Shown here one piece after another: positions 1-55,109 of a stretch of 55,109 nt of DNA. The notes beneath the pieces were generated by a model, which saw only the letters and a program-made list of their open reading frames with translations, was not told the origin of the DNA and did not search any database. The stretch comes from an uncultured Opitutia bacterium (GTDB taxonomy: Bacteria; Verrucomicrobiota; Verrucomicrobiia; Opitutales; Opitutaceae). Numbering within the stretch: the first letter of the stretch is position 1; each line of letters starts with the position of its first letter. A program made the translations under genes and the position numbers. The stretch spans positions 1 to 55,109 of the forward strand of contig CAIKHO010000033.1 in assembly GCA_903827245.1 (NCBI GenBank). Direction: 5' to 3'.

Positions 1-135
1 CGCAATCTTCTCCTGGTAAAACGCGGACGTGGCGATTTCCACGCGATGCCCGCGCCGGCGCAGCTCCAGCGCGAGGGCCAGGACAGGATGGAGGTCGCCG
101 AGCGAGCCGAAGGTGGCGAGGACGATGCGGGCCAT
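1..135 (-). CDS. Glycosyltransferase, N-terminal part only
   Basis: Only the first 45 codons lie in the window; the gene runs off the left edge. The protein begins MARIVLATFGSLGDLHPVLA. The G-S-x-G-D-x-x-P pattern just after a first beta strand is typical of the N-terminal Rossmann half of GT1 (UGT/MGT-like) and related GT-B glycosyltransferases, which transfer sugar from a nucleotide sugar to a lipid or small acceptor. It lies 80 bases downstream of the DUF2142 gene on the same strand, so the two may be co-transcribed. The acceptor cannot be told from this fragment. Confidence 0.75.
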   Translation of the reverse strand, partial: MARIVLATFGSLGDLHPVLALALELRRRGHRVEIATSAFYQEKIA

Positions 136-215
136 GCGGGGAGCGAAAGGGTTTGTTGCTTCCGGCCCGGGTGCAAACCGCACTTTCCCTGACGGATCAC
201 CGGCCGGCGGCCGTG

Positions 216-1628
216 TCAGGCGATATAGAAGCGTGCAATCACGGCCCAGAGGCAGACGGCCGCGCCGGTAGCGGCCAGCAGCGTCCCCAAGACCGGGGCC
301 GCGAGAGCGGGAATCCTGATTTTCCGCAGCGACGGAAAGCCCAGGATGACGAGGGGAGCCACCGGCAGAAAGTACCGCCCTTGAATCCCGTCAATCACCT
401 CCTGGGAGCCCGGCGAATTCCAACTGGCGTATTGCGCCGCATAAATCATTAGAACCGTGGCCGCCGCCGCCGCGGCAAAAAACAGCCGGTGCGACCAGCG
501 CACGTCGATGACGCGGGATGACTCCGCCACCACGCAGGCCAGCAAGCCCCAGCCGAAGACCGGGTAGAACCAGGTGGGCAGAAGGGTGTCGCCCCAGCCC
601 AGTACGCCGACGAAATAACGATAGATGAAATCAGCCTTAACCCAGATGGAGTTCGCCATCAGCGACAGAAAGCCGACGGGATGGGCCGCCATGTAGTGGC
701 CCTGCGCGATCGGATCGATCGGGATGTCGGTGCGGCCCGGGACAAAAATCGAGGCAATCACCCGGCTCCAAACCCAGACGGGCAGCACGCTGGTCAGGAT
801 GAAAGCCAGGCCAAAGATCACCCGCTGCCGTGGCCGGGAGAGGCGGGGGAGCACGAAAAGCGGAACGAGACCGGCGAGGGGCAGGTAGACCAGCTTGGCC
901 GTGGCGAGAATGCAGGCGAGCGCGAGCAGCACCACCAGTTCGCCGGTGGCAGGCGGCCTTTTTTCACCGGTCATCCGCAGCAGCAGCGCGAGCATCAGCC
1001 ACGCGCAGCCGATCATCACGCCGTCGGATGCGACCGAGCCCATCAGGTAAAGGCTCATGGGGCAAAGCAGGAGCACGAGGCAGGACCATCGATAGGCCGG
1101 CAGAATCCGGAGCGCGGAGCGGCCCAGCCAGATGCAAGTGGCAAATCCAGCCAGCCGCGCCAAGTACATCAGGCCGAGCGGGCCGACATGCGCGAATTTA
1201 CCCACGACGATCGCGGCCACCTGGGGGATGTAGCCCGGGGGCGCGTAAACCACGGTATGGGGAAAGGGCGAAAAGACGCGCGGGAGCTTGCTCCAGTCGA
1301 CAAAGACGGGATCGAGTGTCCGGCGGAAGAGCTCCCGTGACATCTTGTTTTCGTAGTGAAACGGAATGTTGCCCATGTCCTTGTTGGCCAGCGCCGGCAG
1401 CCGGCCGCCGGACCGGTCGCCCAGTTTCTCCCCGATGATCGTTCCCTGGCTGAGCTGGAAGGCGCGGAAGAAATGATCGCTTTCGTCGGCCGCGAGAAAG
1501 GGGGCGTTGGCGAAAAGGACTGCGAGGCCGAAGGTCGCGGCGAGGGCGAGAAAGACGAATTGCGGCTGCAACCAAGTCGGCGTGGACGACGCGGTCGCGA
1601 CCGGCACGGCCAGGTCGTGGGGCTTCAT
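216..1628 (-). CDS. DUF2142 family integral membrane protein
   Basis: The protein has 470 residues from the ATG at 1628 (MKPHDLAVP). The frame is open further upstream, but that extension is basic, repeat-derived and not membrane-like, so I prefer the ATG just before the first hydrophobic segment. A first membrane helix near residues 20-40 is followed by an ADESDHFFRAFQLSQG-like loop, matching the acidic D-E-x-x-H-x-x-R-A motif of DUF2142. About ten more hydrophobic segments follow. DUF2142 proteins are polytopic membrane proteins often found near glycosyltransferases and surface-polysaccharide genes. The glycosyltransferase immediately downstream fits that, but the reaction is unknown. Confidence 0.8.
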   Translation of the reverse strand: MKPHDLAVPVATASSTPTWLQPQFVFLALAATFGLAVLFANAPFLAADESDHFFRAFQLSQGTIIGEKLGDRSGGRLPALANKDMGNIPFHYENKMSRELFRRTLDPVFVDWSKLPRVFSPFPHTVVYAPPGYIPQVAAIVVGKFAHVGPLGLMYLARLAGFATCIWLGRSALRILPAYRWSCLVLLLCPMSLYLMGSVASDGVMIGCAWLMLALLLRMTGEKRPPATGELVVLLALACILATAKLVYLPLAGLVPLFVLPRLSRPRQRVIFGLAFILTSVLPVWVWSRVIASIFVPGRTDIPIDPIAQGHYMAAHPVGFLSLMANSIWVKADFIYRYFVGVLGWGDTLLPTWFYPVFGWGLLACVVAESSRVIDVRWSHRLFFAAAAAATVLMIYAAQYASWNSPGSQEVIDGIQGRYFLPVAPLVILGFPSLRKIRIPALAAPVLGTLLAATGAAVCLWAVIARFYIA

Positions 1629-1805
1629 GGTGGGGTAGGGGGGTGAACGGCGGCCGGGCCGATGGGGAGCGGCGTCTGCACTCTCCGGCGTCAGGGCGAG
1701 AATCGGATGGTCATCGGTGACGTCAATCCAAGGTGGATGAATCAATGACATCCGATTCAGACGGGTGGCATTATTGAGCATTACCCAAAGCCGCACTTGG
1801 TGCAA

Positions 1806-1860
1806 AATCGTTCCTCGTTCTCGAGTTGAGGCTCGGAGGGAGAACGAGAAAGAGAACGAT
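1806..1860. repeat. GTTCTCG-type inverted repeat, copy 1
   Basis: The arm AATCGTTCCTCGTTCTCGAG is answered by an arm ending GAGAACGAGAAAGAGAACGAT. It lies just upstream of the chromate transporter. Related copies are at 4613-4677 and 39192-39285, with a half copy near 18147. Confidence 0.7.
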
Positions 1861-1976
1861 AAGGGATCGGATGTGAAATGAGGACAGTGCACGCGTGCTG
1901 CGACGGGCACGGCGTGGAAGGGAAAATCACCGGCCGGATGATTGTAGGCTGGAGGCCGGCGCGCCTTGGGCTTTGC

Positions 1977-3290
1977 GTGAAGGCCGTGTCCGCCCATCCG
2001 ACCTTCCGAGAAGCGCTGCGTTTCTGGCTCAAGCTGGGGTTCATCAGCTTTGGCGGACCGACGGGGCAAATCGCGATCATGCACACGGAGCTGGTCGAGA
2101 AAAAGAAATGGATCGGCGAGCAACGGTTTTTGCATGCGCTAAATTACTGCATGCTGCTGCCGGGGCCGGAGGCGACGCAGCTCGCGACCTACTGCGGCTG
2201 GCTGTTGCACCGCACGTGGGGCGGGATTGCGGCCGGGGTGCTGTTCGTGCTGCCGTCGGCGTTTTTGCTTTGGGGGCTGAGCTGGGTCTATGCGGCCTAC
2301 GGCCAGGTGCCGTGGATCGCGGCGGTGTTCTACGGATTGAAGCCGGCCGTGACGGCCATCGTGGCGGCGGCGGTCATCCGCATTGGCGGGCGGGCGCTCA
2401 AGAGCGGCGCGATGTGGGGCGTGGCGGCGGCGGCCTTTGCGGCGATCTATTTTTTGCGGGTGCCGTTCCCGGTGATTGTCGGCGGTGCGGCCCTGGTCGG
2501 GCTCGCGGGCGGGCGGTTGTTCCCCGGGCAATTCCCGGCGGCCGCCGGGCACGGCGCGACGCAAAGCGGGACCGTGATCGACGATGCGCAGGAATCGCCG
2601 GCACACACGCGACCCTCCTGGTCGCGGGCGGGCCGGGTGCTGGGCGTGTGCCTTGGGCTGTGGTGGGCGCCGGTGCTCGTCGCGGGGCTCTGGCAGGGCT
2701 GGGACGGCACACTGGCGCGCGAGGGAATTTTTTTCAGCAAGGCGGCGATGGTGACGTTTGGCGGCGCGTATGCCGTGCTGCCCTATGTCGGGCAGCAGGC
2801 GGTGGAGCATTACGGCTGGCTGGGCGCGCCGCAGATGCTCGATGGGCTGGGCCTCGCCGAGACGACGCCGGGACCGCTCATCATGGTGGTGCAGTTCGTC
2901 GGGTTTCTCGGCGGATGGTACCAACCGGGTACGCTCAGCCCGCTGATGGCGGCGACCCTGGGCGCGCTGATCACGACCTGGACGACGTTCGTGCCCTGCT
3001 TTCTGTGGATCTTTCTCGGTGCGCCGCACATCGAGCAACTGCGCGGCAACGTGCGATTGGGCAGCACGCTGACGGCGGTAACGGCGTCAGTCGTGGGCGT
3101 GGTGCTCAACCTGGCGGTGTGGTTCGGCCTGCATGTGTTTTTTCCGTCGGCCGGCCGGGTGGACTGGTTCGCGGTGGCGGTCAGTGCGGCGGCATTTGTG
3201 GCCATCGTGCGCCTCAAGGCGGGAGTGATCCCGGTCGTCCTGGCGAGCGGGGTGGCGGGGTTGGCGTGGAGTGTGGTGGTGGGCGGGTAG
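1977..3290 (+). CDS. chrA: Chromate transporter ChrA, two-domain form
   Basis: This is a CHR-family membrane transporter, taken to expel chromate from the cytoplasm. Two homologous CHR halves are visible. The first opens with [18 protein letters not shown]; the second contains [18 protein letters not shown] near residue 260. The Gly-Gly signature in each half and about ten hydrophobic segments support the long (LCHR) class. The stop at 3290 is firm. The start is not: ATGs at 1878 and 1938 and a GTG at 1977 are all in frame. I chose the GTG because conserved sequence begins right after it. The downstream neighbour sufS is convergent, so this is probably a single-gene unit. Confidence 0.88.
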
Positions 3291-3300
3291 GGCGCCGAGT

Positions 3301-3370
3301 TGTAGGAGCGGCTTTCCGCCGCGATCTTCGTCTCTGGCACGATGAATCGCCGCATGAAGCCGCTCCTACA
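3301..3370. repeat. REP-like palindrome, family A copy 1
   Basis: TGTAGGAGCGGCTTTCCGCC and its near-complement ending CATGAAGCCGCTCCTACA form a long imperfect stem between two convergent genes (chrA and sufS). In this position it could act as a bidirectional terminator. The same sequence recurs at 10531, 16929, 21641, 22685, 29925 and 45538. Confidence 0.9.
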
Positions 3371-3379
3371 TTGTAAACG

Positions 3380-4609
3380 TTACGATCCGCTGAAAAATTT
3401 CAGAATTCTCCGCAGCGACGCCACCAGCACGTCGATTTCCTCCGGCGTGTTGTAGACGTAGAAGCTGGCCCGGGTCGTGCCGGTCAGGCCGAGCTTGCGC
3501 ATCAGCGGCTGGTTGCAGTGGTGGCCGCCGCGGAGCGCGATGCCGTCCTCGTCGGCGAAGGTCACGATGTCGTGCGCATGCACGTCTGCGAACGCGAAGC
3601 TCACGAGGCCGCCGCGCGGGCCGGTTTTCGGCCCGAGCAGCCGGATGCCGGGCAGCACGGAGAGTTTTTCGTAGGCGAGCCGCCCGAGCTCGCTGTCGTG
3701 CCGGGCGATCCGGTCGCGACCGAGCGCATCGAGATAGTCGCAGGCGGCCGTGAGCGTGACCGCGTCGCCGAAGTTGGGCGTGCCCGCCTCGAAGCGCTCG
3801 GGCGACGGCTTCCAGCGGCTCTCGAAGAAATCGACGCTGGAGATCATGCCGCCGCCGCCCTGGTAGGGTGGCATGGCGTCGAGCAGCGCGCGGCGTCCGT
3901 AGAGCGCGCCGATCCCGGTGACGGCGCCCATTTTGTGGCCGGAAAAGGCGTAGAAGTCGCAACCGAGGGCGCGGACGTCGACCGGCAAGTGGCCGATGGA
4001 CTGTGCCCCGTCGATCACGGTGATGGCACCGATTTTTTTCGCGCGGGCGCAGAGCTCGGCGACGGGATTGATCGTGCCGAGCGAATTGGAAATGTGCGTG
4101 AAGGCGAAGACCTTCACCTCCGGCGTGAGGACGCGGTCCAGTTGGGCGAGATCCAGCAGCCCCTCATCACCGGTGACCGGGAGGTAGCGGAGCTTCGCGC
4201 CGGTGCGCTGGGCGATGAGCTGCCAGGGCACGAGATTGGAGTGGTGCTCCATCTCGGTGAGGAGGATGACGTCGCCGGCCTTCAGGTGGGCGCTGCCCCA
4301 GCTGGCGGCGACCAGGTTGATCGACTCCGTGGTGCCGCGGGTGAAAATGATCTCCTCGGACGCGGCGGCGTTGAGGAATTGCGCGACCCGGGCGCGGGCG
4401 CCCTCGTAGGCATCGGTCGCGCGCATCGAGAGCGCGTGGAGGCCGCGATGGACGTTCGCGTTGTCGCGTTCGTAGAAATGACTGAGCGCGTCGATCACGG
4501 CGCGCGGCCTCTGCGTGGTGGCGGCGTTGTCGAGGTAGACGAGCGGCTTGCCGTTGACCTGCTGATGCAGGGCGGGGAAGTCGTCGCGGAGGGTGGACCA
4601 GTTGGGCAT
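3380..4609 (-). CDS. sufS: Cysteine desulfurase SufS
   Basis: This is a PLP enzyme that takes sulfur from L-cysteine for iron-sulfur cluster assembly. The 409-residue protein starts at MPNWSTLRDDFPALHQQ, and the length is normal for SufS. Visible landmarks are H122-H123 in the EHHSN motif, the PLP lysine K226 in FSGHKMG, and the persulfide cysteine C365 in RGGHHCNQPLM. The short-loop RxGHHC-x-QP form marks the group II (SufS) class rather than IscS. An upstream in-frame ATG at 4651 is disfavoured because the extra residues come from a repeat. sufU lies 68 bases upstream on the same strand, so the sulfur donor and its acceptor are paired. The rest of a suf operon is not in the window. Confidence 0.95.
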   Translation of the reverse strand: MPNWSTLRDDFPALHQQVNGKPLVYLDNAATTQRPRAVIDALSHFYERDNANVHRGLHALSMRATDAYEGARARVAQFLNAAASEEIIFTRGTTESINLVAASWGSAHLKAGDVILLTEMEHHSNLVPWQLIAQRTGAKLRYLPVTGDEGLLDLAQLDRVLTPEVKVFAFTHISNSLGTINPVAELCARAKKIGAITVIDGAQSIGHLPVDVRALGCDFYAFSGHKMGAVTGIGALYGRRALLDAMPPYQGGGGMISSVDFFESRWKPSPERFEAGTPNFGDAVTLTAACDYLDALGRDRIARHDSELGRLAYEKLSVLPGIRLLGPKTGPRGGLVSFAFADVHAHDIVTFADEDGIALRGGHHCNQPLMRKLGLTGTTRASFYVYNTPEEIDVLVASLRRILKFFSGS

Positions 4610-4612
4610 GGA

Positions 4613-4677
4613 AATCGTTCTCGTTCTCTTAATCGTTCCTCGTTCTCGCATCCTTCCCGTCGAGAACGAGAACGATA
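4613..4677. repeat. GTTCTCG-type inverted repeat, copy 2
   Basis: ATCGTTCTCGTTCTC is matched by GAGAACGAGAACGAT at the other end. The element fills the whole sufU-sufS spacer and ends 3 bases before the sufS start codon. Any ribosome binding site for sufS must therefore be made of repeat sequence. Confidence 0.8.
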
Positions 4678-5130
4678 TCAGTCAGTATGGCTCTCCGTCG
4701 TGGCCGGCGCCGGGTCGCCCTTGAGCGCGTTGAGCGCGGCGTGCCAGCCGAGGGTGGCGCACTTGATGCGCGCGGGGAAGGCGTGCACGCCGGCGAAGGC
4801 GCCCACGTCGCTGATTTCCTCCGGCTCCTTGCCGGTGGTGACGATGTCGTGGAATTCCGCGTAGAGCTTTTCCGCCTCGGCGGCGGTCTTGCCCTTGAGC
4901 CGCGTGGTCATCAGCGACGCGCTGGCCTGGGAGATGGCGCAGCCGGAGCCGTCGAAGGAGATCTCGGCGATCCGGTCGCCGTCGACGCGCAGGTAAACGT
5001 CGCATTGGTCGCCGCAGGTCGGGTTGTCGCCATGCGCGACGCGGTTGGCGCTCGGCAGTTTGCCCCGATTTCGCGGCCGGCGGTTGTGGTCGAGGATGAC
5101 CTGCTGGTAAAGGTCGGTGAGGTCGGACAT
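4678..5130 (-). CDS. sufU: Iron-sulfur assembly sulfurtransferase SufU
   Basis: A 150-residue IscU-fold protein that accepts persulfide sulfur from SufS. C39, D41, C64 and C124 (in PTCGDQC, GSGCAIS and RIKCATL) line up with the zinc ligands and catalytic cysteine of SufU. The long segment between the second and third cysteines separates SufU from IscU. It sits directly upstream of sufS and is likely co-transcribed with it. The gene pair without sufBCD implies that the scaffold genes are elsewhere. Confidence 0.93.
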   Translation of the reverse strand: MSDLTDLYQQVILDHNRRPRNRGKLPSANRVAHGDNPTCGDQCDVYLRVDGDRIAEISFDGSGCAISQASASLMTTRLKGKTAAEAEKLYAEFHDIVTTGKEPEEISDVGAFAGVHAFPARIKCATLGWHAALNALKGDPAPATTESHTD

Positions 5131-5325
5131 GGAACCCGGACCGTAGCCAAAACTTCGCCGGGCGCAAAGCCGCGAATTACTTTATGCCCCGGGCCACCCG
5201 CGGGGTTGTGCTGGCGTTGGGCGTGTTTCCGCCCACAACCTTGCGCCCGGAATTCATGCGGAAGACGGATTGCAACTCTCACCCCACGCCCGGCGGCGGC
5301 CGCCGGCCCTCGCCGTGATCGTTTC

Positions 5326-5769
5326 ATGAAGCGCCCGCGTCCTGCCATCCCCGCACCCGTGGTCGTCGGCCTGGTCCTGGCCATCGTGCTGGACACGGTT
5401 ATCCAGATCACCTGGAAGCTGGCAGTCGCCGGCGTCCCGGTTGGTGCCTCGGCCTCCGCCACGATCCGGGCCGCGCTTTCCAGCTATTATTTTTACGCGG
5501 CGATGCTCGCTTTTGTCGCGCAGCTCTTCAACTGGATGCGGGTGCTCGCCCGGGCCGATCTCAGTTTTGCCCAGCCGTTCACCGCCCTGAGCTATATCAC
5601 GGTGCTGACGATCTCCAGCCGCGTGCTGCATGAATCCCTGCCGGTTTCCAAGATCCTTGGGGTCGTCCTGATCCTCCTCGGGGTTTTCTTCATCAGCCGG
5701 ACCCCGAGTTCCACCGCGGGCGACGGGGCCGGCGCGACCGGGCGGACATCCGATCCGGACGCCACATGA
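5326..5769 (+). CDS. Small EamA/SMR-like membrane protein, first of a pair
   Basis: 147 residues with four hydrophobic segments, roughly residues 10-33, 53-75, 88-107 and 110-130. ADLSFAQPFTALSYI before the third helix is the usual signature of half-size EamA/SMR-type transporters such as ArnE/ArnF-like flippase subunits. I start at the ATG at 5326. The open frame upstream is an antisense shadow of sufU. Its stop overlaps the next gene, which codes for a second protein of the same kind, so the two probably form a heterodimer. The substrate is unknown; the linked aminotransferase and acyltransferase suggest an amino-modified lipid or sugar-lipid, which is inference. Confidence 0.72.
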   Translation: MKRPRPAIPAPVVVGLVLAIVLDTVIQITWKLAVAGVPVGASASATIRAALSSYYFYAAMLAFVAQLFNWMRVLARADLSFAQPFTALSYITVLTISSRVLHESLPVSKILGVVLILLGVFFISRTPSSTAGDGAGATGRTSDPDAT

Positions 5770-6146
5770 CGAATCAACTGACAGGCCTCATCATGCTGGT
5801 CGCCGCGGTGACGGTCGAAAGCTTTGCGCAGATCTCATTGAAGATCGGGGCCGGCGGCGGGCCGGGCGTCCTGTGCCCGCCCTACCGACTCCATGCCGGC
5901 AGGTATCGCCTCGGTTCCTCGCCGGGCGCCTGGGTGACGCTGGGGGTGCTGTTTTACGGACTGGAGATATTCTTCTACACGCGGGCCCTGAGCTGTCTGG
6001 ACGTGAGTGTCGCGTTTCCCCTCGGCAGCCTGTGCTTCGTGGGGGTGGCGATCCTCTCGAAGGTGTTCCTGGGCGAGATCGTGTCGGGCGTCCGCTGGCT
6101 CGGCGTCGGCTGCATTCTGGCGGGCACGGTCTGCCTGACCCTGTGA
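5766..6146 (+). CDS. Small EamA/SMR-like membrane protein, second of a pair
   Basis: 126 residues with four hydrophobic segments. The glutamate in TVESFAQISLKIG sits in the first helix, where SMR proteins carry their essential acid. A longer, positively charged loop follows helix 1. The ATG overlaps the stop of the previous gene by four bases (ATGA), which implies translational coupling. Half-size EamA proteins work as dimers, so this gene and the previous one are likely the two subunits of one transporter or flippase. The acyltransferase gene follows after two bases. Confidence 0.7.
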   Translation: MTNQLTGLIMLVAAVTVESFAQISLKIGAGGGPGVLCPPYRLHAGRYRLGSSPGAWVTLGVLFYGLEIFFYTRALSCLDVSVAFPLGSLCFVGVAILSKVFLGEIVSGVRWLGVGCILAGTVCLTL

Positions 6147-6148
6147 TC

Positions 6149-7324
6149 ATGGCTGTCGACGGAAAACAGGTGGAGGTCGTGTTTGTCGGGAGCTTCGGCG
6201 AGATCGACCAAAAGCTCTGGCAAAGGTGCTTTCCGCCGCCGCTCGAGGGGCGGTTCTGGTACGAGACGATGGAAACCTGCGGGCTGGAGGATCAGTTCAC
6301 CTTCCATTACGCGGTGATTCGGCGGGCCGGCGAGCCGATCGGCATCGTGCCCTGTTTTATCCACAACGTGCCGATCGCCCTGGTGGCGCCGCCTCCCGTG
6401 GCGCTCGCGCTTAATCTGCTCTCGAAGGTGTTTCCGCGGGTGGGCTACCAGCGGACCTTCTTTGTCGGGTCGCCGTGCTCCGATGAAGGGACGATCGGCC
6501 TGGTGCCCGGGGTCGACCTGGCGGACGTGGCCGACGAGATCGGCCGGGCGGTGCGGCAGGAGGCGCGCAAGTGGAAGGCGCCGATGATCGTGTTCAAGGA
6601 CTTTCCCGCCGGCAGTTTTGCCGCGTTGCGCGGCCTGATGACAAAGGGGGGATTTTTCCGCGTGGTCAGTTACCCGGGCACGACGGTCGCGCTCCCGGCG
6701 CCGGACAAGAACGCATACCTCCAGGCGCTGGCGCACACGCAAAGGCACAACCTGCGGAAAAAACTGCGCCGCTCCCAGGAATTGCTCGCCCTGGAGACCA
6801 GCGTGGTGGAGCGGCCATCAGCTAGGGAACTGGACGAGATCATGGGCCTGTTCCTGCAGACCTACGAGAAAGGTCGGACAAAGTTCGAACGACTCGACCG
6901 GCGGTTTTTCGAGCGTATCGGTGCGCAGCCCCCAGCGCGTTTCATCCTGCAGCGGGAAAAGACGACCGGCCGGCTGGTGACCTTCATGCTCGTGTTTTGC
7001 GACGGCGGGCGGGTGACGAACAAGTTCATCGGCATCGATTACGAACGGGCGGGCAAGACGTACCTCTATTTCCGGCTTTTTGACGCTGCCCTCGATTTTG
7101 CCTACGCCGGCGGCGCCAAGGAATTGCAGAGCGGGCAGACCGGATACCGGGCGAAGCTGGATCTCGGCCACCGGCTGGTGCCGCTCTTCAACGGGGTGCG
7201 TCACTCCAATCCTTTGGTGAACGTGATCTTCCGCCTCATCGGCACCCGGGTGACCTGGCAATCACTGGACCCGGACCTGGCGACCTACCTGCGGGCGCAT
7301 CCCGAATGCGATTTGGGCAGGTGA
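6149..7324 (+). CDS. FemAB/GNAT-like acyltransferase (BioF2-like or peptidogalycan type)
   Basis: 391 residues, starting at the ATG two bases after the previous stop. The C-terminal half (about 220-370) has the look of a GNAT/FemAB domain: TQRHNLRKKLRRS, a FLQTYEKGRTKF segment, RFILQREKTTGRLVTFML and KELQSGQTGYRAKLDLGH. Proteins of this kind move acyl or aminoacyl groups onto amines. The N-terminal 200 residues are compatible with a second GNAT-like fold. The gene is coupled to two small membrane proteins upstream and followed at 267 bases by a hydrolase-phosphatase-aminotransferase block. I infer that it acylates the amine made there. The exact family was not confirmed. Confidence 0.65.
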   Translation: MAVDGKQVEVVFVGSFGEIDQKLWQRCFPPPLEGRFWYETMETCGLEDQFTFHYAVIRRAGEPIGIVPCFIHNVPIALVAPPPVALALNLLSKVFPRVGYQRTFFVGSPCSDEGTIGLVPGVDLADVADEIGRAVRQEARKWKAPMIVFKDFPAGSFAALRGLMTKGGFFRVVSYPGTTVALPAPDKNAYLQALAHTQRHNLRKKLRRSQELLALETSVVERPSARELDEIMGLFLQTYEKGRTKFERLDRRFFERIGAQPPARFILQREKTTGRLVTFMLVFCDGGRVTNKFIGIDYERAGKTYLYFRLFDAALDFAYAGGAKELQSGQTGYRAKLDLGHRLVPLFNGVRHSNPLVNVIFRLIGTRVTWQSLDPDLATYLRAHPECDLGR

Positions 7325-7591
7325 CATGTGGCGGCGCGAATGGCACGCGTGCCTGTCCGCGTTGAATCTTGCAAACCCGGGCGAAAGGCAATGAATCGAC
7401 CCTTCTCGTGCAAAACCAACCAGCAATCATGGGCGCGTCCGGACCGCATGCGGACTTTGGCCTTTGCTCATCGGCACCGATGAATAAATCTGGCCTCCAT
7501 CCCACCGAGCGGCTCCACCCCCAGTCGGCCGCCTGGTCACTCTCTGCTGCAGGACAGGATGGGAGCCCTGCGACCATCGCTTGGAGTTCGA

Positions 7592-8458
7592 ATGCCCCTC
7601 GTCTTTTCGCTTGATCGTAACACCCCTCCCGGTGCCAGTTCCGCCGCGGATGATGATATCGTGCTGCGAGGCCATCTCCGCACCACGATCATCCTCATTC
7701 ACGGGCTGACGGGTACGCCGAATGAAATGCGGTACCTGGCGTTTTACTTCAACAAGCTCGGCTACACCGCCATCTGCCCGCGGCTGGCCAATCACGGCGA
7801 GTCCCTGAACGTCCTCAAGCACACCACCTGGGAGGAGCTCTATACGCCGCTCCGGATCCTGTTCCTGAAATCGCTCGAAACGGGCGACCGGGTTTTTGTG
7901 GCCGGGCTGTCCATGAGCGCGCTGTTTGTCCTGCTCCTGGCCGAGCAGTTCGGGTCGAAGCTGGCGGGCGGGATCTGCCTCGCCCCGACGCTCTTTTTCG
8001 ACGGCTGGAATGTGCCGTGGTACAACCGGCTCCTGCCCCTGGCTTCCTATACCCCGCTCAAGTACAGCTTTTACTTCAAGGAAGGCCCGCCTTACGGGAT
8101 CAAGAACGAGAAGATTCGCGGGATGGTCCACCGCTACTACAGCAAGGCGAAGCTCGAGGACACTGAGGGTGTCGCCAAGTACGGGTACCCGTTTTTTCCG
8201 GTTTCCCTGTTTTATCAGCTGCACCGGCTGGCCGGGAAGGTCACGCCCCTGCTGGACCGGATCAAGGCCCCGATGCTCCTCATCCATCCGCAGGAGGATG
8301 ACACCGCCAGCGTCAAGAACTCGCAGCTGATCTACGACCGTATTTCCTCCACCGACAAGAAACTCGTCATCCTGACCAACTCCTATCACGTCATCACCGC
8401 CGACCAGGAGCGGGAGAAGGTCGCGATCGAGATGAAGGAATTCATGGATCCGCAATGA
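7592..8458 (+). CDS. Alpha/beta hydrolase (Est30-like)
   Basis: 288 residues from the ATG at 7592; an upstream start at 7559 is possible. The fold is clear: LIHGLTGTP oxyanion-hole motif near residue 36, nucleophile elbow AGLSMSA with S107, a late aspartate in HPQEDD and the catalytic histidine in NSYHVITAD. The order and the SYH-x-x-x-x-D ending match carboxylesterase Est30 and monoacylglycerol-lipase-like enzymes. The elbow reads G-x-S-x-S instead of the usual G-x-S-x-G. No signal peptide is seen, so it acts in the cytoplasm. Its stop overlaps the start of the phosphatase gene. Likely role: hydrolysis of an acyl ester or amide intermediate. Confidence 0.8.
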   Translation: MPLVFSLDRNTPPGASSAADDDIVLRGHLRTTIILIHGLTGTPNEMRYLAFYFNKLGYTAICPRLANHGESLNVLKHTTWEELYTPLRILFLKSLETGDRVFVAGLSMSALFVLLLAEQFGSKLAGGICLAPTLFFDGWNVPWYNRLLPLASYTPLKYSFYFKEGPPYGIKNEKIRGMVHRYYSKAKLEDTEGVAKYGYPFFPVSLFYQLHRLAGKVTPLLDRIKAPMLLIHPQEDDTASVKNSQLIYDRISSTDKKLVILTNSYHVITADQEREKVAIEMKEFMDPQ

Positions 8459-9114
8459 AGACCGCCGCGCCGTTCGAGTTCTACATCGATTTCGACAACA
8501 CGATCACGGAAATCGACATCCTGGATGACATCATCCAGCGCTTTTCCATCAACGACGACTGGAAGCGCGTGGAAGAGGCCTGGGAGGCCGGCGAAATCGG
8601 CTCGCGGGAGTGCCTGGAGCGGCAGTTTGCGCAGGTCCGGGTGTCCGGGCCGGCCTTTCAGGACTACCTGCGGACCATCCGGATCGACCCGGCCTTCGCG
8701 CCGATCATCGCGCTCGTGCGCGACAAGGGGATCGAGCCGGTCATCCTGAGCGACAGCTTCACGATGATCATCACGAAGGTGCTCGAGCACCACGGCGTGA
8801 CCGGGATCAGGACCATCTCCAATGAAATGCAGCTGGAAGGGGACCGGCCCCGGGTGTCCTTCCCCCATTTTCACGCGATCTGCACCAAGTGCGGCAACTG
8901 CAAGACCTCGCACCTCATCCAGCGCAACCGGCCGGCGGGCACGCGGAAGATCTACGTGGGCGACGGCCAGTCTGACATCTGCCCCGCCGGTTTCTGCGAA
9001 ATCCTGTTTGCGAAGGGCCGCCTTTTCAAACACTACTCGCCCCTCCGGAAGGACTGCATTCCGTTTCAACACCTCGGGACGGTCCACGCCGAACTCCAGC
9101 GCCTTTTAAAATGA
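8455..9114 (+). CDS. HAD-IB phosphatase, MtnX/SerB-like
   Basis: 219 residues, start overlapping the previous stop (ATGA). HAD motifs are in order: DFDNTIT (nucleophile D12, acid D14), ILSDSF for motif II, and a YVGDGQSD acidic motif. CTKCGNCK near residue 145 is the cysteine-bearing insertion known from MtnX-type diketo-methylthiopentyl phosphate phosphatases and relatives, and it may bind a metal. It removes a phosphate from a small metabolite. No other methionine-salvage gene is present, so an MtnX function is unlikely here. It overlaps the aminotransferase gene downstream. Confidence 0.83.
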   Translation: MKTAAPFEFYIDFDNTITEIDILDDIIQRFSINDDWKRVEEAWEAGEIGSRECLERQFAQVRVSGPAFQDYLRTIRIDPAFAPIIALVRDKGIEPVILSDSFTMIITKVLEHHGVTGIRTISNEMQLEGDRPRVSFPHFHAICTKCGNCKTSHLIQRNRPAGTRKIYVGDGQSDICPAGFCEILFAKGRLFKHYSPLRKDCIPFQHLGTVHAELQRLLK

Positions 9115-10517
9115 AACCATCCGCACCCGCGAAGCCGGCCGAAAACGAAACGACCGAGAACCTGCTCGAGCTTGAGGCGAAGTACTGCTCGTGGGGCGAC
9201 ACGGTCCATTACGCGAAGGAGCTGACGATGTTCTCCCGCTCGGAGGGGACGTACCTTTACGACGACAAGGGCACGCAGTACCTCGACCTGCAGATGTGGT
9301 ATTCCGCGGTCAATTTCGGCTACGGCAACCCGCGGCTGAATGCCGCGTTGAAGCAGCAGATGGACACCCTGCCGCAGCTGGCCTGCCAGTACCTGCACAA
9401 GGAGAAGATCCTGCTCGCGACCAAGCTGGCGCGGAAGGTCGAGTCCGTGTTCGGCGAGAAGGGCCGCATCCATTTCAACGTCGGCGGCGCCAGCGCGATC
9501 GAGGACGCGTGGAAGGTCGCCCGCATCAAGACGAAGAAGAATTTGGCCTTCGCCTTCATGGGCGGCTACCACGGCCGCACCTTGGGCGCCTCGGCCATCA
9601 CGTCGAGCTACCGTTACCGCGAGAAGTTCGGCCATTTCGGCGACCGGGCGAACTTCATCCCGTATCCCTACTGCTTCCGCTGCCCCTACAACATGAAGCG
9701 CGAGTCCTGTGACATGTACTGCCTGAAGCAGTTCGAGCGCCTGTTCGAGACCGAGTATTACGGGGTCGTGAACAAGACGGGCAACGCCGAGTTCGGCGCC
9801 TTCTTCATCGAGGCCGTGCAGGGCACCGGCGGCTACGTCGTGCCCCCGGCGCAGTATTTCCCGGGCCTCAAGAAGATCCTCGACCAGCACGGCATCCTGC
9901 TGGTCGACGACGAAATCCAGATGGGCTTTTACCGCACGGGCAAGTTCTTCGCCCTCGAAAATTTCGGGGTGAAGCCCGACGTCATCGTCTTCGGCAAGGC
10001 CCTGACCAACGGCATGAACCCGATCTCCGCCATCTGGGCGCGCGAGGATCTCATCTCGCCCGCCGTGTTTCCCCCGGGGACCACGCACTCGACCTTTTCC
10101 TCGAACACCCTTGGCACCGCCGTGGCCCTGGAGACGGTCAACCTCATGGAGGAGGAGGATTTTGAAACCCGCGTCATGCAGCGCGGCGCCTATTTCCTTG
10201 GGCGCCTCAAGGAGCTCGCGAAAAAATACCCGCAGATGGGCGATGTCGACGGTCTCGGCCTGGCCCTGCGCATCGAGATGTGCCAGCGCGACGGCTACAC
10301 GCCGAACCGCGAGCTCACGGATGTCATCATGAACATCGGCCTCAGTGGCACCCTGACCGCCGGCGGCGGGAAGATGGGCCTGATCCTCGACGTCGGCGGC
10401 TACTACAAGAACGTGTTCACCATCGCCCCGTCGCTCTACATTACGGAGAAGGAGATCGATACCGCGATCGAGCTGTTCGAGGAAGCCCTCAAGCGCGGCA
10501 TCGCCGAGACGGAGTAA
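9111..10517 (+). CDS. Class III PLP-dependent aminotransferase
   Basis: 468 residues. Class III landmarks are present: FNVGGASAIEDAWK, GGYHGRTLGAS, the cofactor-binding D267 in VDDEIQMGFYRTG, and the PLP lysine K296 in VFGKALTNGMNP. A C-x2-C-x8-C-x3-C cluster (C188, C191, C200, C204) follows IPYPY; comparable cysteine clusters occur in some omega-aminotransferases of this class. It converts an aldehyde or ketone into an amine, or the reverse. The start overlaps the phosphatase stop. Hydrolase, phosphatase and aminotransferase thus form one coupled operon, presumably making an amino compound. The substrate cannot be named from sequence alone. Confidence 0.88.
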   Translation: MKPSAPAKPAENETTENLLELEAKYCSWGDTVHYAKELTMFSRSEGTYLYDDKGTQYLDLQMWYSAVNFGYGNPRLNAALKQQMDTLPQLACQYLHKEKILLATKLARKVESVFGEKGRIHFNVGGASAIEDAWKVARIKTKKNLAFAFMGGYHGRTLGASAITSSYRYREKFGHFGDRANFIPYPYCFRCPYNMKRESCDMYCLKQFERLFETEYYGVVNKTGNAEFGAFFIEAVQGTGGYVVPPAQYFPGLKKILDQHGILLVDDEIQMGFYRTGKFFALENFGVKPDVIVFGKALTNGMNPISAIWAREDLISPAVFPPGTTHSTFSSNTLGTAVALETVNLMEEEDFETRVMQRGAYFLGRLKELAKKYPQMGDVDGLGLALRIEMCQRDGYTPNRELTDVIMNIGLSGTLTAGGGKMGLILDVGGYYKNVFTIAPSLYITEKEIDTAIELFEEALKRGIAETE

Positions 10518-10530
10518 GAGTTTCCCAATA

Positions 10531-10596
10531 TAGGAGCGGCTTTACGCCGCGAGGATTGTCCTTTTACGGGACTGTCGCGGCATAAGGCCGCTCCTC
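10531..10596. repeat. REP-like palindrome, family A copy 2
   Basis: TAGGAGCGGCTTTACGCCGC pairs with CGGCATAAGGCCGCTCCT. It follows the aminotransferase stop by 13 bases and may end that transcript. Confidence 0.88.
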
Positions 10597-10662
10597 CAGT
10601 GCCAGGTCGGGTGAAGCGCGGTCTTGGCAACAAAGACTGCCGGGACAACACTATGCCTGCTT

Positions 10663-11679
10663 ATGCGCGTGGGAGATTATTTGTCCGGGCTGGTGCCGCG
10701 TGGGATTCTTGCCCTCTTGGTTCCGGCCGGTGCGTGGGCGTCCAGCCCCGTGACGCCCGCCCCGGAGTCGCCTGCGATCCTGATCAGGGTGCCGGTCGCG
10801 CCATCGTCGGACGCCCCGGGCCAGCCGGTGAGCTCGTGGCTGGAGGCGCAAATCGCGCTCGCGCGAACCGGCATTTCCTGCGGCCCGATCGACGGCGTGG
10901 GCGGGCCGCAATCGGTGGCCGCGCTGCAGGCGTTCCAGGAGAGCCGCGATCTGCCCGCGACCGGCGTGCTCGATGAGATGACCAAGGCGCGGCTGGGGCT
11001 CACGGCACCGGCAATGACACAGGTCACACTGACGAAGGATGATCTCGCGCGCTTGCAGCCGCTGAGCCCGACCTGGCTGGGGAAATCCCAGCAGACGGCG
11101 CTCGATTACGAGACGGCGCTGGAACTCGTGGCGGAGCGCGCGCACGCGAGCCAGGCGCTCATCCGCCAGTTGAATCCGGCGGTGGACTGGGCCGGCGGGC
11201 CACCGGTGGGAACGATCCTGACCGTTCCTGCAGCCGGGCGGATGAAGCCGCCGGCCGCTGCCGCCCATCTGCACATTTATCTCGCGGCGCATGTGCTGGA
11301 GGCGCGCGATGCGGACGGAGGCCTGATCGCGCATTTCCCCGTGAGCATTGCGCGCATGGCCGAGAAGCGGCCCGAGGGGGAACTGCATGTCACGGTTGTG
11401 ATTTCACACCCAAATTACACGTTCGATCCCGACGTTTTTCCCGAGTCCGCGGAAGGCCGGGATTTGGGCCGCAAGCTCGTAATACCGCCGGGGCCGAACA
11501 ATCCGGTCGGCGTGGCTTGGGTCGGCCTCGACCGACCGGGCTATGGGATTCACGGAACGCCGGTGCCCGAGCAGGTGGGGCGCACGGAGTCACACGGCTG
11601 CTTTCGCCTCGCGAACTGGGATGCACTGGCGCTGCTTGACCTCGCATGGGTCGGGCTGCCGGTCGTGGTGGATCCGTGA
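10663..11679 (+). CDS. L,D-transpeptidase with peptidoglycan-binding domain
   Basis: 338 residues from the ATG at 10663; an in-frame TTG at 10624 is less likely. A signal-like hydrophobic stretch ([14 protein letters not shown]) leads into a PG_binding_1 domain at about 45-95 ([19 protein letters not shown]). A LysM-like or linker region and a YkuD domain from about 215 to the end follow. The catalytic HGTP...SHGCFRLAN motif with its cysteine is intact near residue 315. It would form 3-3 cross-links in peptidoglycan or attach proteins to it in the periplasm. It appears to be a stand-alone gene flanked by repeats. Confidence 0.9.
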
Positions 11680-11697
11680 GGGGCCAAAAAACGGATC

Positions 11698-11762
11698 GGC
11701 CTTGGTTTGTCTCCTGTGCAACGGATTGGGATCGGAATTTTTTACAGGAGACGGTCCGAGGA
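11698..11762. repeat. CTCCTGT/ACAGGAG palindrome, family B copy 1
   Basis: GTCTCCTGTGCA and TTTTACAGGAGAC form the arms around GGATTGGGATCGG. Copies or degenerate copies lie at 13921, 20234, 37870 and 45595. Confidence 0.8.
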
Positions 11763-11774
11763 CGGAAAGAGGTC

Positions 11775-11841
11775 GGGGCGCCGCTTGAGGACGCCCGGGC
11801 TTGCCCGCCTCTGGAAGGGCGCACGCAAGGTGCGCCCCTGC
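11775..11841. repeat. GGGGCG-CGCCCC palindrome, family F copy 1
   Basis: GGGGCGCCGCTTGAGGACGC is answered by CGCAAGGTGCGCCCCTGCG. It sits next to family B copy 1, filling most of the spacer before the oxidoreductase gene. A close copy is nested inside another repeat at 25261-25310. Confidence 0.75.
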
Positions 11842-11903
11842 GTTGGCCGGATCCAGCTGCACCGCGCTGCTGGCAAATTCGGCGGACCTGCGCAGGTTGC
11901 AGG

Positions 11904-12932
11904 ATGGTTCCGTTTTCCGTTCTCGATCTTTCCCCCATCGCGCAGGGTGGCACGGTGGCGCAGGCCCTGGAGCGCTCGCGCGATCTTGCGCGCCATGCGG
12001 AACGGCTGGGCTATCGCCGCTTCTGGCTGGCCGAGCACCACAACATGCCGGGTATCGCGAGTGCGGCCACCGCGGTCGTGATCGGGCATGTGGCGGCCGG
12101 CACCTCCACGATCCGCGTCGGCTCCGGCGGCGTGATGCTGCCCAACCATTCGCCCCTCGTGATCGCCGAGCAGTTTGGGACGCTGGAAGCGCTCTTTCCC
12201 GGCCGCATCGATCTTGGGCTTGGGCGTGCGCCGGGCGCCGACCAGCTTACCGCGCGGGCGCTGCGCCGGGGCAACCTCGACTCGGCCGATGAATTTCCGC
12301 GCGACGTGATGGAGTTGCAGGCCTATTTCCGGCCGGCCGGCCCGAACCAGGCCGTGCAGGCGGTCCCCGGCGCCGGGCTGGCCGTGCCGATCTGGCTGCT
12401 GGGCTCGAGCCTTTTCAGCGCGCAGCTCGCGGCGGCGCTCGGCCTGCCCTTCGCGTTTGCCTCGCACTTTGCCCCGGACCATCTCGCGGAAGCACTCGGG
12501 GTTTACCGGGCCGAATTCCGGCCGTCCGCCGCGCTGCCGCGGCCCTATGCGATGGCGGCGATCGCGGTGTATGCGGCGGGGACGGATGCCGGCGCCGCGC
12601 GCCTGTTCACGTCGCTGCAGCAGAGCTTCGTCAATCTCCGCCGCGGCACACCGGGCCCGCTGCCGCCACCGGTTGACGGCATGGACGAGCACTGGTCGCG
12701 GGCGGAGGAGGCCATGGTCGCCCATGCCTTCAGCGAGGCGGTGGTCGGCTCGCCGGCGACCGTGCGGCGCGGGATCGAGGCGTTTCTGGAGCGCACGGGC
12801 GTGGATGAACTGATGGTGACCGCGGCGATTTTTGACCATGCCGCGAGGGTGCGCTCGTTCGAACTGGTCGCGCAGGCGCGCGCGGCGATTTCTGCCACGG
12901 GGGGAACCGTTTCCTCCAGTCCGGTTCCATGA
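11904..12932 (+). CDS. LLM-class flavin-dependent oxidoreductase (MsnO8-like)
   Basis: 342 residues from the ATG at 11904 ([16 protein letters not shown]). The upstream open frame is repeat sequence. The bacterial luciferase-like fold shows in [29 protein letters not shown] and [14 protein letters not shown], a set typical of the MsnO8 subgroup. These enzymes use FMNH2 and oxygen to hydroxylate or cleave small molecules. The C-terminal segment [18 protein letters not shown] is the usual ending. The stop overlaps the lipocalin start by four bases, so the two are co-translated. No flavin reductase is adjacent. Confidence 0.9.
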
Positions 12933-13495
12933 AACAACCCATGCATCCACGCCCGCCACTGGCGCTCTTCCTCCTTGCCGGCCTGATCGGATTGGCCGGC
13001 TGCACCAACATGCCCAACCCCAGCCTTCATACGGTTTCCCGCGTCGATCTGCCCCGTTACATGGGCCGCTGGTACGTCATCTCCAACATTCCGAATTTTC
13101 TCGAAAACGGGAAGGTCGCGACCTTCGACCAGTACGCCCCGCGGCCCGACGGTCGGATCGATGTGATCTACGGCTTTCACAAGGGCGCGCTGGATGCGCC
13201 CGAACAGCAGTGGAAGGGTGTGGCCTGGGTGACGGATGCCGCGAGCCAGGCGAGATGGAAGGTTCGCCTGCTCTGGCCCTTCACGTCCGACTACCTGCTG
13301 CTTGAGCTTGACCCTGATTACCAGTGGGCGGTGGTCGGGTCCAATGGCGGCAGTCTCCTCTGGGTGCTGGCGCGCCAGCGATCGCTGCCGGACGCGGTCT
13401 ATCGTGACATTCAGGACCGCATCGCCAAACAGGGCCTCGATCCCGCGAAGCTGGTCAAGGTCCCGCAGGCCACGCCGACCGCCACGAACCCTTGA
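12929..13495 (+). CDS. blc: Outer-membrane lipocalin, Blc-like lipoprotein
   Basis: 188 residues with a lipoprotein signal ending LAGC (acylated C25). The lipocalin GxW motif appears as [29 protein letters not shown] strand and the conserved [12 protein letters not shown] and LLWVLAR segments follow, as in bacterial Blc. Such proteins bind lysophospholipids or hydrophobic ligands at the outer membrane. It overlaps the oxidoreductase gene by ATGA. Confidence 0.93.
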
Positions 13496-13554
13496 ATCGC
13501 GCCGGTGCCGCTTAGGATTCGCTTCGGGCGCGATGGAGTGGCCATGTAAGTCCC

Positions 13555-13845
13555 ATGACCGCGAGCGATCTTCATCTCATCCCCGCCTGCGCCGGCTGCG
13601 GCCGTTGCTGCCACCTCGTGGTGGAACTGGCGGATGGGATCGATCACGTGCCCGAGGCGCTGGTCGTGGAGCACGCCGGTGTGCGTTGCATGGACCAGCA
13701 CGGGGACGGGGCCTGCGTGGCCTTGGATCCAGCGACGCGCCTCTGCACGATCTACGAGGAGCGCCCACGGGTCTGCCGGGAATTCGACCGCGGCAGCGAC
13801 CTATGCCGCAGGATTCTGGCCAAGCCGCCGGCGTTTCAGGTGTGA
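13555..13845 (+). CDS. YkgJ-type cysteine-cluster protein
   Basis: 96 residues with eight cysteines in the Fe/Zn cluster pattern of the YkgJ (CxxCxxCC) family: CAGCGRCC at the N-terminus, then spaced cysteines in VRCMDQ, GACVAL, RLCTIYEERPRVCREF and DLCRR. The xCxIYExRPxxCRxF segment is diagnostic. It is a soluble metal-binding protein; the biochemical role of the family is not settled. It lies 59 bases after the lipocalin gene on the same strand. Confidence 0.88.
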   Translation: MTASDLHLIPACAGCGRCCHLVVELADGIDHVPEALVVEHAGVRCMDQHGDGACVALDPATRLCTIYEERPRVCREFDRGSDLCRRILAKPPAFQV

Positions 13846-13920
13846 CGAAACTCGCACTGCCAGACGCGTAACACCGTGGCAGACGAGGCAAGGAGGCTGC
13901 ATCCTTCTGCACCCGGATTT

Positions 13921-13980
13921 TCCTCGGATTGCCTCCTGTAAATTTCCGATCTCAATCCGTTGCACAGGAGACAGCCCGAG
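13921..13980. repeat. CTCCTGT/ACAGGAG palindrome, family B copy 2
   Basis: GCCTCCTGTAAATT and TTGCACAGGAGACA are the arms, with CTCGG/CCGAG ends. A half copy of another repeat (CCTTGTGACCTCGGCTGCCA, 14002-14021; full form at 33199-33270) follows. Both lie between convergent genes. Confidence 0.75.
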
Positions 13981-14044
13981 ACCGGTCCGAGCAGAGTTCC
14001 AGCCTTGTGACCTCGGCTGCCACGCGTAGAGCCAGGTTAATTCC

Positions 14045-15922
14045 TTACAGGTAGCCCGCGGCCTGCAGCTTGAAGAGCTGCGCATAGCGGCCGGCGGCGG
14101 CGAGGAGTTCCGTGTGCGTGCCCTGCTCGATGATTTGCCCGTGCTCGAGCACCACGATGCGATCCGCCATGCGCACCGTGGGAAAGCGATGCGAGATGAG
14201 TATGGCCGTGCGCCCGTGCGTGAGGCTGCGGAAGCGCTCGAACACTGCGTGCTCCGCCGCGGCATCGAGCGCCGCCGTCGGCTCGTCCAGCACGAGGATG
14301 TCGGCCTCTTCGCGCATGAACGCCCGCGCGAGTGCCACCTTCTGCCACTGCCCGCCGGAGAGTTCCACGCCGTCCTGGAACCAGCGGCCGAGCTGGGTCT
14401 CGATCCCGGCGGGCAGCGCTGCAACGACCTCGGCCGCGCCGCCGCGCTCGACCGCCTGGTTGATTCGTGGCACGTCGGCGAGATGCTCGGCGCTGCCGAA
14501 GCCGACATTTTCGCGCACCGCAAACTGGTACTGGTTGAAATCCTGGAAGATCACGCCCACGCGCCGGCGCAGCGCGGTCTCGTCCCAATCGCGCAGGTCG
14601 CGGCCATCGAGCAGGACCCGGCCCTCGGTCGGCTCGTACAGCCGCGTGAGGAGCTTGATGAAGGTCGTCTTGCCCGCGCCGTTCTCTCCCACCAGCGCGA
14701 GGCTTTCGCCCTGCGGGATGAACAGCGAGATGCCGCGCAGCGCCCACTCCTTGGCGCCCGCGTACTGGAAGCCGACATTCTCGAAGCGGATTCCGGACTC
14801 GGTTCGGACCGCGGCGGCCGGCGGTGCCGCCGGCGGATTGGTCGGGATCGCGAGGTACTCGAACAAATTGGACATGTACAAATTGTCTTCGTACATGCCG
14901 CTGAACGCGGACAGGATGGATTGAAACGCACCCTGGCCCTGGCGGAAGGCCACGACGTAAAGCGTCATGGCCCCGAGCGAGAGCCGCCCTGCTGCGGCGG
15001 CCAGGGCGATCACGAGATAGCAGCTGTAGAACGCCGCGTTCGCGATCAGCGAGAGCGCGGCGGTCCACGCGGTCCGCCGGACTGCCAGCCGGCGGTCGTC
15101 GTCGTAGAAGGTCTCGGCCAGCTGCTTGTAGCGGTCGAGCAGCATCGGCCCGAGCCCGAAGAGCTTCACTTCCTTCACGTGCTCGTCGTTGGCGATGACA
15201 TATTCAAGGTAGTTCAGCCGGCGGGCATCGGGCGAGCGCCAGTTCCGCAGGCGGAAGGCCACGCCGGAGAACCGGGCCTCCGAGATGAACGCGGGGACCG
15301 CGGCCAGCAGCAACCCGCCCACGGCCCACGGGCTGAATCCGAGGAGCACGGCCGTGAAGCCGGCGAGTGTCAGCACACTGCGCACGATCTGGAAATTCTG
15401 CTGCACGAGCGAGAGGGGGCGCGACGAGGCCTCGCGGCGCGCGCGGGTGAGCTTGTCGTAGAACTTGGCGTCCTCGAAGTGCCGCAGGTCCAGCTGCAGC
15501 GCCTTCTCCATGATCATCACGTTGAGGTCGATCCCGAGGCGCGATCCCACCAGCTGCCGCAGGAGGCCAAGGCCGCGTTCCACCAGTCCGATGCCGACGA
15601 TAATGCCCAGCTCAACCAGCACCCAGTGCGTCACGTGCGCGTAGGCCAGCTCGCGGGCCGCACCGGGCGCGGCCTGGGGCGCCGCGACGACGGCGTCGAC
15701 GATGAGCTTGCCCACCCAGGCCATCGTGACCGGCAGCGCGGCGGACAGCAGGGTCAGCAGGGCGACGGCCATCAAGCCGCCCGGCGACGAGCGCCAGACC
15801 AGCGCGAGGGTGCGCGGCGTGTGGGAAAAACTGCCGAGCGCCCGCGACCAGAACGGCAGGGGCGGGGTCGCGGCGGAAGAAGCGGAGTGAGGCGGAGCCA
15901 AGCGACCGCAACGTTCCCGCAT
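14045..15922 (-). CDS. ABC exporter, fused permease and ATPase
   Basis: 625 residues, a half-transporter that should work as a homodimer. The N-terminal 330 residues hold about six membrane helices (from VALLTLLSAALPVTMAWVG onward). The C-terminal nucleotide-binding domain has Walker A GENGAGKTT, signature LSGGQWQ, Walker B ILVLDEPTAALD and an SHR switch histidine. A QFAVRENVGFGSAE segment follows the Q-loop, as in MdlB/peptide-type exporters. The start at 15922 is the first in the frame and is uncertain; MAVALL near residue 51 would leave the first helix intact. Convergent with the preceding gene; substrate unknown. Confidence 0.87.
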   Translation of the reverse strand: MRERCGRLAPPHSASSAATPPLPFWSRALGSFSHTPRTLALVWRSSPGGLMAVALLTLLSAALPVTMAWVGKLIVDAVVAAPQAAPGAARELAYAHVTHWVLVELGIIVGIGLVERGLGLLRQLVGSRLGIDLNVMIMEKALQLDLRHFEDAKFYDKLTRARREASSRPLSLVQQNFQIVRSVLTLAGFTAVLLGFSPWAVGGLLLAAVPAFISEARFSGVAFRLRNWRSPDARRLNYLEYVIANDEHVKEVKLFGLGPMLLDRYKQLAETFYDDDRRLAVRRTAWTAALSLIANAAFYSCYLVIALAAAAGRLSLGAMTLYVVAFRQGQGAFQSILSAFSGMYEDNLYMSNLFEYLAIPTNPPAAPPAAAVRTESGIRFENVGFQYAGAKEWALRGISLFIPQGESLALVGENGAGKTTFIKLLTRLYEPTEGRVLLDGRDLRDWDETALRRRVGVIFQDFNQYQFAVRENVGFGSAEHLADVPRINQAVERGGAAEVVAALPAGIETQLGRWFQDGVELSGGQWQKVALARAFMREEADILVLDEPTAALDAAAEHAVFERFRSLTHGRTAILISHRFPTVRMADRIVVLEHGQIIEQGTHTELLAAAGRYAQLFKLQAAGYL

Positions 15923-15963
15923 GGGGCCCGCGGGTCAAGACAGCCCGGATGGGAGCATGGGTT

Positions 15964-16083
15964 TCGCGCTGAGGCGCCGAGGCGCGAAGCAGATCCCAAA
16001 AAATAAAGTGACCAGAAGTGGCCGCAGAACTCATGGCTGTCGCCCTCCGGCTCTGCGCCGTGGCGCCTCTGCGCGAAAATCGA
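15964..16083. repeat. Degenerate CGCAGAGG/CCTCTGCG element, family C
   Basis: GCGCTGAGGCGCCGAGGCGC on one side and GGCGCCTCTGCGCGAAAAT on the other are the arms of a widely dispersed intergenic repeat. Better copies are at 28812-28891 and 45396-45483. Confidence 0.5.
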
Positions 16084-16092
16084 TGGGATGTC

Positions 16093-16515
16093 CTATCTTG
16101 GGTCCGCGCGGCCGGGCTGGCCGACGGACGGGAGCGGGCGGTCAAACTCGACTCCGGCCCGATCCAACTCGTCGCGCAGGGGAGCGAGGAATTTCTCCGC
16201 CAGCTCCTCAAGGCGGAAGGAGAACTCGGCGTCGCCTGTGCCTGCGACAAAGGCGAGGACGTCGGCGAGGTCCATCAGGTCCTCGTCGCTGAAATGCTCC
16301 TCGATGACCGACTGGCGGCCGTTGATCGCGACGAGGGCGGCACAGAACTGCCCCGCGTCGGGCGCAGCGGGTTTCAGGCAGGCCTCTCCGGTGAGCCGGG
16401 CACGCGCAACGCGCCCGGCGAAATCGTCCAGCTTCGCATAGGCGAAGGCGAGGTTGGCGAGGCGAGCCTGCTGCAGCAGCGCCGGGCGTCGGTTCAGGAG
16501 GATCGAGAGTTTCAT
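16093..16515 (-). CDS. Hypothetical helical protein
   Basis: 140 residues starting MKLSILLNRRPALLQQ. The sequence is mostly helical and acidic toward the C-terminus (EEHFSDEDLMDLADVLAF, SFRLEELAEKFLAPL), with no signal peptide or membrane segment. Two cysteines are present (GEACLKP and GQFCAAL). Composition and codon use look like a real gene, with far fewer arginines than the frames opposite. I do not recognise the family. It lies upstream of the ABC transporter on the same strand, across a repeat-filled spacer of 170 bases. Confidence 0.6.
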   Translation of the reverse strand: MKLSILLNRRPALLQQARLANLAFAYAKLDDFAGRVARARLTGEACLKPAAPDAGQFCAALVAINGRQSVIEEHFSDEDLMDLADVLAFVAGTGDAEFSFRLEELAEKFLAPLRDELDRAGVEFDRPLPSVGQPGRADPR

Positions 16516-16928
16516 GGGAATTCCTTCGTGCGGGTGAACGCTTGGTTAAGGTTGAACAACTCCACTGCCCGGTCGCTGGCGGACGCTCAAATCCACGGGT
16601 TGATCTCCACGGGCCGGCGGGCGGAAACGGCCTTTTGCCGCGCCCGAACCCGGGCCATTCACGACTCAAACACAGGATGCATAACTCCGCCGCAGCCTGG
16701 CCCTCCGGGCTTCCCCGCGGGCAACGAACCTGCGATTTCGGGACGGACTCTTGTCTGCTGGCTGCGGACGTCGCTGACGCTGCAACTCCACTGTCTCGCT
16801 GTCGGACTCAAACCACGATCTCAACCGTGCATCTGAACACTGACCGGACTGACTTCAGCTCTTGGGCAAAGCATAATCGAGGCAAGCCATTTTTCAAGTG
16901 AGGTGGGGGAACGGGTAGTGTTTGAAAC
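16516..16928. other. Intergenic, no gene recognised
   Basis: The plus-strand frame at 16542-16901 is open, but its translation (many prolines, arginines and cysteines, no domain) reads as non-coding. I looked for tRNA-like arms because GGACTCAAACC appears near 16803, but found no cloverleaf. The stretch separates divergent genes and should hold promoters for both. Confidence 0.4.
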
Positions 16929-17000
16929 TGTAGGAGCGGCTTTATGCCGCGATTGTTGGATCCCTGGCGTAAGCCTTCGCGGCATAAAGCCGCTCCTGCA
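16929..17000. repeat. REP-like palindrome, family A copy 3
   Basis: TGTAGGAGCGGCTTTATGCC pairs with GGCATAAAGCCGCTCCTGCA. It lies between divergent genes, 70 bases before a start codon, so it is not a terminator here. Confidence 0.92.
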
Positions 17001-17070
17001 ATCGGCTCACCGGACTCCGCGTTCGACATCATCAGACGCGCCCGCATGCTCGCGCCCCAATCCGACGGCC

Positions 17071-18120
17071 ATGAACGACCGCGAAATGCAAGGGTACTGC
17101 GCCATCCTCGGGGTGAATCCGGACATCGCGCCCGACGAACTCAAGCGGGCTTACCTGAAGAAATCCTATGCCTTGATTCAAAGTGGCGCGCCGGAGGAGG
17201 AACGCGCCCGGCTGCGTTCCGCACATGCGGCGCTCACGGCCCATCTGGAGGCGCGGACGGCCGCCGGAGACGATCCGGCCGGAGCCGACGCAGGGGCGAA
17301 TCGTCCGGCCGCGCCCGGCCCAGTCTACACCGCGCCTCCGGTCCCGGCACCCATCTGCCGGCCGCTCGACTTCGACTGCCCGGTCGTGAACGCGGTCGCG
17401 GTCCCCCTCGTCGCGGTGCTGGCCATCCTGGTCAGCCGGAGCGGCCTCGGGTTCTTCCTGGAAGGATTCCACGTGTGGGTGCACGAGTTCGGGCACGCGA
17501 CCGTCGCCTGGTTCACGGGCAAGCGCGCGCTGCCGCTGCCGATCGGCTGGACCAATATCTCGCCGGAGAAATCGAACTTCGTTTACCTCGGCATCCTCGC
17601 GTTGCTCGGGCTGCTGTTTGCCGCCGGGTGGAAGGAGCGCAAGCCCTGGCCGATGCTCTTCGCGGCCGGGCTGGCGGTGCTGCAGGCTTACATGACCTGG
17701 TTGCTGCCATCCGAGACGGCGCGCGAGTGGATCGTCTTCGGCGGCTGCGGCGGCCAGTTCTATCTCAGCGCGCTGATGATCGGGCTCTTTTACTTCGATT
17801 TTCCGGAAAAGTTCAAATGGGGCGGATGCCGCTACGTTTTCCTCTTCATCGGCGTGAGCTGCTTCTATGACGCGTACTCCTTCTGGCGGATGGTGAAATA
17901 CGGCCGGGTCCCGCTGCCCTACGGCTCGATGGTCAACGGCGAGGAGGATGCGAACGGGGATCTCGACACCCTTTCGGCCGACTTCGGCTGGAGCGATCGC
18001 CACATCATTGCCACCTACACGCATCTCGGCGATGCCTGCCTCGCCGCCCTGGGGCTCATTTACCTGGTCTTTGCGCTGCGCCTGAACCGACTGCCGGCGC
18101 TTATCCGCCAAAAGCCATAG
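17071..18120 (+). CDS. J-domain-like segment fused to an M50-like membrane metalloprotease
   Basis: 349 residues. Residues 8-60 (YCAILGVNPDIAPDELKRAY, then RARLRSAHAALTAHL) look like a J domain, but the HPD tripeptide needed to stimulate Hsp70 is absent. After a proline-rich linker (70-100), a membrane region starts with VPLVAVLAILVSRSGLGFFL. HEFGH (H138-H142) follows in GFHVWVHEFGHATVAWFTG. That is the zinc-binding HExxH of site-2-type proteases or a related rhomboid/M50-like fold. About six further hydrophobic segments follow. A second metal-binding aspartate is not obvious. Start chosen at ATG 17071 because the J-like sequence begins there. The fusion is unusual. Confidence 0.65.
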   Translation: MNDREMQGYCAILGVNPDIAPDELKRAYLKKSYALIQSGAPEEERARLRSAHAALTAHLEARTAAGDDPAGADAGANRPAAPGPVYTAPPVPAPICRPLDFDCPVVNAVAVPLVAVLAILVSRSGLGFFLEGFHVWVHEFGHATVAWFTGKRALPLPIGWTNISPEKSNFVYLGILALLGLLFAAGWKERKPWPMLFAAGLAVLQAYMTWLLPSETAREWIVFGGCGGQFYLSALMIGLFYFDFPEKFKWGGCRYVFLFIGVSCFYDAYSFWRMVKYGRVPLPYGSMVNGEEDANGDLDTLSADFGWSDRHIIATYTHLGDACLAALGLIYLVFALRLNRLPALIRQKP

Positions 18121-18146
18121 GATCTTGATGGCGCAGCCGGGGCCTG

Positions 18147-18190
18147 AAATCGTTTCTCTTTCTCGTCCTCACTCCTCCTCGTCCTCGTGC
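18147..18190. repeat. Half copy of the GTTCTCG-type repeat, reaching into DUF983
   Basis: AAATCGTTTCTCTTTCTCGT continues as CTCCTCGTCCTCGT. It overlaps the last codons of the DUF983 gene, so the acidic HEDEEE tail of that protein may derive from the repeat. Confidence 0.45.
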
Positions 18191-18570
18191 AGCGTGTCCC
18201 GGTTGTTCGGCAGTTTCTGGGGCAGGAAGTAAAAATAAGCCATGAGCCACCAGCTCCAGGATTGACGGTAGAGCAGAATGGGAATGACCAGGGCGCCGGC
18301 ACCGGCAGTCGCAATCGCCGCCATCGGGCCGAGCTTGCCGAAGGTGCACAGGAGAATGACGGGGATGATGAAGCCGATCACCGTCACGGTGTAGTTGATG
18401 ACGAATGGACCGAGGAAAAAGCCGTCGCCCCGGTCGAACTTCAAGCCGCAGTCCGGACATTGCCCGTTGATCCTGAAACGTGCATCCGGCTGGAACAGGG
18501 TGTGGCCGCCGCAATTCGGGCAGCGATTGGAGAGTCCGCGGGTGACGATCTGGCTGCGGGTGACTGGCAT
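18169..18570 (-). CDS. DUF983 family membrane protein
   Basis: 133 residues from MPVTRSQIVTRG; longer starts add only repeat-like sequence. Two zinc-ribbon knuckles (NRCPNCGGHTLF and GQCPDCGLKFD) lead into the conserved GDGFFLGPFVINYT motif. Two or three membrane helices (GFIIPVILLC, GPMAAIATAGAGALVIPIL) follow. This is the standard DUF983 architecture; the role is unknown, though some members sit near cytochrome oxidase genes. No such genes are nearby. Confidence 0.88.
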   Translation of the reverse strand: MPVTRSQIVTRGLSNRCPNCGGHTLFQPDARFRINGQCPDCGLKFDRGDGFFLGPFVINYTVTVIGFIIPVILLCTFGKLGPMAAIATAGAGALVIPILLYRQSWSWWLMAYFYFLPQKLPNNRDTLHEDEEE

Positions 18571-18984
18571 GTTGTTTGACCTTTTAATTTTGGCCGGGAT
18601 GGAACCGGAGGACAGTGTTACTGTTTCATTCTCACGCCTCTGAGCTTTTGCCACAAAAAGGCACGAGATGACACGATAGGAACCGTTCGGAATGGATTGA
18701 GGTTTCGGACACGAAACGGCGCCTGGGCTCTCCTGAATTTATTGTGGTTTGTCGCACTTTTGCGAACGACCGCTGCGGATGTCGGCTGCGCAGCGGCCTG
18801 TCGGGTTCCAGATTGGTGAAGACGGTCCCGGCCTCAAGACGCGAAGTCCGGCCGAGGCCGTGGCTGGCTCCAGTCACATGAGGGTTGCACCGAGGCCGGC
18901 GTTTTTTTACACCGGACAGAGCGGCATGCGCCTGATTGCCGAATGACAGAGACTGGCCCCGAAACCCTCGTTCTTGGCAAAGCG
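18571..18984. other. Intergenic between divergent genes, with dispersed repeat D
   Basis: From 18645 to 18698 it carries TTGCCACAAAAAGGCACGAG and ACACGATAGGAACCGTTCGG. This is an inverted copy of the sequence at 25396-25448. The remaining 280 bases show no coding frame that I trust. Confidence 0.6.
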
Positions 18985-19998
18985 ATGAACATGAGAAAAA
19001 TCCCCCGAGTTGCTTGTACAGCCGCGTTGCTTGGCCTTGCGGGCTTCCTGAATCCAACCCTGGCCGCGGACGCGGCTCCCGCGCCGGCCGCCCCCCGGCC
19101 GGGTGTCGCCGCCAAGGTGACAAAGGACGGGGACTATACGATCTCGCCGCCGTACGCCAACGGCCTGGAGTTGACCGCGGTGGAGGGCGTGCCGAAGGGC
19201 GCCATCCATGAGTTCACGATGAACTCGGCCGACAGCAAGATTTACCCGGGGCTGACCGGACCCTACCAGCGCAAGGTGGCGGTATATGTGCCGAGCCAGT
19301 ACGTGGCCGGAACCCCCGTGGCATTCATTGTCGTGCATGACGGGGTGGGGTACGCCAACCGGCTCCCGGTCATCCTCGACAACCTGATCAACGACAAGCG
19401 CCTGCCGGTGATGGTCGCGGTCATGATCAATTCCGGCGGCGGCGACGGCAAAGGCAGCGAGCGCGGCCTCGAATACGACACGGTGTCGGACAAATTCACG
19501 ACGTTCGTCGAGACCGAGGTGCTGCCGCGCATCACGCGCGACTACGGCGTGACTTTCACGAAGGACCCCGAGGGCCGCGCCACCATGGGCGGAAGCTCGG
19601 GCGGCTCGGCCGCGTTCACCATGGGCTGGTTCCGTCCGGATCTCTACCGCCGCATCCTGACTTACTCCGGCACCTACGTGAACCAGCAGTCGCCGGAGAA
19701 CCCGCAGTCATTGCACGGCGCCTGGGAGTACCACGAGCACCTGATCCCGCAGAATCCGCCCAAGCCCCTGCGGATCTGGCTCGAGGTGGGACAGAACGAC
19801 AACGGCTCCACCCGCGACGAGGCGTCCTGCCACAACTGGGTGCTGGCCAACCAGCACATGGCGACCGTGCTGAAGGCGAAGGGCTATCATTACCGTTACG
19901 TCTACGCCGAGGGCGCGGGCCATGTCGACCGCCGCGTCGTCGGGCAGACTCTCCCCGAGGCGCTCCTGTGGCTGTGGCAGGGGTATCCGATCAAGTGA
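18985..19998 (+). CDS. Secreted esterase, CE1/IroE-like alpha/beta hydrolase
   Basis: 337 residues from ATG 18985 (MNMRKIPRVACTAALLG); a second ATG at 18991 is equally possible. A signal peptide ends near TLAADAAPA. The core matches the esterase D/feruloyl-esterase (CE1) family: KVAVYVPSQYVAGTP, VVHDGVGY, a catalytic serine in MGGSSGGSAAF and a catalytic histidine in GAGHVDRR. Such enzymes hydrolyse acyl or feruloyl esters on plant polysaccharide or siderophore-type substrates. It is monocistronic and convergent with the next gene. Confidence 0.87.
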   Translation: MNMRKIPRVACTAALLGLAGFLNPTLAADAAPAPAAPRPGVAAKVTKDGDYTISPPYANGLELTAVEGVPKGAIHEFTMNSADSKIYPGLTGPYQRKVAVYVPSQYVAGTPVAFIVVHDGVGYANRLPVILDNLINDKRLPVMVAVMINSGGGDGKGSERGLEYDTVSDKFTTFVETEVLPRITRDYGVTFTKDPEGRATMGGSSGGSAAFTMGWFRPDLYRRILTYSGTYVNQQSPENPQSLHGAWEYHEHLIPQNPPKPLRIWLEVGQNDNGSTRDEASCHNWVLANQHMATVLKAKGYHYRYVYAEGAGHVDRRVVGQTLPEALLWLWQGYPIK

Positions 19999-20068
19999 GC
20001 CGGCGGATCTTGCCTGCTGCACTCTCGGTACGTCCCGTATCGCCTCTGTTTAATTCTAAAAAGCGTAG

Positions 20069-20213
20069 TTAACCACAAAGGCGCAAAGGGCACGGAGGCC
20101 AGGCCGGCATCGAGCAACCGGGGCAAAAACGCGCTTCATCCCACAGGTGAAAGTCTTTTTGGCCCGACCGGCTTCATAAAATATCCGCTCTATGCTCTTT
20201 GCGTCTCCGTGAT
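20069..20213. repeat. Degenerate CACAAAGG/TTTGCG element, family C
   Basis: ACCACAAAGGCGCAAAGGGC and GCTCTTTGCGTCTCCGTGAT are the arms. A degenerate family B copy (CACTCCTTTGGCACAGGAGG) follows at 20234-20284. Together they fill the 324-base spacer between two convergent genes. Confidence 0.55.
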
Positions 20214-20322
20214 TCAAATCCGGCGGCGGAATTCGGGCTAATTCCCCGATCCCACTCCTTTGGCACAGGAGGAAAACCAAGGACGATCCGGGTTTTGGAT
20301 CAAATTCCCAGCGGCAGTGAGA

Positions 20323-21537
20323 TCAGCCGGTTTCCAAATCCGGCAGGAACGCGGTGAGCAGGCCGATCAGCGGCAGGAAGCTGCAGACGTGGAAGACGTA
20401 GGAGATGCTGGTGTGGTCCGCCAGTTTGCCGAGCAGGGCGGAGCCGACGCCCGCGACGCCGAAGGCAAAGCCGAAGAACAGGCCGGCGATCAGCCCGACC
20501 CGGCCCGGCACCAGTTCCTGCGCGTAGACCAGGATCGCCGAGAAGGCGGAGGCCAGGATCACGCCGATGACGACGGTCAAAATTGCCGCCCAGCCGGCGC
20601 TGGCGTAGGGCAGCAGCAGCGTGAAGGGCGCGACACCGAGGATGGAGATCCAGATCACGTACTTCCGACCGTAGCGGTCGCCCAGCGGACCGCCGATGAT
20701 TGTGCCGGCCGCGACCGCAAACAGGAAGATGAAGAGATGGATCTGTGCCTGCTGGACCGACAGCCCGAACCGGCTGATGAGGTAGAAGGTGTAGTAGCTC
20801 GTCAGGCTCGTGAGGTAGATGTACTTCGAAAAAATCAAGGCCATGAGCACTGCCAGCGCCAGCACGACGCGCGGCGTGGACAGGGTCTGCTGCCGCCCCG
20901 GACGGACAGCGGCCGGCTGCTTTTTCCGTTCGGCCAGATTGCGCTGGTACCAGCCGCCCACCCGGAACAGCACCACGATGCCGAGCAGCGCGACCGCGGA
21001 GAACCACAGGACATGGGCCTGGCCCCGCGGCACCACGACGAGGGCCGCCAGCAGCGGCCCGAGCGAGCTGCCGAGATTGCCACCGACCTGGAACAAGGAT
21101 TGGGCGAAGCCATGACGCCCGCCCGAGGCCAGGCGGGCGATGCGCGATGCCTCCGGGTGGAAGATGGACGAACCGACCCCCACCAGTGCGGAAGCCACCA
21201 GCAGCATGTGGAAACTCGCGGCCTGGGACAGCAGCACGAGGCCAATGAGGGTCACGCCCATCCCGGCCGCCAGCGAGTAGGGCCTGGGCCGGCGGTCATT
21301 CAATATGCCGACCAGCGGCTGCAGGAGCGACGCGGTGACCTGGAAGGCGAACGTGATCAGCCCGATCTGGGTGAAGGTGAGGTGGTACGATTCCTTCAGC
21401 AGCGGGTACAGCGCGGGAATGAGCGACTGGATCGTGTCGTTGAGCAGGTGCGAAAAACTCAGCGCGAGCAGCACCTGCAAGAGGGTCTGCCCGGCGGCCT
21501 GCCGGGAACCGGCTGCGATGGTGGACGAATCATCCAT
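20323..21537 (-). CDS. fsr: MFS exporter, fosmidomycin-resistance type
   Basis: 404 residues starting at MDDSSTIAAG; a start 12 residues earlier is possible. Twelve hydrophobic segments. Family signature segments are LALSFSHLLNDTIQSLIPALYPLLKE split over helix 1, and GSSIFHPEASRIARLASGG with the loop that follows helix 4. Both are characteristic of Fsr and related exporters. GGPLGDRYGRKYVI is the MFS inter-domain motif. It would pump a drug or metabolite out using the proton gradient. The native substrate is unknown. Confidence 0.9.
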   Translation of the reverse strand: MDDSSTIAAGSRQAAGQTLLQVLLALSFSHLLNDTIQSLIPALYPLLKESYHLTFTQIGLITFAFQVTASLLQPLVGILNDRRPRPYSLAAGMGVTLIGLVLLSQAASFHMLLVASALVGVGSSIFHPEASRIARLASGGRHGFAQSLFQVGGNLGSSLGPLLAALVVVPRGQAHVLWFSAVALLGIVVLFRVGGWYQRNLAERKKQPAAVRPGRQQTLSTPRVVLALAVLMALIFSKYIYLTSLTSYYTFYLISRFGLSVQQAQIHLFIFLFAVAAGTIIGGPLGDRYGRKYVIWISILGVAPFTLLLPYASAGWAAILTVVIGVILASAFSAILVYAQELVPGRVGLIAGLFFGFAFGVAGVGSALLGKLADHTSISYVFHVCSFLPLIGLLTAFLPDLETG

Positions 21538-21640
21538 GCTGGCACCTATGCGCGGGGTGGCGCACTGGCGCAACCCGTTTGGGCTCGCGGGCTGACAGTG
21601 GGCCGACTTTGCCGGCGGAACAGTATGCTTTACGCACAGC

Positions 21641-21666
21641 TGTAGGAGCGGCTTTCCGTCGCGATG
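21641..21666. repeat. REP-like element, family A half copy (4)
   Basis: TGTAGGAGCGGCTTTCCGTC followed by GCGATG. Only one arm is present. Confidence 0.75.
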
Positions 21667-21728
21667 CTTTGGTCGCGCCGTATTCCATCACCGTACTGCA
21701 ACTGCAGACGTGCCGAACTATTGCGGAA

Positions 21729-21803
21729 GAGGTGGCCGCCGACCTCCGGGCGGCGGATTGAAATCATCGCAGTCTGTAACGCGCCCGGAGGTCGCGTTCC
21801 ACC
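21729..21803. repeat. GGTGG...CCACC inverted repeat, family E copy 1
   Basis: AGGTGGCCGCCGACCTCCGG and GCCCGGAGGTCGCGTTCCACC are the arms. A second copy at 25232-25360 has another repeat inserted between its arms. Confidence 0.82.
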
Positions 21804-21856
21804 CGATACCTTTCTTTAATGCGGCTAAACCGAGCGAGCGGTGCACCGCCGCAAGG

Positions 21857-22384
21857 TCACGATGTCGTGCTGTGCGTGACCTTGTCGTAGGCGTTGCGGA
21901 CGCGTGTCCACGCCTGCGTGACCTTGTCCTTCGCGTCGGTCCACGTGCCGTCCGTGGCTTTTTCCAGCTCACTGCCCATGGACTGCAGGTAGTCGCGCGC
22001 GTTGTTCAGCTCCTTCATGTTGAAATCCCAGTCCGCGGCTGCGCCATCCTTCATCGTGGCGCGTTTAGCGTTCAACGCCTGGATTCCGCTGTCGAGCCGC
22101 TTCATCATCAGGTTCAGGCCGGCGATGAAATCGGCGCGTTTGTCATAGGCGGCATCCTTGATCGTCGCCCAGGTGGCCGACGCGGTGGCGCTGTCCGCAT
22201 CTTCCTTCGCGGCAGCGGTCGCTCCGGACGGAATGGCGGGTGCGGGCGGGGTGGCTCGATCGGTCCCGGCCGCGGGCGGGGTCGGCGGCGAAGGATCGTC
22301 CTTGGCGCGACACGAACATACCAAGAGCGAAAGGGCGGCGAGGCCGGCGAAGGTCGACAGGGGGAGCAGATGGGTTGCTTTCAT
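21857..22384 (-). CDS. Putative lipoprotein, helical
   Basis: 175 residues from MKATHLLPLSTFAG. A hydrophobic signal ends in LLVCSC, a poor but possible lipobox. A proline/alanine-rich linker (about 30-60) is followed by an all-helical region: ATWATIKDAAYDKRADFIAG, LDSGIQALNAKRATMK, NNARDYLQSMGSELEK. This resembles small periplasmic coiled-coil proteins. I do not recognise a family. It is flanked by repeats and probably transcribed alone. Confidence 0.72.
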   Translation of the reverse strand: MKATHLLPLSTFAGLAALSLLVCSCRAKDDPSPPTPPAAGTDRATPPAPAIPSGATAAAKEDADSATASATWATIKDAAYDKRADFIAGLNLMMKRLDSGIQALNAKRATMKDGAAADWDFNMKELNNARDYLQSMGSELEKATDGTWTDAKDKVTQAWTRVRNAYDKVTHSTTS

Positions 22385-22553
22385 GGCTTTTGACCGCGGC
22401 AAGGGCGGCATATCACCATGGTGGTCTGAAATCCGGCATGGTTCCCCTGATTCCACGGCCGTTAATGCGGCCCCACTTCCGGTGCTGCGCCCTCTTTTGT
22501 AGCAAGACCGGTGATGTCGCACGGACGGCCTTCCCGCCGACCCTCCAAGGTGT

Positions 22554-22583
22554 AGTGTCAGCTATTAGTTGACACTGGTTTTT
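22554..22583 (+). terminator. Palindrome AGTGTCA...TGACACT with T run
   Basis: AGTGTCAGCTATTAGTTGAC followed by ACT, GG and TTTTT. It has the form of an intrinsic terminator on the plus strand, but no plus-strand gene lies upstream. It may be another dispersed palindrome. Confidence 0.4.
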
Positions 22584-22684
22584 CCCCGTTACGCGGGAGT
22601 GGGGCACGGACCAAGGAACAGGGGGACAAACCGTGCTGCCGGAATCCGGTGCCAGCAGTGTATCAGTTTGCTGATGATCGATGT

Positions 22685-22728
22685 TAGGAGCGGCTTTACG
22701 CCGCGAAGGTTCACCCGGCCGTTCCTAC
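22685..22728. repeat. REP-like palindrome, family A copy 5 (short)
   Basis: TAGGAGCGGCTTTACGCCGC with a short second arm GGCCGTTCCTA. Confidence 0.75.
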
Positions 22729-22755
22729 CGTTTCAAACTGATGTACTACCCGGCT

Positions 22756-25068
22756 TTATTTCAGGATCTCGTAGAGGCTCGCGTGATCGTCGGTCCACAA
22801 CCCGACCGGTTTTGCGGGGGTCTCCGGCGAGTCGGTTGCGGCGCGGATCTCCTCGTTGTCGAGCAGGTCATGGTTCTTCGTCACCAGGATCCAGGTCGTG
22901 CGGTAGATCCACCAGTCCTTGTCATCGTCGTCGGAGATGGTCGCGGTCGCCAGGCCGAACTCGCGGGCGAGGTTTTCCACGACCGGGCGCAGGTCGAGGT
23001 AGCGGTTCGACGTGTGCACGGCGATCACGCCGCCGGGCCTGAGTTGCTTGAGATAAATCTGGAACGACTCCTTGGTCAGCAGATGCACCGGGATGGCGTC
23101 GCTGCTAAACGCATCCAGCGCGAGCAGGTCGAATTGCTGCGGCTGACCCGCGGCCAGCTCCTGTTCCATCGAGAGCCGGGCGTCGCCCAGGACAATGTCG
23201 ACCTTGGCGGCGCAATAGGCGAGATAGGTGAACTGGCTGAGGGCCACGCGCTTCACGGCCGGGTTGATGTCGTAGATGCGCAGGTAGTCGCCCTTCCGGC
23301 CGTACGCGGCCAGCGTGCCTGTGCCGAGGCCGACCAGCCCGATGCGTTTTCCGTCCGGGGCGGCGAGGTGTTTGATCGCCAGGCCGACGCCGCTGGACTC
23401 CCCGTAGTAGCTCGTGGGCCAGGTGGCCTGCGGCAGCGCCTTGAACTGCATGCCGTGGGTGATCGCGCCGTTCAGCAGCAGGTTGTACCGGCCCTCCGAT
23501 TCGTCCGGGTTGTACTCGAAGACCTTGAGCGTGCCGTAGAAATTACGCGATGAGCTCAGCTTGACCCGGGCCTCGTCCTCGTCGCCGCTCCGGCGCATCT
23601 GGACGAGGAAGACCAGGCCCAGCCCGACCGAGCAGAACATCAGGAAACCGCCCGCGCGCGGCTGCCACTCGTGCCGCCAGCGGCCGCGGCGCAGGTCGAC
23701 CACACAGGCCGCGAAGACCACGAGCACGACCACGAGCACGATCCAGTGCTCCTGGTAGAAATCCTTGAGTTCGCCACCGATGCCGGAATCGCCGAGGAAC
23801 TTGCGGGTCAGCTCCTTGAACTGGCCCCAGAGGCCCGGGCTCGACTTGAGCGAGGCGCGGAGGACCGGTACCGTCCACGACGCGAGCAGCAGGCCGGCGC
23901 CGGTCGCGAGCGCGAAGGTCCGGCTCCGGTGCCGGAAGCACAGCACGCCGAGGCAATAGCTCAGCGCCCAGTAACCGGCCTGCAGTTCCCAATACTCGTT
24001 GAACACCAGTGGTGCCACGACGGCGACGAGGAAGCCGCCGAGCGCGCCGCCCGCGGAGATGAATAGGTAATACGACGTCAGCCGCCGCGGCGCCGGTTTC
24101 AGCCGGTAGAGTTCGCCGTGGCAGACCATGCACGCCACGAACAGGGTCGCGGTGTAGCCGGAGATCTGCTGGGACAGCGGGGCGGAGTTCCCGGACGACA
24201 GGAGGTGGCAGACCGTGGCGATGCCGATCACCAGCAGCGCGGTGAAAAGGCCGCGGTGATACCAGCGCGCATGGTCGAAGCAAAGGATGAAGCTGAGCAG
24301 GTAAAGACTCAGCGGCAGCACCCACAGGAACGGCACCACGGCCACCTCCTGGCAGAGCTTGTTGGTCGTCGCCAGCAGGAGGACCGAGGCCACCGCGGGC
24401 AGGCCGAGCCAGAGCAACCGGTCCTGCAGGGACGTCGGCGGTGCCGTGTCCTCCGGCGCCGGCGTCGCGACAGTGCCCGGCACCGCCTCGCTCCGCCACA
24501 GCCGCCAGGCACAATAGCCGCAGCAAATCACAAAGACGCCGAGGCCCGCCGACCACAGGCTGGCCTGCGCGTGGCGCGAAAACCGCCACTCGAAGAAAAA
24601 CGGATAACTGAGCAGCGCGAGCAGCGATCCCACGTTGGACAGCGCATAGAGCCGGTAGGGCGATACGCCGGGATTGGTCTGGCTGAACCACTGCTGCATC
24701 AACGGCCCGGTGGACGAGAGCACGAAGTAGGGCAGGCCGAGGCACGCGGTCAGCAGCAGGAGGATGTGGATGATCGGGTCGCCGGACACATGCGCTTTCC
24801 ACGACTCGGACGGGATGATCGGGAGCAAGGCGACGGATAACAGCAGCAGGACACCGTGCACAACGGCTTGGCGCCTCGGCTTAAGGTGCTTCGACGAGAA
24901 GTGGGCGTACGCATAGCCCGCGAGCAGCACCGTCTGGAAAAACAGCAGGCAGGTCGTCCACACTCCCGGACCGCCGCCGAACCACGGCAGGATGTATTTC
25001 CCGATCAGCGGCTGGACCTGGAACAGGAGGAACGCGCCGGTGAAAATGGTAAGCGCGTACGGCAGCAT
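22756..25068 (-). CDS. Membrane-anchored spermidine-synthase-like protein
   Basis: 770 residues from ATG 25068 (MLPYALTIFTGAFLL); a GTG at 25089 is the alternative. The first 490 residues carry about 12 to 14 membrane helices in which FQVQPLIGKYILPWFGG is the conserved opening. The C-terminal 270 residues form a SpeE-like Rossmann domain: GLVGLGTGTLAAYG (SAM-type glycine motif), YDINPAVKRV, LGDARLSMEQEL and LLALDAFSSDAIPVHLLT. This fused form is common in environmental bacteria and labelled a fused MFS/spermidine synthase; no polyamine activity has to follow. It may transfer an aminopropyl or methyl group to a membrane substrate. Confidence 0.88.
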   Translation of the reverse strand: MLPYALTIFTGAFLLFQVQPLIGKYILPWFGGGPGVWTTCLLFFQTVLLAGYAYAHFSSKHLKPRRQAVVHGVLLLLSVALLPIIPSESWKAHVSGDPIIHILLLLTACLGLPYFVLSSTGPLMQQWFSQTNPGVSPYRLYALSNVGSLLALLSYPFFFEWRFSRHAQASLWSAGLGVFVICCGYCAWRLWRSEAVPGTVATPAPEDTAPPTSLQDRLLWLGLPAVASVLLLATTNKLCQEVAVVPFLWVLPLSLYLLSFILCFDHARWYHRGLFTALLVIGIATVCHLLSSGNSAPLSQQISGYTATLFVACMVCHGELYRLKPAPRRLTSYYLFISAGGALGGFLVAVVAPLVFNEYWELQAGYWALSYCLGVLCFRHRSRTFALATGAGLLLASWTVPVLRASLKSSPGLWGQFKELTRKFLGDSGIGGELKDFYQEHWIVLVVVLVVFAACVVDLRRGRWRHEWQPRAGGFLMFCSVGLGLVFLVQMRRSGDEDEARVKLSSSRNFYGTLKVFEYNPDESEGRYNLLLNGAITHGMQFKALPQATWPTSYYGESSGVGLAIKHLAAPDGKRIGLVGLGTGTLAAYGRKGDYLRIYDINPAVKRVALSQFTYLAYCAAKVDIVLGDARLSMEQELAAGQPQQFDLLALDAFSSDAIPVHLLTKESFQIYLKQLRPGGVIAVHTSNRYLDLRPVVENLAREFGLATATISDDDDKDWWIYRTTWILVTKNHDLLDNEEIRAATDSPETPAKPVGLWTDDHASLYEILK

Positions 25069-25136
25069 GGGGTCCGTCCAGTCGCGCACAAAGCCCGGGG
25101 AAATGCAATTCCGGGCCGGGCTAATTTTTCACCATT

Positions 25137-25448
25137 AAGAGGCGCGACATGACACGAAAAGACCCAGTTGGTTTTGGCTCAGCCGGACTCATGCAGTTGG
25201 AGGTCTATCTCACTGTGAAACTGCGAACTAAAAGGTGGCCGCCGACCTCCGGGCGGCGGAAGGGGCGTCGCTTGATGACGCCCGGGCGCAGTCAAGCTGC
25301 GCCCCTACGTAAAACCAAATGGTGCGCAGGCCAACCGTGCCCGGAGGTCACGGTCCACCTCGACCGACTGCATGAGTCCGGCTCAGAGCCATGACTCCAT
25401 TCCGAACGTTTCCTATCGTGTCTTGTCGTGCCCTTTTGTGGCCAAACA
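25137..25448. repeat. Nested composite of at least four inverted repeats
   Basis: From outside in, a family D arm (ATTCCGAACGTTTCCTATCG, 25396-25448) faces a fragment GACATGACACGAAAAGACC near 25147. Inside lies a pair AGCCGGACTCATGCAGTTGG (25180-25199) and CCGACTGCATGAGTCCGGCT. Inside that are the family E arms (25232-25258 and 25336-25360). Innermost is a family F palindrome (25261-25310). Each element looks inserted into the loop of the previous one. No gene is present. Confidence 0.8.
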
Positions 25449-25511
25449 GTTTGAAAATGAAAGAGCCGGCCGGAATCCCGGGTGGCTTCCCGTCCCGGCG
25501 AGCCCGCGGTA

Positions 25512-25949
25512 TCAATCGACTTCCTCGACCGCGTTGGGCAACCCCGCGTCACCGTCGGACTCGGGTGGAAAGTGCGCGGCGAGGAGGGTGCCGGCGCGCT
25601 CGATCCCGTGACTCAACCCGGCGGTAAACTCGCCGCGCTTGAAATACGCGGCCATCGCGGCGGCAACCTCCTGCCAGAAGGCATCGCCACATTTCTCGTG
25701 CACGCCCGTGTCGCCAACGATGGCAAAGGTGCGCGAGCGCGGGGCGAACAGAATGAGCACGCCGTTGCGGTGACGCGTTTGCGTCATGCCGAGCCGGGCA
25801 AAGTGGTGCTGGGCCGCGGCGACCGGATCGGCTGCCTTGTGCCGGGCGAGCAGCACGCTAATCTCGCCCGAGGTCGTTTTTTCCGCGGCGGCAATGGCCG
25901 CGACCACGCGGGCGTGGTCGATTTTCGGCGTGGAGAACCAGGGCTTCAT
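25512..25949 (-). CDS. TPM-domain protein, C-terminal partner of YgcG-like gene
   Basis: 145 residues from MKPWFSTPKIDHARVV. It is a single TPM (TLP18.3/Psb32/MOLO-1) domain: AAEKTTSGEISVLLARHK, GVLILFAPRSRTFAIVGD and EVAAAMAAYFKRGEFTAGL. There is no signal peptide or membrane helix. It is separated by four bases from the secreted TPM protein upstream, and that gene follows lemA. The set lemA-TPM-TPM is a known conserved arrangement of unknown function. Confidence 0.86.
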   Translation of the reverse strand: MKPWFSTPKIDHARVVAAIAAAEKTTSGEISVLLARHKAADPVAAAQHHFARLGMTQTRHRNGVLILFAPRSRTFAIVGDTGVHEKCGDAFWQEVAAAMAAYFKRGEFTAGLSHGIERAGTLLAAHFPPESDGDAGLPNAVEEVD

Positions 25950-25953
25950 GGTC

Positions 25954-26724
25954 TCACCAGCTTCCCCCTGCGCCACCGCCGCCGAACGATCCACCGCCGC
26001 CGGAAAAACTTCCGCCGCCGCCACCACCACCGCCGCCGCCGCCGAAGCCGCCACCCCAAGCGCCGGCGGCGATCCAGGGAGAGATTCGCCCGCTGCGGCT
26101 GTAAACGGTGCTGCGGCGGAAAAGCCGGCTCACGGCGAGCAGGATGATGATGAGAACGATGAGGCCAAAACCACCGAAGCTATCACCGGAGGCACCGCCC
26201 CGATTGCGGTCGGCCACGGTGCGCCCGGTGCCGTGATATTCGCCCCGCACCGCCGCGAGGAGTGCGTGGACGCCAGTCTCGACCCCGCCCGTGAAATCGC
26301 CGGCCCGGAAACGGGGCGTGATTTCATTCTCGATGATCTGCTTACACAGGGCGTCGGGCAGCGGCCCTTCCAAGCCGTAGCCGACCTGGATGAAAAGCCG
26401 GCGGTCCTGGCTGAAAATGAAAAGCACCGCACCGTTCTTGCGGTCGCGCTGGCCGACGCCCCAGGCCTGGGCCACCCGCACGGTGTAATCCTCGATCGAG
26501 GAGTCCGACTGCTGGTGCGGATAGATGACGACGAGGATCTGGTCGGAGGTGTCGCGCTCGAATTGCTCCAGCTCGGCATTGAGCCGGCCGGCGGTTTCAC
26601 GGCTGACGAGGTTTGCGTAGTCGTTGAAATGGTTGGTCGGAGCCGGCGGAATCACCTCCGCGGCGCGGGCACCGGCGTGGAGCAGGCACGCGCCGAGCAG
26701 GGAAAGGAGGACGCGCCAGCGCAT
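25954..26724 (-). CDS. YgcG-like secreted/membrane TPM protein with glycine-rich tail
   Basis: 256 residues. A signal peptide (to about ARAAEV) precedes a TPM domain at 30-165 with FNDYANLVSRETAGRLNAEL, DQILVVIYPHQQ, GAVLFIFSQDRRLFIQVGYG and ITPRFRAGDFTGGV. A single membrane helix (GLIVLIIILLAVSRLF) follows. The last 45 residues are almost only glycine and serine with W and F, ending GGAGGSW, as is usual for the family. It lies between lemA and the soluble TPM gene. Confidence 0.9.
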   Translation of the reverse strand: MRWRVLLSLLGACLLHAGARAAEVIPPAPTNHFNDYANLVSRETAGRLNAELEQFERDTSDQILVVIYPHQQSDSSIEDYTVRVAQAWGVGQRDRKNGAVLFIFSQDRRLFIQVGYGLEGPLPDALCKQIIENEITPRFRAGDFTGGVETGVHALLAAVRGEYHGTGRTVADRNRGGASGDSFGGFGLIVLIIILLAVSRLFRRSTVYSRSGRISPWIAAGAWGGGFGGGGGGGGGGGSFSGGGGSFGGGGAGGSW

Positions 26725-26748
26725 GGTCCGGGGCGGGATGGACCGCGC

Positions 26749-27387
26749 TTACGGCGTGGCCGGGGCGGATTTCGCACCGAAGTCGAACTGCACGGCCGGG
26801 GGCTTTTCCGCGCCGGGGGTGGCGGTGAAATACGGCCGGACCGAATGGCCGAACATGCCGGCAAACAGCACGGCGGGGAAGGTCTTGATCGCGGTGTTGT
26901 AGGCCTGCACCGCGTCGTTGAACCGGCCGCGCTCCACCGCGATGCGGTTCTCCGTGCCCTCGAGTTGCGCCTGCAAATCGCGGAAGCCGGCAGTCGCCTT
27001 CAGGTCGGGATAGCGCTCGGAGACGACGAGCAGGCGGGAAAGGGCGGAGCCGAGCTGGCCCTGGGCCTGTTCGAACTCAGCGAGCTTGGCGGCATCCGTC
27101 GGCGCCCCGCCGGCCGGCAGCTGCACGCGGCCGACGGAGGCGCGCGCCGCGGTGACCTCGGCGAGGGTGGATTTCTCGAAGTTGGCTGCGCCGGAGACCG
27201 TGCTGACGAGGTTGGGCACCAAGTCCGCGCGCCGCTGGTAAACGTTCTGGACCTGGGCCCACGCGGCGTCAGTTGCCTGCTGGAGCGTGACGAGCCGGTT
27301 GTAGGTGCCGCTGACGAGAAGTCCGGCGATGACGATCAAGGCGATCAAAAGCCCGGCGATGCCGAGAAGAATTTTTCCTGCGCTCAT
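26749..27387 (-). CDS. lemA: LemA family protein
   Basis: 212 residues from MSAGKILLGIAGLL. One N-terminal membrane helix is followed by the LemA core: YNRLVTLQQATDAAWAQVQN, YQRRADLVPNLVSTV and RYPDLKATAGFRDLQAQLEG, with GRFNDAVQAYNTAIKTFP near the end. All are close to family consensus. It is the first gene of the lemA-TPM-TPM unit. LemA is an envelope protein with the bulk of the helices outside; function unsettled. Confidence 0.95.
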   Translation of the reverse strand: MSAGKILLGIAGLLIALIVIAGLLVSGTYNRLVTLQQATDAAWAQVQNVYQRRADLVPNLVSTVSGAANFEKSTLAEVTAARASVGRVQLPAGGAPTDAAKLAEFEQAQGQLGSALSRLLVVSERYPDLKATAGFRDLQAQLEGTENRIAVERGRFNDAVQAYNTAIKTFPAVLFAGMFGHSVRPYFTATPGAEKPPAVQFDFGAKSAPATP

Positions 27388-27664
27388 GGTGCAGCCAAGC
27401 AATCACCCCTCCGCCGCACCCGCAAGGGGCATCGGGGTCGAACCGTCGGCCAAGGTTGTAATGGACAGGCTTGTAAATCGGTTTGGCGGAAGTCCGGCCG
27501 GGCTCTCTGGGTGCGTCAGCAAACCCCGCGCCCGGAACCGCCGGCCCAAACTTGATGGCAGGCAGAGCCGGACAGCGGGGGCGAAAGCGGCCTTAACACG
27601 GCCAAGGTCCAGTCACGCCGCCGTGGTCGGCCAAACGGGAAAGCCCCCGTAACCGGACCTCGGC

Positions 27665-28180
27665 TCAGCGCCAGTAGCCCTGCACGTAGACGTAGCCGTC
27701 GCCCTGGCGGGACCAATGCGGCTGGACGAAGGTGCGGTACTGCGGCTGCGGCGCTTCCCAATGGCCGGCGACCCAGACGTAACGCCGGCCCTCGCCGGTG
27801 TAGGCCCAGTAGCCGCGCACCCAAACGGCGTCGGGCGCCGGCCTTTCCACAATGACCTCTCGCTCCGGGGGCGGCGGCGGCGGCGGTTCCGCCACCACCA
27901 CGCGGGTCCGGGCCTCCGCCTCGGTGTGATAAAGCGTGCCGCGTTGCTGATCGAGGCTGTTGCCGATCGTGCCGCCGGCGACGGCGCCGATCAGGCCGCC
28001 GACCAGCGCGCCGCCAGCGGTATTATGCCCGCGGCTGTTGTTGCCGATAATGGCGCCCGCGACCGCACCGGCGGCACCGCCGGCGACCGCGCCTTGCTGG
28101 GTGTTCGGGCCGGTGCCCACACACCCCGTGAACAGCGCCGACAGGGTCAGCGCCAGGATGTAGCTTTGAGAATGTTTCAT
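27665..28180 (-). CDS. Glycine-zipper lipoprotein with YXWXXGHW repeats
   Basis: 171 residues from MKHSQSYILALTLSALFTGC, a lipoprotein signal with C20. A glycine-zipper region (GAVAGGAAGAVAGAIIGNN and GGALVGGLIGAVAGGTIG, about 30-75) should insert in the outer membrane. A charged, proline-rich linker (PPPPPPPERE) follows. The C-terminus has tandem aromatic repeats: WVRGYWAY, YVWVAGHWE and YVYVQGYWR. Similar proteins are annotated as YXWGXW/BcpO-type or 17 kDa surface-antigen-like. No operon partner is visible. Confidence 0.85.
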   Translation of the reverse strand: MKHSQSYILALTLSALFTGCVGTGPNTQQGAVAGGAAGAVAGAIIGNNSRGHNTAGGALVGGLIGAVAGGTIGNSLDQQRGTLYHTEAEARTRVVVAEPPPPPPPEREVIVERPAPDAVWVRGYWAYTGEGRRYVWVAGHWEAPQPQYRTFVQPHWSRQGDGYVYVQGYWR

Positions 28181-28342
28181 GGGACGGTTAGTCCATGCCT
28201 CCGCCCGGGAGGTTCCGGGAGGCCGCATAATTTATCGATCGGTTGCGTGTAACCTGGCGCCATCCCAGTGCGTGCAGGCACGGGGCAAACCGAGGGCTGG
28301 TCCCGGCTTGTCGGATGTTTTGGCCCGGCGCATGGCGGATGG

Positions 28343-28543
28343 TCACGGCTCCTGCGCCATCGCGGTGGCGGGCGGCAGGCGCAATGGCTCCGGGGTGAGA
28401 TCCGGGTGCTGGTTCAGCACGAGGAAATCGTGCCCCGGTGCGTCGTGGGTTTGCGGCTGGAGCCGGCCGGGGATGCCGGCGGGCAGGCGGAAATCCTGCG
28501 GTTGAAACAGGATGTTTCGGTACGTGGCGGTGGTGGTGTTCAT
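28343..28543 (-). CDS. Small hypothetical protein
   Basis: 66 residues starting MNTTTATYRNILFQPQDFRL and ending PPATAMAQEP. The composition is protein-like and unlike the opposite frames, with a central HDAPGHDFLVLNQHPDL. No signal, membrane helix or known domain. On the minus strand it lies 48 bases beyond a perfect terminator hairpin, which in turn follows a 33-codon ORF. This layout would suit a gene controlled by attenuation. I do not recognise it. Confidence 0.45.
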   Translation of the reverse strand: MNTTTATYRNILFQPQDFRLPAGIPGRLQPQTHDAPGHDFLVLNQHPDLTPEPLRLPPATAMAQEP

Positions 28544-28592
28544 GTTGGATGGGCGTTTGATCACCCCTCCTGGCAGGCCACCGGACTGGGCC

Positions 28593-28628
28593 AAAAAAAA
28601 GCCCCTCCGGTGGCAGCACCGGAGGGGC
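28593..28628 (-). terminator. Intrinsic terminator or attenuator hairpin
   Basis: On the minus strand GCCCCTCCGGTG and CACCGGAGGGGC form a perfect 12-base stem with a four-base loop, followed by eight T. It lies between the 33-codon ORF (28643-28744) and the 66-codon ORF (28343-28543). Confidence 0.9.
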
Positions 28629-28642
28629 AAATTCGAAAAGAA

Positions 28643-28744
28643 TCAGTACCCTCGCGGCGTGCAGTGCAGCGAAACGACGGAGACGGCGGCCACGGAAATG
28701 AGTCCGTGGATCGAGGCGGTCGAGGCTGTGCCGGGAAGATTCAT
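28643..28744 (-). CDS. 33-residue ORF, possible leader peptide
   Basis: It begins MNLPGTASTASIHGLIS and ends HCTPRGY, with its stop 15 bases before the terminator stem. The middle is hydrophobic (LISVAAVSVVSL), so it could also be a tiny membrane peptide. No run of one amino acid marks a classical attenuation leader. Called on position and the terminator; expression is not shown. Confidence 0.4.
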   Translation of the reverse strand: MNLPGTASTASIHGLISVAAVSVVSLHCTPRGY

Positions 28745-28811
28745 GTTTGCGGGTGCAAGGAGAACCGGGAAAGGCCGGGTGTCAAGTCGGGGCTCGCGGA
28801 GGTGGAGGTGC

Positions 28812-28891
28812 AATTTCACGCAGAGGCGCAGGGAACGCAGAGTAAGGCATCGGAATCGATCGCTGCGTCCTCCGCGCCTTTGCGTGAAATT
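28812..28891. repeat. TTTCACGCAGAGG/CCTTTGCGTGAAA palindrome, family C
   Basis: AATTTCACGCAGAGGCGCAG and GCGCCTTTGCGTGAAATT are the arms. A near-identical element is at 45396-45483. Confidence 0.85.
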
Positions 28892-28980
28892 CCGAAATCC
28901 GATCCCAAGCCTCACCTCCGGCCTTGCTCCTCAGCGTGAAACCGGCCCTCCCGACACATGCGCGGGTGGTCGTGCCGTCG

Positions 28981-29841
28981 CTACATTGCGGCCTTCGCCG
29001 GGGGAATCTGCAGCGTGCGCTGCAGCCACGCGACAACCTCGTCCTTGAAATGGGGCGCCAGCGGCGGCCAGGGCAGCATGCCGTGCGGCCCGTCCTTGAT
29101 CGTGATCAGGTCGCAGCTCACGCCGGCGGCGCGGAGAGCAGCCTGGAATTCCACGGATCCCTGATAGGGCACATGGTCATCGAGGGTGCCGTGCACGAGC
29201 AGGAAGGGCGGCAGGCCCGGCTTGATGTAATTGATCGCCGAGGCTGCCTGCAGCAATGCCTTGGTCTCCGCGTCAAATTCGGTGCGGCCAATCAGGGCCG
29301 CCCGGCTGGCTCCCAGTTTGCCGTCGGCGCCCAAGGCGTTCTCCAGGAGATTGGCCGAGCCGTAAAATGTCACGATGGCCGCGACGCGCGTCGTGGCATC
29401 GGCGCGCACGGCTGCCATGTTGATGAGCTGGCCGCCGGCGGATTCGCCGGAGAGGACGATGCGCTGCGGATCGAGGTGGTATTGCGCGGCGTGGGCCTTG
29501 ACCCAGCGGATGGCGGTTTCGACATCCTCCAGGCACGCCGGATAATGGTACTTGGGCGCCAGCCGGTAATTGATCGAAAACCAGGCGAATCCGGCATTCG
29601 AAAGCGCCTCGTGCATCGGCGCCATGTAGCCCTTTTGGGGTCCGCCACTTTTGTCGCCGGCTGTCCAGCCGCCGCCATGCACGAGGATGACGGTCGGGAA
29701 AGGTCCCGGACCGTCCGGGATGGAGGCGTCGAGCCGTAGGCTCACGCCATCGGCGGTGCCGTATTCGATGTCATTCCGGACGGCGGCATGGGCCGCGACG
29801 CCGGTGCCCAGGGCGAGGCAGAGCAGGAGGGAAGTTTTCAT
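28981..29841 (-). CDS. Secreted alpha/beta hydrolase (BD-FAE / hormone-sensitive-lipase-like)
   Basis: 286 residues. A signal peptide ends near AAHAAVRND. The HGGG oxyanion motif (VILVHGGGWTAGD), WFSINYRLAPKYHYPA, the nucleophile serine in VLSGESAGGQLINM, the acid in VHGTLDDHVPY and the histidine in DGPHGML give a full CE10/BD-FAE-type esterase. Such enzymes remove acetyl or feruloyl groups from polysaccharide. It is divergent from the next gene with a family A repeat between them. Confidence 0.9.
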   Translation of the reverse strand: MKTSLLLCLALGTGVAAHAAVRNDIEYGTADGVSLRLDASIPDGPGPFPTVILVHGGGWTAGDKSGGPQKGYMAPMHEALSNAGFAWFSINYRLAPKYHYPACLEDVETAIRWVKAHAAQYHLDPQRIVLSGESAGGQLINMAAVRADATTRVAAIVTFYGSANLLENALGADGKLGASRAALIGRTEFDAETKALLQAASAINYIKPGLPPFLLVHGTLDDHVPYQGSVEFQAALRAAGVSCDLITIKDGPHGMLPWPPLAPHFKDEVVAWLQRTLQIPPAKAAM

Positions 29842-29924
29842 TGGGGTGGGGAAGAGTGCTTGCTAGCCGAAACTCCGGAACGCGCAAATTTTTATTCGGC
29901 GGGACGGCAGCTCATTTTTAAAAC

Positions 29925-29995
29925 TGTAGGAGCGGCTTTACGCCGCGATGGTTTCTGCGACCGCCCAATCATCGCGGCATAAAGCCGCTCCTGCA
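29925..29995. repeat. REP-like palindrome, family A copy 6
   Basis: TGTAGGAGCGGCTTTACGCC pairs with GGCATAAAGCCGCTCCTGCA. It lies between divergent genes. Confidence 0.92.
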
Positions 29996-30120
29996 GCCGG
30001 CGAAGGCCGGGTGAGCCACCGGCGAAAAAACAGGCCGCCCTTGCATCCCGCGGTCGCGGGGCTAGCGTTTCGACCTTCAAGCGCACCCTGTCCCGAACGT
30101 CCAATCCCGTCATTCCCGCC

Positions 30121-30447
30121 ATGAAAAAATCATTCTTCTTCAGTCTCGTCGCCGCCGGTTTGTTCACCGCCTCGCTCGCCAAGGCCGCCGACGCGGAGGT
30201 CACGCTGGTGGGCGAGGGCCAGTGCGCCAAGTGCGCGCTCGGCAAGTCCGATACCTGCCAGAACGTCGTCGTCGTGACCAAGGACGGCAAGGAGCAGGTC
30301 TATTATCTCGCGCAGAATGCGCTGAGCCAGAAATTCCACGACAACGTCTGCACGGACACGAAGCAGATCAAGGTCACGGGCGTCGTGAAGGAAACCGACG
30401 GCAAGAAGGAAATCACGGCCACGAGCATCGAGCTCGTGAAGAAGTAA
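30121..30447 (+). CDS. Small periplasmic CxxC protein (resembles DUF6370)
   Basis: 108 residues, signal peptide cleaved near AKAADAE. The mature part has GEGQCAKCALGKSDTCQNVV with three cysteines, then YYLAQNALSQKFHDNVC and VTGVVKETDGKKEITATSIE. The end looks like an OB-type or NosL-like beta structure. The pattern fits the small DUF6370-like family as I recall it. A metal-binding role is possible but not shown. Single gene. Confidence 0.75.
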   Translation: MKKSFFFSLVAAGLFTASLAKAADAEVTLVGEGQCAKCALGKSDTCQNVVVVTKDGKEQVYYLAQNALSQKFHDNVCTDTKQIKVTGVVKETDGKKEITATSIELVKK

Positions 30448-30518
30448 GGTTGAAACTCCGCTGCGGGTGCCTGTCAGGGCGGGTGCCGAACCCGATTGCC
30501 CCCCTCAGAGAGCGTCTA

Positions 30519-30714
30519 ATACCAACGTCCGCTAGGTTTTGCACTTTAGCCCACTGGCCAATTCATGCCAGTAGGCCACCCTGCAAGACATAAGTCCAAA
30601 ACCAACGGGACATTGGTATAAAGGGGTGACGGGAGGTAGGGCGGATTATCCTTAATCCGCCTGGCTTGGGAGAGAGCGCGCCGACTGAATGGCGCGTTAA
30701 GGATACGCGCCCTG
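30519..30714. repeat. Two adjacent palindromic elements
   Basis: ATACCAACGTCC at 30519 is answered by GGACATTGGTAT ending at 30619. Next, TAGGGCGGATTATCCTTAAT at 30637 is answered by GCGTTAAGGATACGCGCCCT. They fill the spacer between convergent genes. No coding frame. Confidence 0.7.
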
Positions 30715-30730
30715 CCTTTCAGACGCCTGC

Positions 30731-31615
30731 TCAGGGCTTCGGCGCGTCGGCGGCCGCGGCCGGCGGCTTGAAGCTGAAGGGCACGACCACGATCGATTCG
30801 ACGTACTGGTGGTCCTTCACGGCCGGCTCGAATTTCCATTGGCGTGCCGCCGCGGCGAGTGACTCGCCAAACAACTTGTGGGTCGATTCCACCACCTCTA
30901 CGGCAGCGACTTCGCCGTGGATGCCGATGGTGCAGCTCACCTTGGCCGAACCCACCAGCCCCTGCGACGCCAGCTCGGCGGGATAGACGGGAACCACCGG
31001 TGCGACCCCGGCGGCCATCCGGACCGGGTGATCCGCCTGCCGCTTGAGCAGCAATTCGTCCGTTTTCTTTGTCTGCTCCGCAATGTAGGCGTCACTCATC
31101 GTCGTATTGAGCAGTTCCAGGCCGTCGGAGAAAAAGTGGAGGACATAGCGCGCCTCGAGGAGACGCTCTTGGAACCTGTCGCTGATCCGTATCTTCCGGT
31201 CCCGGCCCGGCTCGAGATCGGCCAGCTCGCTGACATAAAGTCCCTTGTCCAGCCCGGCGGGAATTTCCAGCACGATGAAGCATCGCTTCAGCGGCATCTC
31301 CGATACGACGTGCGCGTTGATGTCGGTGCCATACAACGTGACGGTGCCGGTGGTGTTGTCCTCGATCCGGATGTCGGTGACGCCCAGCTCGGAGACCTTG
31401 ATCAAACCTTTGCGGTAGGCTCCCGCCTTCTGGAGCAGATAGAGGTTGCTGCCGGGAGCGCTGACCTCCTTGCCGTTGATCTCGACCAGCGGATTGCCGA
31501 ATTCGAATCCGCGCACGACCTGCGGGCCGCTATCGAGCTTTACCAGCAGGATATTCTGGGCGAACGCGACCGGGGCGGCCGCCAAAAGCAAAAGACAAAG
31601 AATCGGGGTTTTCAT
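30731..31615 (-). CDS. TonB C-terminal-domain protein
   Basis: 294 residues with a signal peptide (cleaved after VAFAQ) instead of the usual TonB anchor. The first 200 residues are a unique region of beta strands. The last 90 hold a TonB_C domain: VVPVYPAELASQGLVGSAKV, CTIGIHGEVAAVEVVEST and AARQWKFEPAVKDH. With no membrane anchor or proline-rich spanner it is unlikely to energise a transporter. It may be a periplasmic partner. No TonB-dependent receptor or ExbBD is adjacent. Confidence 0.83.
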   Translation of the reverse strand: MKTPILCLLLLAAAPVAFAQNILLVKLDSGPQVVRGFEFGNPLVEINGKEVSAPGSNLYLLQKAGAYRKGLIKVSELGVTDIRIEDNTTGTVTLYGTDINAHVVSEMPLKRCFIVLEIPAGLDKGLYVSELADLEPGRDRKIRISDRFQERLLEARYVLHFFSDGLELLNTTMSDAYIAEQTKKTDELLLKRQADHPVRMAAGVAPVVPVYPAELASQGLVGSAKVSCTIGIHGEVAAVEVVESTHKLFGESLAAAARQWKFEPAVKDHQYVESIVVVPFSFKPPAAAADAPKP

Positions 31616-31875
31616 GGGGTAGGCCTTTTACCTAGGCCGATTTTTGCGGGCGGGACAGTAAAATTATCAAGAAATGGCCGGGAGAATTTCGGGCGGGGGT
31701 GCAATGGCGCGGATCGGGGAAGCAATCATGACGGAATGTGAAAAGATCGTTGATCGTCCCGGCTTCAGGCGGAATCCAGCCCCGTGGCTTGGTTGACATT
31801 AACACGGGCGCCGGCTGATTTTTCCGTCACCGCGGCTCGCCCCTCATCACCCCTGCGAACCCGCCGGCCGATAAC

Positions 31876-33138
31876 ATGCACCCCTGCTCCCACGATCTGT
31901 CCGAACCCACCCGGCGGGATTTCCTGAAACAGGCGGGCACGGCCGCCGCGGCCGCCGTGCTGCCGCGGTCGCTGCGGGCGGCAGAGCCGCGACGACCGTT
32001 CGAGGTCTCCGCGAGCCTTTACGCCTGGGAACTGCACGACGAGGGCGTCGAGCAGGTGCTCGACAACGTCCAGCAGATGTCCGCGGTCAACTCCGTCTAT
32101 CTCATCGGCGTGATGCACCCGGAGCGGCGGCCCTTCCGCGAGGGCACGTTCCCGCACAATCCGGTCCGCCAGACCTGGATGGCCGAGGACGCCCGCTGTT
32201 ACTGGCATCCGGATCCGAAAAAATACGGCCGCATCAAGCCGCGCCTTTCCTCGAACGACTGGCTGAATCGCACGGACTGGGCGCAGGTGCTGCGCGACGC
32301 GGCGCGCAAGCGCGGGCTGCGGTTCGGCATCGAGCAGTCCCATACGCTGGTGGACAAGGAGCGCGCCGAGGGCGAGTTCGCGGACCTGGCGCAGCGGAAC
32401 ATCCACGGGGAGATCACGCATGTCCGCGACTGGCTGCGGCCCCTCTGCCCGAACAACCCCGCGACCCTCGAGTACGTGAGGGCGATGTCGGCGGAGCTGA
32501 TCGCGAACTACGGCATGGATTACTTCCAGCTCTGCATGATCCTGTTCGACGAGTCCGTCGACGGCCGGCCCGACCGCGGCGGCGGCTGCTTCTGCGACGC
32601 CTGCAAGCGCACCGCGAAGGAGGCCGGCCTCGATCTCGGAAAAATCCAGGCCACCCTGCTGGCGGACCCGGTCGCGCAGCCCGCCCTCGGCGAATGGCAG
32701 GAGTTCCGTTTCCAGTCGGCCGCCCGTTTCTACCAGGCGCTGCACACCAGCATCCACGCGCTCAAGCGGGACATCGACCTGCGCTACAACCTGCACATGA
32801 CGAACCCGCTCGACTGGGGCGTGAAGCTAACCGCGATGCAGCCGTACCTCGATTCGCTGCGCGTGATGGATTATTCCGAGCAGGAAGGTGATCCCGCGTT
32901 GATGGGAAAAAAACGCGAGCGTCTGGCCGGGCTCCGCCGGGAACTCCGCCGCGACCTGCCGATCATCGCCTGCGTGGGCTGCCGCCTGAAGGCCACGCCC
33001 GAGCTGCTCAGCGAGGGCGTCCAGATCTCCGTGCAGACCGGCATGGACGGCATCGCGCTCGGTCACTACGACGGCGCGACCTTCCCGATGTTGCGTGGCA
33101 TCCGCGCCGGCCTGGTGGCGGCGAAGGTGCCGGTCTAG
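31876..33138 (+). CDS. Tat-exported protein of unknown function, TIM-barrel-like
   Basis: 420 residues. The twin-arginine signal TRRDFLKQAGTAAAAAVLP is followed by a barrel-like pattern of strands: SLYAWELHDEG, VNSVYLIGVMHP, RFGIEQSHTLVD, YFQLCMILFDESVD, DLRYNLHMTNP and LPIIACVGCRLK. An internal cluster GGGCFCDACKRTAKEAGLD has the CxxC seen in some glycoside-hydrolase-like proteins of planctomycetes and verrucomicrobia that carry CxxCxxxF motifs. FDES and HYDG acids could be catalytic. I infer a carbohydrate-active or related enzyme, without a family name. Confidence 0.65.
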   Translation: MHPCSHDLSEPTRRDFLKQAGTAAAAAVLPRSLRAAEPRRPFEVSASLYAWELHDEGVEQVLDNVQQMSAVNSVYLIGVMHPERRPFREGTFPHNPVRQTWMAEDARCYWHPDPKKYGRIKPRLSSNDWLNRTDWAQVLRDAARKRGLRFGIEQSHTLVDKERAEGEFADLAQRNIHGEITHVRDWLRPLCPNNPATLEYVRAMSAELIANYGMDYFQLCMILFDESVDGRPDRGGGCFCDACKRTAKEAGLDLGKIQATLLADPVAQPALGEWQEFRFQSAARFYQALHTSIHALKRDIDLRYNLHMTNPLDWGVKLTAMQPYLDSLRVMDYSEQEGDPALMGKKRERLAGLRRELRRDLPIIACVGCRLKATPELLSEGVQISVQTGMDGIALGHYDGATFPMLRGIRAGLVAAKVPV

Positions 33139-33198
33139 CCGGGGCGAGGGCGATCCGGTCAAGAGTCCGGGGCGGAACGGACCTCATGCCGTTGAAAT

Positions 33199-33270
33199 GT
33201 AGCAGCCGAGGTCACGAGGCTGGATTGCGGTGCGAGGTCCAAGCCCAGCCTCGTGACCTCTGCTGCTACG
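33199..33270. repeat. GTAGCAGCCGAGGTCACGAGG palindrome, family G
   Basis: GTAGCAGCCGAGGTCACGAG pairs with CTCGTGACCTCTGCTGCTAC. A half copy is at 14002-14021. Confidence 0.88.
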
Positions 33271-33351
33271 TATTATTGCACGAATCCGCCGGAGCGACCT
33301 TCCCTCGGCTCTGGACTCCCTGCTCTCGACCGGCTTGTCCCGCCCCGCCGG

Positions 33352-33579
33352 TCATTTCTTTTTCCGGAACCCGAAGTAGAGCATCACCAGTCCGCCGAGG
33401 AACTGGACCGAGTATTCGGCGACCACGAAATTCCGTCCGAGGCCGATCGACTGGTCGTCCGACGGCTCGAGCAGCTCGATCGCGGCCATGATGTTGACCA
33501 CCGCGGACAGGATGGCCATCGCGCCAAGGGCGATCAGCAGGAAACGAAGGAATTTGGCGGCAAGGGGATGAAGCTTCAT
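33352..33579 (-). CDS. Small two-helix membrane protein
   Basis: 75 residues from MKLHPLAAKFLRFLLIALGA. Helices at about 10-34 (FLLIALGAMAILSAVVNIMA) and 52-70 (SVQFLGGLVMLYFGF) with a short polar loop and a basic C-terminus (RKKK). No known family. The long frame upstream of this ATG is a shadow of the methyltransferase gene. It may be transcribed with that gene, 197 bases upstream. Confidence 0.65.
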   Translation of the reverse strand: MKLHPLAAKFLRFLLIALGAMAILSAVVNIMAAIELLEPSDDQSIGLGRNFVVAEYSVQFLGGLVMLYFGFRKKK

Positions 33580-33776
33580 CAGGACGGCGGAAAATGAATA
33601 GGGCTCGGCCGGCGCGGGCTCAAGCCGTGTCCGCTGCGTATTTACCCTCCTTGGCGGGGGCGCCGATCCCTCCGCCAAAAACCACGCCGGCCCGGATCCG
33701 GGCGTTGCGCCGCGGCGTCGTGGCGCGAACCCTCTGATCCCTTTCACACCCCGGCTGCAGCAATTCTTAAGCGGCC

Positions 33777-34559
33777 CTAGCACTTCCGGCCGACGACGAG
33801 GTAGCCGGTCCCGCCATAGACGGCCTCCGTAACGACGTCGCGGAGGCCTGCCGGAACGGGCGGCCGCGGCTTCAGGTAGCCGGGATTCATCCTGGTCAGC
33901 ATCCGTTTCATCCGCCCGTCCGGGTAATCCGGCGAAAAACCTTCGTCGCCCCAGCTCACGATCCCGCCGGGCCGGACGACGCGCACGAACTCGGCGAGGG
34001 CCCGGTTCGGGTCGTTGAAGAGATTGACGCCGCCGAAATGAAAAAGGGCGTCGAACGCCCCGTCCTTGAAGGGCAGATGTTGTCCGTTGCCGTGGACCAG
34101 GACGGCAGCAGGGTCGCCGCGCTTGCGGCATTGCTGGAGCATCTGGAAGGAGAGGTCGAGGGACACCAGCACGCCTTGAGGCCCGAGGCGCTCCCGGAGG
34201 AAGCGGTGAAACGTGCCTGGTCCGGGCGACACCTCGAGCAGCCGGCTGCCGGGCGCGAGGGGGAGGTTCGCGGCGACCTTCCGGTGGGCCGACGCCGCCG
34301 TTTCGCCGAGCATGAACGGGCTCAGCACGACCTGCATGAGATTATAAAAGGGAGCGAACGCGTCGTAGAACCGGTTCCAATCCCCGTCCTGTCCGCCCAG
34401 GGTCTCGGGAAACACGAGCGACGGGATGCCGTCCCGGATCGCGTAACGCCGGCCATCGGACCGATGGTAGCCGTCTGCGCGTTGCTCCAACGCGGAGCCT
34501 GTCTCGGGATCGCGGACCCGTTCATCGAACCAGGCGGGGATTGGCCACTCGGTCTTCAC
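33777..34559 (-). CDS. Class I SAM-dependent methyltransferase with Trm112-like N-terminus
   Basis: 260 residues. Residues 12-52 (RDPETGSALEQRADGYHRSD, YAIRDGIPSLVFPE) are a cysteine-free Trm112-like domain. The methyltransferase core begins with motif I LLEVSPGPGTFHRFL. LVSLDLSFQMLQQCRKRG and the late motif FDALFHFGGVNLFND follow. This layout matches UbiE/MenG-like small-molecule methyltransferases. The substrate is unknown. Confidence 0.85.
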   Translation of the reverse strand: MKTEWPIPAWFDERVRDPETGSALEQRADGYHRSDGRRYAIRDGIPSLVFPETLGGQDGDWNRFYDAFAPFYNLMQVVLSPFMLGETAASAHRKVAANLPLAPGSRLLEVSPGPGTFHRFLRERLGPQGVLVSLDLSFQMLQQCRKRGDPAAVLVHGNGQHLPFKDGAFDALFHFGGVNLFNDPNRALAEFVRVVRPGGIVSWGDEGFSPDYPDGRMKRMLTRMNPGYLKPRPPVPAGLRDVVTEAVYGGTGYLVVGRKC

Positions 34560-34786
34560 GGCAGGAATTTCACGGGCTGGAAAAGGACGACCGGCAGGAG
34601 CTGAAACCGGCTCGGGTTGAAACCATGGTGGTTGGGGCTGAAAAACGAGCCGCGATGCCTGATTTGTCTGCAGAAAAAACGGATCGGTAGGGCAACGGGT
34701 AAAGGCTGATCACCATTGTTTCAACCCGACCCCTTTTCAGGCCCCGACCCCGTGGATCGGCCCCGACGCTTTTTCATTCCTACTGG
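34560..34786. other. Intergenic with an inverted repeat
   Basis: GGGTTGAAACCATGGTG (34614-34630) is answered by CACCATTGTTTCAACCC (34711-34727). No gene seen; lower GC than the flanking coding sequence. Confidence 0.5.
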
Positions 34787-35017
34787 TCAGGCATTTTTAT
34801 TTTCGAGCAGCTCAATGGCATCCTTCGCTTCTTTGAGGCCAGTATGATAGAACTCGCGATAACTTTTGATGGCGGCGATCTTCTTGCCGGACTCTATCAG
34901 GCACCGCAGCTCCTCTTCTTTTCTTGCTCTTTCTTCAGGAGAAACGTCACGCGGGCGTGAAAGCGTGATTTTTTTCGCCTGAGCATCTTCAATCGTGGGC
35001 GTTTTCGTCTCTTCCGC
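34787..35017 (-). pseudogene. Remnant with ribosomal L7/L12 C-terminal-like domain
   Basis: Read back from the TGA at 34787, the frame stays open for 76 codons to a TAG at 35018 and contains no ATG, GTG or TTG start. The end reads IESGKKIAAIKSYREFYHTG and LKEAKDAIELLE, which closely follows the KIxxIKxxRExTGLGLKEAKD signature of the L7/L12 C-terminal domain. A lysine/glutamate-rich stretch (SPEERARKEEEL) precedes it. The real L7/L12 has a different N-terminus and operon, so this is a standalone relative that lost its 5' part or a frame-shifted gene. GC and codon use are lower than its neighbours. Confidence 0.6.
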
Positions 35018-35381
35018 CTAACAGTATTAGTATGACACACTCCGAGTGTGGCTTTTTGCGGGTTTGATCGCAGGTGAATCGGCTATGGCCGGCCATACGG
35101 AAGATTTCATAGGTCTCGATTTGCCTCAAAGATCGGCCGGAATCGATCCGTTTATACAGGGTGGATGAACGACCCTGCATCGCCCGACAAAAGCGACAGC
35201 CGAAAGACACGCTCGCGCGCGGGGTCGGCAAGTCGTGGTGAATTGTGATGGCTTCGCATTGGTCGTCCCGGGTTTGCAGCTTGCCGTGCCGGGCGGGTGA
35301 AACTTACGTCTGGGTTGCTTACCCCTGTCCGTGCCGGCGCATTTCGCCGGATTCATCCCCAACCCCCTGGAGTTCCCGACC
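35018..35381. other. Intergenic, possible frame-shifted 5' part of the remnant
   Basis: A minus-strand frame at 34989-35231 overlaps the remnant in another frame (contains SLRQIETYEIFRMAGHSRF). It might be the original N-terminal part after a frameshift, but has no recognisable domain. The rest is upstream sequence of the lactonase gene. Confidence 0.3.
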
Positions 35382-36401
35382 ATGACCATGAACCGTCGTG
35401 ATTTTCTTGCCGCGGGCGGCGCGATTTCCGCGCTGGCCGCGTTGCCGCGCGCTTTCGCGGACTGGCAGCCGAGCCAGCGCTATCCTGACCCGCTCGTCCG
35501 CTCGCTCACGCCGGCCTTCGACAAGTACCGCGCGGCCAACGCCAAGATCGAGCGTCTCGCCACCGGCATGCGGTGGTCCGAGGGGCCGGTGTGGTTCGGC
35601 GACGGGCGCTACCTACTGTGGAGTGATATCCCCAACAACCGGATCATGCGCTGGGACGAGGAGACCGGGGCCGTCAGTATCTTCCGCCATCCGTCGAACT
35701 ATGCCAATGGCAACACCCGCGACCGGCAGGGGCGTCTGCTGACCTGCGAGCACGAGGGGCGCCGCATCACGCGCACCGAGTACGACGGCACGATCACGGT
35801 TATCGCCGACCACTATGACGGGAAGCCGCTCAACTCGCCGAACGATATCGTGTGCAAGTCCGACGGCTCGATCTGGTTCACCGACCCGCCGTTCGGCATC
35901 CTCGGCTTCTACGAGGGCCACATGGCCACGCCCGAGCTGCCGACGAATGTCTACCGCTGGGATCCGAAGACCGGCAAGCTGGCCGTTGTGGCCGGCGACA
36001 TCGACCGGCCCAACGGCCTCGCGTTTTCCCCGGACGAGTCTAAGCTCTACATCATCGAGTCGGGCAGCGCGCCGCGCTACATCCGCGTCTATGACATGGT
36101 CGACGGCGGCACGCGTCCGGCCAACTCGCGCATCCTGATCACGGCCGACGACGGCGGCACGCCCGACGGCATGCGGGTGGACGTCGACGGCAACCTGTGG
36201 TGCGGCTGGGGCATGGGCGCGGAGGGGCTCGACGGCGTGACGGTCTTCACCGCGGACGGGAAGCGCATCGGCCGCATCGACCTGCCGGAGCGCTGCGCGA
36301 ACCTCTGCTTCGGCGGCACGTACCGCAACCGCCTCTTCATGGCCAGCAGCACGTCGGTGTACTCGCTCTTCGTGAACGCTCAGGGCATGGCAGGAGGGTG
36401 A
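35382..36401 (+). CDS. Tat-exported SMP-30/gluconolactonase family protein
   Basis: 339 residues from MTMNRRDFLAAGGAIS, a twin-arginine signal; the ATG six bases later is equally possible. The beta-propeller of the SMP-30/gluconolactonase family is clear: GMRWSEGPVWFGDGRYLLWS, LNSPNDIVCKSDGSIWFTDP, RPNGLAFSPDESKLYI and GTPDGMRVDVDGNLWCGWG. Conserved metal ligands E (SEGP), N (NSPND) and D (SPDE) are present. It would hydrolyse sugar lactones in the periplasm. An esterase gene follows six bases later. Confidence 0.92.
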   Translation: MTMNRRDFLAAGGAISALAALPRAFADWQPSQRYPDPLVRSLTPAFDKYRAANAKIERLATGMRWSEGPVWFGDGRYLLWSDIPNNRIMRWDEETGAVSIFRHPSNYANGNTRDRQGRLLTCEHEGRRITRTEYDGTITVIADHYDGKPLNSPNDIVCKSDGSIWFTDPPFGILGFYEGHMATPELPTNVYRWDPKTGKLAVVAGDIDRPNGLAFSPDESKLYIIESGSAPRYIRVYDMVDGGTRPANSRILITADDGGTPDGMRVDVDGNLWCGWGMGAEGLDGVTVFTADGKRIGRIDLPERCANLCFGGTYRNRLFMASSTSVYSLFVNAQGMAGG

Positions 36402-36406
36402 AGCTT

Positions 36407-37669
36407 ATGAAGACGCTCATTTTTTGGCGGAGGTGGAGGGTCAAGAGTCGAGAGGCCAGGGTCGAGAGTAGGAGCATCTGCAGCCCGATGACTCGTGGCT
36501 CGGTACTCGCTCGGCTCTTTGCTCTCGACTCTCGATCCTGGACTATGCCGCCACTTCTCATCGTCGCAGTGCTCGGCTTATGGGCCGGTCCCGCGTGGGC
36601 GCAGCAGCCGGCGGCCAATCCGCCCGGCAAGGCGGCGGCTCCGGCGCGGAACGCATCGCCTGAGATCGGACCGGACCGGCGTGTGACCTTCCGTCTGCTG
36701 GCACCGAAGGCGAGCGAGGTGCTGGTGAGCGGCGAGTTCATGGCCGCCAGCAAGGCGCTGGAGAAAGGTGCGGACGGCCTGTGGAGCGTGACGGTCGGGC
36801 CGGTGGAGCCCGAGATCTACTATTACAACTTCACCATCGATGGCGTCCACACCATCGATCCCGGCAATCCCGACGTGAAGACCGGCTCGACGTCTGGGAC
36901 GATCCAGAGCGTGCTGGAGGTCCGCGGCGATCAGCCCGCCTTTTACGACGGACAGCCGGTGCCACACGGCGAGATCCGCACGCATTGGTATCAGTCGAAA
37001 TCGCTCGGGCGCCTGCGCCGCCTGACGGTGTACGTGCCGCCGGGCTATGATCGGGACGCGGCGGCCCGGCTCCCGGTGCTCTACCTCTTTCACGGCGCGA
37101 ATGCGGACGAGACCGCCTGGACGCGGCTCGGTCACGTCAACCTGATCCTGGACAACCTGCTGGCGGCTGGAAAGACGCGGCCGTTCCTCGTGGTGATGCC
37201 CTTCGGCTACGGCGTGCCTCCGGGCACGCCGGGCGACAACACGGCGATGTTCAGCCGGGATCTGCGCGAGGACGTGATCCCGTACATCGACGCGCAGTAC
37301 CGCACGCTGGCCGACCGCGACCACCGCGCGATCGTCGGCCTCTCGATGGGCGGTGGGCAGTCGCTGGGCATCGGGCTGAGCCACCTCGAGCTGTTCAGCT
37401 ACGTGGGCGGATTCAGCGCGGCGCTGAACGGCGGCGATTTCGCGAAGACCTATGCCGGGCTCATCGCGGACCCGGCCGCGACGAACCGGCAATTGCACTT
37501 GCTCTGGGTGGGCTGCGGCACGGAAGACAGCCTTTTCCCGGCGGCGAAGAAGTTCACCGATTTCCTGACCGAGAACAAAATCAAGCACACCTTCCGGGAA
37601 TCGAGCGGCGCCCACACCTGGATGGTCTGGCGGCGTTACCTCAACGAAGTGGCGCCGCTGCTGTTTTAG
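36407..37669 (+). CDS. Secreted esterase with N-terminal early-set domain
   Basis: 420 residues from ATG 36407, which follows the lactonase stop closely. The signal peptide, however, begins at MPPLLIVAVLGLWAGPAWAQ (ATG 36545). The 46 residues before it are encoded by a dispersed repeat, so either start may be used. An E-set/CBM48-like domain at about 80-175 (RVTFRLLAPKASEVLVSGEF, YYYNFTIDGVHTIDPG) precedes a CE1-type esterase: YVPPGYD, YLFHGANADE, nucleophile in IVGLSMGGGQS and histidine in SSGAHTWMVW. It resembles xylan/ferulic esterases fused to E-set domains. It forms a two-gene operon with the lactonase. Confidence 0.88.
   Translation: MKTLIFWRRWRVKSREARVESRSICSPMTRGSVLARLFALDSRSWTMPPLLIVAVLGLWAGPAWAQQPAANPPGKAAAPARNASPEIGPDRRVTFRLLAPKASEVLVSGEFMAASKALEKGADGLWSVTVGPVEPEIYYYNFTIDGVHTIDPGNPDVKTGSTSGTIQSVLEVRGDQPAFYDGQPVPHGEIRTHWYQSKSLGRLRRLTVYVPPGYDRDAAARLPVLYLFHGANADETAWTRLGHVNLILDNLLAAGKTRPFLVVMPFGYGVPPGTPGDNTAMFSRDLREDVIPYIDAQYRTLADRDHRAIVGLSMGGGQSLGIGLSHLELFSYVGGFSAALNGGDFAKTYAGLIADPAATNRQLHLLWVGCGTEDSLFPAAKKFTDFLTENKIKHTFRESSGAHTWMVWRRYLNEVAPLLF
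36436..36541. repeat. GAGTCGAGAG-type inverted repeat inside the esterase 5' end
   Basis: GTCAAGAGTCGAGAGGCCAG and GCTCTCGACTCTCGATCCTG are the arms. It lies in frame between the first ATG and the signal peptide. Confidence 0.7.
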
Positions 37670-37752
37670 GATGAGTCGGAGGCATCCTGAAATCCGAACC
37701 ATTTTACAGCAGTGGGACCGAGAGGAGGACGAGATCCGGACTTTCGGATTTT

Positions 37753-37826
37753 AGCCACAGATGGAACGGATTGCACAGATGCATGAGGATGGTTTGTCAT
37801 CCGTGAAATCAGTGAAATCTGTGGCC
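37753..37826. repeat. CCACAGAT/ATCTGTGG palindrome, family O
   Basis: AGCCACAGATGGAACGGATT pairs with AAATCAGTGAAATCTGTGGC. A family B copy follows at 37870-37946 (TTTTACAGGAGTCGAG and CGCCTCCTGTGCA). They fill the spacer between convergent genes. Confidence 0.75.
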
Positions 37827-37956
37827 AAAAAATTCCGAGAGGATCCTGTTCGATCCGTCCTAATCCATTTTACAGGAGTCGAGCCGAGGATATGAAAAGG
37901 TTCGGAGATTCCAAATCTCGGCCTTCCCTCGGTTCGCCTCCTGTGCACACCGGCTT

Positions 37957-39186
37957 TCAGTCTGCTTTTAGCACGTACACCGTGCCCTTTTCGGAGCCGA
38001 TCGCGAGGTAGCGGTCATCGGGCGACCACACCAGCTTCGTGGCGGCGGCGGGCATTTTCACGGTGGCGCGGAGCGGCTGCTGGCGTTCGGGGCTCCAGAG
38101 CCTGACGACGCCGTCCTGCGACGCGGTGGCGAGGAGGCCGTGGGTGTTCTGGAAGGCGAGGGCGCAGACGGGTGCGTCGTGCGGGAGCATCGCGGGCTCA
38201 CGGCCCTCGGGGCCGTTGCCGGAGCAGTCCCAGATGCACGCGTCGCGCCCGCCGCCGGTGGCTAGCCAGCGCGAGGTGTGGTCGAAGGACAGGTACTTCA
38301 CCTTGCTCTCGTAGCCGCTCATGTGGAGCTCGGCGTCCTCCGCGGGAATCCAGAGGTGCACGGACGGATCCTGGTTGCCCGACACCAGCCACTTGCCGTC
38401 CGGCGACCAGGCCAATGCGTGGATGCCGTTGTTGTAGGGGAATTCCTTCTGCGCGGTGAAGTCATCGCCACGCCAGAGGCAGACGCTGCCGAAGCAGGCG
38501 ACGGCGATTACGGGAGACAGGGGACGGGGGACAGGGGACGGGTTGGACTTTCTGTCACCTGTCGCCTGTCCACTGTCACCAATAGCCACCGGCTGCCAGG
38601 CGAGGGCGGTGATGGTTTTCGGAGCGGGCTTGAATTGATGGCGAGTGCTGCCGTCGGGATTCAGGAGGAAGAGGTCGCGCCCGGCGGAGGCGGCGAGTGT
38701 AGCCGGGCTCGGTGAGCCTGGGCCGGGGTCAACGACCCCGGCTACAGGTCCCCAGGCGAGATGCTCGACCCACGCGGTGCCGAGCTTGGCGGTGGTGATG
38801 TGCTGGCCGGCGGCGGTGTCCCAGAATTTCACGGCACCGTCCTGGCCGCCGCTCGCTAAAAGCGAGCCAGAGGTCAGAGGCCAGAGGTCAGATGTCAGAG
38901 GGCGAAGGTCAGAAGCCGGAGGGCCGAGGGCTGAGCTCGGGATGGCTGGGTCGGGAGCTGACCTCTGATCTCTGACTTCTGACTTCTGGCAACCGGGCCT
39001 CCACGCCAGGGCGTTCGTCCCGTTCTCATGCCCGGGCAGCTCATGGCGCTTGGCGCCGTCGGCGGTGGCGAAGAGCGAGATGGGGCCGGCGGTGGAGGCG
39101 GCGGCGAGCGTGGCGCCATCGGGGGACCACGCGAGGTCGATGACGTAGTCGTCGAGCGTCGCGGCCCAGTGTTTGGTGAGGTTCAT
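37957..39186 (-). CDS. WD40 repeat beta-propeller with repeat-derived loops
   Basis: 409 residues from MNLTKHWAATLDDYVIDLAW. Seven WD-type blades are visible through their LAWSPDG...LASGGQDG...FWD pattern, for example ALAWSPDGKWLVSGNQDPSV. Blades 2, 3 and 4 each have extra residues in the same turn, right after LAWRP/LAWGP/LAWQP: about 66-107, 148-162 and 203-225. The DNA of these three inserts is palindromic repeat sequence (38866-38989, 38699-38745, 38511-38580). No signal peptide, so cytoplasmic. The upstream neighbour on the same strand is a COG0523 metal GTPase, and the two genes are probably one operon. Role: scaffold; partner unknown. Confidence 0.88.
   Translation of the reverse strand: MNLTKHWAATLDDYVIDLAWSPDGATLAAASTAGPISLFATADGAKRHELPGHENGTNALAWRPGCQKSEVRDQRSAPDPAIPSSALGPPASDLRPLTSDLWPLTSGSLLASGGQDGAVKFWDTAAGQHITTAKLGTAWVEHLAWGPVAGVVDPGPGSPSPATLAASAGRDLFLLNPDGSTRHQFKPAPKTITALAWQPVAIGDSGQATGDRKSNPSPVPRPLSPVIAVACFGSVCLWRGDDFTAQKEFPYNNGIHALAWSPDGKWLVSGNQDPSVHLWIPAEDAELHMSGYESKVKYLSFDHTSRWLATGGGRDACIWDCSGNGPEGREPAMLPHDAPVCALAFQNTHGLLATASQDGVVRLWSPERQQPLRATVKMPAAATKLVWSPDDRYLAIGSEKGTVYVLKAD
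38511..38580. repeat. GACAGGGGACGGG / CCTGTCCACTGTC repeat inside WD40 gene
   Basis: GGGAGACAGGGGACGGGGGA is answered by TGTCGCCTGTCCACTGTCACC. Related sequence lies in the CusA gene (49551-49582) and upstream of the COG0523 gene (40695-40728). Confidence 0.75.
38699..38745. repeat. GTAGCCGGG...CCCGGCTAC palindrome inside WD40 gene, family H
   Basis: GTAGCCGGGCTCGGTGAGCC and GGGGTCAACGACCCCGGCTAC. The same element, in the other orientation, is intergenic at 53579-53625. Confidence 0.9.
38866..38989. repeat. CCAGAGGTCAGAGG / CCTCTGATCTCTGACTTCTGG repeat inside WD40 gene
   Basis: The left arm has CAGAGGTCAGAGGCCAGAGG and the right arm has ACCTCTGATCTCTGACTTCT. It adds about 40 codons without breaking the frame. 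Confidence 0.82.
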
Positions 39187-39191
39187 GCCGG

Positions 39192-39285
39192 GAATCGTTC
39201 TCTTTATTTTTTCTCTGCCTCTTTCGCTCAACGGGAAAGACGGCCCGGAGGACGAAAGAGACAGATAAAGAGGAAAGAGAAAGAT
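39192..39285. repeat. GTTCTC-type inverted repeat, copy 3
   Basis: GAATCGTTCTCTTTATTTTT is answered by AAAGAGGAAAGAGAAAGATT. It fills the spacer between the COG0523 and WD40 genes and ends 5 bases from the WD40 start. Confidence 0.7.
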
Positions 39286-39286
39286 T

Positions 39287-40693
39287 TCAGAGGAGGCAGG
39301 CCTTGAACGCCTCGGTCAGGGCCGCGCGGTCAAGGTTCTTGCCGATGAACACGAGGGTGTTGGTGCGCGGGTCGGCGCCCCATTCGCGGTCGAACTTGGC
39401 GTCGAAGAGCATGTGGACGCCCTGGAAGACGAGGCGCTTGGCCGAGCCCTTCACACTGAGCACGCCCTTCATGCGGTAGATGTCGCCGCCCTTGGTGCGG
39501 AGCAGCTCGCTGATCCAGGTGTTGAGCTTTTTTCCGTCGAGGTCGCCGGGCGTGCTGATGCCGACGGAGGTGACGGCGTCGTTGTGCTCGTGCGCGGCAT
39601 GGAAATCCTGCTGCCAGATGGGCTTCACGGTCTCGCCCTTGACAGAGATGTGCAGCGGGTCGTGGCCGCACTGCTCGAACACCTCGTAGAAGCCCGGTTC
39701 CTTGATGGTCAGGGCGAAATGACCGTGACCGTCCTTGAGCAGCAAGCGGTGGAGCGTGGCGCCGGGGACGACGGCGTCTCCTTCCTTGAGCCGCGCCTCC
39801 CAGTCGGAGAACACGGCGACCGCTGCCTCGCGCGCGGCGGCAAGATCGGGCTCGTCCAGGGACTTCACGGGCAGCACGACGACATCGAGTTCGTTGGGGT
39901 TGCCGTGGTGATGGTGGTGGTCGCCCTCGTCATGGCCGTGGTCATGTCCCTCATGGTCATGCCCGTCGTCGTCGCCGTGCCCGATCGCGAGCTCATGCGT
40001 GCCGGAGGGCAGGGGATAGGCGCCGGCCCATTCGAACGGGTACTCGGTCTCGAGGAATTTCGGGTCGAGCTCGGTGGCGCGGCTGAGATTGAAGCCGCCC
40101 ACGTCGAGCACGTGGTCGAGCGACACGGCGCAGTTCTGCGTGCGATAGATCTTCGCCACGGCGTTGATGCCGTGGATGCGGTGTTCGAGGCTGTCGAGCT
40201 CGGCGGGGGTGGCGAGGTCGGTCTTGTTGAGCAGGATGACGTCGGCGAAGGCGAGCTGCTTGACCGACTCGTCCTCGGAGCCGAGGTGCTGGAGGACGTG
40301 CTTGGCGTCGACGACGGTGACGATGGCGTCGAGGCGGAAGTGCTGCTTCATTTCGTCGTCGGTGAAAAACGTCTGCGCGACCGGCGCGGGGTTGGCGAGG
40401 CCGGTGGTCTCGATGAGGATGCCGTCGAGGCGGTCCTTGCGCTTGAGGAGTCGCCCGAGGATGCGGATGAGGTCGCCGCGCACGGAGCAGCAGATGCAGC
40501 CGTTGTTCATCTCGAACAGCTCCTCCTCGCTGGAGATGACGAGCTGGTTGTCGACGCCGACCTGGCCGAACTCGTTCTCGATCACGGCGAGCTTCTTGCC
40601 GTGGTGCTCCGTGAGGATGCGGTTGAGCAGGGTGGTCTTGCCGGCGCCGAGGAAGCCGGTGAGGACGGTGACAGGGATGGGAGCGGCGGGCAT
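39287..40693 (-). CDS. COG0523 (CobW/ZNG1-like) metal-chaperone GTPase
   Basis: 468 residues. Order of motifs: Walker A in [17 protein letters not shown], the metal-binding CxCC in [11 protein letters not shown] near residue 66, Walker B-like [13 protein letters not shown], and base recognition NKTD. A histidine/aspartate-rich linker ([18 protein letters not shown], about 240-262) should bind zinc or a related metal. The C-terminal CobW_C domain ends with [13 protein letters not shown] and [11 protein letters not shown]. Family members deliver Zn, Co or other metals to target proteins using GTP. The adjacent WD40 protein may be its partner. No Zur box identified. Confidence 0.94.
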
Positions 40694-40694
40694 G

Positions 40695-40728
40695 GGGACG
40701 GGTGACTGTGGACAGGAGACAGGTGGCG
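40695..40728. repeat. GGTGACTGTGGACAGGAGACAGG repeat fragment
   Basis: One arm related to the elements at 38511 and 49551. It lies directly upstream of the COG0523 start codon. A family C half copy (GCGCAGCGCCTCTGCGTGAA) follows at about 40827-40846. Confidence 0.5.
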
Positions 40729-40955
40729 AAAAGAACGGTAAGGTTGCCGGGAAGGGGGCGGGATTGCAAATGCGGGGTGTCCGGCCGGGCAGGAATGTTG
40801 GCGACGGGACAAATGGGAATGTCTCGCGCAGCGCCTCTGCGTGAAGTTCATCCGATGGCTTTCAAAACTGTAACGTCCCGGCAAGCGGTGGGAAAGGTGA
40901 GTGTGCGATCTTGGGACCATTCCAATCCGGAAAATCTAATCCTCTGCCTCCTCCC

Positions 40956-42521
<1,566 letters not shown>

Positions 42522-42531
42522 GCTAACGCCC

Positions 42532-42600
42532 GTAAGGCGCGGACTCCGCTCCGCGCCGGGCACAAGGACATTCCCGGCGGCGAGCGGAGTCGCCGCCCTA
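42532..42600. repeat. TAAGGCGCGGACTCCGCTC palindrome, family N
   Basis: GTAAGGCGCGGACTCCGCTC pairs with CGAGCGGAGTCGCCGCCCTA. It follows the protease stop. Confidence 0.8.
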
Positions 42601-42619
42601 CCAGTTCAGACAACCTTCA

Positions 42620-42649
42620 GGTCCCGGGTGGAATCGCCCGGGGCCTTTT
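42620..42649 (+). terminator. Intrinsic terminator after the HtrA gene
   Basis: GGTCCCGGG and CCCGGGGCC form a nine-pair stem (one G-U) with an eight-base loop, followed by TTTT. It is about 100 bases after the protease stop and 65 before the response-regulator start. Confidence 0.75.
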
Positions 42650-42713
42650 CACATTCCATCCTCACTTAAGCCTTCCGGGCCCGCCCCGGCCGGCGCAAAC
42701 TCTCTCCTTACCC

Positions 42714-43385
42714 ATGCGTGTCCTCGTCGTGGAAGATGACGCCAAGATCGCCTCCTTCGTGGTCAAGGGCCTGAAGCAGGAAGGCTATGCCGTGGACCAT
42801 GCGTCCGACGGCGATACCGGCCTGGCGCTCGCGGGCAGCACGACCTACGACGCGGCGGTGATCGACGTGATGCTGCCGGGGCTCGACGGCCTGAGCTTGG
42901 TGAAGCGCATCCGGGCGGGCAGCCCCGCGCTGCCGGTGCTTTTCCTCAGCGCTCGGGCCAGCGTGGAGGACCGCGTGCGCGGGCTCCAGGCGGGCGGGGA
43001 CGACTACCTGACGAAGCCGTTCGCGTTTGCCGAGCTCTCGGCGCGCCTGCAGGCGCTGATCCGGCGGGCGAGCCGGGCGCCGGAGATGACGCGGCTGTCG
43101 GCGGGGGACGTGACGCTCGACCTCGTGACCCGCACGGTGGTCGTGGCGGGGAGCACGGTGGAATTGCAGCCGCGCGAATTCGCCCTGCTCGAGTACCTGC
43201 TGCGCCATGCGGGGCGGCCGGTGACGAAGACGATGATCCTGGAGCACGTGTGGGACTACAGCTTCGACCCGCAAACGAACATCGTGGACGTGGTCATTTC
43301 CCGCCTGCGCGGCAAGATCGACCCGGACAAAACCCGCATCGAGACCCTGCGCGGCGTCGGCTATGTCATCAAAACCACCGCTTGA
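42714..43385 (+). CDS. OmpR-family response regulator (CusR/CopR-like)
   Basis: 223 residues. The receiver has the acidic pocket (VVEDD), phosphorylated D51 in [14 protein letters not shown], and [13 protein letters not shown] and [13 protein letters not shown] around the conserved T/S and K. A winged-helix DNA-binding domain from about 130 ends with [16 protein letters not shown] and TLRGVGYVI. The next gene, a histidine kinase, overlaps it by 23 bases. A copper efflux set lies 900 bases away on the opposite strand, so I infer copper or silver response, as with CusRS. No operator was identified. Confidence 0.93.
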
Positions 43386-44808
43386 CCGCCTGCACCGCTC
43401 GCTGGCCGTGCGGCTGAGCGTGTGGTTTGCGGCGCTGTTTGCCGTCGGTTTCACCGCAATCTTCGCGCTGCTTTACTGGACGCTGGGCCGCCAGCTGGAG
43501 GCGCGCGACACCGAGGCGCTGCAGCTGCGCCTGCAACAGTATGCGGGCATCTACGCGATCGCCGGGCTGTACGGCCTCGAGGCGCGTTACGCCGAGGACA
43601 GCCAGGCGCCGCACGTACGCTCGCTTTTCATCCAGCTGGTCAACCGCGACGGAGCGGTGGAATGGGCGAAGATTCCCTCGGACTGGATCGAGGCCGATGC
43701 CCGGCAGGTGTCGGTGCCCGACGGCTGGGGCGGCTGGGCGCAGCGCCAGAACTACACCGTGCGGGTGCCGCGCGATCAGGAACGGGATCTCGCCGTCGCG
43801 GCGCAGGTGCTGGCCGACGGGCACCTGCTGCAGGTGGCCCGCAGCACCGACAGCCGCGCGGTGTTGCTGGCGCCCCTGCAGCGCACGTTTCTCTGGGTCG
43901 GCGGGGCGGTGGTGCTGACCGGTTTCGGTGCGGGCTACCTCGCTGCGCGCCGGGCCACGCGCCCGTTGCGCGACGTGATCGCAACGGCCCGGCGCATCAT
44001 CGCCACAGGCGCGCTCGACGCCCGTGTGCCGGCACCGCGGCGGGACGACGAGGTCGCGGACCTCGTGCGGGCCTTTAATACCGTCCTCGACAAGAACGCC
44101 GGCCTGCTGCGCACGATGCGCGAGGCGCTGGACAACGTGGCGCACGACCTGCGCACGCCGCTCACGCGCCTGCGCGGCACCGCGGAGATCGCGCTGCAGT
44201 CGGTGGGCGGCAACGGCGCCCAGAACGAGGCGCTCGCGGACTGCGTGGAACAGACGGACGACGTGCTGCGCCTGTTGAGCGCGCTGATGGAAATTTCCGA
44301 GGCCGAGGCGGGCATGATGCGGCTGCAGAAGACCCCGGGCGACCTGGCCGCGCTGGCGCGCGGCGTGGCTGAGCTTTACGCGGAGGTCGCGGAGGCCAAG
44401 CCGGTGACGTTGAGCGTGGAGGTTTTCGGCCCGGTACCCGTGCTCTACGATGCAGTCCGCTTGCGCCAGGCGGTGGCGAACCTCGTGGACAACGCGGTCA
44501 AGTACACGCCGGCGGGCGGGCGGGTCGTGCTGCGGGCATTCGTAGCGGGAAGCGACCCAGCGCGGACTGCGGGGCGCGAGGCAATTCTGACCGTTAGCGA
44601 CACCGGCCCGGGTGTGCCGCCGGAGGATCAGCCGCGCATCTGGGAGCGACTTTATCGCGGCGACGCGAGCCGTTCGCAACGCGGGCTTGGTCTCGGGCTC
44701 AGCCTGGTGCGCGTGATCGTTGAGGCGCACGGCGGCCGCGTGACGCAGCGCAACGCGCCGGAGGGCGGGGCGGTGTTTGAAGTGCGGCTGCCGCTGGCGA
44801 CGACGTGA
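43363..44808 (+). CDS. Sensor histidine kinase (CusS-like)
   Basis: 481 residues. TM1 at about 15-40 and TM2 at about 175-197 enclose a 130-residue periplasmic sensor region. A HAMP domain ([18 protein letters not shown]) is followed by the H-box [16 protein letters not shown] with H261. The N-box [17 protein letters not shown]1 [12 protein letters not shown] and G2 [18 protein letters not shown] complete the kinase. The start overlaps the regulator gene, so they are translated together. The VAHDLRTPL form of the H-box is common in metal-responsive kinases. The sensed ligand is inferred from the neighbouring copper genes. Confidence 0.93.
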
Positions 44809-44837
44809 GCCGCAGTGATAGCGTTTACTGCTTGGGA

Positions 44838-44897
44838 GTAGCGCGGTGCTTCAGCCCGCGTCTTTTCATCAGAGCGCGGGCTAAAGCACCGCGCTAC
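44838..44897. repeat. GTAGCGCGGTGCTTCAGCCCGC palindrome, family M
   Basis: GTAGCGCGGTGCTTCAGCCC pairs with GGGCTAAAGCACCGCGCTAC. It lies between convergent genes and may terminate both. Confidence 0.88.
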
Positions 44898-44915
44898 TGC
44901 GGACGATGGCAGACC

Positions 44916-45326
44916 TTACTCCGCCGAGATCACGCGGTCGTCGAAGAAGCGGATGCGAAAGCCCGCCGGCGGCGGTGTGGCGTCGCTGGCCGGGGACGGG
45001 GGCGGCGGGATGGGCCGGCCGGTCAGGTCGCGGAAGATCGGATCGCGGCGGTTGCTCAGCGTCTGGTAGGTCCACGTCTCGCTCAGGGTGTCCTTGGTGG
45101 TTGCGTCCGGGTTGCCCAGCGCCAGCCGGACCATGGCCGGCGTGAAATCGGGAGCGATCCAGCCACGCTGGATGAGCGACTGTTGCGCGGAACTAAGGGA
45201 GCTGAAGGCGCCGACGGGACCAGACCGGTCCGGGTTCGCGCAGCCTGCGACCAGGAGAGCCAGCAGCAAAGCGAGGACGGTGGCGGGTGTCCGGAGCAAC
45301 CGGAGGAACGAAGTGGGACGATGCAT
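44916..45326 (-). CDS. Small lipoprotein
   Basis: 136 residues from MHRPTSFLRLLRTPATVLAL. Lipobox LVAGC with acylated cysteine near residue 29. The mature part reads LSSAQQSLIQRGWIAPDFTP, then MVRLALGNPDATTKDT and SETWTYQTL. This is a SmpA/BamE-like pattern in which a protein begins a short helix and then a strand with W. The proline-rich stretch PPPPSPASD precedes a last strand. Function unknown. Confidence 0.75.
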   Translation of the reverse strand: MHRPTSFLRLLRTPATVLALLLALLVAGCANPDRSGPVGAFSSLSSAQQSLIQRGWIAPDFTPAMVRLALGNPDATTKDTLSETWTYQTLSNRRDPIFRDLTGRPIPPPPSPASDATPPPAGFRIRFFDDRVISAE

Positions 45327-45395
45327 GGGAACGCTGACAACGGCTAGCCCGAGGAGTTCGGGAGGCAATCGATATTCCTTGGGCTCGGAAGCCGG

Positions 45396-45483
45396 AATTT
45401 CACGCAGAGGCGCGGAGAACGCAGAGGTTAGGAAATCACCAACAAGGATCTATCTCTGCGTCCTCCGCGTCTCTGTGTGAAAC
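45396..45483. repeat. TTTCACGCAGAGG/CTCTGTGTGAAA palindrome, family C
   Basis: AATTTCACGCAGAGGCGCGG pairs with CCGCGTCTCTGTGTGAAA. Near-identical to 28812-28891. Confidence 0.9.
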
Positions 45484-45537
45484 CGGTTCGTCGGCAGCCT
45501 CTGCGCGAAATTGCACCACTGCCTCCTCGGACAGAAC

Positions 45538-45652
45538 TGTAGGAGCGGCTTTATGCCGCGATTGTCCGTTCAAACAGCCAGTCCTCGGATCGACCTCGGT
45601 ATGACTCCTGTGAAAAGGGATCGGGATCGGATTTTACAGGAGGAAATCCGAG
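45538..45652. repeat. Family A half copy followed by family B copy
   Basis: TGTAGGAGCGGCTTTATGCC at 45538 lacks its second arm. From 45595, CTCGGTATGACTCCTGTGAA pairs with TTTTACAGGAGGAAATCCGAG. With the family C copy just upstream, the whole 370-base spacer is repeat sequence. Confidence 0.8.
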
Positions 45653-45696
45653 TGAAGGCCGAGAGGGGAATCGATCCGTGACAAAATGAAACCGGG

Positions 45697-47995
<2,299 letters not shown>

Positions 47996-47999
<4 letters not shown>

Positions 48000-50900
48000 G
48001 ACTGGGAGGCGGGGCTGGCGTCGGCCGCGGGGGCGAGCTTGCGCCCATGCAGCCAGGCAAAGATCACGGGCGTAACGACGAGGATGTGGACGAGGGAGGA
48101 CAGCATTCCACCGACCACCGGGGTGGCGATGGGTTGCATGACCTCGACGCCGGTGCGGGTGCTCCAGAAAATCGGGAGCAGCCCGGCGATGGCGGTGGCG
48201 ACGGTCATGACCTTTGGACGGAGGCGGAGCCGGGCGCCGGCCTTGACGGCGGTGATGAACTCCTTGCGGTCAAGTTGAAGGTTGAACGTTGAAGGTGGAA
48301 GGTGGGGCGCGGCGCGCGCGGCGGCGGCATTTTTTACGGCGATGGCCTTCTTCACCGCCTCCTCGAGGTACACGACCATGACGACGCCGGTCTGGATGGC
48401 GGTGCCGAAGAGGGCGATGTAGCCGACCCAGACGGCGACGCTGAAGTTGAAGCCCATGAACCATTGCAGCAGCACGCCACCGGTGAGGGCGAAAGGGACG
48501 GCGAGAATCACGTGCGCGGCCTCGGTGACCGAGCGGAAGGTCAGCGTGAGGATGGCGAAGATGATCACGAGCACCACCGGCACGATCAGGCGCAGCGTCT
48601 GCCGCGCGCGAAGCTGGTTCTCGTACTGGCCGGAATACTCCACGGTCATGCCCGGATCGAGTGTCACGTAACGCGCGACACTTTTTTTCACGTCTTCGAC
48701 GAAGCTGCCGAGGTCGCGGCCGGTGACGTTGGCCTGGACGAAGGCACGGAGGCGGCCGTTCTCGCTGGCGATCTCGTTCGGTCCGGTGACGCGCTGGATG
48801 GAGGCGACCTGGCCGAGCGGGATGAACTGGCCGTCGGGCAGCGCGACGGGAAGGGCGGCGAGGCGGTCGAGGTCCTCGCGGTCGGCGCGCTCGAAGCGGA
48901 CCTGCACGGGCCAGCGCTCACGGCCCTGGATGGTGGTCGTGGCGGTCTTGCCGCCGAGGCCGGTCTCGGCGACATCGAGCACGGCTTGGACGTCGAGCCC
49001 GTAGCGGGCGAGGGCGTTGCGGTCGGCGGTGATCTCGAGGTAGGGCTTGCCCTGCACGCGGGACGGAGCGACGCCGGTGGCGCCGGGAATGCGGTTGACG
49101 ACCTGCGCGATCTCGACGGCCTTCTGCTGGAGGGCGTCGAGGTCGTTGCCGAAGATCTTGATGCCGAGCTGGGCGCGGATGCCGGTCGAGAGCATGAGGA
49201 TGCGGTTCTCGATCGGCTGGAGGAAGCCGGGCACGTAGCCGGGCACCTCGGTGAGCTTGGCGGTGAGCTCGGCGACCAACTTTTCCTTGGTCATGCCCGG
49301 GCGCCACTCGGCGGGCGGACGGAGCATGATGGTGGTCTCGATCATCTCGGCGGGAGCGGGGTCGGTGGCGGTGTCGAAGCGGCCGAGCTTGCCCGCGACG
49401 CTGGCGACCTCGGGCGTGGCGCGGATAACGCGGTCCTGCCAGGCCATGATGCGCTTGATCTCGGTCAGCGACGTGCTCGGCAGGAGCACGGGCATGAAGA
49501 GGAGCGAGCCCTCCTGGAGGGCGGGCATGAACTCAGTCCCAAACCCGGAAAGGTGACGGGAGACAGGGGACGGGAGACGGGAAAGCACCGGTTGGGGCAG
49601 GCCGAAGGCGAGGATGACGCAGAAGGCGAGGAGGGAGGCGGCGAGGGCGAGGACGGTCTTGCGGCAGCGGAGGGCCCAATCGAGAACGGGCTCGTAGAGG
49701 GCGAGGAGGCCGCGCATGACCCAGTTGCGGTTCTCGGCGTGGAAGCGGCCGCGCACGAGGAAGGTGCAGAGGACGGGCACGAGCGTGACGGCGAAGACGG
49801 TGGCGCCGATCATCGCGAACGTCTTGGTCCAGGCCAGCGGATGGAACAGCCGGCCCTCCTGGCCGGTGAGATTGAAGACGGGGATGAAGGCGAGGATGAT
49901 GATGCCCATCGCAAAGAAAATGGGCCGGCCGACCTGTTGCGAAGCGGTGAGGACGACCTGCCAGGTCTCGGCGGGCGTGAGGCGGGAGCCTTCGGTTCCG
50001 GGATGTGCAGCATCCTTCTCCGCCTCGGCCAGTTCGCAGTGGCGGATGACGTTCTCGGTCATGACGATCGCGGCGTCGACGAGCACGCCGATGGCGATCG
50101 CGATGCCGGTGAGCGACATGATGTGCGACTGGATGCCGAACTGCTTCATCAGGATGAACGCGACGAGGATCGAGGCGGGCAGAGGCAGCGTGACGATGAG
50201 GATGCTGCGGAAGTGGAAGAGGAAGATGACGTGCATCAGCGTCACGAGGATCACGGCCTCCCAGAGCGTGTGCTTGAGCGTGTCGATGGCGCGGGCGATG
50301 AGGTCGCTGCGGTCGTAGAACGGCTCGATGGTGACGCCGGGCGGGAGGCCGGCGGCGATCTGGGCGAGGCGGGCCTTGACGTCCTGGATGACCTGCCAGG
50401 CGTTCTCGCCGGAGCGCATGACGACGGCGCCGCCGACCACCTCGTGGCCGTCGACATCGAGGGCGCCGCGGCGATAGTCGCCGCCGACCTGGACGGTGGC
50501 GATGTCGCGCACGTACACGGGCACGCCGTCACGCAGCGCGAGGGAGATGTTTTCGATATCGCCAAGGGAATTGATGAGCCCGCGGCCGCGGACGATGAAC
50601 TCCATGCCGTTCTCCTCGAGCGTGCGGCCGCCGACGTTGACGTTGTTGCGGGCGAGCGCGTCGAGAACCTGCGGGAGCGAGATGCCGTACTGGCGCATGC
50701 GCAGGGACGAGACCTCGACCTGCCACTGGCGGACGAAGCCGCCGATGCCGGCGACCTCCGCGACGCCCGGGACGGCGGCGAGCTGGTAGCGCACGAAATA
50801 ATCCTGCAAGGCGCGGAGCGAACCGAGGTCGTGGCTGCCGGAGGCGTCCTTGAGGTAATACTGGTAGACCCACCCGAGCCCGGTGGCGTCGGGCCCGAGC

Positions 50901-51283
50901 CGCGGCGTGACGCCGGCGGGCAGGACGTTGCCGAGGTAGTTGAGGCGCTCGAGCGTGCGCGTGCGCGCGAAGTAGTTGTCGACGTTGTCGTCGAAGATGA
51001 CGGTTATGAGCGAGAAGCCGAACATCGACGAGGCGCGGACGGAGCGCACGCCGGCAAGACCCTGGAGGTTGACGGAGAGCGGGTAGGTGACCTGGTCCTC
51101 GATCTCCTGCGGGCTGCGGCCCTCCCAGTCGGCGAAGACGATGACCTGGTTTTCGCTCAGGTCGGGGATGGCGTCGACCGGCACGTGGCGCACGGCGAAG
51201 AGACCCCAGCCGAAGAGCAGCAGGGAGGCGCAGAGGACGAGGAAGCGGTTCTCGAGCGACCAGCGGATGAGGCGGTTGATCAT
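47996..51283 (-). CDS. cusA: RND heavy-metal efflux pump, CusA/CzcA-like
   Basis: 1095 residues, start [24 protein letters not shown]. The twelve-helix RND fold with two large periplasmic loops is clear: [58 protein letters not shown] and [16 protein letters not shown]. The [14 protein letters not shown] helix carries the proton-relay acids. It would export Cu(I)/Ag(I) from periplasm or cytoplasm with the adaptor gene 13 bases upstream. Two segments are unlike the family and encoded by repeats: about residues 567-577 before [12 protein letters not shown], and about 994-1005 ([10 protein letters not shown]). The frame stays open. Confidence 0.93.
48268..48302. repeat. AAGTTGAAGGTTGAACG repeat inside cusA
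   Basis: AAGTTGAAGGTTGAACGTTG continues as AAGGTGGAAGG. It encodes the segment PPSTFNLQL in a cytoplasmic loop near the C-terminus. Confidence 0.6.
49551..49582. repeat. GGTGACGGGAGACAGGGGACGGG repeat inside cusA
   Basis: It resembles the repeat at 38511-38580. It encodes residues [12 protein letters not shown] in a periplasmic loop, just before the conserved [11 protein letters not shown]. Confidence 0.7.
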
Positions 51284-51296
51284 GGCGGGCGGCGGG

Positions 51297-52928
51297 TCAG
51301 CGGACTTCCTCGCCGCAGTCGGCCATGGCGGAGCCGAAGAACGGGTTCTTCAGCGGCTCGCCGCGCTGCACCCAGCGGCCGGTATGAGACACGGGGGACA
51401 TGGAGCACTGGAAGATCTTCAGGCCGAGCTGGGCGCGCTGCGGCTTGAGGAGATCGGCGACCGCGGTGCTCCAAGGCTCGAAGGAGCGGCGCGCGGACTT
51501 GAGGTCGGAGCCGGGATCGAGTTTCGGCAACGCCGGATAATTTTGTGCGGCGGTGTTAACGGCGGGGAGGATGCGCAGGAAGTGCGCGTAGTCGTCACTG
51601 GCGAGGGCATCGGCGGCCTCGATGGCGGTGTTCGCCAGTGCGGCGAGGCCGGAGCCGGCGGGGGCGGGCTGGTCGCCGGGCGCGACGCTCGAAACCGGGC
51701 CGCCCGGCAGCGGCTCCGCCTCGCGGGCGAGCTGGGCCTGGGCGTCGATGAGCAGGGCGCCGTTGGTCACGACCCGCTCGCCATCGGCGAGGCCGGACAG
51801 GATCTCGACCAGGCTGTCGCCACGGCGGCCGAGGAGGAGCCGGCGCTGTTCGTAGCTGCCGTTGCCGAGGTCGACATAGGCGACTGGCCCGCCGCCGCTG
51901 TCGAGGACGGCGGAGCGCGGCGCCGCCAGCACGGTGGCGGCGTCCACCTCCACGTGGCCCTCGGCCAAGACGCGGTGCGGGAGGACGTGTTCCTCGCCGT
52001 CCATGCCGGGATGCGGATTGGGGATGATCGCGCGGACCTTGGTCGTGCGGGTGGTCTCGTTGAAGTTCGGGTCGATGAAGTCGATCGGCGCCGTGATGAC
52101 GACGCCGGGGAAGGCGCGCGTGGTGATGTCGACGGTCTCGCCGGCGCGCAGCCACGGCAGGTCCTGCTCATAGGCATCGAAGACAAACCACATGTGCGAG
52201 AAGTCGCCGATCTCGAACAGCTGGTCGCTCACCTGCACGTACTGGCCCTCGTAGACGTGCTTGGCGACGACGGTGCCGGACATCGGGGCGCGGACAGTCA
52301 GCAGCGCGGTCGGGTGCAGGGTGCGGTCCAGTTCGTCGATGTCGGGGCCGGTCAATCCGATCTCGAGCAGGCGCTCGCGCGCGGCGGCCATCTCGGCGGC
52401 GGGAATCGCGCCGGCGCCGGACTTGCGGCGCTCGACGTAGACCCGCTGGGCGGTGAGCATCTCGGTGCTGTAGATCTCGGCGAGCGGGGCGTCGGCGACG
52501 ACGCGCTGGCCGGCATAGGTGACGAACAGTTTTTCCACGCGGCCGGGAACGCGCGCGGCGAGGATGCGATGGCGGGTGTCGTCGTCATCGATGCGCCCGG
52601 TGACGCGGAGCGTGCGGGCCAGCGGCTGGCGGGAGACGCGGGTGGTGGTGACGCCGATGGTGGTGACTTGCGAGGGGGCGAGCGCGACAGTGTTGGCGGG
52701 CGCCGTGGCGGAGGCGTGGCTGGCGATGACGAGTTCCATGCCGCAGATGGTGCACTTGCCGGCGTGATCCGACTGGATCCACGGATGCATGGGGCACTGG
52801 TAGACGGCGTGAGCTACGCTCGCGAGGGGCGAGGGGGCGGGGGCGAGGGGCGCAGGCGTCGCCAGTGGCTGTCCGGCGGCAACGAACCGCAGGGAGAGAA
52901 AAAGGGAGAGGAGGAAGATGCGTTTCAT
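51297..52928 (-). CDS. cusB: RND periplasmic adaptor, CusB-like, with HMBD and DUF3347-like ends
   Basis: 543 residues from MKRIFLLSLFLSLRFVAAGQ, a signal peptide. Residues about 43-70 hold a heavy-metal-binding domain, YQCPMHPWIQ...CTICGMELV. The adaptor core follows: GRIDDDDTRHRILAARVPGR, APMSGTVVAKHVYEGQYV (lipoyl-like half) and FDAYEQDLPWLRAGETVDI. The last 110 residues (ALANTAIEAADALASDDY to FFGSAMADCGEEV) match the DUF3347/copper-binding tail with CSMSPV and a terminal Cys. It links the inner-membrane pump to an outer-membrane channel and may hand over copper. No CusC-type channel gene is present nearby. Confidence 0.92.
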   Translation of the reverse strand: MKRIFLLSLFLSLRFVAAGQPLATPAPLAPAPSPLASVAHAVYQCPMHPWIQSDHAGKCTICGMELVIASHASATAPANTVALAPSQVTTIGVTTTRVSRQPLARTLRVTGRIDDDDTRHRILAARVPGRVEKLFVTYAGQRVVADAPLAEIYSTEMLTAQRVYVERRKSGAGAIPAAEMAAARERLLEIGLTGPDIDELDRTLHPTALLTVRAPMSGTVVAKHVYEGQYVQVSDQLFEIGDFSHMWFVFDAYEQDLPWLRAGETVDITTRAFPGVVITAPIDFIDPNFNETTRTTKVRAIIPNPHPGMDGEEHVLPHRVLAEGHVEVDAATVLAAPRSAVLDSGGGPVAYVDLGNGSYEQRRLLLGRRGDSLVEILSGLADGERVVTNGALLIDAQAQLAREAEPLPGGPVSSVAPGDQPAPAGSGLAALANTAIEAADALASDDYAHFLRILPAVNTAAQNYPALPKLDPGSDLKSARRSFEPWSTAVADLLKPQRAQLGLKIFQCSMSPVSHTGRWVQRGEPLKNPFFGSAMADCGEEVR

Positions 52929-53086
52929 AAAATCAAGGGGACGGAGTGGCAGGAGGGACGGATTCCCGGAAAGGAATCGGCGGCGAAGGCTGGCGCGGGG
53001 TACGCGTTCGCCTCTGCGACGGCGTGAACGATCCGGCGACGCCGAAGCCCGGCGAAACGGACGGACACACCAAGGGCTTGGAGCCC

Positions 53087-53446
53087 TTAGAGCAGGAAGC
53101 TGCAGTGGGCCGTGAACAACGGCACACTCGCAGCGGCGACCAAGGCGGCCTGATCCGCGGCGCCGGGCACGCGAATCACCGGGGCCGGCGAAACGAAAAC
53201 GAAGAGCGTGCGGGTCAACCGCAACGCGGCGCGTGGGGTGGTCGCGCGGGAAACCAGCGCGATCCCGGCCGTTGGCGAGTTGTCCAGACGGACGGCCACG
53301 GGGGCCGGGCACTCGGGCCGGCTGCAGCAATGGTCGCCGTCGCAGCAGCAGGCCGCGGGCTCCGGCAGGACCGCCGCGAGCGCGGGCAGTGCCGGCGCAA
53401 AGGCGCAGGCGAGCATGACCACGAGAACGCTGAGGCGGCGGAACAT
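53087..53446 (-). CDS. Small secreted cysteine-rich protein
   Basis: 119 residues. A signal peptide (MFRRLSVLVVMLACAFAPAL) precedes EPAACCCDGDHCCSRPECPAP, which packs six cysteines in 14 residues. The C-terminal half is hydrophobic (VVIRVPGAADQAALVAA-like) and ends FTAHCSFLL. It lies 158 bases upstream of cusB on the same strand and is probably the first gene of the copper operon. A periplasmic copper or silver binder is a reasonable guess, but I do not know the family. Confidence 0.62.
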   Translation of the reverse strand: MFRRLSVLVVMLACAFAPALPALAAVLPEPAACCCDGDHCCSRPECPAPVAVRLDNSPTAGIALVSRATTPRAALRLTRTLFVFVSPAPVIRVPGAADQAALVAAASVPLFTAHCSFLL

Positions 53447-53558
53447 GCGGTTACCATCGGCCGGGAGCGCGGATGGCGCAAGGCGCTTTCATGGGCGAAA
53501 AATGCGATTCGCTGGGCGGAATTTGGCGTGGGGTGGAGTCGTTCAGGAGTAGGCTGCG

Positions 53559-53642
53559 TGCAGGCGATTCCGTGTATTGTAGCCGGGGTCGCTGACCCCG
53601 GACCGGGCTCGGCGAGCCCGGCTACAACGCTCATCGCCTGCA
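53559..53642. repeat. GTAGCCGGGG...CGGCTAC palindrome, family H, with outer arms
   Basis: GTAGCCGGGGTCGCTGACCC and GGGCTCGGCGAGCCCGGCTAC form the core (53579-53625). Outer arms GCAGGCGAT and ATCGCCTGC extend it to 53559-53642. Confidence 0.88.
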
Positions 53643-53667
53643 AGCAGGCTGGTCCGGACGATCCCGT

Positions 53668-54657
53668 TCACGGATTGCCCGGCGGAGTCACTGGCGTCCA
53701 CGAGGCATCGGGATCGAATGTGGTCATGGCGGCGACCTTCGCCTCGGTGTCGGGCCCGAGGTTGCACTGGTAGACCTTGCCCTGCTGATTAACGATGAAA
53801 GTCATGACGCCCGAGTCGCCCCAGCGGGCTGGATGTGCGATCAGGGCAAAGCCGGCGATCATGTTGCCGTTGATGATGTAATTGTATTTCCCGCCGGGAG
53901 CATGGGTTCCCTGGGCGGTGAGAATCCGGAAAAGATAACCGTGAAACGGCTGGGGCGGCTCGCCTTCCTTGTGCGGGCCGTACCCCTCGGCGCGAGCGCT
54001 GGCGACGAGCGGGCCCAAGGGGCTGGAATCCTCGTCGGCAGCAGGCTCCCAATAAAGTCCGTCCTTCTGTCCGGGCGTGCTCTTGATTTTCTGGGCGTAT
54101 TTGAGCACCCCGCTGGCGTCGCGGTCTTACTCGGCGTATTCCCGCTGGGCCTCGACATAGGTGCAGCAGACGCCGATCGCGGTGAGTTCGTTTTCGCCGA
54201 CGCGGCGGTTGACGATCTCATCCTTGCCGGCGGCGGTGTCGAAGAACCATTGCCCGTCCCTTTTCACGAGCGGAATGGGAAACGGCCAGTCCTGCGCGCC
54301 AATGTTAAGCACGACCTTGTCGTCGCCGACATCGGAGAATCGGCAGAATTGGGCGAGGGCTTGGGCAAAGGCGGCGTAGGCGTTGGCGTCCGCGACCTTG
54401 TCGCCGGACATCAGCTCCTGGCTATCGGGCCCGAAGATTTCGCGGAGCGCATCCCGGTCATGCGGCTGGGTGGCGGCGAGCAGGGCCTTCACCGCCTCGG
54501 CGGGCGTGGCAAACTGGCGTTGCGGCGCGGGGTTCCCAACCTGGACCGCGGCGGACGCGGGAACCGGAGCGGCGGCCGGTGCGACCGAGCAGGCGGGGTT
54601 GATCAGTGCGGCGCCGAGCAGGACGGCGGGAAAGAAAAAGCGGAGGGCGGAATTCAT
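53668..54657 (-). pseudogene. DUF2950 family protein interrupted by an in-frame TAA
   Basis: The frame runs from MNSALRFFFPAVLLGAALIN at 54657 to 53668, with one TAA at 54127-54129. Before the stop: lipoprotein-like signal, FATPAEAVKALLAATQPHD, DWPFPIPLVKRDGQWFFDT and CTYVEAQREYAE. After it, in the same frame: DRDASGVLKYAQKIKSTPGQ, KDGLYWEPAADEDSSPLGPL and FHGYLFRILTAQG, to TTFDPDASWTPV. The two parts join as an ordinary DUF2950 protein of about 329 residues. One base change from a sense codon (GAA, CAA or AAA) would explain it. It follows the DUF3300 gene by 27 bases, the usual pairing. Confidence 0.85.
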
Positions 54658-54684
54658 GGTCTCGGAAAGTTAAGGCCGGAGGGC

Positions 54685-55109
54685 TCAGTTTCTCTTACGC
54701 TCGGGATCACGGTCACCGCTGGGACCCCCGGTACCACCGGAGCCGCCGCGTGGCTGGGGCGCCGGGGGGGCGGGCCGGTTGGCGGGGGCCGGGCTGGCCG
54801 GCCGGCTTTGCTGGCGGCTCGTCTGGCCGCGCTCGCTGGCGGCACGGGCATCGCTACCGCGATTGTAACCGCCGAATGCGGTGGGAGGGGCGGGTGCCGG
54901 CCGCGGGGCCACGATGGGCTGCCGGGTCGGGTTGGCGGGGGGATAACCGCGAAAATCAGGGCGGGCAGTGACCGGCGGACCGGCTGGGGGACGGAGGACC
55001 TGGATGCCGGACGGACCGCGGTTCTGGGGCGGACGCATCGGGGCACCGGCCAGAGGAACCGGGTGAACGACCCCGGGCCGCGGTTGATTCATGTGGATCG
55101 GGCGCGACG
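54685..55109 (-). CDS. DUF3300 family protein, C-terminal part (cut by window edge)
   Basis: The 3' end of a gene that continues past the right edge; the frame is open across it, so the ATG at 55092 is internal. The visible 141 residues are rich in proline, arginine and glutamine (RPAPAPPTAFGGYNRGSDAR, AASERGQTSRQQS). FGGYNRGSDARAASERGQ matches the conserved C-terminal motif of DUF3300 proteins. DUF3300 genes are commonly followed by DUF2950, as here. Function unknown. Confidence 0.8.
   Translation of the reverse strand, partial: SRPIHMNQPRPGVVHPVPLAGAPMRPPQNRGPSGIQVLRPPAGPPVTARPDFRGYPPANPTRQPIVAPRPAPAPPTAFGGYNRGSDARAASERGQTSRQQSRPASPAPANRPAPPAPQPRGGSGGTGGPSGDRDPERKRN

Follow-up and report, generated by a model that had tools for sequence, protein, structure and literature searches.

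The window analysed here, a stretch of 55,109 nucleotides from contig CAIKHO010000033.1 of an uncultured Opitutia bacterium, carries on its forward strand six open reading frames at positions 5326-10517, confirmed with their starts and stops. The first two encode half-size membrane proteins of the DMT superfamily, EamA1 (5326-5769, 147 aa) and EamA2 (5766-6146, 126 aa), a proposed flippase pair. They are followed by a FemAB-like tandem-GNAT protein (6149-7324, 391 aa), which may act as an N-acyl or aminoacyl transferase, an alpha/beta hydrolase (7592-8458, 288 aa), an MtnX-like HAD-IB phosphatase (8455-9114, 219 aa) and a class III aminotransferase (9111-10517, 468 aa). ATGA overlaps join EamA1 to EamA2 (5766-5769), the hydrolase to the phosphatase (8455-8458) and the phosphatase to the aminotransferase (9111-9114), and two bases (6147-6148) separate EamA2 from the FemAB-like gene; the arrangement on one strand with these junctions, as given in the initial annotation, is thus borne out. 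The same annotation had divided the genes into two coupled blocks (5326-7324 and 7592-10517), with a gap of 267 bp between them. The junctions are real, but the division is not a fixed one, because the order and distance of the blocks change between relatives, where they are variously fused, convergent or on separate contigs.

Regarding the membrane proteins, EamA1 (30.3 bits) and EamA2 (31.1 bits) both exceed the Pfam cutoff of PF00892 (28.2 bits) and belong to the EamA/DMT superfamily, as had been claimed. Their best NCBIfam matches are ArnF for EamA1 (37.3 bits) and ArnE for EamA2 (35.1 bits), below the respective cutoffs of 99 and 92, so that neither is a member of these equivalogs. Orthologues of EamA1 are paired with EamA2 in the relatives L012, L013, L014 and L016.

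The assignment of the third gene to a FemAB/GNAT-like family also held, as its product passes PF04339 (32.3 bits, cutoff 27) and PF13480 (36.2 bits, cutoff 22), and its AlphaFold2 model (pLDDT 91.8, pTM 0.90) shows a tandem GNAT fold. The nearest folds are those of the streptothricin aminoacyl-tRNA-dependent synthases, FemX and a domain of MprF, with matches to Sbb17 (Z 22.3, rmsd 3.1, 276 aligned), FemX 4ii9 (Z 20.5, rmsd 4.4, 303 aligned) and MprF 7duw (Z 19.4, rmsd 3.8, 268 aligned); the acyl-CoA-using N-myristoyltransferase 4cax is matched as well (Z 17.4, rmsd 4.8, 298 aligned). As the modelled fold is closest to aminoacyl-tRNA-using Fem-type enzymes and MprF, the donor could be an amino acid instead of a fatty acid. 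Residues R199, K205 and K336 are each conserved in 27/27 sequences, and a search of PDB sequences with the alignment profile gave weak, unrelated-looking matches only. Identity with a ceramide synthase was rejected by sequence, in a comparison with YghO only: hhalign gave a probability of 0.7% with a single-sequence template, pairwise BLASTP an E of 0.11 and hmmsearch no match, and YghO itself matched no Pfam family at E 0.1; at the level of fold, the two may still be alike.

The hydrolase (PF12146, 67.9 bits) is nearest to LipS and thermostable monoacylglycerol lipases, its best relative in the PDB being LipS 4fbl (E 6.8e-27). Its conserved residues S107 (44/46), D237 (46/46) and H266 (46/46) probably form the catalytic triad. 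The phosphatase scores 101.1 bits with TIGR01489 (cutoff 81.55), which places it in the MtnX-like HAD-IB subfamily, and is also assigned to PF06888; its fold matches MtnX 2fea_A with a TM of 0.85 by query length, and D12 and D14 are kept in 73/75 sequences. It is not a member of the MtnX equivalog TIGR03333, the methionine salvage phosphatase, for which it scores 54.3 against a cutoff of 303.2. The aminotransferase belongs to class III (PF00202, 270.9 bits), and both families named initially for these two enzymes are therefore confirmed. In all 83 of 83 sequences, it keeps R156, T239, T437 and K296, which we take to be the PLP lysine; T239 and T437 stand where GabT has residues that bind the glutamate carboxylate, which the aminotransferase lacks. 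In the comparison with known class III equivalogs (GABA, acetylornithine, BioA and others), no curated cutoff was reached among the 25 NCBIfam models listed of 69.

The six genes are inherited together and recur in distantly related bacteria. Among 95 genomes, comprising the own genome and relatives, the phosphatase and FemAB-like genes occur in an identical five (E 1e-10), and the chance of two random five-genome sets coinciding is 1.7e-8 when phylogeny is ignored. They are not scattered in all relatives, since all six lie together in G022, G026, G039, L052, L055 and L085, and the set is split over two contigs in G059; one contig with all six is from Parachlamydiales. For the aminotransferase, a profile search at 1e-80 returned nothing and the threshold was then set to 1e-40. 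Of 80 loci, 78 have the phosphatase in the neighbourhood of the aminotransferase; the 80 include L049 and L059, the same contigs as L014 and L013, which were excluded from the clustering and from the following count of 78 genomes. A FemAB-like gene (E 1e-20, positive list compiled by hand) is present in 50 of the 78 aminotransferase-bearing genomes, and 23 of them, mostly Acidobacteria, carry a CoA-ligase-like (PaaK) gene in its place, one of these having FemAB too; when this type is set aside, the gene is found in 49 of 55 genomes and missing in six. In L017-L019, the nearest named relatives, the fetched aminotransferase loci gave no FemAB match, though the genomes do carry one. As for plasmids, the FemAB-like gene lies within 5 kb of the aminotransferase in 33 of 34 aminotransferase-bearing records, a hand-compiled list from six genera with partly near-duplicate strains; in the 34th, a nearby gene annotated as GNAT scores 267 bits with the family profile. 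On a Bartonella plasmid, the aminotransferase is joined by a GNAT gene and by one with weak likeness to arginase (20.6 bits, cutoff 22), and the annotation table, itself incomplete, lists neither an MtnX-like phosphatase nor EamA within 12 kb. Many of the loci (83 in the clustering) are cut by contig ends, so that gene absences are partly assembly gaps. This co-occurrence, along with a linkage kept through reshuffling, gives strong support to the claim of a single six-gene pathway.

Many relatives possess extra genes at these loci, encoding a ketosynthase (KS) with an acyl carrier protein (ACP), an arginase-fold enzyme, a DegT-family aminotransferase, and a desaturase or cyclopropane synthase. 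KS and ACP genes accompany the class III aminotransferase gene in Acidobacteria, Xanthomonas, Opitutae and some Omnitrophota; a KS is missing from the vicinity of many FemAB-type loci, and no KS or ACP gene adjoins the window genes. Moreover, homologues of the relatives' KS (E 1e-90) are present in 76 of the 95 genomes, the majority of which lack the six-gene set, and this indicates that the KS is not specific to it. An unlinked KS of the own genome (C65, 55% identity) was considered as the missing partner and is not counted in the set, due to its homologues in the same number of genomes at that threshold and to its location near a serine palmitoyltransferase (SPT)-like gene and an ACP-FabA fusion. 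This SPT-like gene scores below the SPT cutoffs, and none of the six window genes is an SPT by Pfam or NCBIfam. Cluster-type KS/ACP pairs are also found in genomes where neither the phosphatase nor FemAB was detected, such as L116 and L117; in these two, the pair adjoins a gene that was named thioester-reductase-like by eye.

Other neighbours are of lipid type. The Rhizobium acidisoli cluster contains members of the fatty acid desaturase and cyclopropane synthase families, TolC/ABC exporter genes adjoin the cluster in Agrobacterium and Xanthomonas, and in Nostoc, the GNAT family is accompanied by a PF07993 reductase, a desaturase, a class III aminotransferase, a glycosyltransferase and DevC/DevA exporter genes. 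In 16 Acidobacteria loci, the same aminotransferase and phosphatase families have as neighbours glycosyltransferases that carry PF06925 and resemble diglucosyl-diacylglycerol synthase (191 of 500 bits). In many Omnitrophota and Proteobacteria, the set comes with the arginase-fold enzyme and the DegT aminotransferase. The former was rejected as a universal partner, as a search without a positive control found no arginase-like gene in the five Opitutae genomes; the latter is present in 21 of the 83 clustered loci, with none found at Opitutae loci.

We propose that the six genes encode one pathway making an amide-linked amino lipid that is moved across the inner membrane, a tentative reading to which we give slightly less than an even chance. 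The class III aminotransferase would convert a small phosphorylated ketone or aldehyde, at best guess dihydroxyacetone phosphate or its acylated form, into an amino phosphate, from which the MtnX-like phosphatase would strip the phosphate to give an amino alcohol. A precedent for these two steps is RtxA of Bradyrhizobium, which leads from dihydroxyacetone phosphate to serinol, according to its description (PMC3222319); it is one bifunctional protein, unlike the two genes found here, and the likeness considered is one of reaction. The FemAB-like enzyme would then N-acylate the amine, probably with an ACP as acyl donor, charged in relatives via the dedicated KS/ACP pair, the lipase-like hydrolase may add, exchange or remove an ester-linked chain, and the EamA pair would flip the lipid. 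This proposed division of labour, whose outline had been put forward in the initial annotation, fits the protein families; the exact substrate and the hydrolase step are guesses, and a lipid product and its flipping we infer from the families and neighbours. Co-inheritance, the KS/ACP, desaturase, cyclopropane synthase, exporter and glycosyltransferase neighbours, the RtxA precedent and the closeness of the hydrolase to lipases count for the amide lipid. Against it count the non-specific KS, with no KS or ACP gene beside the window genes, the arginase-fold and DegT enzymes, which have no simple place in the scheme, the Bartonella plasmid, the FemAB exceptions, the GNAT fold resembling aminoacyl-tRNA users and the unreached ArnE/ArnF cutoffs.

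That fold, together with PF04339, also suits an aminoacyl-tRNA-dependent transferase, which would place an amino acid onto a lipid amine made by the aminotransferase and phosphatase, before flipping by the EamA pair. MprF comparably makes and flips lysyl-phosphatidylglycerol with its two halves. We regard this as unlikely, since acyl-CoA-using N-myristoyltransferases match the model too and the KS, ACP, desaturase and cyclopropane synthase neighbours suggest a dedicated acyl chain. If the resemblance of the EamA proteins to ArnF and ArnE and the DegT genes are given more weight, the aminotransferases and phosphatase might supply an amino sugar or small amine that is loaded onto a polyprenyl carrier, taken across the membrane by the EamA pair and used for envelope decoration; however, the EamA scores lie far below the Arn cutoffs, no DegT was found at the Opitutae loci, and no polyprenyl-phosphate glycosyltransferase was seen in 11 inspected of 45 listed neighbour clusters, making this improbable.

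The aminotransferase might also work on a beta-ketoacyl-ACP from the partner KS, giving a beta-amino acyl chain for later N-acylation by the GNAT protein, as the class III AMT domains of the mycosubtilin and iturin synthases make such a chain from beta-ketoacyl-ACP. The joint occurrence of KS, ACP and aminotransferase in several groups and the absence of the GabT carboxylate-binding residues agree with this proposal, which has nonetheless a slim chance, because it leaves no role for the nearly constant phosphatase and many FemAB-type loci lack a KS. Finally, the 267 bp gap, the split set in G059 and the L017-L019 loci could be taken as signs of two unrelated pathways lying side by side in the window by chance; with the phosphatase and FemAB-like genes in the same five genomes, the FemAB-like gene near the aminotransferase in 33 of the 34 plasmid records, and all six together at L012-L014, L052, L055 and L085, this is already disfavoured by the counts and highly improbable.

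Compared to known systems, the proposed amide-lipid pathway resembles bacterial ceramide synthesis, in which a PLP enzyme yields an amine, an N-acyltransferase forms the amide, a dedicated ACP takes part and membrane crossing is needed (PMC11087976, PMC9386255). YghO of E. coli is described there as a proposed ceramide N-acyltransferase of the Spt/CerR/bCerS-type pathway, and the flippase of bacterial sphingolipids as not yet identified (PMC11087976). The six-gene cluster differs in lacking an SPT gene, in having a phosphatase, a lipase-like hydrolase and an EamA pair, and in a FemAB-like protein without sequence relation to YghO, the one ceramide synthase compared. With MprF it shares the tandem-GNAT catalytic domain, as predicted, and the proposed flippase function, but here these are separate genes, EamA-type proteins replace the MprF membrane domain, and an aminotransferase and phosphatase are included. 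The two adjacent half-size DMT proteins recall ArnE/ArnF, from which their scores and partner enzymes set them apart, while the FemABX peptidyl ligases have the same fold and PF04339 family, unlike the lipid-type gene surroundings found here.

Within the terms searched, no published description of the six-gene set was found in the open-access literature, and the set appears to be new, though each protein comes from a known superfamily. More doubtfully, it may represent an undescribed, SPT-free class of membrane amide lipids with an exchangeable aminotransferase/phosphatase module and a flippase of its own in the EamA pair, carried by plasmids and horizontal transfer into bacterial groups as far apart as Verrucomicrobiota and rhizobia. 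If true, an unrecognised envelope or secreted lipid would be common to uncultured groups such as Omnitrophota and Opitutae and to the plasmids of plant-associated Alphaproteobacteria, with the Rhizobium plasmids making the pathway testable in cultured strains, and it would provide an SPT-independent route to ceramide-like lipids together with a concrete flippase candidate.

The six genes between 5326 and 10517 on the plus strand, assigned to two blocks (5326-7324 and 7592-10517), were recovered by the ORF check of the window with the starts, stops and junctions of the initial annotation, and its family names were borne out for all six by Pfam and NCBIfam scans: two half-size EamA proteins (EamA1 and EamA2), a FemAB-like/GNAT protein, a Hydrolase_4 protein, a MtnX-like HAD-IB phosphatase and a class III aminotransferase. 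Among the NCBIfam matches listed, cutoffs were reached only by TIGR01489 and TIGR01488, both subfamily models, for the phosphatase. By PDB sequence comparison, the aminotransferase is nearest to alanine/serine racemase and GABA-type enzymes, the phosphatase to MtnX, and the hydrolase to LipS and thermostable monoacylglycerol lipases, while the FemAB-like sequence gave no significant match in the PDB sequence search. The set is flanked directly upstream, on the opposite strand, by genes named by eye as a SufS-like cysteine desulfurase and a SufU/IscU-like scaffold (3380-5130), and directly past the aminotransferase gene by a REP-like palindrome (10532-10595) with a strong predicted hairpin (z -7.0), whose 21-base arm, with up to two mismatches allowed, is matched 63 times forward and 55 times in reverse across the genome, against 0 for the reversed control.

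The FemAB-like protein was confidently modeled as a tandem GNAT (pLDDT 91.8), with FemX as the top rank in Foldseek. In VIA-align, the model matched Sbb17 (Z 22.3, rmsd 3.1, 276 aligned), FemX 6snr (Z 21.0, rmsd 4.9, 303 aligned), MprF 7duw (Z 19.4, rmsd 3.8, 268 aligned) and, lower, N-myristoyltransferase 4cax (Z 17.4, rmsd 4.8, 298 aligned). As both aminoacyl users and N-myristoyltransferase are matched, the fold is compatible with an aminoacyl or a fatty-acyl donor. Regarding the aminotransferase, R156, T239, K296 and T437 are invariant in 83 of 83 sequences. Two of them, T239 and T437, stand in place of E211 and R398 in GabT numbering, a replacement suggesting that the amino donor or acceptor may differ from the usual glutamate pair.

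Among the 95 genomes searched (own and relatives), the phosphatase (E 1e-10) and the FemAB-like protein occur in the identical five, each from a separate genus, and the own genus has two further genomes, one just 72% complete, in which both searches came up empty; in this and all other co-occurrence counts, kinship among genomes is ignored. The six families, initially proposed as one pathway, vary in order among the Opitutae relatives, with the set being retained. In G022 and G026, the genes follow on a single strand as ACP (acyl carrier protein), KS (ketosynthase), hydrolase, phosphatase, aminotransferase, EamA1, EamA2 and FemAB; in G039, which like G026 belongs to the family of the window, EamA1, EamA2 and FemAB are convergent to the rest of the cluster; and in G059, the two triplets are split over separate contigs, with KS and ACP adjoining the aminotransferase. 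Across these changes in order, strand and contig, linkage is lost and regained as the set persists. All six genes stand in one row in a Parachlamydiales contig, L085 (EamA1, EamA2, FemAB, aminotransferase, hydrolase, phosphatase).

When a five-sequence alignment of the aminotransferase was used as query against a genome collection (84,980 species), at least 593 stretches were matched, at least 580 of them from relatives. The best 80 loci, which include the G026 and G039 contigs themselves (uncultured Opitutae), are labelled as Opitutae, Omnitrophota, Acidobacteria, Delta-, Alpha- and Gammaproteobacteria, Legionella, Extensimonas, Telmatospirillum, Magnetococcales, Gemmatimonadaceae and Parachlamydiales, and in 78 of these 80 a phosphatase homologue lies close to the aminotransferase; in the other two (L042, L046), the aminotransferase is less than 100 bases from the contig end. 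Two Legionella loci, L090 (5845-12970) and L093 (10001-12867), group aminotransferase, phosphatase and hydrolase, the former additionally with FemAB-like, EamA, arginase-like and DegT genes.

Among 72,556 plasmid records, 34 carry the aminotransferase (1e-60) and 49 the FemAB-like protein (1e-5). Both are present in 33 records, with starts 1.1-4.6 kb apart, although several are near-duplicate strains, so that the number of independent events is below 33. On the 34th aminotransferase plasmid, from Xanthomonas sacchari, a gene annotated as GNAT lies close by, and its product matches the family profile at 267 bits. Five of the 16 FemAB-only plasmids were inspected (Roseomonas mucosa, Aureimonas, Nostoc, Eleftheria and Streptomyces, the last unannotated in this region): in the first two, the same kinds of genes occur with another class III aminotransferase (23-24% identity to that of the window), and the clusters on the Nostoc and Eleftheria plasmids are of other lipid-like types.

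Several neighbourhoods point to a lipid product, each being circumstantial when taken singly. In the Rhizobium acidisoli cluster, a fatty acid desaturase occurs with a member of the cyclopropane-fatty-acyl-phospholipid synthase family; in Agrobacterium and Xanthomonas, the set adjoins genes for TolC, ABC and periplasmic-adaptor proteins; and diacylglycerol-type glycosyltransferases accompany the aminotransferase in loci with a PaaK-like AMP ligase (context B). The Nostoc GNAT belongs to the same family (190 bits), and its cluster combines a PF07993 reductase and a desaturase with a glycosyltransferase, DevC/DevA transporter genes and a class III aminotransferase whose nearest matches are putrescine aminotransferase and PigE. 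This plasmid region (L121, 2413-16660) contains two SDR-type reductases, a nitric oxide synthase oxygenase, an acyl dehydrogenase and a formyltransferase. In Eleftheria, the GNAT is more distant (78 bits) and stands between an alpha-oxoamine-synthase-like protein and an SMR transporter; the row on L122 (6912-11876) reads alpha-oxoamine-synthase-like, methyltransferase, GNAT-FAD/NAD-binding fusion and SMR transporter.

The tie of the KS/ACP pair to the set is weaker than those among the six core genes, as the pair is widespread in the order and occurs also without the set. On contig C65 of the own genome (L104), a serine palmitoyltransferase (SPT)-like alpha-oxoamine synthase, a KS and an ACP-FabA fusion were observed (1593-2927, 9238-10512, 10753-11748); the synthase scores below SPT cutoffs and lies less than 8 kb from the other two, and this KS type has homologues in 76 of 95 genomes at E 1e-90. 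An ACP-KS pair resembling that of the relatives' clusters also occurs in L116 (6200-9001) and L117 (6420-9337), beside reductase-like NAD-binding and MFS-like proteins (by-eye names); the HAD phosphatase and FemAB were not found in these genomes in the 95-genome search.

In outline, the set would resemble both the ceramide pathway and MprF. Membership in the former was rejected by two comparisons: a SPT gene is absent from the six, and YghO, described in PMC9386255 as a candidate acyl-CoA N-acyltransferase of E. coli, shows no sequence relation to the FemAB-like protein. The EamA pair falls short of the NCBIfam ArnE/ArnF equivalog cutoffs, and the phosphatase, whose model matches MtnX along its length, shares that fold but sits below the MtnX equivalog cutoff. 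The known systems were compared with the help of PMC11324152, PMC11087976, PMC9386255, PMC11334938 and PMC3222319, and no description of these gene combinations was found in the open-access literature searched.

Grouping the aminotransferase loci by their neighbours gave two recurrent contexts. Context A comprises the hydrolase, FemAB and the EamA pair; an arginase-fold protein is frequent there, as is a DegT aminotransferase. Context B comprises the PaaK-like AMP ligase in 23 loci (17 labelled Acidobacteria/Terriglobia and six Omnitrophota), commonly with KS and ACP, and no hydrolase was found there in the neighbour clustering; 16 of the 17 Acidobacteria/Terriglobia loci hold a glycosyltransferase, the one member scanned having PF06925 and resembling diglucosyl-diacylglycerol synthase below the equivalog cutoff. 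At E 1e-20, two batches of aminotransferase-bearing genomes showed FemAB in 36 of 41 and in 14 of 37; by type, it was present in one of 23 PaaK-type genomes (L044) against 49 of 55 others (Fisher p 5.5e-13, kinship ignored), the non-PaaK genomes without a match being L020, L024, L032, L050, L080 and L094. From this alternation between FemAB-type and PaaK-type partners, the aminotransferase and phosphatase look like an exchangeable amine-making module.
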